DNA of 62,864 nt from an uncultured cyanobacterium (GTDB lineage: Bacteria > Cyanobacteriota > Cyanobacteriia > PCC-6307 > Cyanobiaceae): contig CAIJRN010000030.1 of assembly GCA_903823115.1 (NCBI GenBank), positions 1-62,864 on the forward strand, read 5' to 3'. Made by a program: the position numbers and the translations under genes. The notes beneath the pieces were generated by a model. The model made no database searches and had not been told where the DNA came from. It saw only the letters and a program-made list of their open reading frames with translations. Positions 1 through 62,864 of this stretch are shown here, piece after piece (the stretch's first letter is position 1; every line of letters begins with the position of its first letter).

Positions 1-1
1 G

Positions 2-1006
2 AGCACCCTGCAGCGCTGGCGGCGTCAGTTCACAGGTGATGGGGATGGCACTGATGGTCGTAAAGGCAGCCAGCGCCTGGTTTCTCACCGACTGAGCGAG
101 GAGGAACGCCAGCGGATCCTGCTCACCTGCAACCAGAGCGAGTTTTCAGCGTTGCCACCGGGTCAGATCGTGCCGGCGCTGGCCGATCGCGGGCTAGATA
201 TCGGCTCGGAGCGCAGCTTCTATCGGGTCCTCCATGTGAACGGCCAGGCCCATCGCCGTGGCCGTGCCAGGCCGCCCCAGGAGCCACGTCCGATGCCGCG
301 GCTGGAGGCCAGAGGAGCCAATGAGGTCTGGAGTTGGGACATCACGTATCTGCCCACCAGCGTCCGTGGCGTCTGGCTCTACCTCTATCTGGTGGTCGAC
401 GTCTGGAGCCGCAAAGTGGTGGCCTGGGATGTCGCCGATCGCGAGGAGGCCCAGATCGCCGCTGATCTCGTCAGTCGGGCCTGCCTGCGGGAGCGGATCA
501 GCAAGGGTCGCCGCCAGCGCTTGATCCTCCATGCCGACAACGGCAACGCCGTAGCCGAAGGCTTCCGCGAAGCGATTGCGGGCCGCCACCTTGGAAGTCC
601 GGCTGGAGGAGCTGGGTGTCCTGCGGTCGTTCTCCAGGCCGAGGGTGTCCAACGACAACCCCTACTCGGAGTCGTTGTTCCGCACCGTGAAATACCGGCC
701 GGACTACCCTCGGGGCCATTCCGCAGCGTGGAAGAGGCCTGCTCCTGGGCCTGTGCATTCGTGGACTGGTACAACCACCAGCACCGCCACAGCGGCATCC
801 GGTTCGTGACGCCCGATCAGCGCCACAGCGGTCAGGCCATTGCGATCTGCAGCCAACGAGCCCAGCTGTACGAACAGGCCCGTCAGCGTCATCCCCGCCG
901 CTGGAGCCGCAGCACACGCTGCTGGCGTCAGCCGGAGGTGGTCTGGATCACTCCACCACCTCCAGAAAACAGCATCATTCCGACTACGTTGGTGATGGCC
1001 GCCTGA
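2..1006 (+). pseudogene. IS3-family transposase (integrase core), 5' cut by window, frameshifted
   Basis: DDE transposase of the IS3 type, which would catalyse strand transfer of the insertion sequence. The frame is open from the first bases, so the true start lies left of the window. The first Asp is in WSWDITYL (338-340) and the second in HADNGN (536-538). The catalytic Glu of the SESLFRTVKY motif (669-671) is in another frame. About 25 extra bases after codon GNA (around 551-578) shift the frame, and one missing base near 713 restores it. The C-terminal integrase part (FVDWYNHQHRHSGIRF) is therefore back in the first frame. The joined product has a garbled ~50-residue middle without the catalytic Glu and is almost certainly inactive. 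Terminal inverted repeats were not identified. Family assignment is firm. Confidence 0.85.
551..578 (+). repeat. Small dispersed repeat, copy 1, inside the transposase
   Basis: A 28-bp segment beginning GTAGCCGAAGGCTTCCGC and ending AGCGATTG matches 25 of 28 bases of a second copy at 6688-6715 on the other strand. Removing about 25 bp here restores a conventional IS3 reading (NGNA followed by RAATLE). The segment therefore looks like an insertion into the gene. It contains a short palindrome, GCTTC-CGC-GAAGC. It resembles the small mobile dispersed repeats known from other cyanobacteria, though I cannot assign it to a named family. Confidence 0.7.
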
Positions 1007-1157
1007 TCCGCGGCAGTGGCGTCATCTTTCCTGGCAGTCACCGACCTGGCTGGCGGGAGCGCCCGGCAGGTGGTTGTGCCGGCCGAGGCCATCACCCAAG
1101 TGGCACCTCCCGCCGCGCTTGCGCCAACCTGAAGCACCTCTGCGCTGGCCCCAGCCG

Positions 1158-1355
1158 ATGACGGTGAACCCGGAGACGCTGGAGAAGCTGGGCCGCTTTC
1201 TTCTGCGCGGCCTGCGCATCGGCGCCAGCACGGTGGCAGTGGTGGAGCTGCTGCGCAACGACTGGACCGGCGGCATTAGTGCCGGGTTGGCCTGGCTGGT
1301 CTTCCTGCAGGTGGAGAGGCGGCTGCCGCCCCTCAGTCCGGAGCCTGAGGACTGA
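1158..1355 (+). CDS. Small hypothetical protein with one membrane-like segment
   Basis: A 65-residue product starting at the internal ATG (MTVNPETLEKLGRF). It has a basic amphipathic start, a hydrophobic stretch around residues 33-45 (GISAGLAWLVFLQ) and an acidic Pro-rich tail. I do not recognise the family. The upstream in-frame extension to 1074 looks like non-coding translation, so the later ATG is preferred. Its 3' end overlaps the convergent PPC-domain gene by about 23 bp. It could be a minor membrane protein or a chance frame. Confidence 0.45.
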   Translation: MTVNPETLEKLGRFLLRGLRIGASTVAVVELLRNDWTGGISAGLAWLVFLQVERRLPPLSPEPED

Positions 1356-1737
1356 TTTGCAGCTCGGCGTAACCCGTGGCCGGATCCAGCTCCCGGCGGA
1401 AGCGCCACTCGGGCAGCAGGCCGATCACCAGCTCGGCGGTGGTGCGCACCAGCGAGCCAGCGCAGAGGTGCCCGCCGATCACCGCGCCCCTGCTGTCTGC
1501 CACGGCAAGGTGCAGGTGGGCGCCATCGGGCGAGAGGGTGCCGGAGAGGCTGAGGATCTCCAGCTCGCCGTGGATCGCCGTTGCCTCAACCGCCCCCGCG
1601 AAGCGCAGCTGGGCCACCGACAGGCTGCCGACGGCGCTGATCACACAGCCGGCCTGCTCCTGCTGCTCGGCCATCCAGGCCTCCAGCGCCCTGCGCAGGT
1701 CGGTGCCCGGCTGGAGCCGCAGCGGCACCACTTTCAT
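1333..1737 (-). CDS. PPC/DUF296 domain protein (AT-hook-type DNA-binding family)
   Basis: A 134-residue single-domain protein. Features of the PPC (DUF296) fold are visible: LRPGTDLRRALEAW near the start, AGCVISAVGSLSVAQLRF, the central LSLSGTLSPDGAHLHLAVAD strand pair and GGHLCAGSLVRTTAELVI. In plants this domain is joined to AT-hooks. Bacterial forms like this one are stand-alone trimers of uncertain role. The start overlaps the stop of the upstream GNAT gene by 4 bp (ATGA), so the two are translationally coupled. Function is known only at family level. Confidence 0.8.
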   Translation of the reverse strand: MKVVPLRLQPGTDLRRALEAWMAEQQEQAGCVISAVGSLSVAQLRFAGAVEATAIHGELEILSLSGTLSPDGAHLHLAVADSRGAVIGGHLCAGSLVRTTAELVIGLLPEWRFRRELDPATGYAELQISPQAPD

Positions 1738-2198
1738 GGCTTCGGCCCCTCCACCAGGGCCTGGATCATCACCAGCGCATCGACATACCCCAGTTGCCGG
1801 TGGCGAAACGCCCCAGGCAGGGTTCCCACCACCTGAAAGCCGTTGTGCTGCCAGCAGCGGATGCCGGCGGTGTTCGTGCTCACCACCAGGTTGAACTGCA
1901 TCGCCCGGAACCCCAACCGTCGCGCCGCCTGCAGGGAGTGCTGGCAGAGGCGGCTCCCGATGCCCCGCCGGCGGCAGTGCTCGGCCACCACGTAGCCCGC
2001 GTTGGCCACATGGGCGCCGAGGGCGAGGGAGTTGGGCCTTAGGTAATACGTGCCCACCAGCGCACCGGTGGCATCCACAGCCACCATCACCGCCTGGCTC
2101 TGCTCCACCCAGGCCAGCTGGGCCTCGGCCTCGCTGATGGCCGGGTCATGGGGGAAGGTCTCCCCGGCGCGGAACACCGGCTCCAGCAGCGTCCACAC
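1734..2198 (-). CDS. GNAT-family N-acetyltransferase
   Basis: Acetyl-CoA-dependent acyltransferase of the GNAT superfamily; substrate unknown. The acetyl-CoA-binding motif A is CRRRGIGSRLCQHSL, followed by a conserved STNTAGIRCWQHNGF segment typical of phosphinothricin-acetyltransferase-like members. The annotated start is a GTG, but homology-like sequence (IRPFGPGDWPAVWTLLEP) continues upstream in frame to about 2237. No ATG, GTG or TTG lies between there and the TGA at 2262-2264; only CTG codons at 2237 and 2258 could serve. Either the start is non-canonical or the original start has been lost. It is 4-bp coupled to the downstream PPC gene. Confidence 0.8.
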   Translation of the reverse strand: MWTLLEPVFRAGETFPHDPAISEAEAQLAWVEQSQAVMVAVDATGALVGTYYLRPNSLALGAHVANAGYVVAEHCRRRGIGSRLCQHSLQAARRLGFRAMQFNLVVSTNTAGIRCWQHNGFQVVGTLPGAFRHRQLGYVDALVMIQALVEGPKP

Positions 2199-2298
2199 CG
2201 CCGGCCAGTCGCCGGGCCCAAAGGGACGGATCTGCAGTGGCGATGGAGCGGGAGTCAGAGATCAGGAGCACTGCCATGGTGATTGTCACCCCAACAGG

Positions 2299-2322
2299 AA
2301 GGCGCCCCGTGGGGGGCGCCTT
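2299..2322. terminator. Hairpin, 10-bp perfect stem
   Basis: AAGGCGCCCC and GGGGCGCCTT flank the loop GTGG. It lies upstream of the leftward GNAT gene. No T-run follows on the plus strand, so it may be a terminator for a gene no longer present or a structured leader. Confidence 0.45.
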
Positions 2323-2916
2323 AGCACCGGTTGCGGCTGTCAACTCCTCACACCAAGGACTGCCGGTCGGGTGTCTGTGGTTCACGCATGCCCTGTCTGG
2401 GGCCTGGCAGGGAAGGAAAGGAGATCACGTCTGGGAGAAAAGATGCTCGAGGCTTGACCTTCTCGGTTGTGATCCCGGCTCGGGTTATCCAGCCCTGAGG
2501 TTCAACACGCGGGAAATAGGACTGGCATATGGCTCTCTGCTGCTACGGGATGACGCTCGCGCCGCGTCACCGAGCTCACCTGTTGTGTGTCGCATCGTTG
2601 GCGCACCTCCGCTGTACGCACCGGCTCGGGTGATCCCTGGCCGGACTCTGTTGGAGGGTGAGGGTCGGGTTGGCTGCCGGGCCTCCCCTCAACTTCAAAA
2701 TACGCCTTCTGGCCCATGGTGGGGACTGGCAGGTTCCTGTTTCCGTACCTCCTTAACCCCAGTCAGCGCAACGATTCTGAGGCGGACCACTCCTTCTCTG
2801 GAGTCTGCAGAGCCGACGGTTTGATGCGCTGGGCGCATGGATTTGCGGACTGCTGCATCAGCACGGCAACCTGAAGCCTGCTCGGGCCATCCCTGCGAGC
2901 CAACCCGCTGATTGCC
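2323..2916. other. 594-bp gap without a convincing gene
   Basis: Frames here have poor codon character and no recognised domain. The only notable string is the 11-mer ACTCCTCACAC at 2343-2353, identical to the single-stranded core of the cyanobacterial sRNA Yfr1, but without the expected downstream T-tailed hairpin. The promoter of the DUF4236 gene presumably lies in the last 100 bp. Confidence 0.5.
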
Positions 2917-3471
2917 ATGGGCTTTCGCTTCCGCCGCTCCGCCCGCCTGGGTCCACTGAGGTTCAACTTTTCCAGCAGCGGACTGAGCTCGATCTCCGTC
3001 GGCGGGCGCGGGGCTTCCTTCAACATCCCAGTGAGCCGTAGCGGCGGCCCCCGCACCACCGTGGGGCTGCCGGGCACGGGCCTGAGCTGGAGCGTGGAGC
3101 ACACCCCGGACCGTCCCGCTGCCATCCCCGCCGGACCGGCCGAGGGCCTGCCCAACAGCCGCCGGCTGCGGCCGGGCCAGCTCGATGCCCTCAAGCAATC
3201 GCTGCTGAGAGTGCTTCACCAGGAGCTTTTTGCAGCCGGCTCCCCAGGGGAGCAGTTGTGGGACCACGGCCTGATGAGCCGCCAGCTCGCCGATGGTTCC
3301 CTCGGTGCGCGAAGCACAGGCCTGTTGGCGCTGATCGAGACGCCGGAAGCGATGGAGGCCTACCTGCTGCGGGCCCAGGGCCAGGACGATGCCAAACGCC
3401 GGGCTCAGCGCTGCATCACGGCCGTGCAGGAAGCCACACGGCTGGCTGCTGGCCGGGGCTGGCTTCCTTGA
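2917..3471 (+). CDS. DUF4236 domain protein
   Basis: A 184-residue protein with the N-terminal DUF4236 signature: a start of FRFRRSARLGP, then FNFSSSGLSSISVGGRG and the Gly-rich TVGLPGTGLSW at about residue 50. The domain is found at the N-terminus of many small bacterial proteins and its role is unknown. The rest (residues 70-184) is Arg/Leu-rich and probably helical (LRPGQLDALKQSLLRVLHQEL). A decayed paralogue with the same N- and C-terminal segments lies at 13369-13720. It is followed at about 100 bp by the HicB-like gene on the same strand. Confidence 0.75.
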   Translation: MGFRFRRSARLGPLRFNFSSSGLSSISVGGRGASFNIPVSRSGGPRTTVGLPGTGLSWSVEHTPDRPAAIPAGPAEGLPNSRRLRPGQLDALKQSLLRVLHQELFAAGSPGEQLWDHGLMSRQLADGSLGARSTGLLALIETPEAMEAYLLRAQGQDDAKRRAQRCITAVQEATRLAAGRGWLP

Positions 3472-3578
3472 GACGGCAAGGGCGGGTGCCCGCAGGGCCG
3501 GTTCCCCGTATCCGGCCGCACCTGCGCTCTCGCCTCGGCAGGCCAAGGATGGAGCCGGAAAGAAGGAGTTACCCCCGC

Positions 3579-3824
3579 ATGCGTGAGGTCGTGTTCCGCC
3601 TGGAGGCTGAGCGTCCCGGCCACCTGGAAGCCCAGGCCGAGTCCCTGCCCATCCGCATCACCGCCCCGACGCTGGAGGAGCTGCAGCACGAGGCCCGTGA
3701 GGCCCTGATCGAGCATCTGGGGCCGGCCCATGGCACGGTTCGAGTGAGGGTGCGCCGCGACCCCGGTACTGCCGTCAGCAGCATCCGGCCTGCGGGCCGC
3801 CGCCTTGCCGCTCTGTGCCGCTGA
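3579..3824 (+). CDS. HicB-like small protein
   Basis: An 81-residue product starting MREVVFRLEAERPG, preceded by a good ribosome-binding site (GAAGGAG at 3563-3569, 9 bp spacing), which decides this start over the longer frame. The core EAQAESLPIRITAPTLEELQHEAREALIEH resembles the HicB partial RNase H-like fold, in which a strand pair is followed by a helix rich in Glu and Ala. No HicA-like toxin is adjacent, so it may be an orphan HicB-type protein rather than half of a toxin-antitoxin pair. The 15-residue Arg-rich tail is unrelated to the fold. Confidence 0.6.
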   Translation: MREVVFRLEAERPGHLEAQAESLPIRITAPTLEELQHEAREALIEHLGPAHGTVRVRVRRDPGTAVSSIRPAGRRLAALCR

Positions 3825-3870
3825 TCCCGGCAGCTGCTTCCACGATGGGAGCAATCCGCCAGGACTGACC

Positions 3871-4167
3871 ATGAAAGTGATCGTCGATCTGTGCGTGGTG
3901 CCGATCGGGGTGGGTGTGCACCTGGCCCCTTACATCGCTGCCTGCGAGAAGGTGCTCACCGAAGCCGGCCTCAAGATCCAGCTGCACCCCAACGGCACGG
4001 CGATCGAGGGCGAGTGGGAGCCGGTGTTCGCCGCGATGGCGGCCTGCCACCAGGCGGTCCACGCCATGGGCTGCCCCCGCATCTATACGACCGTGAAGAT
4101 CAACACCCGCACGGACAAGGACCAGACCCTGGAAGACAAGGTGGCCAGCGTGCAGGCGCTGCTCTGA
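3871..4167 (+). CDS. Thiamine-binding/MTH1187 family protein (DUF77)
   Basis: A 98-residue ferredoxin-like fold protein of the MTH1187/YkoF-related family. Motifs visible: VDLCVVPIGVGVHLAPYIA at the start, GTAIEGEWEPVFAAMAACH in the middle and RIYTTVKINTRTDK near the end. Family members bind thiamine or related small molecules and form oligomers. Here the ligand is inferred from the family only. The upstream in-frame extension to 3805 was rejected as it lacks family similarity. The stop codon overlaps the start of the DUF924 gene by 1 bp, so the two are co-transcribed. Confidence 0.8.
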   Translation: MKVIVDLCVVPIGVGVHLAPYIAACEKVLTEAGLKIQLHPNGTAIEGEWEPVFAAMAACHQAVHAMGCPRIYTTVKINTRTDKDQTLEDKVASVQALL

Positions 4168-4724
4168 TGGAAGGCCAGCGGGACCAGGCCAGCGAGGTGC
4201 TGGACTTCTGGTTCGTGCAGAGCCGGCCGCGCCAGTGGTTCGCCAAGGACCCGGCCTTTGATGCCCTTCTGTGGGAACGGTTCCTGAGCCAGACGCGGCG
4301 GGCACTCAGCGGTGAGCTCGACGCCTGGGGCACGGAAGCGGCCGGTGGGCTGGCGCTGGTGCTGCTGCTGGATCAGTTCCCACGCCAGATCTGGCGCGAC
4401 ACCGCCATGGCCTTCGCTGGCGATCCCCAGGCCCTGGCTGAGAGTTTGCGGGCGGTGGAGCGCGGCTGGCCGGAGGCGGAGCCCGAGCAGGCTCGCCGGC
4501 AGTTCTGGCTGATGCCGCTGATGCACGCGGAAGACCTGGCGGTGCAGGAGGCCGCGCTGCCGCTGTTTGAGCGGTTCACTGATTCCCGTACCGCCGATTT
4601 CGCCCGCCGACACCGGGATGTGATCGCCCGCTTTGGCCGCTTCCCCCACCGCAACGCGCTCCTGGGACGGGTGTCGAACGCGGAGGAGCTGGCCTTTCTG
4701 CAGACGCCGGGCTCCCGCTTCTGA
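4167..4724 (+). CDS. DUF924 family protein
   Basis: A 185-residue all-helical protein of the DUF924 family (tetratricopeptide-like fold). Hallmarks: VLDFWF at residues 11-16, WFAKDPAFDALL, the strongly conserved LALVLLLDQFPRQIWRDT segment, FWLMPLMHAEDLAVQE and HRDVIARFGRFPHRNALLGR. The biochemical role is unknown. ATG at 4167 overlaps the TGA of the upstream gene, indicating translational coupling. Confidence 0.88.
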   Translation: MEGQRDQASEVLDFWFVQSRPRQWFAKDPAFDALLWERFLSQTRRALSGELDAWGTEAAGGLALVLLLDQFPRQIWRDTAMAFAGDPQALAESLRAVERGWPEAEPEQARRQFWLMPLMHAEDLAVQEAALPLFERFTDSRTADFARRHRDVIARFGRFPHRNALLGRVSNAEELAFLQTPGSRF

Positions 4725-4730
4725 AGCAGC

Positions 4731-5015
4731 TCAGCGCTCAGCGGGGGAAGGAGGCGGCAGCCACTGGGGTTCACAAGGCTGCCAGCCCTGCTGGCGCTTC
4801 TGGGCCCAGAGCTTGATCGCCTGCTCGCGGGTCAGCTCCCTGCGCTTCTTGAGCAGCGGCGGCTCACCGCCGGTCATCACCTCCCCGAAGGTCACCTCCA
4901 GGCTCTGGCTCCAGCGGTCGTAGCGCCTTGGCCTGAAGTGCAGCACCTGGCGGCCGTCGCTCAGCCAGCCCTCCCGGGGTGAAAGCGGTGGATTCTTCTG
5001 GTCACCAACGTGCAT
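4731..5015 (-). CDS. DUF1651 family protein
   Basis: A 94-residue basic protein of the cyanobacterial DUF1651 family. Visible family features are EGWLSDGRQVLHFRP, the central GGEPPLLKKRRELTREQAI and WAQKRQQGWQPCEPQW at the C-terminus. The start MHVGDQKN is chosen because sequence further upstream is Arg/Ala-rich non-family translation. Function is unknown. The Cys-containing gene at 5023-5310 lies 7 bp upstream, so the two probably form one transcript. Confidence 0.75.
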   Translation of the reverse strand: MHVGDQKNPPLSPREGWLSDGRQVLHFRPRRYDRWSQSLEVTFGEVMTGGEPPLLKKRRELTREQAIKLWAQKRQQGWQPCEPQWLPPPSPAER

Positions 5016-5022
5016 GGGCCGC

Positions 5023-5310
5023 TCAGGCCACCTCCGGCGCCCAGCCCTTCTGGCGCACCATGTCGTCCGTCCAGCCCTGGCAGCGGTGGGTGAGGTGCTC
5101 GCCATGGGCGATCAGGCCCTGCTGCAGCTGGCAGGTAAGCAGGGGAATGCAGTTCACCCCAGCGTGGTGGCGGAACCAGTGGCAGGTCATGCAGACCTTG
5201 CGGCTGCGGGTCTTGAGCAGCACGGCCTCATCGAGATAGGGCCAGTCCTCGATCTCCTCCTTGCGGGAGGCCTGCAGACGGGAGAGCGGGACCGGCACCA
5301 TGACAACCAT
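5023..5310 (-). CDS. Small Cys/His-rich conserved hypothetical
   Basis: A 95-residue protein whose second half contains CMTCHWFRHH, then single Cys residues at about 10-12 residue spacing (NCIPLL, TCQLQ, HRCQGW), an arrangement suited to binding a metal ion. No named family is recognised. Two ATGs are close together (MVVMVPV); the first is used. It sits directly upstream of the DUF1651 gene on the same strand. Confidence 0.6.
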   Translation of the reverse strand: MVVMVPVPLSRLQASRKEEIEDWPYLDEAVLLKTRSRKVCMTCHWFRHHAGVNCIPLLTCQLQQGLIAHGEHLTHRCQGWTDDMVRQKGWAPEVA

Positions 5311-5359
5311 GACAGACGTACACCTGTACTAGCGTGGGATGTGCTTCGGCGCCAGGGAC

Positions 5360-5707
5360 TCAGTCGCTGCTCGCCTGAGGCTGATCCGCTGGGCGCACCT
5401 CCCGGTGCGACACCAGGAAGGTCTCAATCCAGTCGTGGTGGCACTTCTGGTTGATCCGATCGGCGATGGTGGCTGCGGCCTCGGGCACCTGGAAGCGTTT
5501 GCGGAAGGCCCGGGTGAGGCTCTCCAGCAGTGGCCGGGGCAGGGCCCGCAGGGTGCTGTGGAGGTGCTGGATCGTCTCGGCATCGAGGGGCACCTGGCCG
5601 AGGTCGGCCGGGGCTGATGGCGGTGGCGTCGGGGCCGTGCTCTGGGTGCGACCCTGAGCCGGGGAAGCAGCGGCGGCGGGGGGAGAACCAGCCGACGGTC
5701 GGCCCAC
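5360..5707 (-). CDS. Conserved hypothetical, helical C-terminal domain
   Basis: A 115-residue product. Residues 1-35 are low-complexity Ala/Pro/Ser. Residues 36-105 form a clean amphipathic block (DAETIQHLHSTLRALPRPLLE, FRKRFQVPEAAATIADRI, HHDWIETFLVSHR) with convincing codon use. The start is uncertain because of the low-complexity lead. It lies immediately downstream of a decayed DUF2493-like frame on the same strand. I do not recognise a function. Confidence 0.5.
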   Translation of the reverse strand: MGRPSAGSPPAAAASPAQGRTQSTAPTPPPSAPADLGQVPLDAETIQHLHSTLRALPRPLLESLTRAFRKRFQVPEAAATIADRINQKCHHDWIETFLVSHREVRPADQPQASSD

Positions 5708-5723
5708 CTTTGGCCGCTGCCCG

Positions 5724-5955
5724 CACGGCCGATGGCGCGATCAGCGCCACGGGCCCCGCCATGAAGCAGCAGATGGACAGGCCGGCCACCGCTGCGCTGG
5801 AGCAGGGCGGCAGCGATGCGCTCCTGGGGCCAGACGAGATCACGACCACCGGCAGCGACGATGACGACCGAGCAATGGGCCAGCACCGGCGGCGGCAGGA
5901 GAGCGGGAAGCGGCAATGCAGCGGCCTGGGCCACTGCAGCAGAGGACAAGCTCAT
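5724..5955 (-). pseudogene. Possible decayed DUF2493/SLOG-type gene
   Basis: On the minus strand one frame reads VVIVAAGGRDLVWPQERIAA and then HLLLHGGARGADRAIGRA, which matches the strand-turn and GGARGAD signature of the DUF2493 (SLOG, YspA-like) nucleotide-binding family. The expected next strand (AAKGGPTVGWFSP) is found in a different frame from about 5725. The gene therefore appears frameshifted and truncated. The N-terminus MSLSSAAVAQ is not family-like. This is an inference from motif order only. Confidence 0.35.
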
Positions 5956-6067
5956 GGGCTACAGAGCAAACGAACGGGGCAAGTTGTCTGGGGATTTCGT
6001 TGCCGCAGGCGATGGGCTCGTGGCCTTTGGCGCAGTCCTTATTTTAGCTGTACAAGCGCACCATTGA

Positions 6068-6417
6068 GCGAGCGGGATCGCTGCGGGGCAGTGGATCTGC
6101 CCGAAACCCCGCCACCACCGCCGGGCCGATCAGGTTGATAACCAATGCAGCCAGATTCGCTCCAAATCGACCGGTGCCCGCGCAGTCGCGCGAGGAAATC
6201 TTGAGCCTCACCCCGACACCCCGACGGCTGCCAGCCGCCCGGCCACCGCAGCCGCGGGAGAGCAACCATGCCCGCCACCCCCACATCGGCCCCGGAGCGG
6301 AGGGCGGCGGCGGCTGGCCGATGTACGCCACGGCGCAGCCGTGGCACGCTGAAGGACGGCCGCTGTCGCACCGGGAGGTGCGCTCAACGAATCCGACCGG
6401 AGCCCTGCGGTGTCTGC
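6068..6417. other. 350-bp gap, nothing convincing
   Basis: No frame with domain character was seen on either strand, and no strong hairpin with a T-run. It lies downstream of the interrupted gene at 6418-6828. Confidence 0.4.
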
Positions 6418-6828
6418 TCAGCCCCAGGGAACGTCCAGGAACTCCACCAGCAGCACGCCCCTGTGGGTGCCATGGATCTTCACCAGGCCCGCCTTGGCGG
6501 CCTGCTCCATCCCGGCGCGCTCCTTGCGCACCTGCTCGGCGCTGGCGAGCACCCGCACCCAGCCACCGGTCATGAAGTCCTCGCTGCCCGTCTCGAAAAC
6601 CTGCAGCCGTCGATGCTGGTTGCTGTTGCGTTCGTAATACAGGCCCCCGCCGGTGGGATCCGTTCCCTCCGCCCACACCTGATCCACCAACCGCTGCGCG
6701 GAAGCCTGCGGCTACAGCTTCCCGATCGCCAGTGGGTCCTGTGCCGCTGCGTCAATGGCCTCACCATCAAGCACCAGCGGGTTGCCCGGGTCCTCACGGT
6801 TGTCAGAAATGATCAATCGGTCGCCCAT
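6418..6828 (-). pseudogene. Conserved hypothetical interrupted by an in-frame stop within a 24-bp repeat insertion
   Basis: The intact reading starts at ATG 6828 (MGDRLIISDNREDPG), preceded by GAGGAG at a proper distance. It runs 38 codons to AIGKL, meets TAG inside the dispersed repeat (6688-6715), and continues in the same frame as LVDQVWAEGTDPTGGGLYYE to FLDVPWG. Excising 24 bp gives GKLLVDQVW without a frame change, so the repeat most likely inserted in a live gene of about 128 codons. The downstream 90-residue part could still start from TTG/GTG at 6690-6693. The second half (SEDFMTGGWVRVLAS, LVKIHGTHRGVLLVEFLDV) looks like a well-kept small cyanobacterial protein of unknown function. 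Confidence 0.7.
6688..6715 (-). repeat. Small dispersed repeat, copy 2
   Basis: On the minus strand it begins GTAGCCGCAGGCTTCCGC and ends AGCGGTTG. It differs from copy 1 (551-578) at three of 28 positions (A/C, A/C, A/G). Its TAG lies in the reading frame of the host gene and ends translation after 38 codons. Confidence 0.7.
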
Positions 6829-7076
6829 GAAAGGGTTCTCCTCAGCCCCTTCCTGTCGCCTGATGAGGCCGCATCGGTCAATCCAGCGATGGTGCTCCTC
6901 AGTCTGGCTGCGGATCAGCTCTCAGCCCCAACCAGCACCGGCTCAGCCGTCTCCCCTGAACCCTCCGGTCCGGGTCTCAAGCAGATCCCACAGCGGTCTG
7001 CAGCGTGGAGACCGGCCCGCTGGTGCCGCCAAACGGACTAACATGACGTAAGTCCTGCCGTGAGGCGCCGCTTGCC

Positions 7077-7424
7077 ATGGCTGTCAGTCCTTACCGCGTC
7101 ACACCGACCCGGATCGGTAACTCCTCCGGCCTGCGGCTGCCGGCAGCCTTCTACCGGGACCATCCCCAGTTCGCCGGAGCCGCCGGCCAAGTGGAGGTGC
7201 TGGACAACAGCACGCTGTTGCTACGCCTGGAGCCAGAAGAGCAGCAGCAGGGCGAGGCAGAAGAAGACACTCTGATGCTCGGGCTGTTCCTCGATTTCCT
7301 CAGCCGACAGGCACTGACGGCCGATCAGGGCCCTGTGCTCTACACGGAAGCGATGGCGGCAGACGACGACGAGCTGCTGGCCGGCGTGACGGTTGACGCC
7401 GCAGGCGAGCCGCTCGGGGCATGA
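7077..7424 (+). CDS. AbrB/MazE-like (PrlF-type) antitoxin
   Basis: A 115-residue protein. Residues 7-55 form a swapped-hairpin AbrB-type DNA-binding domain (TRIGNSSGLRLPAAFY, then GQVEVLDNSTLLLRL). The acidic remainder (EEQQQGEAEEDT) probably masks the toxin. The last codons overlap the toxin start by 4 bp (ATGA), the usual toxin-antitoxin arrangement. By analogy with PrlF-YhaV it should bind its own promoter, and 7030-7076 would hold the operator; no clear inverted repeat was seen there. Confidence 0.7.
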   Translation: MAVSPYRVTPTRIGNSSGLRLPAAFYRDHPQFAGAAGQVEVLDNSTLLLRLEPEEQQQGEAEEDTLMLGLFLDFLSRQALTADQGPVLYTEAMAADDDELLAGVTVDAAGEPLGA

Positions 7425-7876
7425 GTGCGCCGCTGGTGCGCCATGGCTGGACGATCGCCTTCCAGCCCCAGCTCTTCGCACGGCAAGTCGTGGAGCTCAA
7501 AGCCGAGGTGAAACGACTCAAGCAGGAGCTCGATCCCCAGTCCTTCGTTCAGCACCCCCAGGTGAAGCTGCTGGCGGCAGTGATGGAGGGGATCAAGGAG
7601 CGGATCGCTGCCGATCCCTACGCCAGCCGCTTTGCTCTCACGGGCCCGCTGCGCCGCTATGGCCGGCTCAAGGGCCTGGGACTGCCGGATCGCTACCGCC
7701 TGTTCTTCCGCCCCTTTGAAGCGGAGGACCGGCGCCTGCTGTTGATCCTCTGGCTGGGCTTCCCCCGCAAGGACGGCGACCGCAACGACTGCTACGCCGT
7801 GTTCTCGCGCCTGGTGCAGCGCGGCGAGCTGCCGGAGGACTGGGAGAGCCTGCAGCGCGAGCTCGACGCCGGCTGA
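7421..7876 (+). CDS. yhaV: YhaV-family ribonuclease toxin
   Basis: A 151-residue toxin of the YhaV family (RelE-superfamily endoribonucleases that cut mRNA). Family landmarks in order: RHGWTIAFQPQLFARQ at the start, HPQVKLLAAVMEGI, the basic core LPDRYRLFFRPF followed by LLLILWLGFP, and the ending DRNDCYAVFSRLVQRGELPEDWESL. The length and the DxYAVF block fit YhaV. It is translationally coupled to the AbrB-like antitoxin. A weak hairpin (CGCCC/GGGCG, 7914-7931) lies 40 bp after the stop. It appears intact. Confidence 0.78.
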   Translation: MSAPLVRHGWTIAFQPQLFARQVVELKAEVKRLKQELDPQSFVQHPQVKLLAAVMEGIKERIAADPYASRFALTGPLRRYGRLKGLGLPDRYRLFFRPFEAEDRRLLLILWLGFPRKDGDRNDCYAVFSRLVQRGELPEDWESLQRELDAG

Positions 7877-9038
7877 GGGGACGACGTCTGGCAAGGGAGG
7901 ACAGGACCTAGCCCGCCCCCTGAACAGGGCGATGGCGCAGCTGCAGACCCACTCGCTATTCATCCCCCATGGCATCTCCCGCTGCCGGCCGCAGCGCCTT
8001 GCGGAGTGTCGAGCCCCCTCAAGCGTCCGTTGCAAGCAATCCGGTGCCTATTCACTGGGGCCCCGTCGGACCGTCACCCGGGCTGAATGAGCTCCAGATT
8101 CCTGGCTTTACCGGCCCCATGCGTTTAACAAGGTCGGGAGGATTGATCCGGCTCGTCGTCCCCCGAGATCCCAGCCCATCCCCCACAAGCCCGGCAAAGT
8201 GGTGGTGCAAATGGTGGTGTATTTGCCGAGCTGCATCACCTATAAGCCAGTGTTTGCAGGCATTCTTAAAGCCGGTTCAGAGGACACCCTCTCCGTTTTG
8301 CCTGAATCCTGAGACGGTTCAGATCGTCACCGGGATCGTTCAAGTAGGGGAGATTTTCTGCAGATCGTTATCTCAGGATCGCTCCGTCGGTTTATCGGTG
8401 CTCATTGAACCAGTGGTCGGCGAGGCGCTCTTGCAGGTACTTTGTCCAGCAGGGGAGCAGATGTCTGAGGCGGCCAGGCAGGACGCTGTTTGAAGCCCAG
8501 AGCGGTGGTGCTTGCAAGGCCAGCCAACGATCTGCCCGCTGGTCAACGGCCGTACAGGAGCGTGCCGATGCCGCCCGGGAGTTGGCGATCCAGACAGCAG
8601 AACCAGCGATCCATGCTTCCCCAACAATCAGCCTCACGCCTGCCCCGCTGGCGACCCTCCAGCGCAATCGTGATGTCAGGAGAAATTCAGGATCGTCTTT
8701 GGGAAGAACGTGATCGCCCAGGAGCAGTACAGCCGTGGTAACTCCCTGACGATCGCCATGGCAGTGGTATGAACTGCTCGTTGCCAAGAGGTGTGTTCAA
8801 GGGCCCGGGCTCGGGGCCGAAACGCGGCTCAAAACTCGTCTACACGCTCTGTCGGCGTGACTGAGCCAGCCGTTCAGCGGCTTTCGTCAGGAATTCAGCC
8901 CCGCGGCGACAACAGCGCGGCCCCGGACAGGGTTGTTCCAGAGACTCCTGGAGCGACTTAGCGTCAGGGTTCAGCGCCACTCACCTCCTCAAGTTCTTTT
9001 TCCGAATCCAGTAGCCCAATCCTCCGCCTTCTCTCTCG
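7877..9038. other. 1.16-kb gap with no recognised gene
   Basis: Open frames exist on both strands (the longest at 7969-8493 plus and 8392-8787 minus), but none shows a domain, a steady codon pattern or a plausible start. The tract separates the toxin-antitoxin pair from the polyketide cluster. It may be remains of deleted mobile DNA. The last ~100 bp should contain the promoter of the polyketide operon. Confidence 0.45.
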
Positions 9039-9773
9039 ATGCTTGATCAGCCACTGGCCCAGCGCCACCGGCAACCCGAGTGGATGGACCAGCCCGGCAT
9101 CGATCCCGCCGCCCACAGCCAGGCCCTGGAGGGTCTGCGCAGAATCAATGCCTTCAGCGGAGCCGTCGGTTCGCTGTTCGCGCCGATCCGTTCCCTGGCC
9201 CGGCAGCAGAGCGGACACCCGCTGCGGGTTCTGGATCTGGCCTGTGGCGGCGGGGACAACACCACCGCCCTGGCGGAAAAGGCCCGCCGCGAAGGGCTCA
9301 ATGTTCGGGTCGACGGCTGTGACCTCAGTCCCCAGGCGGTGGCCATCGCTGCCCGCAGCGCCGAGGAGCGCGGTCTGAGCGCAACGTTCTTCCAGGCCGA
9401 CGCCCTCCATGATCCCCTCCCGGACGACTATGACGTCATCCTCTGCACCCTCTTCCTGCACCATCTCGAGGATGCCGAGGCGGTGGATCTATTGCGACGG
9501 ATGGCTCGCGCCAGCCGGTGCCTGGTGTTGGTCAATGACCTGATCCGCAGTCCCCTGGGCTACGGCTTGGCCTGGGCAGGCTGCCGGCTGCTGAGTCGCT
9601 CGCCGATCGTCCATTTCGATGGCCCCGTCTCAGTACAGGGCGCCTTCCAGTTGCGGGAAGTGCGCGAGCTGGCAGCCCGGGCAGGCCTTGAGGGTGCCGA
9701 TCTGCGGCGCAGTTGGCCTGAGCGCTACCTGCTCTGCTGGCGCCGTCCGGGCGGCCCGCCCCTGAAGCGATGA
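9039..9773 (+). CDS. Class I SAM methyltransferase of the type III PKS cluster
   Basis: A 244-residue Rossmann-fold methyltransferase. The SAM-binding motif is VLDLACGGGDNT at about residue 64, with DGCDLSPQAVAIA as motif II and DYDVILCTLFLHHL as motif IV. It probably O- or C-methylates the polyketide product. It is the first gene of a three-gene run, and its stop overlaps the oxidoreductase start by 4 bp. Gene content matches alkylresorcinol-type loci (Streptomyces srs; the hierridin hid locus of Cyanobium), where a methyltransferase accompanies the PKS. Substrate is inferred from context only. Confidence 0.82.
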   Translation: MLDQPLAQRHRQPEWMDQPGIDPAAHSQALEGLRRINAFSGAVGSLFAPIRSLARQQSGHPLRVLDLACGGGDNTTALAEKARREGLNVRVDGCDLSPQAVAIAARSAEERGLSATFFQADALHDPLPDDYDVILCTLFLHHLEDAEAVDLLRRMARASRCLVLVNDLIRSPLGYGLAWAGCRLLSRSPIVHFDGPVSVQGAFQLREVRELAARAGLEGADLRRSWPERYLLCWRRPGGPPLKR

Positions 9774-10924
9774 GTGCTCCGGACTGGGACGTGATCGTGA
9801 TCGGGGCCGGACCCGCCGGTGCCCTGGCCGCCCACCAGTTGGCGCGTTGCCAGCTGCGGGTGCTGCTGGTGGAGAAGCGGGCCTTTCCCCGCTGGAAGAT
9901 CTGCGGCAGCTGCCTCAATGGCGCGGCCCTCAGGGCCCTGGAGGAAGCGGGGCTGGGCCACCTGGTCGACGACCTGGGAGGCGTTCCGCTCGAGCGGATC
10001 CGTCTCGGCCTGCAAGGCCGTCAGCTGGACCTCGCCCTGCCCATGGGCCGGTCCCTCTCCCGAGGCCGTCTTGACCTGGCCCTGAGCGAAGCCGCCGTTG
10101 CCGCCGGAGCCGTATGGCGCCTGCAGACCGAGGCCACCGTGGTGGGGTCCTGTGCGGGGGGCCGGGAGGTGGAGCTGCGTTCCGGTACCGACTGTCAGAC
10201 CACCAGCGCCCGGGTCGTGCTGCTCGCCTCGGGGCTCGGCAGTCCCGGTCTGGCCCCGGACCTGCCGATCCAGACGCGGATCAGCCCCAGGGCCAGGATC
10301 GGCGCCGGCTGCCAGCTGGAAGCAGGGGTGAGCGGCTACGGCAGCGGCACGATCCACATGGCCATCGGCCGACACGGCTACGTGGGGCTGGTGCGCAACG
10401 AAGCGAGCGATCTCAACCTGGCGGCGGCCTTCGATCGGCCCCACCTGATCGCGGCAGGTGGGCCGGCCGCCTGTGCCGCCGAAGTGCTGGCGGAGGCCGG
10501 CTTCGATCCCATCCCCGAGGCGGCTGACGCCTCCTGGCGGGCCACCCCGGCCCTCACCCGCCGAAGCACCCCACCGGCGGCTGAGCGGCTGCTGCTGCTG
10601 GGGGATGCCGCCGGCTATGTGGAACCGTTCACCGGCGAGGGCATGGGCTGGGCCCTGATGGGGGCTCAGGCGGTCGTGCCCCTGGTGCTGCAGGGACAAA
10701 GGGAATGGAGCAGGGATCTCGAGCGGGCATGGACCCGCCGCCATGCCCGTCTGATCGGGTCGCGGCAGCGCTTCTGCCATGGTCTGGCCTTCGCCCTGCG
10801 GCGCCCCGGCCTGAGTCGGGGCCTGCTGGCGGCGGCCGGGCGCTGGCCGGCCCTGACCGCCCCCCTGCTCCAGCATCTCGATGGTGCAACCCTGCAACGG
10901 ATCACCCCAGAGCCATGTCCCTGA
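9770..10924 (+). CDS. FAD-dependent oxidoreductase of the type III PKS cluster
   Basis: A 384-residue flavoprotein of the geranylgeranyl-reductase/p-hydroxybenzoate-hydroxylase type. The FAD dinucleotide motif is VIGAGPAGALAA at residues 10-21, followed by the conserved Glu in LLVEKRAFPRWKICG. The second FAD motif is LLLGDAAGYVEPFTGEGMGWAL near residue 290. In comparable clusters a flavin enzyme hydroxylates the aromatic product. It is coupled at both ends: 4 bp with the methyltransferase and 10 bp with the PKS. Confidence 0.82.
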   Translation: MSAPDWDVIVIGAGPAGALAAHQLARCQLRVLLVEKRAFPRWKICGSCLNGAALRALEEAGLGHLVDDLGGVPLERIRLGLQGRQLDLALPMGRSLSRGRLDLALSEAAVAAGAVWRLQTEATVVGSCAGGREVELRSGTDCQTTSARVVLLASGLGSPGLAPDLPIQTRISPRARIGAGCQLEAGVSGYGSGTIHMAIGRHGYVGLVRNEASDLNLAAAFDRPHLIAAGGPAACAAEVLAEAGFDPIPEAADASWRATPALTRRSTPPAAERLLLLGDAAGYVEPFTGEGMGWALMGAQAVVPLVLQGQREWSRDLERAWTRRHARLIGSRQRFCHGLAFALRRPGLSRGLLAAAGRWPALTAPLLQHLDGATLQRITPEPCP

Positions 10925-12018
10925 CGATTCAAGGGCTGGGCACGGCCCTGCCGCTTCATCGCCTCGCCCAGAGCGCCGCCGCCGCGATCGCAGCCCGGGT
11001 GGCCCTGCCGGAGCAGGTCCTTTCCCCGTCCAGGCGCCGGCTGCTCGAGACCCTCCATCGCCGGACAGGGGTGGCCACACGCCACGTCGTGCTGGCGGAG
11101 CTCACAGACACGAATTCCGGCCACGAACAGAGCTTCTTCGGCACCACCAGCCCCGGCACCGGCGAACGGATGCGTCGTTACAGCCAGGAAGCGCCGCCCC
11201 TCGCCCTGCAGGCCGTACGGGCTGCCCTGGAGCAGGCGCAGGTTCCCCCTGAACGGATCACCCACCTGATCACGGTCTCCTGCACCGGCTTCCACGCACC
11301 CGGCGTCGATCTCGCCCTGATGGCCGCCCTGCCGCTGAGCGCCAGCGTGGCCCGCACCCATGTGGGGTTCATGGGCTGTCACGGTGCCCTCAATGGCCTG
11401 CGGGTGGCGGCCGGCTTCACCGGCGCCGATCCCGAGGCCTGTGTGTTGCTCTGTGCCGTCGAGCTCTGCAGCCTGCATCTGCAGTACGGCTGGGAGGGGG
11501 AGAGGATCGTGGCCAATGCCCTGTTCGCCGACGGCGCCGCTGCCCTGGTGGCCTCCGGGGAGGGAGCGGCGGCTGAGGCGGGCCAGGCCCCGGGGCTGCG
11601 GCGATGGATCGCCAGCGGCTCCCTGTTGGTGCCCGCCAGCTCCGGGGCCATGTCCTGGGCGATTGAGGATCACGGCTTCGTCATGGGCCTGTCCCCCCAG
11701 GTCCCCGATCTGATCGCCGAGCATCTGAGACCCTGGCTGGAAGCGTGGCTGGCGGAGCAGCATCTGACCATCGACGCGATCGGCTCCTGGGCCGTGCATC
11801 CCGGCGGCCCCCGCATCCTCTCGGCGGTGACGGAGACCCTGGGGCTCGATCCGATCCTGATCGAGCCCTCCCGATCGGTGCTCAGGGAATGCGGCAACAT
11901 GTCCTCGCCGACCCTGCTGTTCATCCTCGAGCGATTGCGGCGCAGCGGTGCGCCTGGTCCCTGCCTGGCGATGGCCTTCGGCCCGGGCCTCTGTGTCGAG
12001 GTGGCCCTGCTGGCATGA
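10915..12018 (+). CDS. Type III polyketide synthase (chalcone-synthase-like)
   Basis: A 368-residue homodimeric ketosynthase that condenses malonyl-CoA units onto a starter. The catalytic triad is visible: Cys123 in VSCTGFHAPG, His295 in AVHPGGPR and Asn328 in CGNMSSPT. The start MSLTIQG overlaps the upstream gene by 10 bp; longer upstream extension lacks similarity. Together with the two preceding genes it forms a compact operon like those making alkylresorcinols and their methylated or oxidised derivatives. In Cyanobium the hierridins come from such a locus, so a hid-type product is likely but not proven. Starter specificity cannot be read from the sequence. Confidence 0.88.
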   Translation: MSLTIQGLGTALPLHRLAQSAAAAIAARVALPEQVLSPSRRRLLETLHRRTGVATRHVVLAELTDTNSGHEQSFFGTTSPGTGERMRRYSQEAPPLALQAVRAALEQAQVPPERITHLITVSCTGFHAPGVDLALMAALPLSASVARTHVGFMGCHGALNGLRVAAGFTGADPEACVLLCAVELCSLHLQYGWEGERIVANALFADGAAALVASGEGAAAEAGQAPGLRRWIASGSLLVPASSGAMSWAIEDHGFVMGLSPQVPDLIAEHLRPWLEAWLAEQHLTIDAIGSWAVHPGGPRILSAVTETLGLDPILIEPSRSVLRECGNMSSPTLLFILERLRRSGAPGPCLAMAFGPGLCVEVALLA

Positions 12019-12297
12019 GCTGGGGCACGGGTGGAGGCAGCGGGTCCATGAAGCTGACCATCAACCGCTGAGATTGCTGTCCACATCACGCGCTGCTGTG
12101 GGTGCGTCCGGGACCGCAGCCGCACTCTGGGGGTCAGATGGCATCCGCACGGACACACACCATGGCCTGACGGACGCCCCAGCTCCGAGGCTGTCCCCAG
12201 GCCCGGCGAGAGCAAAGCCAAACGGTCAGGGATCAAGCATTGTTAATCAACCAGCCAAGAAAGTGCGCTTGGATGGTAAAGAGCGCAGAAATAAACC

Positions 12298-12486
12298 ATG
12301 ACCATTCGATCCGGTGACCTGATCAGCCTCAGCCAGAAGCCAGGCGCCACATACCAGGTGGTCAATCTCGACGACTGCTCCGACTGCGTGTGGGTGAGGC
12401 GCTGGCCCCTTGACACGCACCGCTCACCGACCTTTGCAGTGCAGAGCTCCCAGATCAGGCCGCTGCTGTCGGAGGTGATCCGATGA
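12298..12486 (+). CDS. Small conserved hypothetical (62 aa)
   Basis: A 62-residue protein (MTIRSGDLISLSQKPGATYQ...) that reads like a small beta-barrel: GDLI, YQVVNLDDCSDCVWVRRWP and TFAVQSSQIRP. A CSDC pair sits at residues 28-31. It is preceded by an AT-richer stretch (12236-12297) suitable for a promoter. No family name is recognised. It overlaps the next small ORF by 4 bp. Confidence 0.55.
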   Translation: MTIRSGDLISLSQKPGATYQVVNLDDCSDCVWVRRWPLDTHRSPTFAVQSSQIRPLLSEVIR

Positions 12487-12605
12487 TTCCCCCGATTGCC
12501 GCAGTGCTCAACCGCCTGTTATGCCATGCCTGGAAAGCCGTTCTGTGGGGAGTCTTGATCGCCAGTGCCGCTGAGTGGTGTGGCATGGAGTTCGGCAACG
12601 CCTGA
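12483..12605 (+). CDS. 40-residue coupled small ORF
   Basis: It starts at an ATGA overlap with the preceding gene and encodes a hydrophobic peptide (MIPPIAAVLNRLL, then KAVLWGVLIASAAEW) that could be a single membrane helix. The overlap and hydrophobic pattern suggest a genuine small membrane protein. No homologue is recognised, so existence is uncertain. Confidence 0.35.
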   Translation: MIPPIAAVLNRLLCHAWKAVLWGVLIASAAEWCGMEFGNA

Positions 12606-12791
12606 GTGGTCAGAACCTTGCCGGTTCCTGCCGGGAATGAATGCGCATTCGCCGGGGGTGCCGCCCACCCACCTGCCTGATTGAGGGCGAAGATGGTGTC
12701 GCCATGTGCCGCTGATGGAACGGGGAGTCAAGATCCGGTGTTCAATCCTGAGTCCATGGATTGGCAGCCAACAGCGACAGATCCAGCCGGC

Positions 12792-13184
12792 TCACTCCTC
12801 GTCGTCAGCCCCTCCGACCGGAACCAGGCGGATCTGTTTCTTGCCGAGCTTGATCTCAAACTCATCGCCAGGCTTGAGGTCCAGCAAAGCGGTGTAGGCC
12901 TTGCCCACCATCAGATTGCCGTTGAACTGCACCTTGGTGGCGTAGCTCAGGTGACGACCGGGACGCTTGGCAGCGCGGCTGCTGCCTTCTCCGAGGTTCA
13001 CGCCCTTGGCTTCCAGCAGCGCTTCATAGAAGGCTGTGAAATTCAGCCTTTCGGCACCGCCTTTCATGGTGCTGACATAGCCAGCAGCACGAACGAGATC
13101 AGACTTGGAGGCATCGCCCAGCTCTTTGACCTTGGCAAGCAGTTCTGGACCTGCAAGTACAGAGGGGACAGCAAGCATTGCCAT
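12792..13184 (-). CDS. cyAbrB transcriptional regulator
   Basis: A 130-residue cyanobacterial AbrB-like protein. The N-terminal conserved block is GPELLAKVKELGDASKSDLV, then RAAGYVSTMKGGAERLNFTAF. The C-terminal AbrB-type DNA-binding half is KVQFNGNLMVGKAYTALL with PGDEFEIKLGKKQIRL. cyAbrB proteins are global regulators of carbon/nitrogen balance in cyanobacteria. The frame is open further upstream, but family similarity ends near MAMLAVPS, so ATG 13184 (or 13178) is chosen. No Shine-Dalgarno sequence is visible. Confidence 0.88.
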   Translation of the reverse strand: MAMLAVPSVLAGPELLAKVKELGDASKSDLVRAAGYVSTMKGGAERLNFTAFYEALLEAKGVNLGEGSSRAAKRPGRHLSYATKVQFNGNLMVGKAYTALLDLKPGDEFEIKLGKKQIRLVPVGGADDEE

Positions 13185-13323
13185 GACGTTAAAGCCGTTG
13201 ATCGCACCATACCCAACGTCGACCAACTTTCCAAGCCAATCTGGTTCAATATTGATTTCTGGATTGCAGCACTTCTCCTGCATCACCGAAGCTGATTCAG
13301 CTCCGGCGCGGCACCTGCGTCCA

Positions 13324-13379
13324 AAGCCACTGCCTGCCGTGCCACTGCCTGCCATGCCACTGCTTGCCATGCCATTGCG
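13324..13379 (+). repeat. 15-bp tandem repeat, about 3.5 units
   Basis: Units TGCCGTGCCACTGCC, TGCCATGCCACTGCT and TGCCATGCCATTGCG run head to tail from 13335, after a partial unit. The last unit supplies the ATG of the decayed DUF4236 copy. Confidence 0.8.
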
Positions 13380-13720
13380 CTTCCGCCGCTCCGCCGGCCT
13401 GGATCCTCGGCACTTCACATAGCACTGCGCCGGCCTGCGACGACAGCAAAGGGGAGCCTGAGTTCGAGCTCCGTAGGTGGTCGGGGCTTCCACATTCCGG
13501 TGGGACGCCGTGGCGCCCCCGCACCACGGTGGGACTACCGGGTACCGGTCTGACCTGGTGTCGAACACATTGCCGATGGCGGTGATGGAAACAGCGGAGG
13601 CGAAGCAGGGTGATCGATTGCGGGCCCAGAGCCAGGACAACACCAAACGCCCTGCTCAGCATTGCAGGGAGGCCGTACAGAAAACAATCAAGCTGACGAC
13701 TCAGCGGCGCTCGCTGCGCA
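13369..13720 (+). pseudogene. Decayed DUF4236 paralogue
   Basis: MPLRFRRSAGLDP matches the start of the intact gene at 2917 but stops at a TAG after 17 codons. Other frames then carry further recognisable pieces: GLSS-type text near 13460, a TTVGLPGTGL piece at about 13529-13558, and the C-terminal block RAQSQDNTKRPAQHC, equivalent to RAQGQDDAKRRAQRC of the intact copy. About 240 bp of the middle is missing. This is a duplicate that has degraded by stop, frameshift and internal deletion. Confidence 0.75.
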
Positions 13721-13862
13721 GAGTCGACTGCTGCGGCGTCAATTCGACTGCCTCCACAACGCTGCGTCCCCAGCGCCACCTTTGCCAGCGTGACCGTCCG
13801 CAGCGTGATCATCGAGCCGGCACCGTGCCCCAGAAGCGGGGGAAGCCAGCAAGTGGGGGGGG

Positions 13863-15509
13863 TCACCGCAACCCGGCTGAGGCGGCAGACCCCTGACTCT
13901 CCAGCCACATCCGGGCCAGGGCCAACTGCAGCTGCGGGCAGGCCTGCAGCCCCACAAACTCCGGCGCATCCGAAAGAGCGCCGCTGGCGGGGTCGTAGCT
14001 CAGGGCGATCAGCGCCTCCAGAGGTTCCAGGTCAAGGCGGTCAAGGAGCTGCTGCCGCTGGCGCCAGCCCCAGCGCAAGTCCGTGAAGCTGCGGCGCCGT
14101 TGCACCAGGAGCGACCGGATCGCCCCATCCCCAGCACAAAGCTCCCGGACCTGCTGACGCACGCGTTCGAGACGTAGGGCGCTCATCGGCGCCTGCTCGG
14201 CAGGTACTTTCTCGGCAGGTATCTGGTCGGCCGGTGACTGCGGCGATACGGCAAGGCCCAGCGGCCCGAGCCGGAACAGGGCCAGCGCCGCGACGCCGAG
14301 GCAGCCCATCAACACGGCAACGATCAGGACCTGAATGGCGCGTGGGGGCCGCCGACCTGGTCCTGGCCCCGGCTTACTGCGTGGCGCTGGCCGTGAGGGA
14401 GCGATGGAGGCGGCTGCCGCTTCGTCGGGCAGCCCTTGAACGGCGTGGTCAGGAGCGGCGACCTGAATCTGTCCCTTCGGATCAAGGCTCCGGGGCCGGC
14501 GGGGCTGGAGCCGGGGGCCGCCCGGACCCTGCTCAGAGGGCACCAAGGCCAGGTCGTGCCATGCCTCCTCAGGGCGCCAGTGGGCGATGGCCACCGTCAC
14601 GTCGTCGCCGCTGCCCTGGCTGCTGATGCGATCCAGGCTCGCCGCCAGGTCGACAGGCGGCTCTACGGCCTGCGGCAAGGGCGCCTGGCTCAGATAACGG
14701 CCCAGGGCGAAAAAGTCGTCATCGGTGCTGCAGGACTTGCGGATGCCATCCGTGCTCAGCAGCAGGGCGAACGCCGGCGTCTCCAGATCGAGTCGCTGGA
14801 TGGCGGTGCGGGGCGCACAGTGAGCGGCGGCATCGTTGAGGCAGAGGCTGAAGGTGGCCTCGCCGGCGGCGGCTGGATCGTTCTCCTGGCTCAGCAGCCG
14901 GGATCCACTGGCCTGCAGCTGCAGCAGATCCCAGTCGCCGAGACCGGTGTGCCCCCACCAGCGCGGTGTCATCACCACCAGCCCCAGGGTCGTCCCGTAG
15001 AGCAGGGGTGAAAAGGCCTCCCGGCCATCGGCCGGCGGCTGCACCCGCCAGTGCCTGCGCACAGCCCGCAACCAGCGGCGCTGAATGACCTGGGGCAGCT
15101 CCTGGCCCAGCCACTGCTGCCACTGATCCTGCTGCCACTGATCCTGCTGCAACTGTTCCTGTTGCCCCTGGTCCTGCTGCAACTCCAGCAATTGCTGCGG
15201 CGAGGGTTCGCTCAGCGCAGGCCCTGCGTCTGTAGGCCGTGACGACAACGGTGTCGCGGCGCCGATCGCCTGGCTCTGGAACAACTGCCGGGCCGTGTTC
15301 AGGGCCGTGCGGCAGGCCAACCAGCTGCCGACATCACTGCGTCCGTAGCGGGCACCGCCATGGCCGTCGGCCACGGCCATCACCTGCACCAGCTCCCCCT
15401 GGCGGTCCTGGAAGCAGTGCCAACCGCTGGCGTCCTGACAGACGACTCCCTTGCGACGGTGCGAGGCGCCCGGGCGGGTGCAGCAGAGCGGGGGCAGCCA
15501 GTGGCTCAC
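13863..15509 (-). CDS. PP2C-type protein phosphatase with membrane anchor
   Basis: A 548-residue Ser/Thr phosphatase. The PPM metal-binding motif is VADGHGGARYG (Asp48), with LLSTDGIRKS and GSGDDVTVAIAHW as later motifs. Residues ~115-140 are a Gln/Trp/Asp-rich insert built from 15-bp repeats. After a Pro/Arg linker a hydrophobic helix (IQVLIVAVLMGCLGVAALAL, about residue 395) is followed by a ~130-residue domain without recognised motifs. It starts at a GTG overlapping the vWA stop by 4 bp and is the last gene of the leftward signalling operon. It should reverse the phosphorylation made by the kinase two genes upstream. Confidence 0.85.
   Translation of the reverse strand: MSHWLPPLCCTRPGASHRRKGVVCQDASGWHCFQDRQGELVQVMAVADGHGGARYGRSDVGSWLACRTALNTARQLFQSQAIGAATPLSSRPTDAGPALSEPSPQQLLELQQDQGQQEQLQQDQWQQDQWQQWLGQELPQVIQRRWLRAVRRHWRVQPPADGREAFSPLLYGTTLGLVVMTPRWWGHTGLGDWDLLQLQASGSRLLSQENDPAAAGEATFSLCLNDAAAHCAPRTAIQRLDLETPAFALLLSTDGIRKSCSTDDDFFALGRYLSQAPLPQAVEPPVDLAASLDRISSQGSGDDVTVAIAHWRPEEAWHDLALVPSEQGPGGPRLQPRRPRSLDPKGQIQVAAPDHAVQGLPDEAAAASIAPSRPAPRSKPGPGPGRRPPRAIQVLIVAVLMGCLGVAALALFRLGPLGLAVSPQSPADQIPAEKVPAEQAPMSALRLERVRQQVRELCAGDGAIRSLLVQRRRSFTDLRWGWRQRQQLLDRLDLEPLEALIALSYDPASGALSDAPEFVGLQACPQLQLALARMWLESQGSAASAGLR
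15115..15189 (-). repeat. 15-bp tandem repeat in the phosphatase gene
   Basis: Five units of TGCTGCCACTGATCC type (two identical, then three diverged). They encode a QQDQW-like repeat in the phosphatase insert. Confidence 0.8.
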
Positions 15510-16300
15510 CAGACAACCTGACCGATCACGGTCGGCGGCAGATCGGGCAGGGGCACATTGGACTCAGCCGTGCTGGGGATCCCCACCTGACTCACCGGCA
15601 TCGAGGCGGCACCGACAACGGCCGTCGAAGCCCATTGGATGTACTGGGCCAGGGAGGTGGCGTTGCTGGCCTGCAACGGCCGACGCCCGGATCGTGGCAC
15701 GGGCTCACCGGGAAGGCGATCCCCGCCGGCAGCGAGGCCAGCCACTGGTGGCATAGCCACTGGCGGCACAGCCGCTGACGACGGCTCAGCACCGATGAAC
15801 TGCTGCAGCGTGTCCAGATCGGCATCGTGCCCGACCGCGATCGCCAGGCGCACGGCCTTCTGGGCCCAGGGTTCCCGCATCAGGGTGCGCAGACCATCCT
15901 CGAAGTCGTCGGTGGGAGCGCCATCGGAGATCAGCACCAGCACCGGCGGCAGGGCTCGCTGCTCCATCGGCGGCGTTCTCAGCACACCAGCCACCAGCCT
16001 GAGCGCTTCACCCATGGCCGTCAGCCCTTCAGCCTGAAGATCCACCCAGCTGCTCTGCAGTTGATCCACGGGTGTGGGCTCGGCGACATGCCAGCGGGCC
16101 TGATGGGCAAAGCTGACGGCACGCACGAGGACCTTCGCTTCCGGGTTCTGACGGGCCACCTCCGCCATACCTGGCAGCGATTGGCGAATGGCCTGATTGA
16201 GTGCCTGCATTTTGCCATTCGCCTGCATCGAACCCGAGCAATCGCAGAGATAGATGAAGTGCAGGGGGCGCTTCGAAAGCTGAACGTCAGGAAAAGCCAT
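15506..16300 (-). CDS. TerY-like von Willebrand A domain protein
   Basis: A 264-residue vWA protein. The metal-ion-dependent adhesion site is complete: DCSGSM (Asp20-Ser24), the Thr of GLTAMGEAL near 93 and Asp of LISDGAPTD near 126. The C-terminal ~90 residues are Pro/Ala-rich and include 15-bp-repeat-encoded text (VPPVAMPPVAG). In TerY-P triads such a vWA protein is encoded with a PP2C phosphatase and a kinase, as here. It would act as a scaffold or target of phosphorylation. It overlaps the phosphatase gene by 4 bp. Confidence 0.85.
   Translation of the reverse strand: MAFPDVQLSKRPLHFIYLCDCSGSMQANGKMQALNQAIRQSLPGMAEVARQNPEAKVLVRAVSFAHQARWHVAEPTPVDQLQSSWVDLQAEGLTAMGEALRLVAGVLRTPPMEQRALPPVLVLISDGAPTDDFEDGLRTLMREPWAQKAVRLAIAVGHDADLDTLQQFIGAEPSSAAVPPVAMPPVAGLAAGGDRLPGEPVPRSGRRPLQASNATSLAQYIQWASTAVVGAASMPVSQVGIPSTAESNVPLPDLPPTVIGQVVW
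15740..15784 (-). repeat. 15-bp tandem repeat in the vWA gene
   Basis: Units AGCCACTGGTGGCAT, AGCCACTGGCGGCAC and a diverged third, encoding the C-terminal VPPVA-type repeats. Confidence 0.7.
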
Positions 16301-16328
16301 CAGAACGATTCAGAGAAGACCGGCGGAA

Positions 16329-17660
16329 TCAGCGGATTAATTCAATCGAACCCAGAGAGGTTCGCAGCCGAACGAGCAGGCTGAGATTACAACGCTGGCC
16401 CGGTTCGACCGGCGAGGATTCTCCATTCTCCAGTTCGGCTGTCCAGGTTTCGTCTGAGAGGTTCTTGAGACCGAGGAGCGCCGCCTTGACGGGGTGCGCT
16501 TCGACGATCGCCAGGGGCATGTCGATCCGCTCGCTGGCCAGAGGATCAAAATGGTGCGGATGTAATTCGTTATCCGGTTGGGCGGCCACGCTGCCCCGGG
16601 CGGTGTGGAAACGGGGGGCCGGATTCAGCGGGCCGCCACAGGCCCAGCAGAGGCTGGCTTGCTCGAGGTCACGGAACACTTCCTGGCCGCAATCGGGACA
16701 GAGCCTGCGCTGATCCAGGGTTCTGGCCAGACCTGTTTTCCATTGGCCCGTGTAGACGCGGCGGCTGGGATCTTTCATGCCGGCACCAAGAGTCTGCTGG
16801 AACAGCGCCTGCAGATGGGCGGGATAGATCGGCCAGGTGAGCAGGGCGGCGGCATGGTCGAGGGGATCGGGCCGGTTGCGCTCGTCATTGGCATCGAAAA
16901 TGAACACCGGATCCTCGCCATACAGGCGCCGGCGAGCCGGTTCATCGAGGCAGCGAATCTGCAGCTCCAGCTTGCCTTTGAGCGGATCGTGGCGGGTGAG
17001 CAGGCGGAACATCAACACCGCCAGGGAAAACTGATCGCTGCTGGCGCCAGGCTTCATCCGGCCCAGCAACACTTCCGGCGCCATGAATCCAGGCGTGCCG
17101 ACTGCGCAGCCGAGATCGCGACCGTCAACATCGACATTGTCATTGTCACAGATCAGGATGCGCCCACTCTGGGGCTGCAGGAAGAGATTACCAAGCGAGA
17201 TGTCTTTATAACAGAGGCCTTTGAGATGCAGCTCATGGAAGGCTTCGGCCAGAAAAAAGCAGGCTCGCAGCACATTGCGAACACTGATCTGCAGATGGCC
17301 GCCAACATGTTCATGGACACCGACATAATCAGCTGGACGCAACGCCATCATGTAACCAAAACTCTCGGGAGGTATGGATAACCTTGATGCGGTTTCGAAA
17401 GGGAGAGAAAGCAAAGCCATCGGCCAGAGAAAACTCTGATTCGGGCTGGTGGCACGGATGCACTCCCGCAGCCGCTGCTCAAGGCCGAGGTCTTTAGCGA
17501 TACATCTCGGGAAATACCACTTCAAAGCCACCCGCTCCTTGGCATAGACAGCCTCATACACCTGTCCCTGCCCACCACCGCCCAGCAGACGGACCACCGT
17601 GACAGGCCCCGAGACGCCCTGGAACTGCAGCGTCGTACCGACCGGAAGAAGGGCGCTCAC
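16329..17660 (-). CDS. Ser/Thr protein kinase-like protein with zinc ribbon
   Basis: A 443-residue kinase-fold protein. The Gly loop LLGGGGQGQVYEAVY spans residues 25-39 and the ATP-binding Lys is Lys47 (VALKWY). The catalytic loop reads YKDISLGN (151-158) instead of HRDxKxxN, keeping Asp153 and Asn158. The metal-binding motif is DND (172-174) instead of DFG. GTPGFMAPE (188-196) is the activation segment. Near residue 330 two CxxC pairs (CPDCGQ and CWACGG) form a zinc ribbon. It is third in the leftward operon (9 bp after the FHA gene, 28 bp before vWA). It is likely the kinase of a TerY-P-type triad. Confidence 0.85.
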   Translation of the reverse strand: MSALLPVGTTLQFQGVSGPVTVVRLLGGGGQGQVYEAVYAKERVALKWYFPRCIAKDLGLEQRLRECIRATSPNQSFLWPMALLSLPFETASRLSIPPESFGYMMALRPADYVGVHEHVGGHLQISVRNVLRACFFLAEAFHELHLKGLCYKDISLGNLFLQPQSGRILICDNDNVDVDGRDLGCAVGTPGFMAPEVLLGRMKPGASSDQFSLAVLMFRLLTRHDPLKGKLELQIRCLDEPARRRLYGEDPVFIFDANDERNRPDPLDHAAALLTWPIYPAHLQALFQQTLGAGMKDPSRRVYTGQWKTGLARTLDQRRLCPDCGQEVFRDLEQASLCWACGGPLNPAPRFHTARGSVAAQPDNELHPHHFDPLASERIDMPLAIVEAHPVKAALLGLKNLSDETWTAELENGESSPVEPGQRCNLSLLVRLRTSLGSIELIR

Positions 17661-17669
17661 AGCAGCAGT

Positions 17670-18437
17670 TCAGGCCTCAAGACTCTGCCCGATGGCCTGG
17701 CGAATGCCATTGCGATGGGCGAGGGCAGTGGCTTTGCTGGCAAAGTTCTGGCGATACGCCATGCCATCACGCAAGGTGAGCACGAGGGTATGGTCTTTTT
17801 GCGAACCCAGCAGCAGCCAGCCCACCAGAGCCGCCACTTCCCAGGGCCAGAACAACCAGGGAACCGGCAGCAGCAACAGCCCGCCCAGACATGACAGGGC
17901 CCACCAACTGAAGATCTGCGGATAGCGCCGCTGACTGCGCACGAAGGCCGAAGCCACCCGCTCCAGCGCCACATGGCGTCCGCCGATCTCCACAGCACCC
18001 GGAGCGGGCGGCCTGGCTGCAACCCGGGCCGGAGCGGGGCGACGGGACAAGGGCGAGCCCGTGGGCGCTGGAGTTGTGGGCGCGGCACTGGGCGCAGCAG
18101 TGGACGCGGCAGTCGGCGCGGCAGTGGCCGGCGACAGGCGGAAGACGAGCACCGGCCCCTGGCCCCCGAGCTGGATCTCATCACCATCGGCGAGGGGGCG
18201 GCATTGCTGGAAACGCCGACCTTCGAGCAGGGTGCCCTGGGGGCTGCCCCAGTCACAGACAAGCCAGCCGTGGCTGCGGGAAAAGCGGACCACCGCGTGG
18301 TTGGCGGCGACAGTCTCGAAGCCCGGCAGGCAGAGCTTGTTGTTGGCGGCCTTGCCGATGGTGAGCGGTTGGCTGCGATCCAGCGGTGCCACCTTGGTGG
18401 GGTCCTGGCGCAACACCAGGCAGGCCTCGCCGCTCAT
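17670..18437 (-). CDS. FHA-domain membrane protein
   Basis: A 255-residue protein. The N-terminal forkhead-associated domain shows LTIGKAANNKLCLPG, VAANHAVVRFS and GSPQGTLLEG, the phosphothreonine-binding loops. An Ala/Pro/Thr linker built from 12-bp repeats (about 18079-18126) follows. Two membrane helices (SWWALSCLGGLLLLPVPWLF and the next VAALVGWLLLG) then lead to a ~45-residue cytoplasmic tail. ATG at 18437 overlaps the upstream stop (ATGA). It probably brings phosphorylated kinase targets to the membrane. Confidence 0.82.
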   Translation of the reverse strand: MSGEACLVLRQDPTKVAPLDRSQPLTIGKAANNKLCLPGFETVAANHAVVRFSRSHGWLVCDWGSPQGTLLEGRRFQQCRPLADGDEIQLGGQGPVLVFRLSPATAAPTAASTAAPSAAPTTPAPTGSPLSRRPAPARVAARPPAPGAVEIGGRHVALERVASAFVRSQRRYPQIFSWWALSCLGGLLLLPVPWLFWPWEVAALVGWLLLGSQKDHTLVLTLRDGMAYRQNFASKATALAHRNGIRQAIGQSLEA

Positions 18438-18712
18438 CGGCCTCCAAGGCGACGGCGCCACCAGTGGCCCCAGTCCTCGCGGATCTCGCTCCAGAAGCCG
18501 CCTTCACCCTGCCGCCAGGGAGTGACCCGGCCCGGAAACAACAGCGCTCTCAAGGCCAGCAGCAGAGCCACCAGCACCATCAGCGTCAACACAAAGCCCG
18601 GAATCGCTCCGGGCCAGGTGACGACGAAGGCGGCGCGGATCGCGTAGAGACCGATCGTGAGCGCCACCCAGAGCCGAAAGGATTCCCAGGGGTCGCGCCG
18701 CTGCTCCACCAC
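18434..18712 (-). CDS. Small two-helix membrane protein, first gene of the signalling operon
   Basis: About 92 residues, with WVALTIGLYAIRAAFVV and IPGFVLTLMVLVALLLALRAL as membrane helices and a charged Trp-rich tail (EIREDWGHWWRRR). The frame is open to 18946, but that would overlap the divergent FHA-PBP gene. Adjacent GTG codons at 18709-18712 are the most plausible start. The family is not recognised. It is 4-bp coupled to the FHA gene. Confidence 0.5.
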   Translation of the reverse strand: MVEQRRDPWESFRLWVALTIGLYAIRAAFVVTWPGAIPGFVLTLMVLVALLLALRALLFPGRVTPWRQGEGGFWSEIREDWGHWWRRRLGGR

Positions 18713-18777
18713 CAGGCCCTGAAAATGACAGCAAGTAGTGTAGGCAACCAGGGCGTACCCGGCTGGTGGGACAAGGA

Positions 18778-21135
18778 ATGTCAGGCGCGGACAGGCCAGA
18801 GCAAGCCAGGGCCAGCCAGCTCGCCAGCACCTCGAAAGCCGTTGAGCAGTCCCCGACAAAGGGCACGCTGACCGAACGATGGCGGCAGGGCAGCTGGTCT
18901 GATCGCTGGAGCGCCTTACGTCAGGGCTGGACGGCTCTGCAGACACGCCAGGCCTCGCTGGAACTCTGGCGCGATGGTGTTCTTGTGCAGCAGTTGCCGC
19001 TGGGGCCGGACCGGATCCGCATCGGCCGTGATCCTGACGGTGAGCTGGTGGCCGAGGCCGAGGGCGTCAGCCGCGTGCATTGTGTTGTCGAACGGGAGCG
19101 AGCCAGCGATCGCGATGCCTGCCTGGAGGACTTCAACTCCGCCAATGGCGTGTTCTGGAAGGATCAGCGCATCCGGGCGATCAGGCTGCGCCATGGCGAT
19201 GCCCTGCAACTGGGATCGGCGCTCGCCCAGGCCCCCACCCTGCGCTACCTCCACCCCCGCAGCAGGCTGGAGCAGGTCTGGCACTGGGGCGGCATCACGG
19301 CCCTGACGGTTTCGGGCCTGGCGATGGGCGGCCTGTTGCTGGCCAGCAGCATCGCCGGCGGCTCCCATATCCGGGCCATCGGGGGACCGGTGAAGATCGT
19401 CAGCAGTGACGGCCGCCAGATCGATGCCAAGGAGGGTTCAGCCACCGCTCTGACCAGCCTCAACGACTACCCCCTGCAGCTGCGCCAGGCCCTGCTGGCT
19501 TCGGAGGACTCCCGCTTCGGCTGGAACAGCGGACTGGATGTGTTCGGCACCCTGCGCTCCCTGCTGCGCCACAGCGGCGGCGGCAGTGGTCTGACGCAAC
19601 AGGTGGCGCGGATTTACTACCCCTCGGTTGGCAATGACTACAGCCTGCGGCGCAAGCTGCGCGAGCTGTGGATGGCCTGGCAGCTGGAAACGGGTTTCAG
19701 CAAAAACGAGATCCTGAAAATGTATCTCGATCGCGCCCATCTCGGCCTGGGAGCCGATGGCTTTGAGCAAGGGGCACAATTATATTTCCGCAAGTCGGCC
19801 CGTCAGCTCGATCTTGCCGAGTCAGCGTTTCTGGTGGGACTGCTGCCCCTGCCCAATGGCTATAGCCCCTGTTATGCACCCTCACCCGAAACACTTCGCC
19901 AGGAGAGAGAAGAGCGGCAACAACGCGGCGGTCAACCGGAAGCACCGCTAGCAGACGAGAAGATCTGGACACCGAAATTGCGCCGGGACCTCGTGCTCAA
20001 GCGTATGCATGAGGAGGGCTACATCAATGATCAGCAGTTGATCGATGCCAGCCGCAGACCCCTGAACACCGATCCATCAGCCTGCAGACAATCTTCGTTC
20101 ACAAGTTATCCATTTTTCAGCGACTATGTCTCGGCCGAACTCACAGGAACACGATTTGCCTTGAATCTCAATTCCGACAGAGAAGGAGGCAATTACTACG
20201 TTGTCAGCACCATCGATCCCCATTTGCAATCTCTGGCCCAACAACAGTTGCGGCAATTCCTGGACACCAAAGCCAAGCCCCTGGGCGTGAGTCAGGCGGC
20301 ATTGATTGCGATCGAGATCAAAACCGGAGCGATCCTCGCCTATGTCGGTGGCGGGGACTACAAGCAATCCAGTTTTGATCGGGTCCAGGCGCTGCGCCAG
20401 CCGGGCTCCACCTTCAAGCTGTTCACCTATCTGGCCGCTCTCGAAGCTGGTAGCAAACCCCAGGATCTGATCTCCTGCGCATCACTGAGTTACGTGGCCG
20501 GTTGCGGCCATGGCCCGGTGGATGGCGACGGGCGCATGAGCATGGCCGATGGTTTCGCCTATTCCGAAAATGTCGTGGCCCTGCGCCTGGCCGAAAAGGC
20601 TGGATTGAACCAGGTGATCCACAGGGCACGTCAACTGGGGATCAGCACACCACTGGAGGAGAACTACAGCATGGTGCTGGGAGGACAGGAAACCCTGCTC
20701 TATGAAATGGCACGGGCCTATGCGGTGGTGGCCAATGGCGGCCGCAGCGTACCGATGCATGGCGTCAACAGGATCTACGACCTGGGGATCTGCAAGTCCG
20801 CCTTGAATCTGGCCCAGTGCCCGCCGAGTGGTGTGACGACACCGATCGGTGAAAAGCCGCAGCAGTTGATCGACCCACAGCTGGCCGATGCCATGGATGG
20901 CCTGTTGCGCAGGGTGGTCCAGGTGGGCACCGGTCGCAATGCCGGCAGCGTGGCCGATGCCCGCGGCAAGACCGGAACCACCAATGATGGCGTCGATGCC
21001 TGGTTCATCGGTTATTCGCCCAGTCGGGGCATCCTCACAGGCATCTGGATGGGCAACGATGACAACCACCCGGCGGATTATGCCTCAGGTGCTCTGGCGG
21101 CCCAGCTGTGGGGAGAGTTCATGGGCAAGGTGTAA
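18778..21135 (+). CDS. FHA-fused class A penicillin-binding protein
   Basis: About 785 residues. Residues ~60-150 are an FHA domain (DRIRIGRDPDGELV, GVSRVHCVVERE, NSANGVFW). A membrane helix follows (ITALTVSGLAMGGLLLASSI). The GT51 glycosyltransferase domain has the catalytic Glu in LLASEDSRFGWNSG, then GGSGLTQQVAR. The transpeptidase domain has PGSTFKLF (SxxK), SEN and RGKTGTTND (KTG). All active-site motifs are present. It is divergent from the kinase/phosphatase operon, with only ~65 bp between starts. An N-terminal FHA domain implies that cell-wall polymerisation is controlled by phospho-Thr recognition. ATG 18778 is preferred over GTG 18766. Confidence 0.9.
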   Translation: MSGADRPEQARASQLASTSKAVEQSPTKGTLTERWRQGSWSDRWSALRQGWTALQTRQASLELWRDGVLVQQLPLGPDRIRIGRDPDGELVAEAEGVSRVHCVVERERASDRDACLEDFNSANGVFWKDQRIRAIRLRHGDALQLGSALAQAPTLRYLHPRSRLEQVWHWGGITALTVSGLAMGGLLLASSIAGGSHIRAIGGPVKIVSSDGRQIDAKEGSATALTSLNDYPLQLRQALLASEDSRFGWNSGLDVFGTLRSLLRHSGGGSGLTQQVARIYYPSVGNDYSLRRKLRELWMAWQLETGFSKNEILKMYLDRAHLGLGADGFEQGAQLYFRKSARQLDLAESAFLVGLLPLPNGYSPCYAPSPETLRQEREERQQRGGQPEAPLADEKIWTPKLRRDLVLKRMHEEGYINDQQLIDASRRPLNTDPSACRQSSFTSYPFFSDYVSAELTGTRFALNLNSDREGGNYYVVSTIDPHLQSLAQQQLRQFLDTKAKPLGVSQAALIAIEIKTGAILAYVGGGDYKQSSFDRVQALRQPGSTFKLFTYLAALEAGSKPQDLISCASLSYVAGCGHGPVDGDGRMSMADGFAYSENVVALRLAEKAGLNQVIHRARQLGISTPLEENYSMVLGGQETLLYEMARAYAVVANGGRSVPMHGVNRIYDLGICKSALNLAQCPPSGVTTPIGEKPQQLIDPQLADAMDGLLRRVVQVGTGRNAGSVADARGKTGTTNDGVDAWFIGYSPSRGILTGIWMGNDDNHPADYASGALAAQLWGEFMGKV

Positions 21136-21703
21136 AAGCAGCTTTGTTGTCACACCATGGAGTGAATGATAAGGGCTGATCATTCGCCAACATCATCAAC
21201 CCACTTGACAATGTTAGCAAATGATCAACTGGCAGGCCTCAACCACAGATACCGGAATCAGGGATCAGGATCGACAGTGCATTCAAACTATGACCAGAAT
21301 CGAACCGCAGACGTCGATCACCGGAACCCGGGGCTTCGGACTTCAAACTGAGGACAACTCCACACCGAAAAGATGGCACCCTGAAGGTAGCGAGCTACCA
21401 ACAGGGTGAGGAACAAGCGCAACCTGCTGCAGACCGCTCTACGAACAACCACGTCCCAACAATGGAATGCCGCGCCTGCAGGTTTCTTTCATGTTGTGGC
21501 TGTACCTGATACTTCCCCCATTGATCGTGAAAGATCGATATTCTCCTGAATGAAAACAGGCTCGTTGCTACCAGGCTTCGCCTTCTGTTGGATCATCTGG
21601 ATTCCAACCCAGATCTTTTTGTTGCTCTAAATGCATCATCACGGCGACCAGGATCAGGATCAGGCTCTGAGCCATAACCTGGGGGCGCCTGTGTGGACGG
21701 TGC
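21136..21703. other. 568-bp convergent gap with hairpins
   Basis: It lies between convergent genes and is less GC-rich than its neighbours. It contains a strong compound hairpin at 21377-21408 and a weaker one around 21320-21342 (CCGGAACCC / GGGGCTTCGG with a mismatch). No coding frame is convincing. Confidence 0.5.
21377..21408. terminator. 32-nt compound hairpin
   Basis: CACCCTG pairs with CAGGGTG, an AA/AA internal loop follows, then GGTAG pairs with CTACC around the tetraloop CGAG. No T-run is attached, so it may be a Rho-independent-like terminator remnant or part of an RNA. Confidence 0.45.
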
Positions 21704-23206
21704 TCAGGTTGACGCTGCTTCCAGGCTGTAGCCCTTGTCGCGAAACAGGCGCAGGCAGGCGTCGACAACGGCTGGTTCGTAGAGCTGACCACGACCGGCC
21801 TCGATCGTGGCGAGAGCCGCCTCAAGACCAACGCAGAAGCGGTAAGGGCGATGGGTCGCCATCGCTTCCACCGTGTCGGCAACCGCCAGGATGCGGCCGC
21901 CAAGACTGATGGCCTCACCACAGAGGCCCTGGGGATAGCCGCTGCCATCGAGTCGTTCGTGATGATGATGAACGGCCTCTGCCACAGGCCAGGGGAAGTG
22001 AATGGGCGCCAGCACCGCATAGCCCGCCTGCACATGGGTGCGCAGCAACGCATGTTCGGCGGGCTTGAGCTTGGTGGGTTTGGTCAGAATTTCGGCGGGG
22101 ATGGCGAACTTGCCGATGTCATGCACCAGGCCGGCAATATGAATCCCTTTGGCAAGGTCAGCGTCGAGGCCCATCTCCAGGGCGATCGCCACCGCCAGAT
22201 CGGCAACCCTGGCCTGGTGGCCGGCGGTGTACGGATCGCGCGCTTCACTGAGGGCCACCAGGGCGGCGACCATATCCTGCAGGCTCTGGAGCACCTCGCT
22301 CTGACGTTGCAGGGCCAGTCGTTCGGCGGCCTTGCGATCGGAGATGTCATGGATGTTGCATTGAATCACCTGCTCCTCCCCGACCAGGTAAACGTTGCTG
22401 ACAAACTCCACCTCCCGCAGGCAGCCATCAACAGCCTTCAGGGTCATGGCGTCGCAGCGGACACTGCTTCGGCTCTGGAGTGCTCGGAACAGGGCTTCCG
22501 CCTGCGGCTGACTCTCAAAGGCATCGATCTGCCAGAGCGTCTGGCCAATCAGGCTGCTGGCGTCGCGGTTCAGCAGCCGAGCGATGGCGGGATTGGCCAG
22601 GCTGATGCGGCCACTGTTCCAGTCCAGCAGCACAATGCCGTCCTGGGAGTTGAGCGCGAGCATGCGAAAGCTCAGCTCCGAATCCACCAGGGCCTTCTCC
22701 GCCAGCCGAATCGGGCTGAGATCCGCCGCGATCAGGCAGTAGCGCGAGCTGGCCTCAACGTCGAGACGACTGACCGTGACGAGGACCGGCAGCGTGGATC
22801 CATCAGCGCGGCAGAAATTGAGCGGCGCGCTGATGGTGCAACCTGGCTCCTGCGACAACAGACTGTGCAGATCAAGATGCTGGGCCTCGGGCAGCAAGAC
22901 GCTGATCGGCCGGCCGATCAGCCAATCCTCCGGGCGTGCAATCAGGTTCGCCAAGCGACGATTGGCGAACAGAATCAAGCCCTCGGCGCTGAAGGTGGCC
23001 GCTCCCTCCCCCATCTGCTCCACAATCACCCGATAGGGACGATCGGCGGAGCTGCTGCTGTAGAGCTCCACGCTGTCGTCATCGCCCTGCACCAAGGCGT
23101 CGACATCGCCGCTGCGGATGGCAGCCAGGGCCGCATTGAGGTCAGCGACCTGGGTGCGAAGCCGCCGCAGCTCCTCTGACTCAGGCGGAGGTGGGTTCGG
23201 GTTCAT
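21704..23206 (-). CDS. PAS-PAS-HD-GYP phosphodiesterase
   Basis: A 500-residue signalling protein. A short N-terminal coil is followed by two PAS domains (about residues 55-170 and 175-295, the second ending NIHDISDRKAAE). The C-terminal domain is HD-GYP, with LVHDIGKFAIP, then HHHHERLDGSGYPQG and LAVADTVEAM. HD-GYP enzymes hydrolyse cyclic di-GMP; the metal ligands visible here are intact. The PAS domains probably sense a ligand or redox state. Its start overlaps the end of the KaiB-like gene by 4 bp, making it the last gene of the KaiC-KaiB-like operon. Confidence 0.87.
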   Translation of the reverse strand: MNPNPPPPESEELRRLRTQVADLNAALAAIRSGDVDALVQGDDDSVELYSSSSADRPYRVIVEQMGEGAATFSAEGLILFANRRLANLIARPEDWLIGRPISVLLPEAQHLDLHSLLSQEPGCTISAPLNFCRADGSTLPVLVTVSRLDVEASSRYCLIAADLSPIRLAEKALVDSELSFRMLALNSQDGIVLLDWNSGRISLANPAIARLLNRDASSLIGQTLWQIDAFESQPQAEALFRALQSRSSVRCDAMTLKAVDGCLREVEFVSNVYLVGEEQVIQCNIHDISDRKAAERLALQRQSEVLQSLQDMVAALVALSEARDPYTAGHQARVADLAVAIALEMGLDADLAKGIHIAGLVHDIGKFAIPAEILTKPTKLKPAEHALLRTHVQAGYAVLAPIHFPWPVAEAVHHHHERLDGSGYPQGLCGEAISLGGRILAVADTVEAMATHRPYRFCVGLEAALATIEAGRGQLYEPAVVDACLRLFRDKGYSLEAAST

Positions 23207-23553
23207 CGCTGGGGCGTGGGTCTGGCGCTCTCCGGCGCCAACGGCAGCGGAGCGAGATCGAGAGCGGCGCGCACCCGTTCTGCGTCGGCCAGATCGCCGA
23301 CGATGTGGCGCAATGGCTCGGGCCAGCGACGGATCAACACCGGCACCGCCAGGACGTGATCCTCCACCAGCGCGGCCGGGTTGCTGCGGATGTCGACCAC
23401 GTTCAACTCCACCCTGCCGGCGAGTTCCTCGTCGCAGATGCGCCGGATCGTCATCAGCGCCGCACTGGAGCGTGGCGACGCCCCGCTGATGTAAAGAGTG
23501 AGAACCATTGTCGGCCGGGCTGGGTCAGGCAGGGCCTCTGGGGTGGCGCTCAT
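23203..23553 (-). CDS. KaiB-like protein
   Basis: A 116-residue thioredoxin-like protein of the KaiB family. Landmarks: MVLTLYISGASPRSSAAL (compare the KaiB strand-turn LYVAGNTPNS), ELNVVDIRSNPAALVEDHVLAVPVLIRRWPEP, and VGDLADAERV. Canonical KaiB binds KaiC and helps set clock phase. This is a divergent copy with extended tails. It is 4-bp coupled to both neighbours, which ties it to the KaiC-like ATPase before it and the HD-GYP protein after it. Confidence 0.85.
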   Translation of the reverse strand: MSATPEALPDPARPTMVLTLYISGASPRSSAALMTIRRICDEELAGRVELNVVDIRSNPAALVEDHVLAVPVLIRRWPEPLRHIVGDLADAERVRAALDLAPLPLAPESARPTPQR

Positions 23554-25280
23554 GGTCCTTGACCCTGACGTGCTGTGCGGTTCTGCTCGGCCTGCAGCAA
23601 CAAGCTGGCCTCGCTGACGCTGCGCTCCTGCTCCTCCAATACCAGCGCCTCCAACTCGGCGCGTTCGCCATCGAGCTGCTCCTGCAGCGCTGCAACCTGC
23701 TCCTCCACCTGGGCCCGGCGGCGTTCAAGGGCCTGGCGGCGCCGCTGGATCTCGGCCTGGCGGCGGGCGGCTGTGGCCTGCAGCCGCACTTGATGCTGGG
23801 CCCGGGCGGAGCCGGTGAGCACGCCATCGCGGCCGATCGCCACATCCAGCAGCCTCGCCCCCTGATCGGTGATGCAGAACTCGCGCACCTGGTTCGAATG
23901 GGACATACCGCGGCTCTTGATCACAACCAGCAGGCGGTTGCGTTCGGCGTCGCTCTCAACATTGCGCAGCAACAGCCAGGTGTCAGTGATCGAGGAGATG
24001 CCGATGACACTTTTCTCCTCGTTTCCCTGGTGGGTGAGAGCACTGATGGCAGCCGTGATGCCGCGTCTCTTCATCAGATCAATCTCCCGCACCAAGGTGG
24101 TCATCACTTCCCGCTCGCTACCGACGTGACTCAGGTTTCCCATGGCATCCAGAGCCGCCAGGGAGGGCTGGAAATCATCCAGCAGTCGTTCCAATCGTCC
24201 CAGGTGTTCTTCCAATCCCTTGGAAGAACCACGATCAGCCCAGATCAACAGCAGACCCGTGTCCAGCCAGGCCTGAAGATCGATGCCAACGGAACTGAGA
24301 TTTCGGATCAATTGATCGGGTGATTCTTCAAATGAGATCAGCAAGGCTCGCTCTCCACGGCGACAAGCTGCTTCGATAAGATGGGCCATGATCGTTGTCT
24401 TACCCGTGCCAGATGTGCCGGTGATCAGCAGGGTGGAACCACGGAAAATACCGCCGCTCAGCATCTGATCCAGCTCGACGATACCGGTGGAGATCCGATC
24501 TCGAGAGGCGGGGTAGGTCAAGCCAAGGGAGGTGATCGGCAGCACCATGAAGCCCCGATCCGTGATCAGAAAGGGGTACTCGTTGGTGCCATGGATCGAG
24601 CCCCGATACTTCACCAGCCGCAGTCGCCGCGTGGAGATCTCGTCCTGCACCCGATGGTCGAGCACGACGACGCAGTCGGAGACGTATTCCTCAATGCCGT
24701 AGAGGGTCAACTCGCCGCGACGGCCCCGTTCACCGGTCACCACCGTGGTGAGCCCACGCTGCTTCAGCCAGTCGAACAGGCGGATGAGCTCACTGCGCAC
24801 CATGCCCTCCTGACCGAAGCTGGCCAGCAGCACCTCGATCGTGTCGAGCACCACCCGCTTGGCGCCGATCCGATCAACGGCCGTCTCCAGGCGGACGAAC
24901 AGACCCTCCAGATCAAAGGAGCCGGTCAGCACCAACTCGGCCGAGCGAATCCGGCAGGATTCGATCACCAGCTGGCGGGCGGCCACCATGGCGGCCAGAT
25001 CAAAACCCAGGGAGGCCATGTTGGCGGCCAGATCCTGCACCGATTCCTCAAAAGCCAGCAACACCCCCGGTTCGTTGTAACTGAGGGCACCCCGCACCAG
25101 GAACTCAGTGGCGAACATGGTTTTGCCCGATCCCGCCGAGCCGGTGACCAGCGTGGGCCGACCCTGGGGCAGGCCGCCATCGCTGATCGCGTCGAAGCCG
25201 CGGATACCTGTCGGTACCTTGCGCACTCCAGGGAGTGAGAGCTGAATGGTGTCGCCCGAGCCCAGAGGATGAATCGGCAT
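23550..25280 (-). CDS. KaiC-like double-domain ATPase (KaiC2/C3 type)
   Basis: A 576-residue RecA-like protein with two KaiC domains. P-loops are GSAGSGKT (47-54) and GTSGTGKT (288-295), and each is followed by the catalytic Glu pair (FEES at 77-80 and 317-320). The segment IGISSITDT aligns with the KaiC autophosphorylation site, giving Ser429-Ser430 in place of Ser-Thr. Residues ~495-575 are a Gln/Arg/Glu-rich coiled coil not present in clock KaiC. It starts the operon KaiC-like, KaiB-like, PAS-HD-GYP, and no kaiA is nearby. It is more likely a signalling KaiC homologue than the core oscillator. Confidence 0.88.
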   Translation of the reverse strand: MPIHPLGSGDTIQLSLPGVRKVPTGIRGFDAISDGGLPQGRPTLVTGSAGSGKTMFATEFLVRGALSYNEPGVLLAFEESVQDLAANMASLGFDLAAMVAARQLVIESCRIRSAELVLTGSFDLEGLFVRLETAVDRIGAKRVVLDTIEVLLASFGQEGMVRSELIRLFDWLKQRGLTTVVTGERGRRGELTLYGIEEYVSDCVVVLDHRVQDEISTRRLRLVKYRGSIHGTNEYPFLITDRGFMVLPITSLGLTYPASRDRISTGIVELDQMLSGGIFRGSTLLITGTSGTGKTTIMAHLIEAACRRGERALLISFEESPDQLIRNLSSVGIDLQAWLDTGLLLIWADRGSSKGLEEHLGRLERLLDDFQPSLAALDAMGNLSHVGSEREVMTTLVREIDLMKRRGITAAISALTHQGNEEKSVIGISSITDTWLLLRNVESDAERNRLLVVIKSRGMSHSNQVREFCITDQGARLLDVAIGRDGVLTGSARAQHQVRLQATAARRQAEIQRRRQALERRRAQVEEQVAALQEQLDGERAELEALVLEEQERSVSEASLLLQAEQNRTARQGQGP

Positions 25281-25447
25281 CAGCTGACCTTGGCTATAAG
25301 AAAGCTAGGGGCACTGGCTGCCGTTGTCACGGCCACTGAACGGTCCCTTCATGCTCGGTTCCCAGGGCGTGCTCCCGGCCAAAGGGACACGACACAGGCC
25401 CAGCGGCCGAGGTGTGGTGGGGCTCGAGGCCACGGCGGTGGCTCAAC

Positions 25448-25532
25448 AGTGCCGCGCTGAACCGGTCCTGAGCTGAATCCAGTCCTGTACTGAAAACTGT
25501 CCTGTGCTCAACCCAGTCCTGTGATGAAGCGT
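25448..25532. repeat. 17-bp direct repeats (4 clear copies plus 1 weak) upstream of the KaiC-like operon
   Basis: GTCCTG recurs at exactly 17-bp spacing at 25465, 25482, 25499 and 25516. Units read GTCCTGAGCTGAATCCA, GTCCTGTACTGAAAACT, GTCCTGTGCTCAACCCA and GTCCTGTGATGAAGCGT. A weaker copy precedes them at 25449. They lie about 185-250 bp upstream of the KaiC-like start codon and could be operator iterons or a decayed minisatellite. Confidence 0.7.
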
Positions 25533-25578
25533 GGCCGTTCCCAGGGTCAGTGGTGACCTGGCGACGCCCTGTGGCCGA

Positions 25579-25983
25579 TCAGCTGACGCCGCGGCCCAGC
25601 AGCAGATCGCGGGCACCGTTGACCAGCTGCATGGTGTCGTGCATGCCACCCCGATCGGGATGGTGCTCGGCTGCGGCGCTTTTCCAGGCCCGGGTCACAG
25701 CCCCTTCACTGATCCGGCCGGAGAGGGGCAGGTGCAGGCGCTGCCTGGCCACGATCGCCTCGATGTCGGGATGTTTACCCAGCGGGCCCCAGTCCGCCTT
25801 GGTGAGGGACGGACTGCGCTTCTTGCCGCCCTTGCGCCTGGATGGTCTGGCTTCACTGCCGCCACCGAATCCCCTGCGCTCGGCTTCGGCCTTGTCCTTG
25901 GCAGGGGGTTGTTCTTCGCCGGGGGATCGGGTGATGACCAGGGGCAGGGGCCGCTGGCGCTGGGTCTGGGGCATGGTGATCAC
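25579..25983 (-). CDS. J-domain (DnaJ-like) protein
   Basis: A 134-residue protein. The N-terminal 60 residues are basic and low-complexity (RRKGGKKRS). The C-terminal ~70 form a J domain with helix II AVTRAWKSAAAEHHPDRGG containing the HPD tripeptide essential for stimulating DnaK/Hsp70, followed by helix III MQLVNGARDLLLGRG. It has no Gly/Phe or zinc-finger regions, so it is a type III J protein. The first Met or MPQTQ may be the start. Confidence 0.82.
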   Translation of the reverse strand: MITMPQTQRQRPLPLVITRSPGEEQPPAKDKAEAERRGFGGGSEARPSRRKGGKKRSPSLTKADWGPLGKHPDIEAIVARQRLHLPLSGRISEGAVTRAWKSAAAEHHPDRGGMHDTMQLVNGARDLLLGRGVS

Positions 25984-26130
25984 AGTTCGTACGCCCAGCT
26001 TCGTGCATCGTCATCTGGGCTGACGGTGAGCGGCGACACGAAGGCCATCGGATCAGCGATCACATCGCCTGGCTGGGTGCGGGCGGACGGAGGCCAGCCC
26101 GTCAGCCCAGGGCCCTGACCGCCGATCTGC

Positions 26131-26842
26131 ATGCTGGGTCGATGGAAGCCAAAGGCCGTTGCCGTGATCCAGCCCCCCGCCCCTCGCCATCAAGGGCTGG
26201 AGCGCCTGTTGGATCTGCCCCCCTTCGCGCTGTCCCTGCTCTTTTCGCTGCTGTTGCCCCTGCCCCAGACCTGCTGTTGTCGGCCATCGCCGCCGCCAGC
26301 CTCGGGCCTGGCCTGGGCCTGATCGGCGCCGGCAATGTGTTGATCACCGCAGGCCTCAGTGAGTCGATCGTGCGGCTCGGGGACGACGCCCGGGGGCGCA
26401 CCACCCTGGCGGCCGTGGCCGAGTACTACCTGGGGCCGATCCGAAACCGGATGGCCCCTTCGCCATCCTGGCGATGTGGTTCACGGCGCTGCCGACGGTG
26501 GCGGGCCTGCTGCTGATCCTGGCCTGGATGCAGGGCGGATCCACCAATCTCACCCAGGCTCTTTCGATCGGCGGCGGCCTCGGGATTCCCGTCGGTTGCT
26601 GGATCGTGCCGGCCCTGATCCTGCGTCAGGCCCGCAGGCAACGGCCCGGTGCGGTGCCAGGCAGCTGGCCCCTGGCCGGCCATCCGGTCGTCACCTCGAT
26701 CCTGTTGACCATCGGCTTGCTGGTGCTGCTGATGTTTGGCCTGTTGGTGTGGACCTGGTGGCCGATCAAGATCTTCAGCGTCAGCCTGGCTCTGGGATTG
26801 GCGATCTGGATTCAGTGGTTTCAGCCGCGATGCAGGGCATAA
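26131..26842 (+). pseudogene. Multi-pass membrane protein split by two frameshifts
   Basis: Three overlapping frames together encode one membrane protein. The first ends LLFSLLLPLPQ (to about 26270). The second continues DLLLSAIAAASLGPGLGLIG to YYLGPIRNR (to about 26448). The third resumes DGPFAILAMWFTALPTVAG and runs through three more helices to WIQWFQPRCRA. Each junction equals loss of one base. Conserved character on both sides argues that a single gene was present. It may be a real pseudogene or carry sequencing errors. The family is not recognised. Confidence 0.65.
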
Positions 26843-27033
26843 ACCAGCCGAGTGCTGCTGCTGGCGACGCCGTCAGCAGCGCGGATCGATCGAGCTGCCA
26901 TGGCGCCTCTGGCGCTGCAGCATGGGGTCGTCTGTGGGGGAGCCCCTGAAACTCCTGCAACAGAGAGCACCGCTGAGCCGGCCAGGGCGACCCAGCTGAT
27001 CCAGGCTCCTTCTGTCGCTTTGCCCTGCGGGCC

Positions 27034-28845
27034 ATGACTTCCACCGCCGCCACCGCCCGTACTTCCGTCAGTGCCAGCGCCTGGCTGGCCCGCTTCGCCG
27101 CCGCCCTGGAGCGGCACCGGCTGGAGGAGCTGCCGGCCCTGTTCGGCGCGGACTGTTACTGGCGGGATCTGGTGATCTTCACCTGGAACCTGCGCACCGA
27201 GGAGGGCCTCGGCGCCATTACCGCCATGCTGGAGGCAAGGCTGGACGATGTCGCCCCCCATGGCTTTGCCCTCAAAGGCGACGCCAGCGACAGCGAAGGA
27301 CAGCAGGAAGCCTGGTTCCAGTTTGAGACTCGCGTGGCGCGGGGTATCGGCCATGTGCGGCTGCGCGATGGCCGGGCCTGGACCCTGTTCACGGCGATGG
27401 AGGAGCTGAAGGGGCACGAGCAGCATCTGGGCCCGCGGCGCCCCCTGGGGGCAGAGCATGGGATCCATCCCGGCCGCCACAGCTGGGCGGAGCGGCGCGC
27501 CACGGAGCGGGCGGCCCTCGGGATCACGGTGCAGCCGGAGGTGGTGATCATCGGCGGCGGCCAGGCGGGCCTGAGCCTCGGCGCCCGCCTGAGGCAGCTC
27601 GACGTGCCCACCCTGATCGTCGAGAAATTGCCCCGCCCCGGTGATCACTGGCGCAATCGCTACAAGTCGCTGTGCCTGCATGATCCGATGCACTACTGCC
27701 ACTTGCCCTATCTGCCCTTCCCGGCGAGCTGGCCGCTCTATACGCCGAAGGATCAGCTGGCGGACTGGATGGAGGCCTATGCCAGTGTCATGGACCTCAA
27801 TGTCTGGGGCTCCTGCCCGGCCCGCAGCGCCCGCTTCGATGCCCAGGAGCAGCGCTGGGAGCTGACAGTGGAACGCAACGGCAGCACCCACACCCTGAGG
27901 CCTCGCCAGCTGGTGTTCGCCACGGGGGTTGCCGGCTTCGCCAACGTGCCGACCATCCCCGGTGCGGAGACGTTCCTGGGGGATCAACACCACTCCACTC
28001 GCCATCCGGGACCGGATGCCTATGTCGGCAAGCACTGCGTGGTGCTCGGCTCCAACAACTCCGCCCATGACATCGCCGCCGCCCTGTGGGAGAGCGGGGC
28101 GGCGACGGTGACGATGGTTCAACGCAGCTCCACCCTGGTGGCGCCGATGCCGGCCCTGGAGCGGCTCGCCTTCGCCGGCTCCTATTCCGAGCAGGCCCTG
28201 GCCGCTGGAATCACCCCAGACGATGCCGACATGACCACGGCCTCGATTCCCTACCGCCTGCTGCCCCACTGGCAGAAGCCGATCTATGACGCCATGCGGC
28301 TGGAGTATGCCGATCTCTACAAGCGACTCGCTGCTCGGGGCTTCCTGCTCGATTTCGGCGCCGATGACTCCGGTGTGTTCATGAAGTTCCTGCGGCGCGG
28401 CTCGGGTTACTACCTCGATGTCGGTGCCTCGGAGTTGGTGGCCGATGGACGTATCCAGCTGCGCAGCGGTGTCACGATCGAACGGCTCACCCCTCGCACG
28501 GTGGTGCTCAGCGATGGCCGCGAACTGGACGCCGACCTGGTGGTGTATGCGACCGGCTTCGGCTCGATGAACCGCTACCTGGCGGAGCTGATCTCGCCGG
28601 AGCTGGCCGACCGCCTCGGCAAGGTCTGGGGTCTGGGCTCGGAAACGCCCAAGGATCCCGGCCCCTGGGAAGGGGAACTGCGCAACATGTGGAAGCCCAC
28701 CCAGGTGCCGAACCTCTGGATCCACGGCGGCAACCTGCACCAGTGCCGCCACTATTCGCTCTATCTGGCCCTGCAGCTCAAGGCACGTCAGGCGGGTCTG
28801 GACACACCGGTCTACGGGCTGGCGCCCCGCCATCACGAGGCCTGA
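27034..28845 (+). CDS. Flavin-containing monooxygenase with N-terminal NTF2-like domain
   Basis: A 603-residue protein. Residues ~10-140 form an NTF2/SnoaL-like domain (WLARFAAALERHRLEELPAL). The monooxygenase part begins at about 165 with the FAD motif VVIIGGGQAGLSLGARL. The FMO/BVMO fingerprint region contains FLGDQHHSTRH. The NADPH motif is CVVLGSNNSAHDIAAAL, and VVYATGFGSMN is the conserved ATG motif. It would oxygenate a nucleophilic or ketone substrate using NADPH and O2; the substrate is unknown. It stands alone with no obvious partner genes, and a GATGA-rich microsatellite follows. Confidence 0.85.
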   Translation: MTSTAATARTSVSASAWLARFAAALERHRLEELPALFGADCYWRDLVIFTWNLRTEEGLGAITAMLEARLDDVAPHGFALKGDASDSEGQQEAWFQFETRVARGIGHVRLRDGRAWTLFTAMEELKGHEQHLGPRRPLGAEHGIHPGRHSWAERRATERAALGITVQPEVVIIGGGQAGLSLGARLRQLDVPTLIVEKLPRPGDHWRNRYKSLCLHDPMHYCHLPYLPFPASWPLYTPKDQLADWMEAYASVMDLNVWGSCPARSARFDAQEQRWELTVERNGSTHTLRPRQLVFATGVAGFANVPTIPGAETFLGDQHHSTRHPGPDAYVGKHCVVLGSNNSAHDIAAALWESGAATVTMVQRSSTLVAPMPALERLAFAGSYSEQALAAGITPDDADMTTASIPYRLLPHWQKPIYDAMRLEYADLYKRLAARGFLLDFGADDSGVFMKFLRRGSGYYLDVGASELVADGRIQLRSGVTIERLTPRTVVLSDGRELDADLVVYATGFGSMNRYLAELISPELADRLGKVWGLGSETPKDPGPWEGELRNMWKPTQVPNLWIHGGNLHQCRHYSLYLALQLKARQAGLDTPVYGLAPRHHEA

Positions 28846-28878
28846 GCAAGCGACCGACTGGATCGGCCTGGATTCAAT

Positions 28879-28912
28879 GGGATGAGATGAGAAGAGATGA
28901 GATGAGATGAAA
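28879..28912. repeat. GATGA/GATGAGA microsatellite
   Basis: Six imperfect GATGA units between the monooxygenase and the cupin gene. Confidence 0.6.
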
Positions 28913-28983
28913 AGCGATTCTTGCCCAGGCCATCAGCGCAACAGCGCTAATCTAGTGATTGTCGCGAGGATGGGCCGTTGGTG

Positions 28984-29553
28984 ATGATGAACCGCTTGCT
29001 GAACATTCTTGCCGGCAGTATCGGTGGCCCCAGGGTTGCGTGCACCGATCCAGCCAACATTCGCCGCAGGGCCCTGTTGACTGGCCTCGCCATCCTGCCG
29101 TTCCTGATCCTGCCCCTGCGCGTCGGCGCTGATGAGGTGCTCGGCAAGCCTGGTGATGGTGGCGTCGTCACCATTCGCCCCAGTGCCAGCACGCTCAGCA
29201 AGCAAAAGCTTCAGCAGTTTGTCGGTATTTCCGGCGCCAACAGTGGCGCCAGAGGGCTTTCCCTCAATCGCATCGTCATCCCCCCCGGGGCCAGCGCCAG
29301 GGCCCATCGTCACCTCGGCTCTGAATCGGCGATTTACCTGATCCAGGGCACGGTGCTGACCCGCTATGGCGACCATCTGCAGTACTCCGTGGTCAATCAT
29401 GCCGGCGATTTTCTCTACATTCCCCCCGGCCTTGCCCATCAACCCACGAACCTCAGTGCCACCGAAGCCGCGATCGCCATCGTCAGCCGCAATGACGCCA
29501 ATGAACAGGAGCATGTGGAGCTGATCGAGAGCTCCCGTTCCGCCCATCCCTGA
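28984..29553 (+). CDS. Exported or membrane-anchored cupin protein
   Basis: About 189 residues. An RRR motif precedes a hydrophobic stretch (ALLTGLAILPFLILPLRVGA, residues ~28-48), which could be a twin-arginine-like or uncleaved signal. The cupin barrel follows: VIPPGASARAHRHLGSESAIYLIQG is motif 1 (HxH...E) and AGDFLYIPPGLAHQPTN is motif 2 with its His. A metal site is therefore present. The ligand is unknown. ATG 28984 is taken over the upstream TTG. Confidence 0.8.
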   Translation: MMNRLLNILAGSIGGPRVACTDPANIRRRALLTGLAILPFLILPLRVGADEVLGKPGDGGVVTIRPSASTLSKQKLQQFVGISGANSGARGLSLNRIVIPPGASARAHRHLGSESAIYLIQGTVLTRYGDHLQYSVVNHAGDFLYIPPGLAHQPTNLSATEAAIAIVSRNDANEQEHVELIESSRSAHP

Positions 29554-29603
29554 ACGGCTTTGATGGCATCAGGCCCTGCCCGGTTCTGATCGGGATTCTG
29601 CGA

Positions 29604-30248
29604 CTAGTGGCAGCGCTGGGACAGCGCCTTCAGCAGCCGGGGAATGGCATCGGCCTGGCCCTGCAGGGCAAAAGCCTCCCGCTCCACCACCTGATTGCCA
29701 TGTTGATAGTTGTTCACCAGAATGCCGCTGATTTCCTGGGAGACCACCGGCGCCAGCGGCAGTTTCCAACCCACCGGCGTCAGCACCCCATGGGGACAGC
29801 TCTGCACGGCATGGGTGGCTTCGTGCAGAAAAACCTGCATGCCGATCCCCAGCTCAAAACTCAGCGGTGCAATCCAGAGCGTTCGGGTGCGGAGCACGAA
29901 CTCTCCATAACTGCGCTGATGGGGCGGCGGTGCCAGCCGAACTTTGAAGCCATGGCCCTGCAACGACTGCACCAAAGGCCGCAGACTCACAGGCAGCGCT
30001 GGAGCCGACAGGCCTGCGGGCGGTACACCCGCGGGCGGTACACCCGCAGGCGGCACGCCCGCAACTGGCAGGCCTGAAGCCATCAGAACCGCTGACGCTC
30101 TGGCAACGACTGTGATCGGTGGTGCAGCTGCCAGCATCACGCCAGTTTCGCCCAGCGCGACTTGTGCGGATCGGCCGGTTGCCTGCAAAGTCTGAGCATC
30201 CGATCGCGTCATGGCCGAAGGCACCGCCAGCCCTGGGCGCCGCTCCAT
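29604..30248 (-). CDS. Zincin-like metalloprotease-type protein
   Basis: A 214-residue protein with a hydrophobic or low-complexity N-terminus carrying four PPAG repeats (residues ~62-80). A ~120-residue domain contains VFLHEATHAVQSC, an HExxH-type zinc motif with Glu. FVLRTRTLWIAPLSFELG precedes it and a conserved ISGILVNNYQ follows, a pattern seen in small secreted zincins. The third zinc ligand is not certain. Proteolytic activity is inferred from the motif only. Confidence 0.65.
   Translation of the reverse strand: MERRPGLAVPSAMTRSDAQTLQATGRSAQVALGETGVMLAAAPPITVVARASAVLMASGLPVAGVPPAGVPPAGVPPAGLSAPALPVSLRPLVQSLQGHGFKVRLAPPPHQRSYGEFVLRTRTLWIAPLSFELGIGMQVFLHEATHAVQSCPHGVLTPVGWKLPLAPVVSQEISGILVNNYQHGNQVVEREAFALQGQADAIPRLLKALSQRCH
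30016..30060 (-). repeat. 15-bp tandem repeat in the zincin gene
   Basis: Units GCGGGCGGTACACCC twice identical, then GCAGGCGGCACGCCC, encoding VPPAG repeats. Confidence 0.8.
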
Positions 30249-30280
30249 TCCCCCTCTGCCCCTCCCACTCTGCCCCTCCT

Positions 30281-31024
30281 ATGGACACCAATCCTTTCGC
30301 CGCTCAGGCCGATCTGGTGCTGCGGCCCGCCGCCGAACGCTTCCACAGCCAGCACGGCTGGCTCGACAGTTGGCACAGCTTCAGTTTTGCCGACCATGTC
30401 GACCCCGCCTGGATGGGCTTCGGGCCGCTGCGGGTGATCAATGACGACCGCATCGCCGCCGGTCGGGGCTTCGGCATGCACCCCCATCGCGAGATGGAGA
30501 TCGTCACGGTGATGGTGGAGGGAGCCCTGGAACACCAGGATTCGATCGGCCATCGCCGCACGCTTGAGGCCGGTGAGGTGCAGCGCATGAGCGCCGGTAC
30601 GGGCATCGTTCACAGCGAGATCAACAGCAGCGAGCAGAGCTGCCGTCTGCTGCAGATCTGGATCGAGCCCAGCGTCAGGGGCACCGCCCCCAGCTACGAC
30701 CAGCGACCGTTCCCGAGCGATCCGGGCTGGACCCTGCTGCTTGATCCCAAGGGCCAGGGCGGCGCCATGGCGATCCAGCGGCCGCTGCGGCTCTGGCGGG
30801 GGCGGCCCCAGCCCGGCAGCAGCCTGGCGCTGCCCCAGGCCGCCGAAGCCCAGGGCTGGATCCAGATGATCGCCGGCGAGCTGGAGCTCAGCCTTGAAGG
30901 ACGATCCGGCACTCGCAGCGGACGCCTGCACCAGGGCGATGGCCTGGGCCTGGCCACGGGTCTGAGCGCTTCGATCAGGGCTCTGGAAGCCGGCACTGAC
31001 CTGCTCTGGTTTGAGTGGCGCTGA
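30281..31024 (+). CDS. Pirin family protein
   Basis: A 247-residue bicupin of the pirin family. The N-terminal cupin has DSWHSFSFADHVDPAWMGFG and the metal-binding HPHREMEIVTVMVEG with EAGEVQRMSAGTGIVHSE. The C-terminal cupin is less conserved (IQMIAGELELSLEG). Bacterial pirins include quercetin dioxygenases and regulators of central metabolism; which applies here is unknown. ATG 30281 is chosen, as the upstream frame is not pirin-like. Confidence 0.88.
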   Translation: MDTNPFAAQADLVLRPAAERFHSQHGWLDSWHSFSFADHVDPAWMGFGPLRVINDDRIAAGRGFGMHPHREMEIVTVMVEGALEHQDSIGHRRTLEAGEVQRMSAGTGIVHSEINSSEQSCRLLQIWIEPSVRGTAPSYDQRPFPSDPGWTLLLDPKGQGGAMAIQRPLRLWRGRPQPGSSLALPQAAEAQGWIQMIAGELELSLEGRSGTRSGRLHQGDGLGLATGLSASIRALEAGTDLLWFEWR

Positions 31025-31082
31025 GGCGGCAGGACTGCCGATCGTCTTTGCCCACTGCACACACCACCATCGGGGTGATCGA

Positions 31083-31739
31083 ATGGTCAACAGCATGGCC
31101 GCCGCCAACTGGTTCCTGGCCCTCGTGGTTCCCGAGCAGGCGGGCCTGAGCCGGCTGCTGGCGGATCTGCCCGATTCCGTTCGCCCGTTCGCCGCCGCCG
31201 ATCTGCACATCACCGTGGCGTTTCTCGGACCCTGCGGGCAGGAACGGGCCCTGCGGGCCTGGCAGGCCATCGCCCCCCTGCGGCATCCGGCCATCGCCGT
31301 GGTCAGCGGCGGCTGGCGGGCCATGGGACCACCCGATAACCCGTCGGCCTATGCGCTCACTGTCGAGCCCGATCCAGAGCAGAACCAGAGCAAGGACGAC
31401 AACCAGGCCAGGGACAGGGGGCGAAACCTCACCGCGGCGCTGATCGAGCGCTGGCGCCAACCGGCTCTGGAGGCTGCGGGGCTGCCGCCCGAGCGGCGAG
31501 CGGCCCTGCCCCACATCACCCTGGCCAGACCGCGGCGGCGCGGTCTTGAGCAGGAACGGGCCGGGATCGAGGCGTGGCTGCAGCAGGCATCAGGGCCGCA
31601 GGCGTCATCGCCACAGGCGCCACGCCCGCAGCATCACCTGATCCTGCGGGAGATCGCCCTGTACACCTGGGCCGACGATCGCCAGCACCAACTGTTCCGC
31701 CTGGAGACCCGACGCCCCCTCGACCAGGGCGGAAGCTGA
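31083..31739 (+). CDS. 2H phosphoesterase (ThpR/LigT-like RNA 2',3'-cyclic phosphodiesterase)
   Basis: About 218 residues. Two HxT motifs define the 2H superfamily: LHITVAFLG near residue 42 and PHITLARPR near 145. Members open 2',3'-cyclic phosphates on RNA. The C-terminal insert holds 15-bp-repeat-encoded QASGP/QASSP/QAPRP. The start may be MVNSMAAANW or the next Met. Confidence 0.8.
   Translation: MVNSMAAANWFLALVVPEQAGLSRLLADLPDSVRPFAAADLHITVAFLGPCGQERALRAWQAIAPLRHPAIAVVSGGWRAMGPPDNPSAYALTVEPDPEQNQSKDDNQARDRGRNLTAALIERWRQPALEAAGLPPERRAALPHITLARPRRRGLEQERAGIEAWLQQASGPQASSPQAPRPQHHLILREIALYTWADDRQHQLFRLETRRPLDQGGS
31584..31628 (+). repeat. 15-bp tandem repeat in the 2H phosphoesterase gene
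   Basis: Three units of CAGGCNTCNNNNCCN type, in frame, encoding QA-x-x-P repeats. Confidence 0.7.
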
Positions 31740-31754
31740 GGATCATGGAATCCC

Positions 31755-32435
31755 TTGCCGAGACCCGACGTGCTGCCGTTTTCAGCCGCCTGTGAGCGCA
31801 ACAAACAGCCGATCCTGGCGGTGCTGCGCCAGTGGCTGCCGCCGGCGGCCCGGGTGCTGGAGATCGGCTCCGGCACTGGCCAGCACGCCGTTTTCTTCGC
31901 CCAGGAGCTGGAGGGCCTGCACTGGCAGCCGAGCGATCGTGGCGCCGATCTGCGTGGACTGGCCGAGCGGATCGCCAGCGAAGCCGGGCCTGATCCGGGC
32001 CCCTGGCCGTGGCGCCCCCTGGCCGCCGGGGCCGTGGTGGCCGAGCCGCTGCAGCTGGATGTCGATCGCAAGGAGCACTGGCCGATGCAGCCCTTTGATG
32101 CGGTGTTCAGCGCCAACACCCTTCACATCATGGCGGCGACCTCGGTGCCCCAGCTGCTGGCGGGCGCGGCCCGGCTGCTGGAGGGCGGTGGCCTGCTGAT
32201 CCTCTACGGACCTTTTCACGATGGCGGCGTCCACCATGCGGCCAGCAACGCGGCGTTTGATCGCCAGCTGCGCAGCGGCGATCCGCTGATGGGGATTCGC
32301 GATGCCCTGGCGATCAAGGAGCAGGCGCGCCGCCTGGGCCTGGAACCATTGGCCGATCTGGCGATGCCGGCCCACAACCGCAGCCTGGTGTTCCGTCGCC
32401 TGGAGGCAGCAAAAGCCAGTTCACCACAGGCGTGA
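31755..32435 (+). CDS. DUF938 class I SAM methyltransferase
   Basis: A 226-residue methyltransferase-fold protein. DUF938 landmarks: FSAACERNKQPIL at the start, RVLEIGSGTGQHAVFFA as SAM motif I, LDVDRKEHWPM, FDAVFSANTLHIM and LILYGPFHDGG. Substrate unknown. It starts at a TTG (31755); a nearby ATG is out of frame. A perfect 9-bp-stem hairpin overlaps the stop. Confidence 0.85.
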   Translation: MPRPDVLPFSAACERNKQPILAVLRQWLPPAARVLEIGSGTGQHAVFFAQELEGLHWQPSDRGADLRGLAERIASEAGPDPGPWPWRPLAAGAVVAEPLQLDVDRKEHWPMQPFDAVFSANTLHIMAATSVPQLLAGAARLLEGGGLLILYGPFHDGGVHHAASNAAFDRQLRSGDPLMGIRDALAIKEQARRLGLEPLADLAMPAHNRSLVFRRLEAAKASSPQA

Positions 32436-32452
32436 TCAGCCCTGCTGATCAC
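32432..32452. terminator. Hairpin at the DUF938 stop codon
   Basis: GTGATCAGC and GCTGATCAC flank loop CCT. No T-run follows, so its terminator strength is doubtful. Confidence 0.5.
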
Positions 32453-32537
32453 AGGCAAAGGCAATGCCGAACAGTGGGGACACCCAGAAGCCGTCCGCAG
32501 CCCGTAAGCTTTTCTTTAGTTTCTACCCTTCACCCCC

Positions 32538-32681
32538 ATGGCTGAATCTCCTTCCCGCTTCGGTTTCGTCGGTTTCGCCGAAACCTGGAATGGCCGCCTG
32601 GCCATGCTCGGCTTCGTGATCGGTCTGGCCACCGAAATCCTCACCGGCCAGGGCATTCTCGGCCAACTCGGCCTGGGCTGA
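32538..32681 (+). CDS. hli: High-light-inducible protein (one-helix Hlip)
   Basis: A 47-residue single-helix member of the light-harvesting-like family. The chlorophyll-binding signature ETWNGRLAMLGFVIGLATE is present (Glu15, Asn18, Arg20). Hlips sit in the thylakoid membrane, bind chlorophyll and carotenoid, and protect photosystem II assembly under strong light. The gene is monocistronic: an AT-rich leader (AAGCTTTTCTTTAG) precedes it and a strong terminator follows. Confidence 0.92.
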   Translation: MAESPSRFGFVGFAETWNGRLAMLGFVIGLATEILTGQGILGQLGLG

Positions 32682-32720
32682 ACCGCGCCCGGCCTGTTCT
32701 CGACAACAACGTGGGTTTCC

Positions 32721-32754
32721 AGGCCCGGATGGTGGTGACCATCCGGGCCTTTTG
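32721..32754 (+). terminator. Rho-independent terminator of hli
   Basis: A 13-bp perfect stem AGGCCCGGATGGT / ACCATCCGGGCCT with loop GGTG, then TTTG. Confidence 0.85.
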
Positions 32755-32778
32755 CTGGGCCGTCAACGGCGGCTCTGC

Positions 32779-33879
32779 TCAGGCCGTGCGTGGCAGCACC
32801 CCGGCCAGCGAATCCACCGGTTCAACGGCAAAGGCAAGCGCCTCAACCTCCCGATCGCTGAGGCGCCGACTCCAGGCACCGCGGACCGGTTCATTCCAGC
32901 GGAAGCCGGCTTCCTTGGCCCGATGGCGCTCGGCATAGCCAATCTGGGCCCGGTAGAGGCGGCGGGGCTCCAGCGCCGCCTGCAGCAGCAGCTCGAGCTG
33001 GGAGCAACGCTCAAACACCTGAACCAGATAGATGCAGTCGGTGAGGGCCCGATGGGCCGCCCAGACCGGGATGCCATAGGCCAGGGCCAGATCCCGCACC
33101 GAGGGTGTGGCCCGCAGTTGGCGATCGGCGGGCCAGCGGATGTCCTCCATCGAGCAGATCCAGGGTTTGGAGAGGGTCGGCAACGGTGCCTGGCCGAACC
33201 ACTGGCGATCGAAGGCGACGTTGTGGGCGACCAGCGCATCGGCCGCCGCCACCATCGCCTCGAAACAGGCCAGGCCGGCCTGCCAGGGCTGGCTCAGCCG
33301 ACTCACCGGCGCCGGGATGCCATTGATGGCTTCAGCTGGATTGCTGGGACAGGGCAACAGAAACGACACCTGCAGCAGCACCGCCCGGGTGGGGACGTGA
33401 AACAGCACGGCCCCCACCTCAATGCACTGGCCGTGCTCAACGCTGAGGGCCGTGGTTTCAGTGTCGAGCACCAGCAGCCGCTCCGGGCAGCTGGGCAGGG
33501 GGCGACCTGGGGCCGACGCCAGCGGGGGCAGGGACACCACGGCTGCGGTGGAGGCTGCCGGCATCGATGCGGACACGGTGGCAGGGCCTGGTTCTGATGG
33601 CATCAAGGCAGCGGCTGACTCCTTCGCTGAAACCGTGTGTGCCCTGACCGCTGGCGCCGCCGCCGCCTCCGCGTCCGCGTCCGCTGCATCCAAGGGCGGG
33701 GGCTCCAGGGACAGGACGGGGGATTGAGGGTCGGCCGGGGCCGGTCGGGTCTGCAGCGATGGCGATGGCGATGGCGATGGCTCAGCTGCCGGAGGCAGCG
33801 GTTGATCGGCCGCCGGACCGGCAGGCGGGATCAGGGCCAGGAGGTCGCTTTGTTCCCAGAAGCTGGCTTGCTCCGTCAT
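32779..33879 (-). CDS. DEDDh 3'-5' exonuclease (DnaQ-like) with long disordered N-terminus
   Basis: A 366-residue protein. The exonuclease domain occupies the C-terminal ~220 residues: motif I LLVLDTETTAL, motif II around HNVAFDRQWF and motif III HRALTDCIYLVQVF with the His. The first ~130 residues are Pro/Ala/Ser-rich low complexity, including an SPSPSPS stretch from a GATGGC hexamer repeat at about 33755-33780. The role may be DNA repair or proofreading-like. ATG 33879 (MTEQASFW) is used because the upstream frame is not protein-like. It is divergent from prxQ. Confidence 0.82.
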   Translation of the reverse strand: MTEQASFWEQSDLLALIPPAGPAADQPLPPAAEPSPSPSPSLQTRPAPADPQSPVLSLEPPPLDAADADAEAAAAPAVRAHTVSAKESAAALMPSEPGPATVSASMPAASTAAVVSLPPLASAPGRPLPSCPERLLVLDTETTALSVEHGQCIEVGAVLFHVPTRAVLLQVSFLLPCPSNPAEAINGIPAPVSRLSQPWQAGLACFEAMVAAADALVAHNVAFDRQWFGQAPLPTLSKPWICSMEDIRWPADRQLRATPSVRDLALAYGIPVWAAHRALTDCIYLVQVFERCSQLELLLQAALEPRRLYRAQIGYAERHRAKEAGFRWNEPVRGAWSRRLSDREVEALAFAVEPVDSLAGVLPRTA

Positions 33880-33979
33880 GGCCCACCGCCGTATGCACCC
33901 CCCATGCTCCCAGCTCATGCAAGTCACAGACCGCCAGCGCCGGCCCCTTCTTAGGCTTGAACCCTCCCGTTTCCATCCC

Positions 33980-34459
33980 ATGCCCAGCCCCCTGGCCAGC
34001 GGCGATCGCGCCCCCCAGATCGCCCTGATCGATGCCCAGGGGGTGGAACGGCGCAGCGAGGCCCTGGTCGGCAAGGCCCTGGTGCTGTTCTTCTATCCCA
34101 AGGACGACACCCCCGGCTGCACGGCCGAGGCCTGCGCCTTCCGCGACAGCTACGCCGATCTCCAGGCCCTGGGGGCCGAGGTCTGGGGGGTGAGCGGCGA
34201 TGACGCCGCCAGCCATCAACGCTTCGCCGCCAGGCACCAACTGCCCTTTCCGCTGCTGGTGGACCGGGGCAATGGCCTGCGCAAGGCCTTCGGTGTGCCC
34301 AGCGTGCTCGGCCTACTGCCCGGTCGGGTCACCTATGTGATCGACGGCTCCGGCGTGATCCGCCATGTGTTCAACAACCTGCTGGATGGGGCGGCCCATC
34401 GCCGCGAGGCCTTGGCGGTGCTCCAGCAGCTGCGCTCGGAGGCGGGCGGCGATGGCTGA
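33980..34459 (+). CDS. Peroxiredoxin Q/BCP
   Basis: A 159-residue thiol peroxidase. DDTPGCTAEACAFRD supplies the peroxidatic Cys47 and resolving Cys52 of the PrxQ type (spacing of five residues). FYPKDDTPGCT and the later Arg-containing RVTYVIDGSGVIRHVF are typical. It reduces peroxides at the expense of thioredoxin. It overlaps the DUF1350 gene by 8 bp. Confidence 0.92.
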   Translation: MPSPLASGDRAPQIALIDAQGVERRSEALVGKALVLFFYPKDDTPGCTAEACAFRDSYADLQALGAEVWGVSGDDAASHQRFAARHQLPFPLLVDRGNGLRKAFGVPSVLGLLPGRVTYVIDGSGVIRHVFNNLLDGAAHRREALAVLQQLRSEAGGDG

Positions 34460-35213
34460 GGCTGCGGCCTGGACTCAGCGGGGTCCGCTCTGGTGTCTCG
34501 AACCACCCAGCACGGAGCTCGGCGGCCGCGACCGGCTGGAGTTCATCGGTGGCAGCTATCTCGCCGCCACACCGCAGCTGAGTTACCGGCGCCTGCTGGA
34601 GGCCTTCAGCCAGCTGGGCTGGAGTGTGCGCGCCTGGAGCTATGTGCCGGGCTTTGACCATCAGAGTCAGGCCAATGAGGCCTGGCGCAGCCTGCGCCGC
34701 GATCGCCAGCAACTCGAGGCAACCTCACAGGCGTCTCAGCGGGTGCTGCGCCTGGGTCACAGCCTGGGCTGCAAGCTGCAGCTGCTCGCCCCCGATGGCG
34801 GCCGGGGTTGCGCCGCCCTGGCGGCCCTGAGTTTCAACAACTTCTCGGCCGAGCGTTCCGTGCCGCTGCTGGCGGAGATGGGTCAGCAATTCGGATTTCG
34901 CAGTGAATTCAGCCCCTCACCGCAGGAAACCCTGCGCCAGGTCGCCAGCGACTACCAGCAACCCCGCAACCTGCTGGTGCGCTTCCGCCGCGACGAGCTC
35001 GACCAGAGCCCCAGGCTGCTGGAGGCCCTGGGGCGCCGCCGCCAGGACGCCAGCGAACTGCTGGAGCTGCCCGGCGATCACCTCACCCCGGCCAGTGCCG
35101 GCCTGAGGCGCCAGCTGCTGGGTAGCTGGGCGGACGATCCCTCCAGACAGCGCCAGGTCGAACGGCTGGTGGAGACGATCAGCCGCTGGGGCCGAGAGCA
35201 GCCACCGGGGTGA
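34452..35213 (+). CDS. DUF1350 alpha/beta-hydrolase-like protein
   Basis: A 253-residue protein of the plant/cyanobacterial DUF1350 family. FIGGSYLAATPQLSYRRLLE follows the first strand, RLGHSLGCKLQLL is the nucleophile-elbow-like turn (GHSLG), and LSFNNFSAE is characteristic. Catalysis is not demonstrated for the family. It starts inside the prxQ gene, so the two are co-translated. Confidence 0.85.
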   Translation: MAEAAAWTQRGPLWCLEPPSTELGGRDRLEFIGGSYLAATPQLSYRRLLEAFSQLGWSVRAWSYVPGFDHQSQANEAWRSLRRDRQQLEATSQASQRVLRLGHSLGCKLQLLAPDGGRGCAALAALSFNNFSAERSVPLLAEMGQQFGFRSEFSPSPQETLRQVASDYQQPRNLLVRFRRDELDQSPRLLEALGRRRQDASELLELPGDHLTPASAGLRRQLLGSWADDPSRQRQVERLVETISRWGREQPPG

Positions 35214-35419
35214 CGGCCCGGCGGAACAACAGCCGGCGTGACAGGCGCAGGCCCAAACCGACGGCGCCATATCAACGCGGCAACGCTTGATCGACAGGCT
35301 GCATACAGCCCACAGCAGCAGTCATCGACACAGCCGACAGGGATCAGAACCCCAGGAGCTGACGTTCCATTGACGTCACTGAGAGCTGGACCCACCCTGG
35401 GGATTCATCGCCGTTCACC

Positions 35420-35746
35420 ATGAACCCCTTGATCGACGCCTTCACCAAGGCCTGGACCCGCTCATTTGACTACAGCGGCCGCTCCAACCGTGGCGATTAC
35501 TGGTGGTTCGTGCTGGCCGATTTCATCGTGCTGCTGGTGCTCAACCTGGTGGGCACTTTCGTCGATTTCATTGGCGTGTTGGCCAATCTGTATTTCATCG
35601 CTCAGATCGTGCCCCACCTGCCGCTCACCGTCCGCCGCCTGCGCGATTCCGGCAAGGACTGGCCCTGGATCTTCATCGGTCTGATCCCGGTGATTGGTGC
35701 CATCTGGATGATCGTGCTGCTGGCGCAGCCGTCGCTGGTGGCCTGA
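35420..35746 (+). CDS. DUF805 membrane protein
   Basis: A 108-residue inner-membrane protein of the DUF805 (YhaH) family: FDYSGRSNRGDYWWFVLADFI, then helices LLVLNLVGTFVDFIGVL and WIFIGLIPVIGAIWMIVLL, with VRRLRDSGKDWPW between them. Function unknown. It appears monocistronic. Confidence 0.88.
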   Translation: MNPLIDAFTKAWTRSFDYSGRSNRGDYWWFVLADFIVLLVLNLVGTFVDFIGVLANLYFIAQIVPHLPLTVRRLRDSGKDWPWIFIGLIPVIGAIWMIVLLAQPSLVA

Positions 35747-35833
35747 TCGAATCATGGCCATCGGGGCGCTGGCGTTCTGCGTGAGCCCCGATCCGGCCCG
35801 CTGTTCAGGGGGCCGAAACGGGCCCATTGGCCC

Positions 35834-37822
35834 TCACACCCGCAGGCTGTCCAGCACTGAGCGATCTTCCAGGGTGGAGGTGTCGCCGCTCACTTCCTGG
35901 CCCGCGGCCAGGGAGCGCAGGATGCGCCGCATGATCTTGCCGCTGCGGGTCTTGGGCAGGGAATCGGTGAACTTGATCAGATCGGGGCGGGCGATCGGAC
36001 CGATCTCCTTGCCCACATGTTTCTTCAGTTCGGCGATCAGGGCGTCGTCGCCGCTGCGGCCCGTTTCGAGGGTAACGAAAGCCACGATTCCCTCGCCCTT
36101 GAGCTCATCGGGCCGGCCCACCACGGCGGCTTCGGCCACCGCCGCATGGCTGACCAAGGCACTTTCGATCTCCATCGTGCCGAGGCGATGACCTGAGACG
36201 TTGATCACGTCATCGACGCGGCCCATCACCCAGAAGTAGCCGTCGGCGTCGCGACGGGCGCCGTCGCCGGCGAAATAGAGCCAGCTGCCATCGGCGGGAC
36301 GGATCTCCTCCCAGTAGCTCTTGCGGAAACGCTCCGGATCGCCGTGCACCGTGCGCATCATCCCCGGCCAGGGCCGGCGGATCACCAGATAGCCGCCCTG
36401 ATCCGCCGCCTGGGAATGGCCCTCGTGGTCGACCACATCAGCGGCGATACCCGGCAGGGGCAGGGTGGCGGAACCGGGCTTGGTGGGGGTGGCGCCGGGC
36501 AGGGGGCTGATCATCACGCCACCGGTCTCGGTCTGCCACCAGGTGTCCACCACCGGGCAGCGGTTGCCGCCGATGACTTCGCGATACCACATCCAGGCCT
36601 CGGGATTGATCGGCTCGCCGACGGTGCCGAGAATGCGCAGCGTGCTCATGTCGTACTGATCGGGCACCGCAGAGCCGCTCTTCATGAAGGCGCGGATCGC
36701 CGTGGGCGCCGTGTAGAAGATCGTCACCCGATGCTTCTGGATCACCTCCCAGAAGGCTCCGGGTTTGGAGGGGCGCGGTGCACCCTCGTACATCACCGTG
36801 GTGGCCCCATTCGAGAGCGGCCCGTAGACGATGTAGCTGTGGCCGGTGATCCAGCCGACATCGGCGGTGCACCAGTGGATGTCGTCCTCGCGGATGTCGA
36901 AGATCCACTGGAAGGTGAGGTGGGCCCAGAGGTTGTAGCCGGCGGTGGTGTGCACCACCCCCTTGGGCTTGCCGGTGGAACCGGAGGTGTAGAGCACGAA
37001 CAGGCGGTCTTCGCTGGCCATCGGCTCGGCCGGGCAGTCAGCGCTCTGGCTCTCCACCAGCTCATGCCACCACAGGTCACGGCCCTCTGCCATGGCGGTG
37101 GGCTCACCGGTGCGCCGCAGCACCAGCACGTGCTCCACCGTCGGGCAGGCGCCCTCAGCCAGGGCCGCATCCACGGCCGGCTTGAGGGCCACGGCCTTGT
37201 CCTTGCGGAAACCGCCATCGGCGGTGATCACCGCCTTCACGTCCCCGTCGATCAAGCGATCCCGCAGGGCCTCGGCCGAAAAGCCGCCGAACACCACCGA
37301 GTGGGGAGCGCCGATGCGGGCGCAGGCCAGCATGGCGATCGCCGCCTCCGGCACCATCGGCATGTAGAGGGCCACCAGGTCGCCTTTGCCGATGCCCAGG
37401 GCTTTGAGCGCATTGGCCGCCTTGCACACTTCGGTATGCAGCTGGCGATACGTGAAGCTGCGGCTGTCCCCCGGCTCACCTTCCCAGATCAGGGCCGTCT
37501 TGTCGGCCCGGGGGCCCTGCAGATGGCGATCGAGGCAGTTGTAGGCGAGGTTGGTGCTGCCGCCTTCAAACCAGCGGGCGAAGGGCGGCTGACTCCAGTC
37601 CAGCACCGTCTCGAAGGGCTTGAACCAGTGCAGCTCCCGGCGGGCCTGCTCACCCCAGAAGCCATCGGGATCGCTCTGGGCTCGATCCACCAGCTCCCGG
37701 TAGGCGGCCATCGAGGCAATGCGGGCGCCGGCAGCGAGGGCCGCTGGAGGGTCGAAACTGCGCTGCTCCTGCAGCACCGACTCGATGGTGTGGGCCGGAT
37801 CGCCGCTGGGGACCTGGGTCAT
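35834..37822 (-). CDS. acs: Acetyl-CoA synthetase
   Basis: A 662-residue adenylate-forming enzyme converting acetate, ATP and CoA to acetyl-CoA in the cytoplasm. Motifs in order: [32 protein letters not shown] (P-loop), [11 protein letters not shown] (substrate/AMP pocket), [20 protein letters not shown] (hinge) and [11 protein letters not shown] with the acetylatable catalytic Lys. Length matches the family. ATG 37822 is preferred; ATG 37849 is an alternative. It stands alone on its strand. Confidence 0.95.
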
Positions 37823-37982
37823 GGGAGAAACGGAAGCCAGGACATTCAAACCCAGCTACCGGCAGCAGCCCAAGCTGGCCGCAACGATCAGCAGCCCTGA
37901 TCGAAGCGGCCATGGGGCCAGCTTGGCAAGCTGGCGCGGCGGCATTAGCAGGAAGATACAGACGGTGACTGAGGCGAACACC

Positions 37983-38294
37983 ATGACGAACAAGCCCGTC
38001 ACTCCCCATGCAGGCCCCACCGTCGATGGGGATGGCAATCTCACCTACATCGGCGATGACGGTCGCCGTTACGTCGTCGGGCTGCCACCGGAGATCGATG
38101 AAGACAGCGTCGAGCGGGTGATGACGATGCTGCGCGGCAGCAGCCCCCTGTTTCAGGACATCGAGCGACTCTGCCATCGCTGGATCTCGGCGGTGAGCTG
38201 CGAGGAACTGGATGCCCAGGCGGCGCTGGTGCTGCTGCTCACCACCCTGGAAACGGCCCTGGAGGACTCCTACCCGGAGATCACCCCGGACTAG
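37983..38294 (+). CDS. Cyanobacterial conserved hypothetical (103 aa)
   Basis: A 103-residue acidic protein. It has a beta-hairpin start (GDGNLTYIGDDGRRYVVGLPPEI), then helices EDSVERVMTMLRG, FQDIERLCHRWISAV and AALVLLLTTLETALE. Well-formed codon use and a sensible start (MTNKPVTPH) support a real gene. Family name and function are not recognised. The HAD phosphatase gene follows at ~38 bp. Confidence 0.6.
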   Translation: MTNKPVTPHAGPTVDGDGNLTYIGDDGRRYVVGLPPEIDEDSVERVMTMLRGSSPLFQDIERLCHRWISAVSCEELDAQAALVLLLTTLETALEDSYPEITPD

Positions 38295-38332
38295 CCCCCT
38301 GGGCGATGGGGTCGTTAGGGCAGGCTGGATCG

Positions 38333-38986
38333 ATGCTTCGCCCCGCCGCCTGCCTCTTCGACCTTGACGGTCTGTTGCTGGACACCGAACCCAGCCATGC
38401 CGAGGCCTGGAGCCAGGCGGCGGCTCACTTCGGCCTGCAGCTCAGTGCAGCGCAGCTGCTGCAGCTGCGGGGTCGCCGGCGGCTGGACTGCGCCCGCATG
38501 GTTCAGGCCTGGATCGAGGCCGGCAGCTTCCGCCCGGTGGCCAGCGACGAGCTGCTGGCCCTGCGACAACCGATCGCCGAGAGACTGCTGGCCGAGGCCC
38601 CGGCGATGCCTGGGGCCGAGGCCCTGATCGGGCGCTGTCAGCAGCTGGGGATTCCGATGGCCCTGGCCACCAGCAGCAGCCGCGAAGCGGTGTCGCTCAA
38701 GGCTGCTCCCCATCCCTGGCTGGCGGCCATCCAGACCCGCGTCCACGGCGATGATCCCCAGCTGCAGCAGGGCAAGCCGGCGCCGGATGTGTTCCTGCTG
38801 GCGGCCGAGCGGCTGGGGGTGGAGGCCAGCCATTGCTGGGCCTTCGAGGATTCACCGGCTGGGGCCCAGGCGGCACGAGCCGCCGGCTGCCAGGTGCATG
38901 TGCTGCGGCCCGAAGGCATCGCACCAGCGCTCTATCCGCCCGGGGTGCTCTGGCTGAGCTCCCTGGCGGGCATGCCGCTGGACTGA
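38333..38986 (+). CDS. HAD-superfamily phosphatase (beta-phosphoglucomutase-like)
   Basis: A 217-residue subclass I HAD hydrolase. Motif I is FDLDGLLLDTEP (nucleophile Asp), motif II the Thr/Ser in ALATSSSREAV, motif III Lys in QQGKPAPDVFLLA and motif IV CWAFEDSPAG. The four-helix cap between motifs I and II indicates a phosphomonoesterase or phosphoglucomutase of small sugars. Substrate unknown. ATG 38333 is chosen for family alignment. Confidence 0.85.
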   Translation: MLRPAACLFDLDGLLLDTEPSHAEAWSQAAAHFGLQLSAAQLLQLRGRRRLDCARMVQAWIEAGSFRPVASDELLALRQPIAERLLAEAPAMPGAEALIGRCQQLGIPMALATSSSREAVSLKAAPHPWLAAIQTRVHGDDPQLQQGKPAPDVFLLAAERLGVEASHCWAFEDSPAGAQAARAAGCQVHVLRPEGIAPALYPPGVLWLSSLAGMPLD

Positions 38987-39010
38987 GCCGGAACGGTGGG
39001 CTGAGCCCGA

Positions 39011-39055
39011 CCTGTGGCCATGCCACCTGTGGCTATGCCACCTGTGTCCATGACG
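39011..39055. repeat. Intergenic 15-bp tandem repeat
   Basis: Units CCTGTGGCCATGCCA, CCTGTGGCTATGCCA and CCTGTGTCCATGACG, between the HAD gene and the convergent prenyltransferase gene. Confidence 0.8.
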
Positions 39056-39080
39056 CCAACGGTTCAGAGCGACGACCAGC

Positions 39081-40052
39081 TCAGTAGAGGCGGCTGAGCA
39101 CGAACTCCGGCAAGGCGCGCAGGGCACTGCGGGGTTCCGATGGGGGCAACCAGGCGATCGACCCATGGGCCTCGCGGGCAAATCCCTCGGCCAGGGCGCG
39201 GGAGCGGGGGATCGCTTCGCAGCCCCGGACCAGGGCCAGGGCCTGCTCCAGATCACCGGCTTCGCAGAACTCCCGCTCGATCAGGCCGGCCAGGGCAGGA
39301 CGCTCCTCAAGGGCGTACAGCACCGGGGCGGTGAGATAGCCCGAAGCCAGATCACTGGCGGCGGGCTTGCCCAGCTGCTGATCACTGCCCGTGAAGTCGA
39401 GGATGTCGTCCACCACCTGAAAGGCCAGCCCCAGTTGGCGACCGAAGCTGTAGAGATCGTCGAGATGGGACTCGGGCTGGCCCGAGAGCACCCCTGCCGC
39501 GCGGGCGCTGTTGGCAATCAGGGAAGCGGTCTTGCAGTAGCTCTTTTCGAGGTACGTCTCGAAGCTCTGGCCGGTGTCGTAGCGGAACAGACCCTGCTTG
39601 ACCTCGCCATCGGCGAGATCCATGATCACGCGCGAGAGCAGTTTCACCACCTGGAGATCGTCCAGGTTGGCGAGATGCCAACTGGCCTGGGCAAACAGAA
39701 AATCACCGGCCAGAACCGCCACCCGGTGGTTGAAACGGCTGTGCACCGTGGCCACACCGCGGCGGGTGTCGGCACCGTCGACCACGTCATCGTGGACCAG
39801 GGAAGCGGTGTGGATCATCTCGGTGATCTCCGCCAGGCGCCGATGGCGTGGGCTCAGCTCACCGCCCGGGTCCATCGCCCGCGATAACAGCAGCACGATG
39901 CCGGGGCGCAGCCGCTTGCCCCCGGCGGCGAACAGGTGTTCTGCAGCTGCCTGCAGAATCGGATGACCAGCGCCGATCAGACTGCGCAGATCAGCCAGCA
40001 GGGCATCGAGGTCGGCCTCGACCGGCTGGAGCAACTCTGCGACCGTCGACAC
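39081..40052 (-). CDS. Solanesyl/all-trans-polyprenyl diphosphate synthase
   Basis: A 323-residue trans-prenyltransferase that makes the side chain of plastoquinone. The first Asp-rich motif is HDDVVDGADTRRG and the second VVDDILDFTGSDQQLGKP. GGKRLRPGIVLLL near residue 45 binds the allylic or IPP substrate. It is the last gene of the leftward run comB, nitrilase, amidase, murI, prenyl synthase. Confidence 0.92.
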   Translation of the reverse strand: MSTVAELLQPVEADLDALLADLRSLIGAGHPILQAAAEHLFAAGGKRLRPGIVLLLSRAMDPGGELSPRHRRLAEITEMIHTASLVHDDVVDGADTRRGVATVHSRFNHRVAVLAGDFLFAQASWHLANLDDLQVVKLLSRVIMDLADGEVKQGLFRYDTGQSFETYLEKSYCKTASLIANSARAAGVLSGQPESHLDDLYSFGRQLGLAFQVVDDILDFTGSDQQLGKPAASDLASGYLTAPVLYALEERPALAGLIEREFCEAGDLEQALALVRGCEAIPRSRALAEGFAREAHGSIAWLPPSEPRSALRALPEFVLSRLY

Positions 40053-40076
40053 GAGACCTCCTTGTTGCCGTGGATC

Positions 40077-40961
40077 CTAGGAGGGTCGCGGCTGCGATTG
40101 CAGGCAGGGGGGCGATTGCAGACAGGGGGGCGAGAGCTCACCATCGCTGCCGCCTTGCCGCTGCCAGGGAATCGAGCTGCTGACGGTATCCAGGGCAATC
40201 AACAGCTGGGCATCGCGATCGAACTGCGCCGCTGCGCCGGTGGTGAAGAAGCGATGGCTGGCGCCGCCCGGCGGAGCCTGCATGGCGTAGTGATGCAGCA
40301 GGGAGCCGAGATGGCGAGCCACCGCCGGTGCCGGATCGATCACGGCCACATCGGGGCCGACCAGGCGCCGGATCGCCTCAATCACAAAGGGATAGTGGGT
40401 GCAGCCCAACACGATCGTGTCGACGCCGGCCGCCAGCATCGGCTCCAGGAAGCTCAGCAGCAGGGCATCGGTGCGGGCTCCATCCAGGGCCCCCACCTCG
40501 ACCAGATCGGCCAGGCCCAGGCAGACCTGCTCCACCACCTGAACACTGGCGGCATGGCGACCGACCGTGGCCCGGTACAGCCGGCCTTGGAAGGTGGCGG
40601 GGGTGGCCATCACGCCGACGACACCGCTGCGGGTGATCGCCACCGCCGGCTTGACCGCCGGCTCCAGCCCCAGGATCAGGGAGTCGGGGAACCGCTCACG
40701 CAGATGGTGCAGGGCCACAGCTGAGGCGGTGTTGCAGGCCACGACGATCACCTTGCAGCCAGCCTCGCTGAGGGCCGTGCAGATGCCCTCGCTGTAGGCA
40801 CGGATCTCCTGGGGCTGGCGACAGCCATAGGGCACATGGGCCCGGTCGGCGAAATAAACGGTGGATTCATCGGGCAACTGCTGCACGATCTGCCGCCAGA
40901 CACTCAGCCCACCCAGGCCGGAGTCGAAGATGCCAATCGGCGCGGGTGAGCCCTGGATCAT
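40077..40961 (-). CDS. murI: Glutamate racemase
   Basis: A 294-residue cofactor-independent racemase providing D-glutamate for peptidoglycan. The catalytic Cys pair is visible in VVACNTASAVAL (about residue 75) and VLGCTHYPFVIEA (about 188); IGIFDSGLGGLSV is the substrate-binding start. The C-terminus ends in a duplicated SPPCLQ encoded by an 18-bp repeat (40095-40130), a tail unusual for the family. It overlaps the amidase gene by 4 bp. Confidence 0.94.
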   Translation of the reverse strand: MIQGSPAPIGIFDSGLGGLSVWRQIVQQLPDESTVYFADRAHVPYGCRQPQEIRAYSEGICTALSEAGCKVIVVACNTASAVALHHLRERFPDSLILGLEPAVKPAVAITRSGVVGVMATPATFQGRLYRATVGRHAASVQVVEQVCLGLADLVEVGALDGARTDALLLSFLEPMLAAGVDTIVLGCTHYPFVIEAIRRLVGPDVAVIDPAPAVARHLGSLLHHYAMQAPPGGASHRFFTTGAAAQFDRDAQLLIALDTVSSSIPWQRQGGSDGELSPPCLQSPPCLQSQPRPS

Positions 40962-42094
40962 CGGTTCAGATAGGCCAGGATGCCGCTGGTCACCGCCTGG
41001 GCCAGGCGGCGGCGGAAGTTGGGATCCGCCAGCCTGGGGGCATCGATCTGGCCGGTGACGAACCCCATTTCGGTGAGCACCGAGGGCATGGTGGTGCGGC
41101 GGATCACGTAGAAGCGGCCGGGTCGGGCGCCACGGTCAGGGGTGCCAGGGGAGACAGCCATCACCTGATCCTGAATGATCACCGCCAGATCCCGGGAGCT
41201 GCCCCCCTCAAAAAAGAACGTCTCCACCCCGTTCACATCCGGCCTGTCCATGCTCAGGGCATTGGCATGGAGGCTGACGAACACATTGGCGCCGATGCTG
41301 TTGGCGAGATTGACCCGGGGGGGCAGATCGACATCCACCTCCGAGGTGCGGGTCATCGACACGCCGACGCCGCGGGCCTGGAGCAGCTGGGCCACCTGCA
41401 GACCGACATCGAGCACGACATCGGTCTCCCTGAGGCCATCGATCCCCACGGCGCCAGGATCCGGCCCGCCATGGCCCGGGTCGATCACCACCCGGAAGCG
41501 GCCCCGGGGCACCACCGGCAGGCCCTCGGGATTGAGCGGCCGCCTGGACGTGGTGCGACCGCTGCTGGCGAAATCCGATCCGAAGCTACGGGCACTCCAG
41601 CGGCTCTGAGCGATCGCCGGGGCCCCATCCATATCCCCCTCGCCCACGGCCAGCAGAGTGCCGGGAGCGACGCCGGTGAGTTCCATACGCCAGCGATCGC
41701 GGGCGGTGCCGACCAGCCGCAGCTGGCGCGGATCGAGGCGAGTGCCGGGCTGGAACTCCAGCACCAGGCGGGTGGTGCCGTAGTCCGGCTTGCCGATGCG
41801 CACCTCCCGCACCGCACCGCCGGCCGGCACCACCCGGGTGTGTAACGGCGCCCCGGGCAGATCCACCCACACCCTGGGGCCGAGGCCATCGCGGCCCTCT
41901 TCGAAGAAGGCCTGCACCTGAATCCCAGGGCTGGTGCGCAATTCCAGATTGCCATCACGGCCGATACGCCAGGCCGAGAGGCTGCTGCCGGCCCAGGAGG
42001 GCAGCTCGGCCGCCAGCACCACAGCCAGCCCCAGCAGGACGCGGCAAGCCTGGCGGAGCGGCCGGGCGCGACGAACAGAAGAGCGAAAACCCAT
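40958..42094 (-). CDS. N-acetylmuramoyl-L-alanine amidase
   Basis: A 378-residue exported cell-wall hydrolase. It has a signal peptide (ACRVLLGLAVVLAAELPSWA), an AMIN-like N-terminal beta domain (residues ~40-170) and a C-terminal amidase_3 domain. Zinc ligands are His in VIDPGHGGPDPG, Glu after GLRE, and His in SLHANALS; the catalytic Glu is in LTEMGFV. It cuts the amide bond between MurNAc and the stem peptide during cell separation. It is translationally coupled to murI. Confidence 0.92.
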   Translation of the reverse strand: MGFRSSVRRARPLRQACRVLLGLAVVLAAELPSWAGSSLSAWRIGRDGNLELRTSPGIQVQAFFEEGRDGLGPRVWVDLPGAPLHTRVVPAGGAVREVRIGKPDYGTTRLVLEFQPGTRLDPRQLRLVGTARDRWRMELTGVAPGTLLAVGEGDMDGAPAIAQSRWSARSFGSDFASSGRTTSRRPLNPEGLPVVPRGRFRVVIDPGHGGPDPGAVGIDGLRETDVVLDVGLQVAQLLQARGVGVSMTRTSEVDVDLPPRVNLANSIGANVFVSLHANALSMDRPDVNGVETFFFEGGSSRDLAVIIQDQVMAVSPGTPDRGARPGRFYVIRRTTMPSVLTEMGFVTGQIDAPRLADPNFRRRLAQAVTSGILAYLNR

Positions 42095-42102
42095 CAGGTC
42101 GC

Positions 42103-42921
42103 TCAGAACAGGGCCGGGCGCCGATGCTGCAGGCTCGGCATCTGGCTGCGGATGCGCAGGCCATGGGCATTGTCCACCGGAGCCATGGCCAGGCCAGGGC
42201 CCTGACCGGCATCGGCCAGCACCGTGCCCCAGGGATCGATCACCAGGGCATGGCCGTGGGTCTGGCGGCGGCCGTAGTGCAGACCGGTCTGGGCCGGAGC
42301 CACCACGTAGGTGGTGTTCTCGATCGCCCTGGCCTGCAGCAACACCTGCCAGTGGTCCTTGCCGGTGTAGGCCGTGAAGGCAGCCGGCACCATCAGCAGT
42401 TCGGCTCCGGCCGCCGCCAGGTAGCGATAGAGCTCGGGGAAGCGCACGTCGTAGCAGATCGAAAGGCCGATGCGGCAGAGGCCGGGCACATCGACCACCG
42501 GTGGCAATTCCTGACCCGGCTGCACCGTGGCCGATTCCCGATAGGTGGTGCCGTCGGGGATGTCGACATCGAACAGGTGGATCTTGTCGTAGCGGGCCAG
42601 CAACTGACCTTCGACCCCCACCAGCTCGGCGCGGTTGTAGGTGAGCGATTCACCTGCCGGCACCGGGAAGCCACCTCCCAACAAGGTGACCTGGTAGCGA
42701 CGCGCCATGGTCACCAGGAAGCGGCTGCAGCGCTCGGCCAGGCTCGGGGCCAGCTCGATGCGCCGCAGATCGTCGCCCATGAAGGCGAAATTCTCCGGCA
42801 ATCCCACCAGCTCAGCCCCACGCCGGGCCGCCAGCTCAATCTGCTCTTCGGCTGCCGCGAAGTTGGCGTCCGGATCCGGGGTGCTGGTCAGTTGCAGGGC
42901 TGCCGCCAGAAAACTGCTCAC
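42103..42921 (-). CDS. Carbon-nitrogen hydrolase (nitrilase superfamily, Nit1/NIT2-like)
   Basis: About 272 residues. The Glu-Lys-Cys triad is present: GLPENFAFMG, RYDKIHLFDVD and LSICYDVRFPELYR. The closest family type is the deaminated-glutathione amidase / omega-amidase branch. GTG 42921 is chosen because homology begins at SSFLAAALQLTST; an ATG at 42987 would add 22 residues. It lies between comB and the amidase gene. Confidence 0.88.
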   Translation of the reverse strand: MSSFLAAALQLTSTPDPDANFAAAEEQIELAARRGAELVGLPENFAFMGDDLRRIELAPSLAERCSRFLVTMARRYQVTLLGGGFPVPAGESLTYNRAELVGVEGQLLARYDKIHLFDVDIPDGTTYRESATVQPGQELPPVVDVPGLCRIGLSICYDVRFPELYRYLAAAGAELLMVPAAFTAYTGKDHWQVLLQARAIENTTYVVAPAQTGLHYGRRQTHGHALVIDPWGTVLADAGQGPGLAMAPVDNAHGLRIRSQMPSLQHRRPALF

Positions 42922-42994
42922 CGACTCACCCAAAGCGACCGGCGAACTGTAAGGGGAGAGGCATACCAGGGCCAGGGCTGCCCCCATGGGTCGA

Positions 42995-43750
42995 TCAGCT
43001 GGCCCGCAGCACCCCGGGCTCGGCCTGGATCGGCACGATCTCGAGGCTGTCGACGGCGGCGCAACAGGCGAAATCGGCGTCGTGATCGCCCAGAGCCAGC
43101 AGCCGCTGGCCATGGCTGGCGGCCCGCAGGCAGGTTTCCGTGTCCAGGCGCCACCGCTGCCAGAGCGCCAGGGCCGCCAGCATCTCGTCGTTGCCGCAGC
43201 TCACCCCCACATGGGGCGCCACGGCCAGCTCCATCGCCGCCGAGGCCACGGCCCCGGCCGCCAGGCTGTCTTCCAGCGAGTAATCGCCCTCCCAGCCGCT
43301 GCCGACGATCCAGACCCGCTCACAGCCGCGCTCCAGCAACCGCCTGGCCACGGCCGTGCGATTGGGCAGGGCCGCCGTGACCAGCAGCGGCACCGCCCGC
43401 ACCGCCGCCAGGGAACGGGTGCCGTTGGTGGTGCTCATGAAGATGCGCTTGCCCCCCACCACGTCCGGGGTCACCGCCAGGGGCGAGTTGCCCAGGTCGT
43501 AGCCCGCCACCCGCTGGCCGCCGCGCTCACCGGCCCGCAACCGCTGCTGGGCCGGCCAGGCGGCGGCGGCGGTCTCCAGGGATTCCAGGTCGGCGAAGGC
43601 CTCGATCGCCTCGGCGCCGTTCTGCAACGACCAGGCGATCGTGGTGGTGGCCCGCAACACATCGATCACCACCGCCGCATCGGGGCCGCCCTCCGCAGGA
43701 CCCAGCACCGCAGGCACGGCCTCGGAGGTGTGGAAGTAGGAAATCAGCAC
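42995..43750 (-). CDS. comB: 2-phosphosulfolactate phosphatase family protein
   Basis: A 251-residue ComB-fold protein. Family features: [37 protein letters not shown] and [18 protein letters not shown]. ComB acts in coenzyme M synthesis in archaea; in cyanobacteria its physiological role is not settled. It is the first gene of the leftward run and is divergent from ubiD, with ~20 bp between the starts. Confidence 0.87.
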
Positions 43751-43770
43751 GGGACGCGGCCAGCGAAGAG

Positions 43771-45414
43771 GTGCGTCACAGTAGGCAGCACCAGGTGGAT
43801 CAAGGCGCGGTGGCGACCAGCAGCACAGGTGCAGGCGGCCCGATCGCCCCGTCTCCCGCCAAATCAGGTCGCCAGCGGGACCTGCGCGATTTTCTGCGGC
43901 TGCTGGAGCAGCGCGGCCAGCTGCGCCGCATCACCGCCCCGGTGGATCCCGACCTGGAGCTGGCGGCGATCGCCGACCGGGTGCTGGGGCTGGGCGGACC
44001 GGCGTTGCTGTTCGAGAACGTGATCGGCTCCTCGATGCCGGTGGCCGTGAACCTGCTCGGCACGGTGGAGCGGGTGGTGTGGAGCATGGGCATGGAGCGC
44101 CCTGAAGAGCTCGAAGGCCTGGGGGAACGGCTGGCCCTGCTGCAGCAGCCGCGTCCACCCAAGGGCCTGGGCGAACTGAAGATGTTCGCCGGCGTGCTCT
44201 GGGATCTGGTCAAAGCGCGGCCCGACCGCGATCTCACCCCCCCCTGCCACCAGGTGGTGCTGCAGGGGGAGCAGCTGAATCTCGATGCCCTGCCCCTGCT
44301 GCGGCCCTGGCCGGCGGATGCAGGCGGCGTGATCACCCTGGGGCTGGTGATCACCAAGGATCCGGAGACCGGCGTGCCGAATGTGGGCGTCTACCGATTG
44401 CAGAAACAATCGGCCACGACCATGACGGTGCACTGGCTGAGCGTGCGCGGCGGCGCCCGCCATCTGCGCAAGGCGGCGGCTCTGGGCAAAAAGCTGGAGA
44501 TCGCCATTGCCATCGGCGTCCATCCGCTGCTGATCATGGCGGCGGCGACGCCGATCCCGGTGCAGCTGAGTGAATGGCTGTTCGCCGGGCTCTATGCCGG
44601 CGAAGGCGTGCGACTGGTGAAGTGCAAAACGCTGAACCTGGAGGTGCCCAGCCACAGCGAGATCGTGCTGGAGGGCACGATCACCCCCGGCGAGCAGCTG
44701 GCCGATGGCCCGTTCGGCGATCACATGGGCTTCTACGGCAACGCCGAGGAGTCGCCCCTGGTGCGCTTCCACTGCATCACCCACCGCCGTGATCCGGTGT
44801 TTCTGACCACCTTCAGCGGCCGGCCACCCAAGGAGGAAGCGATGCTCGCCATCGCCCTCAACCGCATCTACACGCCGATCCTGCGCCAGCAGATCCCGGA
44901 GATCGTCGATTTCTTCCTGCCGATGGAGGCCCTCAGCTACAAGCTGGCGGTGATCGCCATCGACAAGGCCTATCCGGGCCAGGCCAAGCGGGCGGCGATG
45001 GCCTTCTGGAGTGCCTTGCCCCAGTTCACCTACACCAAGTTCGTCGTGGTGGTGGACAAGGCGATCAACATCCGCGATCCCCGCCAGGTGATCTGGGCCC
45101 TGAGTGCCCAGGTCGATCCCCAGCGCGATCTGTTCGTGCTCGAGGACACCCCCTTTGATTCCCTCGATTTCGCCAGCGAGCGGCTGGGACTGGGGGGCCG
45201 GCTCGCCATCGATGCCACCACCAAGATCGGTCCGGAGAAACGCCACGACTGGGGTGAACCGCTGAGCCGGCCCGCCGCCCTCGAGGCCCGGGTGGACGGG
45301 CGCTGGGCCGAACTGGGCCTGGGGGATCTGGGCCAGGGGGAACCGGATCCGGCCCTGTTCGGCTACACCCTCGAGGCCCTGCTCACCAGGCTGGCGGCGG
45401 GGAGCAGGGGCTGA
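43771..45414 (+). CDS. ubiD: UbiD family decarboxylase
   Basis: About 547 residues (start uncertain: GTG 43771 or GTG 43810). Prenyl-FMN-dependent decarboxylase motifs include [57 protein letters not shown] and [16 protein letters not shown], carrying the conserved acidic residues. In cyanobacteria UbiD and UbiX decarboxylate 4-hydroxy-3-polyprenylbenzoate in plastoquinone synthesis, which fits the nearby prenyl diphosphate synthase. The Rrf2-like gene follows after 14 bp. Confidence 0.92.
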
Positions 45415-45428
45415 ACGGGGCCGCCCCG

Positions 45429-45905
45429 ATGCTGGGCCGCAGCGCCATCCACGCCATCCGCGCCCTGCTGGAGCTGGCGGAGGCGCCCCAGCGCTGGCGC
45501 TCGGTGCGGGACCTGGCCGAAACCCAGCAGTTGCCCGAACCCCTGCTCGAGCAGCTGCTGCTGCGGCTGCGCCGGAGCGGCCTGCTGGAGGCCCGCCGTG
45601 GTCGCCAGGGGGGCTACCGCCTGGCCCGGCCCGCCGCGGCGATTCCCCTGGCCGCCATCCTCGACGCCGTGACCAGCAGCAGCAGCGCGCCGCTGAAGGC
45701 CACGGCCCAGGCAGCTGGACTGAACCGTGATCGGGCGGAACCGGCCAGCCCCGATGCCTGCAACCGGGTGACGGCAGCCCTGGAACGGCGCCTGCGCCAG
45801 GCCCTGGAGCGGGAACTGGCCCGCTGCAGCCTCGAAGATCTCCACCACGATCTGCGCAGCGCCCGGGCTGCCCTCAGCGAGGACGGCGGCCTGCTGCTGG
45901 GCTGA
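45429..45905 (+). CDS. Rrf2-family transcriptional regulator
   Basis: A 158-residue winged-helix protein: AIHAIRALLELAEAP, WRSVRDLAETQQLPEPLLEQLLLRLRR (recognition helix) and LLEARRGRQGGYRLARP (wing). The three-Cys cluster that binds Fe-S in IscR/NsrR is not present, so it is probably not an Fe-S sensor. The C-terminal half is helical. It may be co-transcribed with ubiD. Confidence 0.82.
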   Translation: MLGRSAIHAIRALLELAEAPQRWRSVRDLAETQQLPEPLLEQLLLRLRRSGLLEARRGRQGGYRLARPAAAIPLAAILDAVTSSSSAPLKATAQAAGLNRDRAEPASPDACNRVTAALERRLRQALERELARCSLEDLHHDLRSARAALSEDGGLLLG

Positions 45906-45922
45906 ACCCGGCGCGCCGGGTT
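45905..45922. terminator. 18-bp perfect palindrome after the Rrf2 gene
   Basis: AACCCGGCG/CGCCGGGTT begins at the last base of the stop codon. It lacks a T-run. Confidence 0.5.
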
Positions 45923-46019
45923 GCTGAGCAAGATCCCGCCGCCGCTCGATGGGCGGGAGTCCCGCCGGCAACGTCAGGACAGGCCGAAACAGCCCCTCCA
46001 GAATCCCTAGAGTTGGCTG

Positions 46020-46367
46020 ATGACAGGCGTTTACCCCAGCCCTGAATCCGCCGGAGAGCTGCTGGATCAGGTGCTCAATCCCCTGCTGGACGATTTCGCC
46101 GCCTCCTTCGAGCGCGGGCTGCTGTTGCTGCAGGATTGTCCCGAGAGCCTGGTGTCGCTGGCGGCCCAACTGAGCCTGGAGAGTCGCCTGCTGGAAGCGC
46201 GGGCCGAGCTGCGGGCCGCCCGGGCCCTGCGGGCCGCCACGCCGGCACCGATGGCCCTCGACATGGCCACGATCGCCCCCTGGCATCAACTGCTGGTGGA
46301 GGTGTGGTCTCTCTCGAGCAGCCTGCGGGCCGCCGGCATCAACCCCGAAACCCAGCGCAACGCCTGA
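46020..46367 (+). CDS. DUF2605 family protein
   Basis: A 115-residue helical protein restricted to cyanobacteria. LLDQVLNPLLDDFAASFERGLLLL is the family core. A Leu/Ala/Arg-rich helix and APWHQLLVEVWSLSSSLRAAG follow. Function unknown. Confidence 0.75.
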   Translation: MTGVYPSPESAGELLDQVLNPLLDDFAASFERGLLLLQDCPESLVSLAAQLSLESRLLEARAELRAARALRAATPAPMALDMATIAPWHQLLVEVWSLSSSLRAAGINPETQRNA

Positions 46368-46481
46368 AATCCGTGCCCTGCGGCTGGCCGTCGTTCAGTC
46401 CGGCCTGCACGCCGCGGCTCCCCAGGAGCGGCTCGTTGGAACCGGCTCCATAGGATCGGAGCTCTCCCTGCCGCTGCCGGC

Positions 46482-47852
46482 GTGCCCAGCCCTGAGATTG
46501 CACTTCCAGGCCCGAGTTCCAGTGCCGGCAGCGGCGGCTCCCTGCTGACGCCGGAGCTGCGCTTGCCGGCGGGATCCAGCCTGCGGGGCAGCGTCCGGGT
46601 GCCGGGGGACAAGTCGATCTCGCACCGGGCCCTGTTGTTCGGCGCCATCGCCGTGGGCGAAACCCGCATTGAAGGCCTGCTGCCGGCCGAGGATCCGCTC
46701 AGCACCGCCGCCTGCCTGCGGGCCATGGGGGTGGAAGTGTCGGCGATCGAGCCGGATCAGCCCGTGCTGGTGCAGGGCGTGGGCCTCGATGGCTTCCAGG
46801 AGCCGGCCGACATCCTCGACTGCGGCAACTCCGGCACCACGATGCGCCTGATGCTGGGCCTGCTGGCCGGTCGCCGGGATCGCCATTTCGTGCTCACGGG
46901 CGACGCCTCCCTGCGGCGGCGGCCGATGCGGCGGGTCGCCGACCCCTTGGCCCAGATGGGCGCCACGATCGCCGGGCGCCGCGGCGGTGAACTGGCGCCT
47001 CTGGCGATCCAGGGCCGGGCCCTGCAAGGCGCCGCGATCCGCACGCCGGTGGCCTCCGCCCAGGTGAAAAGCGCCCTGCTGCTGGCCGCTCTCACCGCCG
47101 AGGGTCCAAGCACGGTGATCGAACCGGCCCTCTCCCGCGATCACAGCGAGCGCATGTTGCGCGCCTTCGGCGCCGATCTCAGCGTCGACGGCCCCGGCGG
47201 CACGGAGGTGACGCTGCGGCCCGGCCCCGAGCTGCAGGGCCAGGCGGTGATCGTGCCGGGAGACATCAGTTCGGCCGCCTTCTGGCTGGTGGCGGCTGCG
47301 ATCACCCCGGGGGCGGATCTGACGGTGCTGAACGTCGGTCTCAATCCCAGTCGCACCGGCATTCTCGAGGTGCTCGAGACCATGGGGGCCCGCCTGGAGG
47401 TGCTGGATCGCCGCGAGGTGGCCGGCGAGCCGGTGGGGGATCTGCGGGTCTGCCATGGCCCCCTGCGGGCCTTCTCGATCGGCGGCGATCTGATTCCGCG
47501 GCTGGTGGATGAAATCCCGGTGCTGGCGGTGGCGGCCTGCTGCGCTGACGGGGTCAGCCAGATCCGCGGCGCCGAGGAACTGCGGGTCAAGGAGACGGAT
47601 CGGCTGGCGGTGATGGCCCGCCAGCTCAGCGCCATGGGGGCCCAGCTTGAGGAACACGCCGATGGGCTGACGATCTCGGGCGGGGTGCAACTGCACGGCG
47701 CCACCGTGAACAGCGAAACCGACCACCGGGTGGCGATGAGCCTGGCGGTGGCCTCCCTGGTGGCCCGCGGCGACACCTTCCTGCAGGATCCGGAGGCGGC
47801 GGCCGTCTCCTATCCGGGCTTCTGGGTGGATCTGGCACGGCTGCGGGCCTGA
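46482..47852 (+). CDS. aroA: 5-enolpyruvylshikimate-3-phosphate synthase
   Basis: A 456-residue shikimate-pathway enzyme joining shikimate-3-phosphate and phosphoenolpyruvate. Motifs: [69 protein letters not shown] and [11 protein letters not shown]. The N-terminal 30 residues are low complexity. The antisense strand carries a remarkably long open frame here, interpreted as a GC-bias artefact. Confidence 0.95.
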
Positions 47853-47855
47853 AGC

Positions 47856-48953
47856 TTGGGTCTTCCCGAAGGGTCGAGTCCCCGCCAGGCCGGTGCGGCA
47901 GCATCCAGTCCATCGCTGCTGCCGTCGCCCGCTCCAGCGTCCGCAACCCCGGCCGCGATCAAGCCGCACCCCAGCCGCGACGGTAGTTTCAGCCTCTACA
48001 GCCCGGAGTTCGGCGAAAGTTTCCACTGCGCCGACAGTGCCCTGGCCGAAGCCCGCCGGGTGTTCGTGGCGCCCGCCCAGCTGGAGCGGTTCCGCCCCGG
48101 CGGCACGCTGCGGGTGCTGGAGGTGGCCGTGGGCACGGGCACGAACACAGCCACCCTGCTGCAGGCCTGCCAGGAGCGGGGCCTGGAGCTGGACTGGTGG
48201 GGACTGGAGCTGGATCCCCTGCCCCTGCAGCTGGCCCTGGCCGATGGCGGGTTTCGCAGCCAGTGGCCCGGCCCCGTGCTGAAGGGTCTGGAACACCTGA
48301 GCGGTGGCGAGCGACTGCTCTGGGGCGATGGCCGCACCCACCTGCCCCAGCTGCTGGGTCCCCTCGGCGGTCGCTGCGACCTGGTGCTGCTTGACGCCTT
48401 CTCGCCGCGCCACTGCCCCCAGCTCTGGTCCCTGGAGTTTCTGGCGGACCTGGCCGGCCTGCTGAACTCCCAGGGACGGCTGCTCACCTATTGCTCCGCG
48501 GCAGCGGTGCGCCGGGCCCTGGCGCTCTGCCATCTGCAGCTGGCGGCCATCACCGGCCCAGGCCCGGCGATCGGCACGAACCCAGGGGCGAAAACAGATC
48601 CGGGAATCGTCAGCACAACCACCAAGGCCCAGGGGATCTGGAGCGCCGGCACCGTGGCCAGCCCCACAGCACTGCCGTTGGGAGGTGTGCTGCGGCCCCT
48701 CAGCCCGATGGAGCTGGAACACCTGGGCTGCCGGGCCGGCGAGCCCTATCGGGATCCAGCGCGCAACGGCACAGCCGCCGAAATCCTGGAGCGCCGCCAG
48801 CGGGATCAGAGCCTCAGCGCCGCCGAACCCAGCAGTCACTGGCAACGCCGCTGGGGTCTGGCGCGCCGCCATCACCAGCTGCCGGCGGCCGAACCAGGCC
48901 AGGACCACGGTCAGGACCGCGGCGAGCTGGGCGCCGCCGATCGGGCCCGGTAG
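47856..48953 (+). CDS. MnmC-like SAM methyltransferase domain protein
   Basis: A 365-residue protein with a low-complexity start, then a Rossmann-like methyltransferase: DGSFSLYSPEFGESFHC, LRVLEVAVGTGTNTATLLQA, WWGLELDPLPLQLALA and CDLVLLDAFSPRHCPQLW. This matches the methyltransferase half of MnmC, which modifies U34 of tRNA; the oxidase half is absent, as in other cyanobacteria. It starts at TTG 47856, 4 bp after aroA, so it is probably co-transcribed. Confidence 0.82.
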   Translation: MGLPEGSSPRQAGAAASSPSLLPSPAPASATPAAIKPHPSRDGSFSLYSPEFGESFHCADSALAEARRVFVAPAQLERFRPGGTLRVLEVAVGTGTNTATLLQACQERGLELDWWGLELDPLPLQLALADGGFRSQWPGPVLKGLEHLSGGERLLWGDGRTHLPQLLGPLGGRCDLVLLDAFSPRHCPQLWSLEFLADLAGLLNSQGRLLTYCSAAAVRRALALCHLQLAAITGPGPAIGTNPGAKTDPGIVSTTTKAQGIWSAGTVASPTALPLGGVLRPLSPMELEHLGCRAGEPYRDPARNGTAAEILERRQRDQSLSAAEPSSHWQRRWGLARRHHQLPAAEPGQDHGQDRGELGAADRAR

Positions 48954-48980
48954 ATTCCGCCCCAGCCGTCCCGCTAGCCG

Positions 48981-50321
48981 ATGCTCGCCGTTGCCGTCCT
49001 GGCTGCCGGAAAGGGAACCCGGATGAAAAGCGACCTGCCGAAGGTGCTCCAGCCCCTCGCAGGCTCCACCCTCGTCGAGCGGGTGCTGGCCAGCTGTGAG
49101 CATCTGCATCCCGAGCGGCGGCTGCTGATCGTCGGTCACCAGGCCGAACGGGTGGAGAGCACCCTGGCAGCGCATGGCGGACTGGAATTCGTGCTGCAAC
49201 AGCCCCAGAACGGCACCGGCCACGCCGTGCAACAACTGCTGGAGCCCCTGCGGGGCTTCACGGGCCAGCTGCTGCTGCTGAACGGCGATGTGCCGCTGCT
49301 GCGCCCGGAAACCCTTGAGCACCTGCTGGAACAGCACCGCAACAGCGGTGCCGCCGTCACCCTGCTCAGTGCCCGCCTGGAAGATCCCAGCGGCTACGGG
49401 CGGGTGGTCGCCGATGCCAACGGTGCCGTCAGCGCCATCGTCGAGCATCGCGATTGCTCCGAGGAGCAGCGCCGCAACACCCTCACCAATGCCGGCATCT
49501 ACTGCTTTGACTGGCCGAAGCTGGCGGCGGTCCTGCCGCTGCTGGCCAGCGACAACGACCAGGGGGAGCTCTATCTGACCGACACCGTCGCGATGCTCAG
49601 CCCCGCCATGCATCTGGAGGTGGCCGATGCCGATGAACTCATCGGCATCAACGACCGGCTGCAGCTGGCCCAATGCGAAGCGGTGCTGCAGGAGCGGCTC
49701 CGCCGTCACTGGATGGCGGAAGGGGTCAGCTTCAGTGATCCGTCCAGCTGCACCCTCAGCGAAGGCACCCGCTTCGGCCGCGATGTGGTGGTCGAACCCC
49801 AGTGCCATTTCCGCGGCGACAACCAGATCGCCTCCGGCTGCCGCATCGGCCCCGGCAGCCTGATCGAGAACAGCCGCCTGGGCGAGGCGGTGGAGGTGCT
49901 GTTCTCGGTGCTGCGCGACGCGGAAGTGGAACAGGGCTGCGTGATCGGCCCCTATGCCCAGCTGCGGGCCGGGGCCCACCTCGGTGCCGGCAGCCGTATC
50001 GGCAACTTCGTCGAAGTCAAAAACAGCCGCCTGGGGGAGGGAGTCAAGGCCAACCACCTCAGCTACCTGGGCGATGCCGATCTCGGCGACGGCGTCAATG
50101 TCGGTGCCGGCACCGTCACCGCCAACTACGACGGCGTGCGCAAACACCGCACGGCCATCGGCGCCGGCAGCAAGACCGGCGCCAACTCCACCCTGGTGGC
50201 CCCGATCCGCCTCGGCGAGCAGGTGACCGTGGCGGCGGGCTCCACCCTCACCGAGGATGTGCCCGCCGGAGCCCTGGCCTTCGGCCGGGCCCGCCAGGTG
50301 GTGAAGGAAGGGCGCGGCTGA
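48981..50321 (+). CDS. glmU: Bifunctional UDP-GlcNAc pyrophosphorylase / glucosamine-1-P acetyltransferase
   Basis: A 446-residue enzyme making UDP-N-acetylglucosamine. The uridylyltransferase domain starts [31 protein letters not shown] and [18 protein letters not shown] mark its end, and hexapeptide repeats of the left-handed beta-helix follow ([34 protein letters not shown]). [15 protein letters not shown] carries active-site residues of the acetyltransferase. Complete. Convergent with the 50350 gene. Confidence 0.95.
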
Positions 50322-50349
50322 GGGCAGGGCGAAGCGGCGAACCGCCACT

Positions 50350-50724
50350 TCAGGGGCAGGCACCATGCCGGCGCTGCCAGCGCCCCAGGACCTTGCCGGC
50401 ATCGAAATAACGGCGCTGCTCCAGAGCCTGGTTGAACTGGCGCTGTTCAGCCGATTCAGCCCAGGACGGAGCCTGGGCCGGGCTGGGAACAGGGCAGGGT
50501 GGCGCCACAGCAGCGACATCAGCGCCACTGGCGCCGGGGGTGGGGGCGCTGGCCGCATCCACCCCCAGGCGCAAGCGAAACAGGGCGTCCTGGCCGTACT
50601 GGGCCCGGAAGCGTTCCACATCCAGCGGCGCCAGCGAGTCGGCCCGCAGCCGACCCCCTGGCGCCATCGCCAGCAACAGGCAGCCAAGGGCCAGGGGCCC
50701 AACCAGCCGGAGCGAGCCGCTCAA
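50350..50724 (-). CDS. Secreted small hypothetical protein
   Basis: A 124-residue product with a signal peptide (LVGPLALGCLLLAMAPGGRLRA). It then has a charged stretch (DVERFRAQYGQDALFRLRLG), a Pro/Ala linker and a C-terminal helix (QRQFNQALEQRRYFDAGKVL). Family not recognised. Its start overlaps the murF stop by 4 bp. Confidence 0.6.
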   Translation of the reverse strand: MSGSLRLVGPLALGCLLLAMAPGGRLRADSLAPLDVERFRAQYGQDALFRLRLGVDAASAPTPGASGADVAAVAPPCPVPSPAQAPSWAESAEQRQFNQALEQRRYFDAGKVLGRWQRRHGACP

Positions 50725-52256
50725 ACCAGTGCCGCCTCCAGCAGGGGCATCAACTGCTCCAGAGCCACGCCACGGCTGGCCTTGAGCAACAGCAGGTCTC
50801 CCGGCGTCAACCAGAGCGCCAGGGGTTCGGCGGCCTGGGCGGGGGTGTCCACCCGCAGCAGCCTGGCCATACCAGCGGCGCCCGCCAGCATGGCCTGGCC
50901 CTCATCCCCCGCCGCCACGATCACCAGCCCATCGAGGCCCAGCTCCCGGGCCCGGCAGGCCACCTGGCGATGCAGCGCCAGACTCCGGTCGCCCAGCTCG
51001 AGCATGGTGCCGAGCACGGCGTAACGGCGGCGCGGCGGTGAACTGCCCCCTTCGAGGTCGGGGCTGGGAACGGCCGCGGCGTCAGCCAACAGCTCCAGGG
51101 CCGCCAGCATTGCCTCAGGGGACGCGTTGTAGGTCTCGTCGAGCACCTCGATGCCGCCAATCGTGAGCCGGCGGCTGCGCCCGCCGGGCACCGCCACAGC
51201 CAGGGCACAGAGAGCTTGCCGGGGCACCCCCAGCTCCTCGGCCACCGCCACAGCCAGCAACAGATTGCGCGCGTTGTGCCGGCCCTCCAGGGGAAGCTGC
51301 AGCACGCTGCCATCCTGCAGGCGCAACCGGGGTTGGCTGGCGCCAGTCGGCCCCTGCAGAACCGCTGGCCCCTGCGCCGCTGACGCATCAGCCGCTCCAT
51401 CGGCCGCAGCCTCGCCCCCAGGCCCCTCCAGTGTTCCGATCAGATCGGCAGCCGGCAGGGCCTGATCCCAGCCCCCGAGCTCATCGGCCAGGCCGACCCG
51501 CCGCACCCGCCCGCTCCAGACGGCAGCCAGGGCCTGCTCCAGCAGCGGATCGCCGGCCGGGATCACCACCAGCCCATCGGGCCGCAGGGCCGTCGTGATC
51601 TCGCATTTGGCTCTGGCAATCGCCTCACGGCTGCCGAGGCGACCGATGTGGGCCGTGCCGATGTTGGTGATCACCGCCAGATCGGGCTGGGCGCAGAGGC
51701 TGAGCCGCTCGATCTCCCCCAGCCCCCGCATGCCCATCTCCACCACCAGGGCGGCCGTGCTTTCCCCGGCCCTGAGCAGGGTCAGGGGAACGCCGATGTC
51801 GTTGTTTTCATTGCCGCTGCTGGCCACCACCGGCCCCAGAGCGGCCAGGGCAGCGCGGATCAGTTCGCGCGTGGTGGTCTTGCCGGCCGATCCGGTCACC
51901 GCCACCACCGGGGCCGTGAGCCCCTGGCGCCAAAGGCGGGCGAGCTGTTGATAGGCCAGCTGGCTGTCGTCCACCGTCCAGATGGGCCGGCCCAGGCGCT
52001 CGGCCAGGGCCTGAACCACCGAGGGCTCGATGCGATCGCGCTGAACCACGGCCGCCGCCGCTCGCATCAGGGCCGCTTCGAGAAAGACATGACCGTCGAA
52101 GCGCTCCCCCACCAGGGGCACGAACAGGGCCCCGGCCAGATCGGCGCGGCTGTCGGTGCTGATCGCCCGGATCTCGACGGCGCCGGCGGCGTCAGCGATG
52201 GGTCCCCAGGGTTCACCCCAGAGCTCCAGCAACGGATCGAGGTGCACAGCCATCAC
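50721..52256 (-). CDS. murF: UDP-MurNAc-tripeptide--D-Ala-D-Ala ligase
   Basis: A 511-residue Mur ligase adding D-Ala-D-Ala to the peptidoglycan precursor. STDSRADLAGALFVPLVGERFDG is the N-terminal uridine-binding part. AVTGSAGKTTTRELI (near residue 120) is the ATP loop. LVVEMGMRGLGEI and VITNIGTAHIGRLGS are central-domain motifs, and EGRHNARNLLLAV and LDETYNASPEAM mark the C-terminal side. A ~30-residue Ala/Gly/Glu insert lies near residue 275. It is 4-bp coupled on both sides. Confidence 0.94.
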   Translation of the reverse strand: MMAVHLDPLLELWGEPWGPIADAAGAVEIRAISTDSRADLAGALFVPLVGERFDGHVFLEAALMRAAAAVVQRDRIEPSVVQALAERLGRPIWTVDDSQLAYQQLARLWRQGLTAPVVAVTGSAGKTTTRELIRAALAALGPVVASSGNENNDIGVPLTLLRAGESTAALVVEMGMRGLGEIERLSLCAQPDLAVITNIGTAHIGRLGSREAIARAKCEITTALRPDGLVVIPAGDPLLEQALAAVWSGRVRRVGLADELGGWDQALPAADLIGTLEGPGGEAAADGAADASAAQGPAVLQGPTGASQPRLRLQDGSVLQLPLEGRHNARNLLLAVAVAEELGVPRQALCALAVAVPGGRSRRLTIGGIEVLDETYNASPEAMLAALELLADAAAVPSPDLEGGSSPPRRRYAVLGTMLELGDRSLALHRQVACRARELGLDGLVIVAAGDEGQAMLAGAAGMARLLRVDTPAQAAEPLALWLTPGDLLLLKASRGVALEQLMPLLEAALV

Positions 52257-53059
52257 AGCTTGGGCATGGAATCGAGCAGGATCATGCCGGATCCGACCAG
52301 GGCCTTACGCCCCAGCAGCCGCTGCTGGCCATCCACCAGCTCGAACCGCTCATAGCCGAGGTCGAGGGCCCGCTCACTCCAGCGATCAGCCCACAACAGG
52401 CGGCCGGCCGGCGCCAATTCGCCGTAGGCCGGCGCCAGGGTCAGACGCAGCAGGGACTGGGCGGGCTCGGGATGGGCCGAGACGATCAGATGCTGGGGAT
52501 CGGCCTCGGCCAGCAGCAGCAGCAGCGGATCCAGGGCCAGCTCGGGCGGCGGCTCCAGAGGCACAGCAGGCGCCGAGTCGACCTCCCTGGCGCTGTCCCT
52601 GGCGAGATCCCCTGGCTGCGGGCGCGGGTCGCCGCTGCCTTCAGCCGACAAGGCGGCCAGGGATTGGGCTGGCCGGCTGCGCTCCGCCGCCGCAACGGGC
52701 CGGGACGGACCGGGAGTCGGCGGTGCCTTCGTCGGCAGCGCCGGGGCCGGCAAGGCCGGGGCCGTCAGAGCCGGGGCCTGGCCCCGCGGCAGCAGATGCC
52801 AGCCGATCCAGGGCAGGGCCAGCAGCAAAGCCAGCAAGAGTGCCAGCAACAGTGGCCAGAACAGGGCCTGCAGGGGGCGGGGCCAGAAGCCAGGCACCGA
52901 CAGATCCCCTTCGCGATTGCGGCGCCAGAGGGCCCGCAACTGCAGGCCAAGATCGGCCACCACGGCCCTGAGATCCTGGCCGAGCAGGCCCCAGGGGTTC
53001 TGGTAGCTGGCCGGCAGATCGGCTGAGCGCAGGCGCTCCGGCGGTTCAGCCGTCACCAC
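52253..53059 (-). CDS. Membrane-anchored hypothetical protein
   Basis: About 268 residues from a GTG overlapping the glgA stop region by ~14 bp. A cytoplasmic N-terminus ([21 protein letters not shown]) precedes one strong membrane helix ([20 protein letters not shown]). A Pro/Ala/Thr linker partly encoded by 15-bp repeats follows. The C-terminal ~90-residue domain is beta-rich ([43 protein letters not shown]). Unrecognised family. Coupled to murF by 4 bp. Confidence 0.65.
52740..52784 (-). repeat. 15-bp tandem repeat in the glgA-murF interval gene
   Basis: Units GCCGGGGCCGGCAAG, GCCGGGGCCGTCAGA and GCCGGGGCCTGGCCC, encoding [10 protein letters not shown]-like repeats. Confidence 0.7.
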
Positions 53060-54608
53060 GGCGCAGCAACTGGGCCAGGGGGTTGCGAGATTTGGGTTGG
53101 GGCTGGGGCTCGGCGCTACGGATCGCTGCGGAGGAGGCCACTGCAGCCTCCCGTTCAGCGGCACTGTGCAGGCTCGGATCGGCCCCCTGGCCCTGGGAGA
53201 AGCGCTCCACCTGGGCGGCGTCGGGGCTCGGCATCTTCACCCCGCAGACCTCGCTGTACATGGCCTCGTACTCCCGGGCCGAGCGCTCCCAGCTGTAGTC
53301 CTGGCCCATGGCCCGACCCTGCAGCTCACGCCAACTGTCGGCATGGCGATAGGCCTCCCAGGAGCGCACGATCGTGGTGTAGAAGTCCACCGGCTCGTAG
53401 CGATCGAAGCAGAAGCCGCTGCCGGTGTGGGCGCGGGGATTATGGGGTGGAACGGTATCCACCAGTCCACCCACCTTGCGCACCACCGGAATCGAGCCAT
53501 AGCGCATCGCCAGCAACTGGCTGATGCCGCAGGGCTCAAAGCGACTCGGCATCAGGAAGGCGTCCGTGCCGGCATAGATCAGCCGCGACAGGGCGTCGTC
53601 GTAGGTGAGGAAGACGGCGAAGCGACCGGGATGGCGAGCGGCCAGCTGCCACAACCCCGACTCATAGCCGCGATCGCCGGTGCCCAGCACCACAATCTGA
53701 CTATCGGTGTAGGCCAGCACGCGATCCGCCACCTGCAGCAGCAGATCCACGCCCTTCTGATCCACCAGTCGGCTCACCATGCCCATCAGGTAGGTGTCGG
53801 GATTGACCGTGAGACCCATGCGCTCCTGCAGGGCGCGCTTGTTGATGGCTTTGCCGCTCAGGTCAGTGGCGCTGAAGTTGGCGGGCAGGGCCTGATCGGT
53901 GGCGGGGTTCCAGTCTTCGGTGTCGATGCCGTTGAGGATGCCGCGCAGCTTGCCGCTGATGTAGTTGAGCAATCCCTCCAGCCGTTCGCCATATTCAGCC
54001 GTACGAATTTCGGCCGCATAGGTGGGTGAAACCGCATTGACCCCATCGGCATAGAGCAGGGCCGCCGCCATCGTGTGATCGCCCTGCATGTACCAGGGAC
54101 ACCAGGTCATGCGATCCAGCTTCCAGCGCCAGGGACCCTGGTATTTGAGGTTGTGGATTGTGAAGACCGTGCTGATCTCCGGGTCCTGGTGCATCCAGAC
54201 CGGAATCATGCCGGTGTGCCAGTCATGGCAATGAAGCACCTGGGGCTTCCAGACATTCCAGGCGAATTCTGCCGTGGCGCTGGCGAAGAACGTGAAGCGC
54301 CAATCCTCATCTTCGCCGCCGTAGATGCGTTCCGCATCAAAGACGGGATGGCCGACCAGATAGATCGGCAGCCCATTGCTGGGATGGCGCGTCTCGAAGA
54401 TCGAAAAGTCGGTGCCCATCGTGTGGCCGCGCCACAGCGGTTCGGCGGGAATCTGCAGGCGGCTCCAGAGCTTGCCGTAGCCCGGCAGGATCAGCCGCAC
54501 GTCGTGGCCGAGGGCGGCAAGGGCCGGTGGCAGGGAACCCACCACATCGCCCATCCCCCCCACCTTGATCATCGGGGCACATTCGGCCGCGGCGAACAGG
54601 ATCCGCAT
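53046..54608 (-). CDS. glgA: Glycogen synthase (ADP-glucose)
   Basis: A 520-residue GT5 glycosyltransferase elongating glycogen. [19 protein letters not shown] holds the ADP-glucose-binding KxGG motif. Others are [29 protein letters not shown] and [18 protein letters not shown] with the C-terminal catalytic Glu. The frame is open to 54650, but [12 protein letters not shown] is the normal start. The C-terminal ~50 residues are a low-complexity extension. Confidence 0.95.
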
Positions 54609-54697
54609 GGGGTTCAGGCGCCGTACGGCGGGATGGTCTGGCGGGCGCAACTCTACGGGTCACATCAGAGCCGCCCCTGCATCCGAGACACCGGCAT

Positions 54698-55561
54698 TCA
54701 GGGCAGCACGGTCACCGGGGTACCGATCCGCACGAGATCAAACAGTTCCTGCACGTTCTCGTCATAGAGACGCACACAGCCATGGGAGACGGCTCGGCCG
54801 ATGCTGGAACGGTTGGGAGTGCCATGGAAGCCGGCGATCACACAGCCCTTGAGCTCCAGCTGCTCCAACCCATTGAAGCCCTTGCGCCCGCGGCAATCGC
54901 GATGGAATCCAATCCAACGACTGCCGAGGGGATTATCAGGTCCGGGCTTGATCTTGAGGCCGGTGGCCGGATGTTCCCAGACAGGATTGGCGGTCTTCTC
55001 AATGACCTCAAACCGACCGACAGGGGTCTCCCAGCCCGGCATGCCCACCGCCACCGGATAGCGATGGCGCTCCTGGCCGTTGTCCAGCACCAGCAGCAGG
55101 CGGTGCTGGCGATCGAGCACCAGCTGGCGCCTCGGATCGGCAGCGGCGCCCTCGGGCGGGGGCCCGGTGCTGCCGGCAGCAGGGGGGGCCACAGCTGGGG
55201 CGGTGCCGGTGAAGGCCGGAGTGTCAGCGACTGGCCGTGGGCCTGGCCGCCCATGGGCCGTCGCTGGAGTGAAGCTGGCAGCCGGCGGCTGGATCGGGGC
55301 TTCACCGGGCCATTGCAGGGGTCCTGAGACCATCGGCAGATCCAGGGGCCCTGGTTCTGACAGGCGCAGGGTGGGTCCAAGGCCGCCGGTCGCCGGCGTC
55401 GGCGTCACGAGCGATTGGGGCGGCACCAGGGGGTGGGCCTGCTCAGGCAGCGGTGTCTCGGCCCTCGCCGTCCCAGCGGTGAGCAGCAGCGCCATTCCCA
55501 TCCCAACAGCAGCGCTGTAGTGGCGACGACCAGGAGTCACGGGGGCGGGCCTGGAGGTCAC
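54698..55561 (-). CDS. Exported L,D-transpeptidase (YkuD domain)
   Basis: A 287-residue periplasmic enzyme: signal peptide (AAVGMGMALLLTAGTARA), a ~100-residue Pro-rich linker, then the YkuD domain. VGMPGWETPVGRFEVI and GFHGTPNRSSIGRAVSHGCVRLY contain the catalytic His/Cys motif (SHGCVR). It forms 3-3 cross-links or attaches proteins to peptidoglycan. The domain is complete. Confidence 0.9.
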   Translation of the reverse strand: MTSRPAPVTPGRRHYSAAVGMGMALLLTAGTARAETPLPEQAHPLVPPQSLVTPTPATGGLGPTLRLSEPGPLDLPMVSGPLQWPGEAPIQPPAASFTPATAHGRPGPRPVADTPAFTGTAPAVAPPAAGSTGPPPEGAAADPRRQLVLDRQHRLLLVLDNGQERHRYPVAVGMPGWETPVGRFEVIEKTANPVWEHPATGLKIKPGPDNPLGSRWIGFHRDCRGRKGFNGLEQLELKGCVIAGFHGTPNRSSIGRAVSHGCVRLYDENVQELFDLVRIGTPVTVLP

Positions 55562-55630
55562 GAACCCGACGCTGACGGAAACGACATGGCCAAGATTAGG
55601 CAGCCGGTCCGCTCAAGGAAGCCAGTTCAC

Positions 55631-56524
55631 TCAAGGCAGCCATGGCGAGCCGGAAAAATCGGGATCGCGCTTTTCGAGGAAGGCGTTGCGGCCCTCCTGG
55701 CCCTCCGCCGTTCGATAGAAGAGATGGGTGGCCTGACCCGCCAGCTCCTGCAGGCCCGCCAGTCCATCGGTTTCAGCATTGAAAGCCGCCTTGAGACAGC
55801 GGATCGCCGTGGGACTGTGGGCCAGGATCTCCCGGGCCCACTGCACCCCTTCCGCCTCCAGCCCCTCAAGCGGCACCACCCGGTTGACCAGTCCCATGGC
55901 CAGAGCTTCTTCGGCGCTGTAGCGGCGGCAGAGGAACCAGATCTCGCGCGCCTTGCGCTGGCCCACCACCCGGGCCAGATAGCCGGCACCGAAGCCACCG
56001 TCGAAGCTGCCGACCCGCGGTCCGGTCTGGCCGAAGACGGCATTGTCCGCCGCCAGGCTGAGATCGCAGAGCAGGTGCAACACCTGGCCGCCACCGATGG
56101 CGTAGCCCGCCACCAGGGCAATCACCACCTTCGGCAAACTGCGGATCAGGCGCTGCAGATCCAGCACATTCAGCCGCGGCAGGCCGTCTTCATCCACATA
56201 GCCACCATCACCGCGCACGCTCTGATCGCCGCCGGCACAGAAGGCCCAGGCGCCATCGGCGGCTGGGCCGGCACCGGTGAACAGCACCACACCGATGGCC
56301 GTGTCATCGCGCACCCTGGAAAAGGCATCGCAGAGCTCCTGCACGGTGCGCGGACGGAAGGCATTGCGCTTCTCCGGGCGATTGATCGTGATGCGGGCGA
56401 TGCCTTCATCACTGCGCTCGAAGCGGATGTCCTGGTAACGGCCGACGCTCTGCCAGCTCACCGCCGGGAGCGGCTGGGGGGTCTCAGCCGAGCTGCTGCG
56501 GGAACGGGCGCTGGTGGGGGTCAT
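55631..56524 (-). CDS. menB: 1,4-dihydroxy-2-naphthoyl-CoA synthase
   Basis: A 297-residue crotonase-fold enzyme closing the naphthoate ring in phylloquinone synthesis. [14 protein letters not shown] and [19 protein letters not shown] form the oxyanion hole and signature. [22 protein letters not shown] and [18 protein letters not shown] are also family hallmarks. An N-terminal Ser-rich tail is present. ATG 56524 overlaps the menD stop by 4 bp. Confidence 0.95.
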
Positions 56525-58395
56525 GGAAGCAGGAGCTGCCTGGACGCCATTGTGCGCAGCCGGCAACGCAGCTCGGCATCGGCGCGGCGATCCGTGCGCA
56601 CCTCCACCAGGGCCAGCGGTTGCGCCAGGGCCCAGTCCAGGGCCGCCGCCAGCTGCTCGGGGCGCTCCAGCCGGCGGCCAGGGACGCCATAAGCGGCGGC
56701 CAGGGCCAGCTGGTCGAGGGACTGGGGCATGGCGAACAGCCGTTCGAAATCCAGGGCCGCCGCCGGCTCGGTGCGGATCGGCAGCTGCTCGAAGATGCCG
56801 CCACCACCGTTCTCGATCAGCACCACGGTCAACCGTCCGCGCAACTGCCGTTGCCAAAGCCAGCCATTGGCATCGTGGAGCAGGGCCAGATCGCCGCTGA
56901 TCAGCACAAGCTGCCCATGGGCCTCGGCCAGCCCACAGGCCATCGACAGGGTGCCATCGATCCCGGAAGCGCCGCGGAAGCCGTGGATCAGGCGATGGGG
57001 CGCCGACGGATCGCCGAAGCTCTCCCAATCCCGGACTGGACTGCTGCTGGCCAGCATCAACGGCAGATCCGCTGGCAACAGCCGGCTCAGGCTCCGCGCC
57101 AACCAGACCTCCCCCAGCCGATCCGGGGCCTCGAGCTGCTGATCGAGCAGGCCCTGCACGGCCGCATCGGCGCGGCACCAACGCCGCTGCAGGTCCAGGC
57201 AAGCGGCGGCGGGCGACGCGCCCTCCTCCAGGCCGGGCAGGGCCGCCAGCCAGCGAGCCAGCCCAGCGCTCCACTGCCTGTGGGCGGGCACCGTGCCGAG
57301 GGGATCGAGGCGGCGGCCATCTCCCTGGCTCACCAGCACCTGATCGCCGCCCAGGGCCTGCAGCCATTGCTGCAGGCGACGGCTGGCGGGCAAGGAGCCG
57401 AGGCGCAGCACCTGGCCCGCCGCCAGTTCTGCCGGCGGAGCGGCCAGGATCAGGTCATAGGCCGCCACCAGCGGTAAACCCTTGAGGCCGCGCAAGCCCG
57501 AGAGCGGATCCGCCAGCAGCGGCCAGCCACTGCGCCGCAGCCAGATCTGCAGGGCCTCCACATGGCCGGACCAATCGGCCGGATCGCCGCGCCAGGGGCC
57601 CGCCACCACCACCCCGGGCCGATCGGGATCGAGCGCGGCTGCGCCGCCCCCTGAATCCAGGCCGGCGCCAGCGCCAGAAGCGCCAGCGCCAGCGCCTCTG
57701 GAGTCAACGAGGGCAGGAAGCGGTGCTGACACCGATGCCTGGGACAGCCATAGCGACGGCTCCAGGGCCAGGGCCGCGAGGGCGGGGCCCTCGATATGGA
57801 GCGGCTCTTCGAAGGGCAGATTGAGGTGGACCGCACCGGCCGGGGCCCCCAGGCCATCGCCGCGGGCCGCGCCCATCGCCCGGGCCGCCATCGCCTGCAG
57901 CTCGGCAACGGTCATCGCCGCCAGACCGTCGCCGCAGCCCAGGCCCACCCAGCGGCAACAGACCGCCAGGAACTGCTCCTGGGGCACGGATTGATTGGCA
58001 CCACAGTTTTTGAGCCGCTCCGGTCGATCAGCGCTGAGCAGCAGCAGCGGCACGGTGCCGAGGTCCGCTTCCACCGCCGCCGCCAGCAGCTGGGCCACCG
58101 CCGTTCCCGAGGTGGTGATCACGGCCGCCGGCCGGCCCGTGGCCTTGCCATGGCCGAGGGCGAAGAAGGCGGCGGAGCGCTCATCGATCGCCGTCAGCAA
58201 CCGCAGGCCCCTGGCTTCCAGCAGGGCGGCGGCCTGGGCCAGGGGCGCCGAGCGACTGCCGGGGCAGAGCACCACCAGCTCCAGTCCCTGGCTGGCCAGG
58301 GCCGACAGCAGCCCCAGGGCCGCCCTGACATTGGCGGCGGCCCGTTCAGGCGGCTTCGAACCGGGCGACGGTGACAGAAGATCGCGCTGGGTCAC
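56521..58395 (-). CDS. menD: SEPHCHC synthase
   Basis: A 624-residue thiamine-diphosphate enzyme joining isochorismate and 2-oxoglutarate in phylloquinone synthesis. [46 protein letters not shown] (with the catalytic Glu), [19 protein letters not shown] and [13 protein letters not shown] (ThDP motif) are visible. Start GTG 58395 is chosen because the upstream frame lacks similarity and would overlap lepB. The two divergent starts are only 25 bp apart. Confidence 0.94.
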
Positions 58396-58420
58396 CGGCG
58401 AGGAACCTCGGCTGGTCAGG

Positions 58421-59092
58421 ATGGAGCGATCATCCCTGCTCCGGCTCCTGCCGGCGAGGCCTCCCCAGCCCATGCTCCCTGAGTCGCCAGTTCCCGTATC
58501 CAGCGGTGCCCGTCCCTCCAGCCCAGGCGGCGGCCAGGAGCCGGTCGGCCTGATGCGGCAGCTGCGCTCGCTGGCCCTGTGGCTGCTGCTGGCCCTGCTG
58601 CTGCGCTGGATCGTGGTCGAGCCGCGCTGGATCCCTTCGGGCTCGATGCTGCCCACCCTGCAGCTGCAGGACCGGATCCTGGTCGAAAAAGTGAGACCCA
58701 GGTTCCGGCAACCTCTGACCACCGGCACGATCGTGGTCTTTCACCCGCCCGCGGCTCTGCGGGCGGCCGGCTACGACCCCGGGGCAGCCCTGATCAAGCG
58801 GGTGGTGGCGGTCGGCGGCGATCGGGTCGCCGTCAGTGCCGGCCAGCTGCGCCGCAACGACATCCCCGTCCAGGAAAGCTGGAGAAGCGAACCGATGGAC
58901 TACGAACTGGCGCCGCTGACCGTGCCGCCGGACCACGTGCTGGTGCTCGGGGACAACCGCAACGCCAGCCTCGACTCCCATCTGTGGGGGCCCCTGCCCG
59001 TGGAGGATGTGATCGGAACCGCCATCTGGCGCTACTGGCCCCTGGAACGTTTCGGTCCGATTCGGTTCTCCGCCAACGCCCCGGCTGGGTGA
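58421..59092 (+). CDS. lepB: Signal peptidase I
   Basis: About 223 residues. Membrane anchor LWLLLALLLRWIVVEPRWI precedes the catalytic Ser in IPSGSMLPTLQLQD. The catalytic Lys is in ALIKRVVAVGGDRVAV, and LVLGDNRNASLDSHLWGPL completes the S26 signature. It cleaves signal peptides at the thylakoid or plasma membrane. The start could also be ATG 58472. Confidence 0.93.
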   Translation: MERSSLLRLLPARPPQPMLPESPVPVSSGARPSSPGGGQEPVGLMRQLRSLALWLLLALLLRWIVVEPRWIPSGSMLPTLQLQDRILVEKVRPRFRQPLTTGTIVVFHPPAALRAAGYDPGAALIKRVVAVGGDRVAVSAGQLRRNDIPVQESWRSEPMDYELAPLTVPPDHVLVLGDNRNASLDSHLWGPLPVEDVIGTAIWRYWPLERFGPIRFSANAPAG

Positions 59093-59161
59093 ACTGAAGA
59101 GCTGGGTTAAGGTTTGGGTCGTGTCGCGAGGCACACTCGTCGACATGCTCGGGAGATCCAC

Positions 59162-59521
59162 ATGTTCAACCCGGAGTTCCTGACCAGCGACAACGAGGCG
59201 ATCAGCGGCAACTCGCTGATCCAATACCTGCAGGATCAATCCCCCGATGTGCTGCAACGGGTAGCCCGTTCGGCCAGCGGCGACATCCAGGACATCATTC
59301 GCCACAACGTCCAGGGCCTGCTGGGCATGCTCCCCGGCGAACAGTTCGAAGTGAAGATCCAGGCCAGCCGCGACAGCCTGGCCGGCCTGCTGGCCTCTGC
59401 GATGATGACTGGCTACTTCCTGCGCCAGATGGAGCAGCGCATGGAGCTGGAAACCACCCTTCTCGGCAGCGGCGGCCTCGGGGATGGCCCCATTGACGAT
59501 CCGGGCGAGCTCCACCTCTGA
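59162..59521 (+). CDS. DUF760 family protein
   Basis: A 119-residue protein of the cyanobacterial/chloroplast DUF760 family: LIQYLQDQSPDVLQRVARSAS, IRHNVQGLLGMLPGEQFEVKI and LAGLLASAMMTGYFLRQMEQR. Proposed roles in photosynthetic organisms are not settled. ATG 59162 is chosen; upstream in-frame text is not conserved-looking. Ends with an acidic tail. Confidence 0.85.
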   Translation: MFNPEFLTSDNEAISGNSLIQYLQDQSPDVLQRVARSASGDIQDIIRHNVQGLLGMLPGEQFEVKIQASRDSLAGLLASAMMTGYFLRQMEQRMELETTLLGSGGLGDGPIDDPGELHL

Positions 59522-59626
59522 GTCCCTGCGGCACTGCTCGATCCACCCCGATCCCAGTCTGGATCCGGCACCAGACCTGCCCAAGCCACCCCTGGTGTTT
59601 CGGCCTCAGCTTCAAGGCAAGGACGC

Positions 59627-59654
59627 TGAGACCATGTCGGTGAGACCATGTCGG
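59627..59654. repeat. 14-bp perfect tandem duplication
   Basis: TGAGACCATGTCGG occurs twice head to tail, immediately left of the large palindrome. Confidence 0.85.
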
Positions 59655-59666
59655 CTTGCTGGCAAC

Positions 59667-59706
59667 CGCCGGACCGCAGCTGAGGCGCCTCAGCTGCGGT
59701 CCGGCG
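59667..59706. terminator. 40-bp perfect palindrome between convergent genes
   Basis: A 20-bp arm (CGCCGGACCGCAGCTGAGGC) is followed directly by its exact reverse complement, without a loop. It lies between DUF760 (rightward) and DUF4336 (leftward, stop inside the right arm). As RNA it would fold into a very stable hairpin from either strand, a plausible bidirectional terminator, although no T-run is attached. Confidence 0.7.
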
Positions 59707-60889
59707 TTGGCGCCGCCAGCCCCGGAGGTTCGCTCGGCACCAGGCCGTAGCGCAGCAGGGTCCGATCGATGCCAGCCAGAAAGGCCCAGTTCCCCTCACT
59801 CGGTGCCCAGGGCCTGGCCTCCAACTCGTTCGCCAAGGCCTCCAGCTGGGCGCTGGAGCAGGCCACCGGGGCCTCGTAGTGGGCTGGAATCAGCCAGGCC
59901 AGATTCTCGAGGCTGGCCAGCTGCCGCAGCCAGGCCAGCAGGGCCGGCCGGGCCCTGGGAAACACGAGCCGCTCCAATACGGCGGCCACCTGGATGCGGG
60001 GAGGCCCCGGTGGCAGCAGGGCCCCCACATCCGCTTGCCAATCGCCGCGCCAGCGGAACGGGTAGACACCGAAGTGGGCGCGACTGTGGCGGCAACCCGG
60101 CGCCAGGCTGGTGCGCAGCACTTCCGCCAGGGAGGCCACATCCAGGGGCGCCGGCCGCAGGTAGTTGGCGAACAGCACCAGCCGCTGCCAGCCGCGGCGG
60201 CGGCGCTCCACACTGTCGAGCAGCGGTTCATCGCCCCGATCGCGGGCGTGAAACAGCAGTGGCGTCGGATCGGCATCGAACAACGGCGGCGGCTCCGAAG
60301 ACATCGCCACCAGGGCATCGGTGAGCAGCAGGGCACCGGTGGCCTGGTCAAAGCAGCCGTACTCCAGGAAGGTACCCAGGCCCAGATCCAGCGGACCCAG
60401 AGGCAGCCAGCGCAACTGGTCCGCATGGGGCAGACCGTCCTGGCCGAGCACCCTGGTGCGGCCGGCCGGGAAGCCCAGCAGCCGCGGTGGCAGCGCCACC
60501 GGGAAGCTCCACTGGTGCGGAGTGATCCACACCTCGGCTTCGGGAAAGGCCCTGGCCATCGCCGGCACCGGCAGCTTGTGCTCCAGACCCGAGGCCGTCG
60601 GCAGCACGATCGTGCGCACCGGACCATGCAGGGCCACCAGCTGCTGCAACTGGTGCCGGACCTCTGCGGTCACCGCCACCGGGGCGTAGAGCATCAGGCC
60701 ATCGGCCACCTTGAGCACGGTCATGCGGATCGGCACCGCGACGTACCAGACCCCCTGCAGCTGCTCGAAACTCCAGATCCTGCCGGGCAGCAACTCCCGC
60801 ACCAGGGTGCGGCGACAGCCATAGGGATAGAGGGGTAAAAGGGGCCACCAGGGCCAGCGCTGGTCCTGGGACGGCGCGTCCACACTCAT
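59690..60889 (-). CDS. DUF4336 domain protein
   Basis: A 399-residue protein of a plant/cyanobacterial family resembling the metallo-beta-lactamase fold. RRTLVRELLPGRIWSFEQLQG, VADGLMLYAPVAVTAEVRHQL, TIVLPTASGLEHKLPVPAM and IPAHYEAPVACSS are recognisable. Function unknown. ATG 60889 (MSVDAPSQDQRW) is used because the upstream frame is not conserved. Its last 17 bases lie within the 40-bp palindrome. Confidence 0.82.
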   Translation of the reverse strand: MSVDAPSQDQRWPWWPLLPLYPYGCRRTLVRELLPGRIWSFEQLQGVWYVAVPIRMTVLKVADGLMLYAPVAVTAEVRHQLQQLVALHGPVRTIVLPTASGLEHKLPVPAMARAFPEAEVWITPHQWSFPVALPPRLLGFPAGRTRVLGQDGLPHADQLRWLPLGPLDLGLGTFLEYGCFDQATGALLLTDALVAMSSEPPPLFDADPTPLLFHARDRGDEPLLDSVERRRRGWQRLVLFANYLRPAPLDVASLAEVLRTSLAPGCRHSRAHFGVYPFRWRGDWQADVGALLPPGPPRIQVAAVLERLVFPRARPALLAWLRQLASLENLAWLIPAHYEAPVACSSAQLEALANELEARPWAPSEGNWAFLAGIDRTLLRYGLVPSEPPGLAAPTPDRS

Positions 60890-61078
60890 GGCAGCGATGC
60901 GGCGCGCCAGCAGGCGCGGGCAGGCGCCGGCATCGCCGACTGCAGGACCAGGACCAGCCTCTGGCTCAACACGCTCTGCTGACCGCCCCCATGGCCCCTC
61001 CATCGAGCAGATCGGCGAATAGGTTATGGCCGCGGTCCACCCGGCGGCGCCCTTTCGGCAGCGCAACCAGGTCCGAAT

Positions 61079-62485
61079 GTGGCAAACCGCCTGCCAGCCA
61101 GCGTCCCAGGGCGAGTTGGCACAAGGCCTTCCCTAGCGTTGTCAGGCCCGATTCCCCTGCCCTTGCCCGCAAGACCCCCAGTGGCTGCAGCGAGCCAGTC
61201 CCGAGCTGTGTCCGTCTGGGTTCCAGCCGAGGGCTCGGGCCTGACGACCTTCCTGCGGGTGCTGGGCCCCGGCTATCTGGTGGCCGTCGGCTACATGGAC
61301 CCGGGCAACTGGGCCACCGATCTGGCCGCCGGTTCCAGCTACGGCTTTCAGCTGCTCTGGGTGGTGGCCCTCTCCAGCCTGATGGCGATGCTGCTGCAAT
61401 CGCTCTGCTGCCGCCTGGGCATCGCCTCCGGCCTCGATCTGGCCCAGGCCTGCGCCAGGGAGTTGCCTGCGCGCCTGCGCCTGCCCCTGTGGCTGCTCGC
61501 CGAGCTGGCGATCGTGGCCTGCGACATCGCCGAGTTGGTGGGCAGTGCCATCGCCCTGCATCTGCTGCTGGCGCTTCCCTTGCCCTGGGGCGTGGCCCTG
61601 ACAGCCCTGGACACGCTCTTGCTGCTGTTGCTGCAGCAATGGGGCGTCAGACGGCTGGAGGCGGTGGTGATCGCCCTGGTGGCTCTGATCGGCGCCTGCT
61701 TTGCCGTGGAGCTGATCTTGTTGCAGCCGCCCTGGGGGGAGGTGGCCCAGGGGTTAATCCCCCAGCTCAACAGCTTCGGTGACGGCCGCAGGCTGTTTCT
61801 GGCGGCGGGGATTCTCGGCGCCACCGTGATGCCCCACAACCTCTATCTCCATTCCGCCCTGGTGAAGACCCGCCGCTGGGAAGGGGAGCACCAGGCGCGC
61901 CACCAGGCCCTGTGGTTCAGCACCCTCGACACGATGGTGGCCCTGGCCCTGGCCTTCGTCGTCAATGCGGCGATCCTGGTGCTGGCCGGCGGCAGCTTTC
62001 ATGGACGCTCAGGAGCGCCGGTGGCGGATCTGAGCCAGGCGTATCACCTGCTGACGCCGATCCTGGGCACTTCGATCGCCAGCCTGTTGTTTGGCGTGGC
62101 CCTGCTGGCCGCCGGCCAGAGCTCCACGCTCACAGCGACCATGGCGGGCCAGGTGGTGATGGAGGGATTTCTGCAGATCCGGCTGCCGCCCTGGCAGCGG
62201 CGCCTGCTGACCCGTGCCCTTGCCCTGATCCCAGCCATGGTGACGGTGATCCTGCTGGGGGATCAGGGCATCAATCAGCTCCTGGTGCTCAGCCAGGTGT
62301 TGCTCAGCCTGCAACTCCCCTTTGCCGCCATCCCTCTGGTCTGGCTCTGTGGTCGGCCGGAGCTGATGGGCGACCTGGTGGCACCACGCTATCTGCAGGC
62401 TCTCGGCTGGAGCTGTGCCGCCGTGATCGTGGTGATCAACGCTGGGCTGATCTTCTCCAGCGCCGCGGCCTGGCTGCAGGGCTGA
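61079..62485 (+). CDS. Nramp-family divalent metal transporter
   Basis: Up to 468 residues; the first ~50 are non-conserved and a later start is possible. About 11 membrane helices are visible. The metal-binding motifs are intact: GYMDPGNWATDLA in helix 1 and GATVMPHNLYLHSALVK in helix 6. The family imports Mn2+ or Fe2+ with protons. Mn supply for photosystem II would fit the neighbouring psbA, but adjacency alone proves nothing. Confidence 0.9.
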   Translation: MANRLPASVPGRVGTRPSLALSGPIPLPLPARPPVAAASQSRAVSVWVPAEGSGLTTFLRVLGPGYLVAVGYMDPGNWATDLAAGSSYGFQLLWVVALSSLMAMLLQSLCCRLGIASGLDLAQACARELPARLRLPLWLLAELAIVACDIAELVGSAIALHLLLALPLPWGVALTALDTLLLLLLQQWGVRRLEAVVIALVALIGACFAVELILLQPPWGEVAQGLIPQLNSFGDGRRLFLAAGILGATVMPHNLYLHSALVKTRRWEGEHQARHQALWFSTLDTMVALALAFVVNAAILVLAGGSFHGRSGAPVADLSQAYHLLTPILGTSIASLLFGVALLAAGQSSTLTATMAGQVVMEGFLQIRLPPWQRRLLTRALALIPAMVTVILLGDQGINQLLVLSQVLLSLQLPFAAIPLVWLCGRPELMGDLVAPRYLQALGWSCAAVIVVINAGLIFSSAAAWLQG

Positions 62486-62530
62486 GCAGCCGCTGGCTGG
62501 TTCGACGCCAGCACACCCACGACCAGCATC

Positions 62531-62556
62531 AAAAAGCCCCCTGCGGCGAGGGGGCT
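62531..62556 (-). terminator. Rho-independent terminator of psbA
   Basis: AGCCCCCT and AGGGGGCT form the stem around GCGGCG. On the minus strand it is followed by TTTTT. It ends the leftward psbA transcript. Confidence 0.88.
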
Positions 62557-62617
62557 CTGGGGACTGGATGCACTCCACGGCCGGGGGCTCTGGAGCCACA
62601 GGCTGGGTGGGGCAGAT

Positions 62618-62864
62618 TCAGCCGATCGCCGGAGCGCTGAGGGCCACCGGAGTGGAACCAACGCTGGCCAGATCGAGGGGGAAGTTATGAGCATTGCGCT
62701 CGTGCATCACTTCGATGCCCAGGTTGGCGCGGTTGATCAGATCGGCCCAGGTGTTCACCACACGGCCCTGGGCATCCAGGATCGACTGGTTGAAGTTGAA
62801 ACCGTTGAGGTTGAAGGCCATGGTGCTGATGCCCATGGAGGTGAACCAGATGCCGACCACCGGC
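62618..62864 (-). CDS. psbA: Photosystem II D1 protein, C-terminal part (gene continues beyond the window)
   Basis: The last ~82 codons of D1. [21 protein letters not shown] and [24 protein letters not shown] are diagnostic. The Mn-cluster ligands (His332, Glu333, His337, Asp342, Ala344 in standard numbering) are all present in [15 protein letters not shown] 15-residue extension ([15 protein letters not shown]) follows, to be removed by the CtpA protease. The copy type (residue 130) cannot be told because the N-terminal part lies outside the window. Confidence 0.97.

Follow-up and report, generated by a model that had tools for sequence, protein, structure and literature searches.

Background

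The closest described systems include the small dispersed repeats (SDRs), which are known, reportedly, from filamentous cyanobacteria; those of Nostoc are said to be 21-27 nt long and dispersed, with a structure kept by compensatory change and with nested copies. According to one report, the SDR5 insertion point in HIP1 is precise, after the third base and before the fourth (PMC4390886), and the passages on SDRs in two other papers (PMC2884548 and PMC3116915) give no sequences. Double-hairpin elements (DHEs) from the mitochondria of Allomyces and fission yeast are described, in the excerpts of two papers, as two hairpins that are potentially mobile, those of Allomyces being without flanking duplication (PMC10085805, PMC2800124). 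According to similar excerpts, GTAG-tagged REPs are short hairpin-forming dispersed repeats that are present in cyanobacteria (PMC3733652), and Rickettsia palindromic elements (RPEs), of about 150 bp, insert in genes with the reading frame kept (PMC10969869). Literature searches on small repeats found no title on such repeats in Cyanobium or other picocyanobacteria in the open-licence literature, and the available passages of a paper on freshwater picocyanobacteria mention transposases and CRISPR only (PMC9361551).

Insertion of a small repeat in a transposase gene

The stretch of DNA analyzed here (62,864 nt, referred to as the window) comes from a picocyanobacterium, as the initial annotation had proposed: judging from identical matches, its genus takes in Cyanobium sp. 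FGCU6 and Synechococcus sp. CCY 9618. The annotation had placed a small repeat, inserted in a transposase gene, at 551-578 (GTAGCCGAAGGCTTCCGCGAAGCGATTG). The features of this region and of a second copy of the repeat are as follows.

2-1006, + strand: IS3/IS481-like transposase gene (3' part), cut by the contig start
530-544, + strand: HADNG motif (second catalytic Asp), frame 2
551-576, + strand: inserted segment replacing one A of the empty homologues; net gain of 25 nt, the 24-nt element and one extra base
552-576, + strand: element proper, T-hairpin 1-T-hairpin 2-T
553-563, + strand: hairpin 1, AGCC-GAA-GGCT
565-575, + strand: hairpin 2, CCGC-GAA-GCGA, with a G-to-A change that breaks its outermost pair
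651-674, + strand: Glu motif NDNPYSES, frame 3
711-717, + strand: 1-nt deletion (near 714) that restores frame 2
6418-6828, - strand: ORF split by the second copy; no Pfam match; in-frame TAG at 6714-6712
6690-6714, - strand: second copy of the element, TAGCCGCAGGCTTCCGCGCAGCGGT, both stems perfect

The host gene matched rve in Pfam (2.4e-14) and scored 114.9 bits against the NCBIfam IS3 model, which is below the cut-off of 160. The Asp and Glu of its two motifs are residues that act in catalysis in DDE transposases. Thirty-two related IS copies were aligned over the site; these were hand-picked from the fetched loci, with second copies on one contig and matches missing the site excluded. The segment was absent from 30 of the 32 and present in two, the window copy and L059 from Synechococcus lacustris Tous, so that it is an insertion, as had been suggested, rather than a part of every copy of the IS. 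Two more S. lacustris copies lay beyond this alignment, one empty (L073) and one filled but truncated (L079). Other internal changes were seen in relatives of the IS: tandem duplications of 33 nt near query position 903 in L072, an apparent additional stretch of 46 nt near 645 in L025, and a 56-nt insertion near 236 in L024.

The empty copies closest to the window read GCC-A-TGCGG, and the window at the same place reads GCC-GT-AGCCGAAGGCTTCCGCGAAGCGAT-TGCGG, that is, GCC-GT[AGCC...GAT]TGCGG. The addition of about 25 bp between codons of the IS3 core, with loss of the DDE frame, was thus borne out as a net gain of 25 nt between HADNG and NDNPYSES, on account of which the frame between the two motifs is lost. 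The ends were corrected: the inserted part is 551-576 rather than 551-578, and the usual unit is 24 nt, with one more base in the window copy. The 1-nt deletion near 714 was unique to the window among the aligned copies that cover this stretch (two of the 32 do not). Because of the 25-nt gain followed by this deletion, a 334-aa ORF runs open across the transposase with the Glu region translated out of frame. As read from its sequence, the window copy of the transposase is broken although its ORF is open end to end.

The only other remains of this IS in the same genome were three 118-bp 3' ends with 89% identity, and there was no complete second copy; one of the three lies at the very start of its contig (base 1), and for the other two the locus ends with the match. 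The ends of the insertion and any target duplication were judged on IS copies of related genomes, in which no duplication was found.

The second copy of the 28-mer, at 6688-6715 on the - strand, had the three differences that had been annotated, two of them A/C: A/C at position 8, A/C at position 20, and A/G at position 25. The two A/C differences are the free middle loop bases of the two hairpins. No comparable 28-mer match arose in shuffled sequence (mean 0.00, 100 shuffles). When the window was searched for double GNA hairpins with one mispair allowed, only these two copies were found, which is no excess over shuffled sequence (1.07, maximum 4).

Structure of the unit

The unit can be written T-[AGCC-GNA-GGCT]-T-[CYGC-GNA-GCRG]-T, that is, two tandem 4-bp hairpins with GNA triloops. 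The 42 genomes of the genus were examined by two overlapping pattern searches, each with one hairpin unconstrained, which gave 98 and 84 matches, and 111 distinct copies were gathered with their flanks. Some of the 98 matches with hairpin 1 unconstrained look like chance (for example, in G013:C1); control patterns gave 3 matches for this search vs 0 for the 84-match search. With hairpin 1 unconstrained, all four pairs formed in 80 of the 98 matches, in five different perfect stems (AGCC/GGCT 49, AGGC/GCCT 18, AGAC/GTCT 7, AGCG/CGCT 5, and AGTC/GACT 1). With hairpin 2 unconstrained, this was so in 62 of the 84, in three perfect stems (CTGC/GCAG 35, CTCC/GGAG 14, and CCGC/GCGG 13).

Among 72 distinct sequences, 93% of the cells were paired, compared with a mean of 81% in 1000 shuffles (maximum 84%), and 66 cells were doubly changed, compared with 14 (maximum 33; 1000 shuffles). 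A separate covariation count was run on 66 of the 72 sequences, the six that it omitted being included in the count above. Three of its five measures agreed, and the signal dropped when the partners were slid; in the same 66 sequences, the number of pairs changed on both sides was not unusual (56 of 500 shuffles equally high), and neither was that of further pair types (119 of 500). These comparisons indicate that stem pairing is maintained by compensatory change.

The GNA loops were part of the search patterns, so the constancy of the loop G and A is partly imposed. When two mismatches were allowed anywhere, the four loop G/A positions took 15 of the 61 mismatches, about their share, and the stems were no less constant. 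The base in the middle of the loop varies across copies. Two hairpins were predicted in single-stranded DNA for all five copies tried, the second hairpin of the window copy having three pairs, while in RNA they were predicted for one of three copies, other structures being preferred in the remaining two. Folding z-scores were weak (-0.7 to -1.3). DNA mini-hairpins that combine a GNA or GNNA loop with two or more G-C pairs are extraordinarily stable (PMC4686876). In 458 kb of the window's own genome, made up of the window and contigs picked for holding copies, there were seven perfect-stem double GNA hairpins, six with the one-base spacer, compared with 0.2 of any spacing in five shuffles.

Insertion sites

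Empty and filled homologues were read base by base at 13 different sites, grouped by their flanks; some of these lie within the same IS family, and an empty homologue was at hand for only part of the 111 gathered copies. The gain was 24 nt at 11 of the 13 sites, 25 nt at the TLRAK site, and either 24 nt (L059) or 25 nt (window) at the orfB site. None of the 13 sites showed a target duplication. At 12 of the 13, the insertion point was an A in the best empty homologue (P about 6e-9 at an A frequency of 0.17, the A content of the window), and the base before this A was C or G at most sites. A T replaces the A in the filled copies at those 12 sites, with the exception that one site, represented by 13 copies, has two copies with C and one that is still A. 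At an intergenic site, C stands at this point in the best empty homologue and A in a second one; the filled copy there keeps A, and against one homologue the insertion is an exact 24 nt.

The effect on reading frames was followed in the 104 copies with enough flank, seven of the 111 being too short. No open 300-nt frame was present at 36 of these, several were present at 28, and one was present at 40; in the last group, the frame reads through the element in 33 and stops in 7. There was no sign that genes are avoided or preferred: a similar share of random positions in the same loci (720 of 1984) was without an open frame. The units give genes eight extra codons or a stop and in this way contribute to protein change and to the loss of genes.

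Recurrence, host genes, and nesting

The same nucleotide of orfB is occupied in the window copy and in L059, which are far apart on the tree of IS copies; the window copy is 96.4% like the empty copy L015, and L059 is 86.7% like the empty copy L058. In the truncated copy from the same strain as L059 (L079:2036-2700), orfA and orfB form one fusion and the element lies precisely at their junction, which looks as if two insertions had recombined. One nucleotide in orfA of the same IS family is also occupied repeatedly, in G027 and G022, where L018 and L064 group with the empty copy L019, and L117 groups with the empty copies L024 and L020; the tree supports for this grouping are only 0.84 to 0.91. 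The same orfA nucleotide is occupied in G036 as well, by a unit with a different hairpin-1 stem. Copies at the same site could in part come from recombination between IS copies.

Other host genes include DDE and Mutator-type transposases and one unnamed multi-copy gene. Uma2 was considered as a name for the gene at the 'GG^E' site and was dropped, Pfam and NCBIfam giving no family. An integron integrase in the window's own genome (G000:C38:7413-8204; L014, L189; TIGR02249, about 371 bits) holds an element with an in-frame TAG. A gene for an AbrB-like regulator (PF14250) in a related genome (L103) holds an element with two in-frame TAG codons. The DUF4236 gene at 2917-3471 of the window lacks the element, and a homologous gene of another genome (L147) bears a copy.

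Units are also found within units. A second double-hairpin unit, adding 22 nt, is nested in the hairpin-2 loop at L102:2402, L123:302, and L124:302, where the gap is 43 instead of 21, and a like nested unit is present in the window's own genome (L239:7146, - strand). The nested unit is of the TAGGCGMAGCCTTCTCGAAGAGA type in L102, L123, and L239 and has diverged in L124. Pairing between the bases that flank the element was inspected by eye and does not hold.

Distribution

The annotation's view of the segment as a dispersed repeat agrees with its distribution. Within three mismatches of the 28-mer, the window's own genome has only two places, both in the window; with looser patterns, about nine family copies were found (two on C30, three on C49, and one each on C12, C38, C34, and C9), and control patterns gave 0. 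With at most one mismatch, the core was present in 31 of 37 genomes of the genus, the window's own included, and in 0 of 23 others; a control pattern gave 1 match. Of 300 genomes sampled from the family, 59 had the exact core, and these were spread over 15 of 59 genera. In a sample of 388 genomes from the class, it was found in nine, all within the family, and in none of the 324 outside it. There were no exact matches of TAGCCGNAGGCTTCYGCGNAGCRGT in the viral_contigs set that would point to carriage by phage. In 200 kb from each of two other cyanobacterial genomes (families f12 and f24), a search for double GNA hairpins found one that has no spacer and none that has the one-base spacer, a sample that says little about Nostoc. 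Comparison of homologous sequences thus shows a dispersed family with 24-nt gains at an A, no duplication, nested units, and a shared IS nucleotide in distant lineages.

Possible mechanisms of movement

The best explanation of these observations as a whole is probably a family of very small non-coding mobile elements, each made of two mini-hairpins. That the unit is a mobile element of two hairpins appears very probable from the comparisons above; for a route through single-stranded DNA taken by itself, the chances seem somewhat short of even. The element would move as folded single-stranded DNA, in which GNA mini-hairpins are exceptionally stable, and an enzyme acting in trans would join it to an exposed target strand beside an A, a non-autonomous element being the simplest reading. 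Given the compensatory stems and the DNA-type loops, the substrate is likely to be a folded single strand, and joining of single strands fits the lack of a target duplication. In the case of the window, the insertion would have inactivated the IS transposase, the Glu motif being set apart and shifted in frame. Only tentatively can the most specific form of this proposal be put forward, in which a 24-nt element of two extraordinarily stable DNA mini-hairpins is moved as single-stranded DNA by a not-yet-recognised enzyme and inserted precisely at an A, with the A changed to T. If this is true, few mobile elements at the DNA level for which a structure and an insertion rule are defined would be as small, and this one recurs at a fixed nucleotide in transposase genes.

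RNA intermediates have reportedly been proposed for the SDRs of Nostoc. Movement through RNA, with reverse transcription, would likewise leave no target duplication, and the excerpt on the double-hairpin elements of Allomyces proposes this route from the same argument (PMC2800124). The stems and GNA loops of the present element suit stable DNA hairpins, however, and in a small test two of three copies preferred other structures as RNA, so an RNA route is considered unlikely here.

The number of insertions could also be small and old, with the copies spread by recombination and horizontal transfer of host genes and ISs in place of movement. The many copies in transposases and in the unnamed multi-copy gene, the recurrence of the same sites, and the apparently recombined copy L079 would be in keeping with this; yet at 13 different sites the gain over empty homologues is exactly 24 or 25 nt, the closest relative of the window copy (96.4% identical) is empty, and units are nested, all of which argues for movement and makes its absence quite improbable.

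It is very doubtful that the element is a repeat of the REP/REPIN type, spread by a RAYT (Y1 tyrosine transposase) like the GTAG-tagged repeats. Hairpins are present, a GTAG-like start occurs in about half of the copies (GT before the core in 54 of 111), and GTAG repeats occur in cyanobacteria, in the excerpt available (PMC3733652). However, the A and G of this 'GTAG' sit within the stem of hairpin 1, the first base is C in 32 of the 111 copies (CT before the core), and many copies are intragenic. A RAYT was rejected as the mover: Y1_Tnp (PF01797) had no match in the window's genome, which is 99.8% complete, and was found in 6 of 42 genus genomes and in none of the five richest in hairpin-1-free matches, with no association with copy number (P = 0.97).

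Integron integrases act on single-stranded hairpins, and 28 of the 42 genus genomes but 0 of 14 controls have one over the cut-off (at a looser threshold 39 of the 42 match, as do all 14 controls, for which reason only the count over the cut-off was used), yet movement of the element by the host integrase that recombines folded single-stranded attC sites was rejected as scarcely credible, since the association with copy number is weak and not significant (mean 2.8 with and 1.4 without, P = 0.19), G007 has five hairpin-1-free matches and no integrase over the cut-off, and the integrase of the window's own genome itself holds an element with an in-frame stop.

With clean pairs of empty and filled sites, a fixed length and target base, stems that are compensatory, and natural hot spots, all in picocyanobacteria of which there are cultured strains, the family makes it possible to test both the enzyme and the route of movement, whether through single-stranded DNA or through RNA. 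The unit may rank among the smallest known mobile DNA elements.

Comparison with described elements

The likeness to the SDRs of filamentous cyanobacteria that had been pointed out initially is supported by the 24-nt length, the compensatory stems, and the nesting, and it is a likeness to SDRs as they are reported to be. SDRs are said to be 21-27 nt long with many dispersed copies, and the present element has 24-nt insertions with 98 and 84 overlapping matches in 42 genomes. They are also said to share a common structure with compensatory change, which is seen here, the likeness to the structures of SDR4, SDR5, and SDR6 being one by description. Nested insertions, another reported feature, are seen here in L102, L123, L124, and the window's own genome (L239). 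The target differs: SDR5 inserts in HIP1, whereas this element inserts at an A in varied contexts, and among the empty sites shown (13 read) none equals GCGATCGC.

With the DHEs, the element shares two hairpins and the lack of a target duplication, a likeness of form. The DHEs are mitochondrial, those of fission yeast mostly intergenic in the passages available, while this element is on a prokaryote contig. It differs from REPs and from the REPIN-RAYT system in having no conserved unpaired GTAG tag, no Y1 transposase, and many intragenic copies. A target duplication, by which MITEs and other IS-derived elements are recognized, was seen at none of the 13 sites. The RPEs are alike by description in inserting within genes with the frame kept, and they differ in their length of about 150 bp and in the organisms that carry them. 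From these comparisons, the element appears to work like the SDRs, as those are reported to, and like the fungal DHEs, but it is found in another lineage and has its own target rule.
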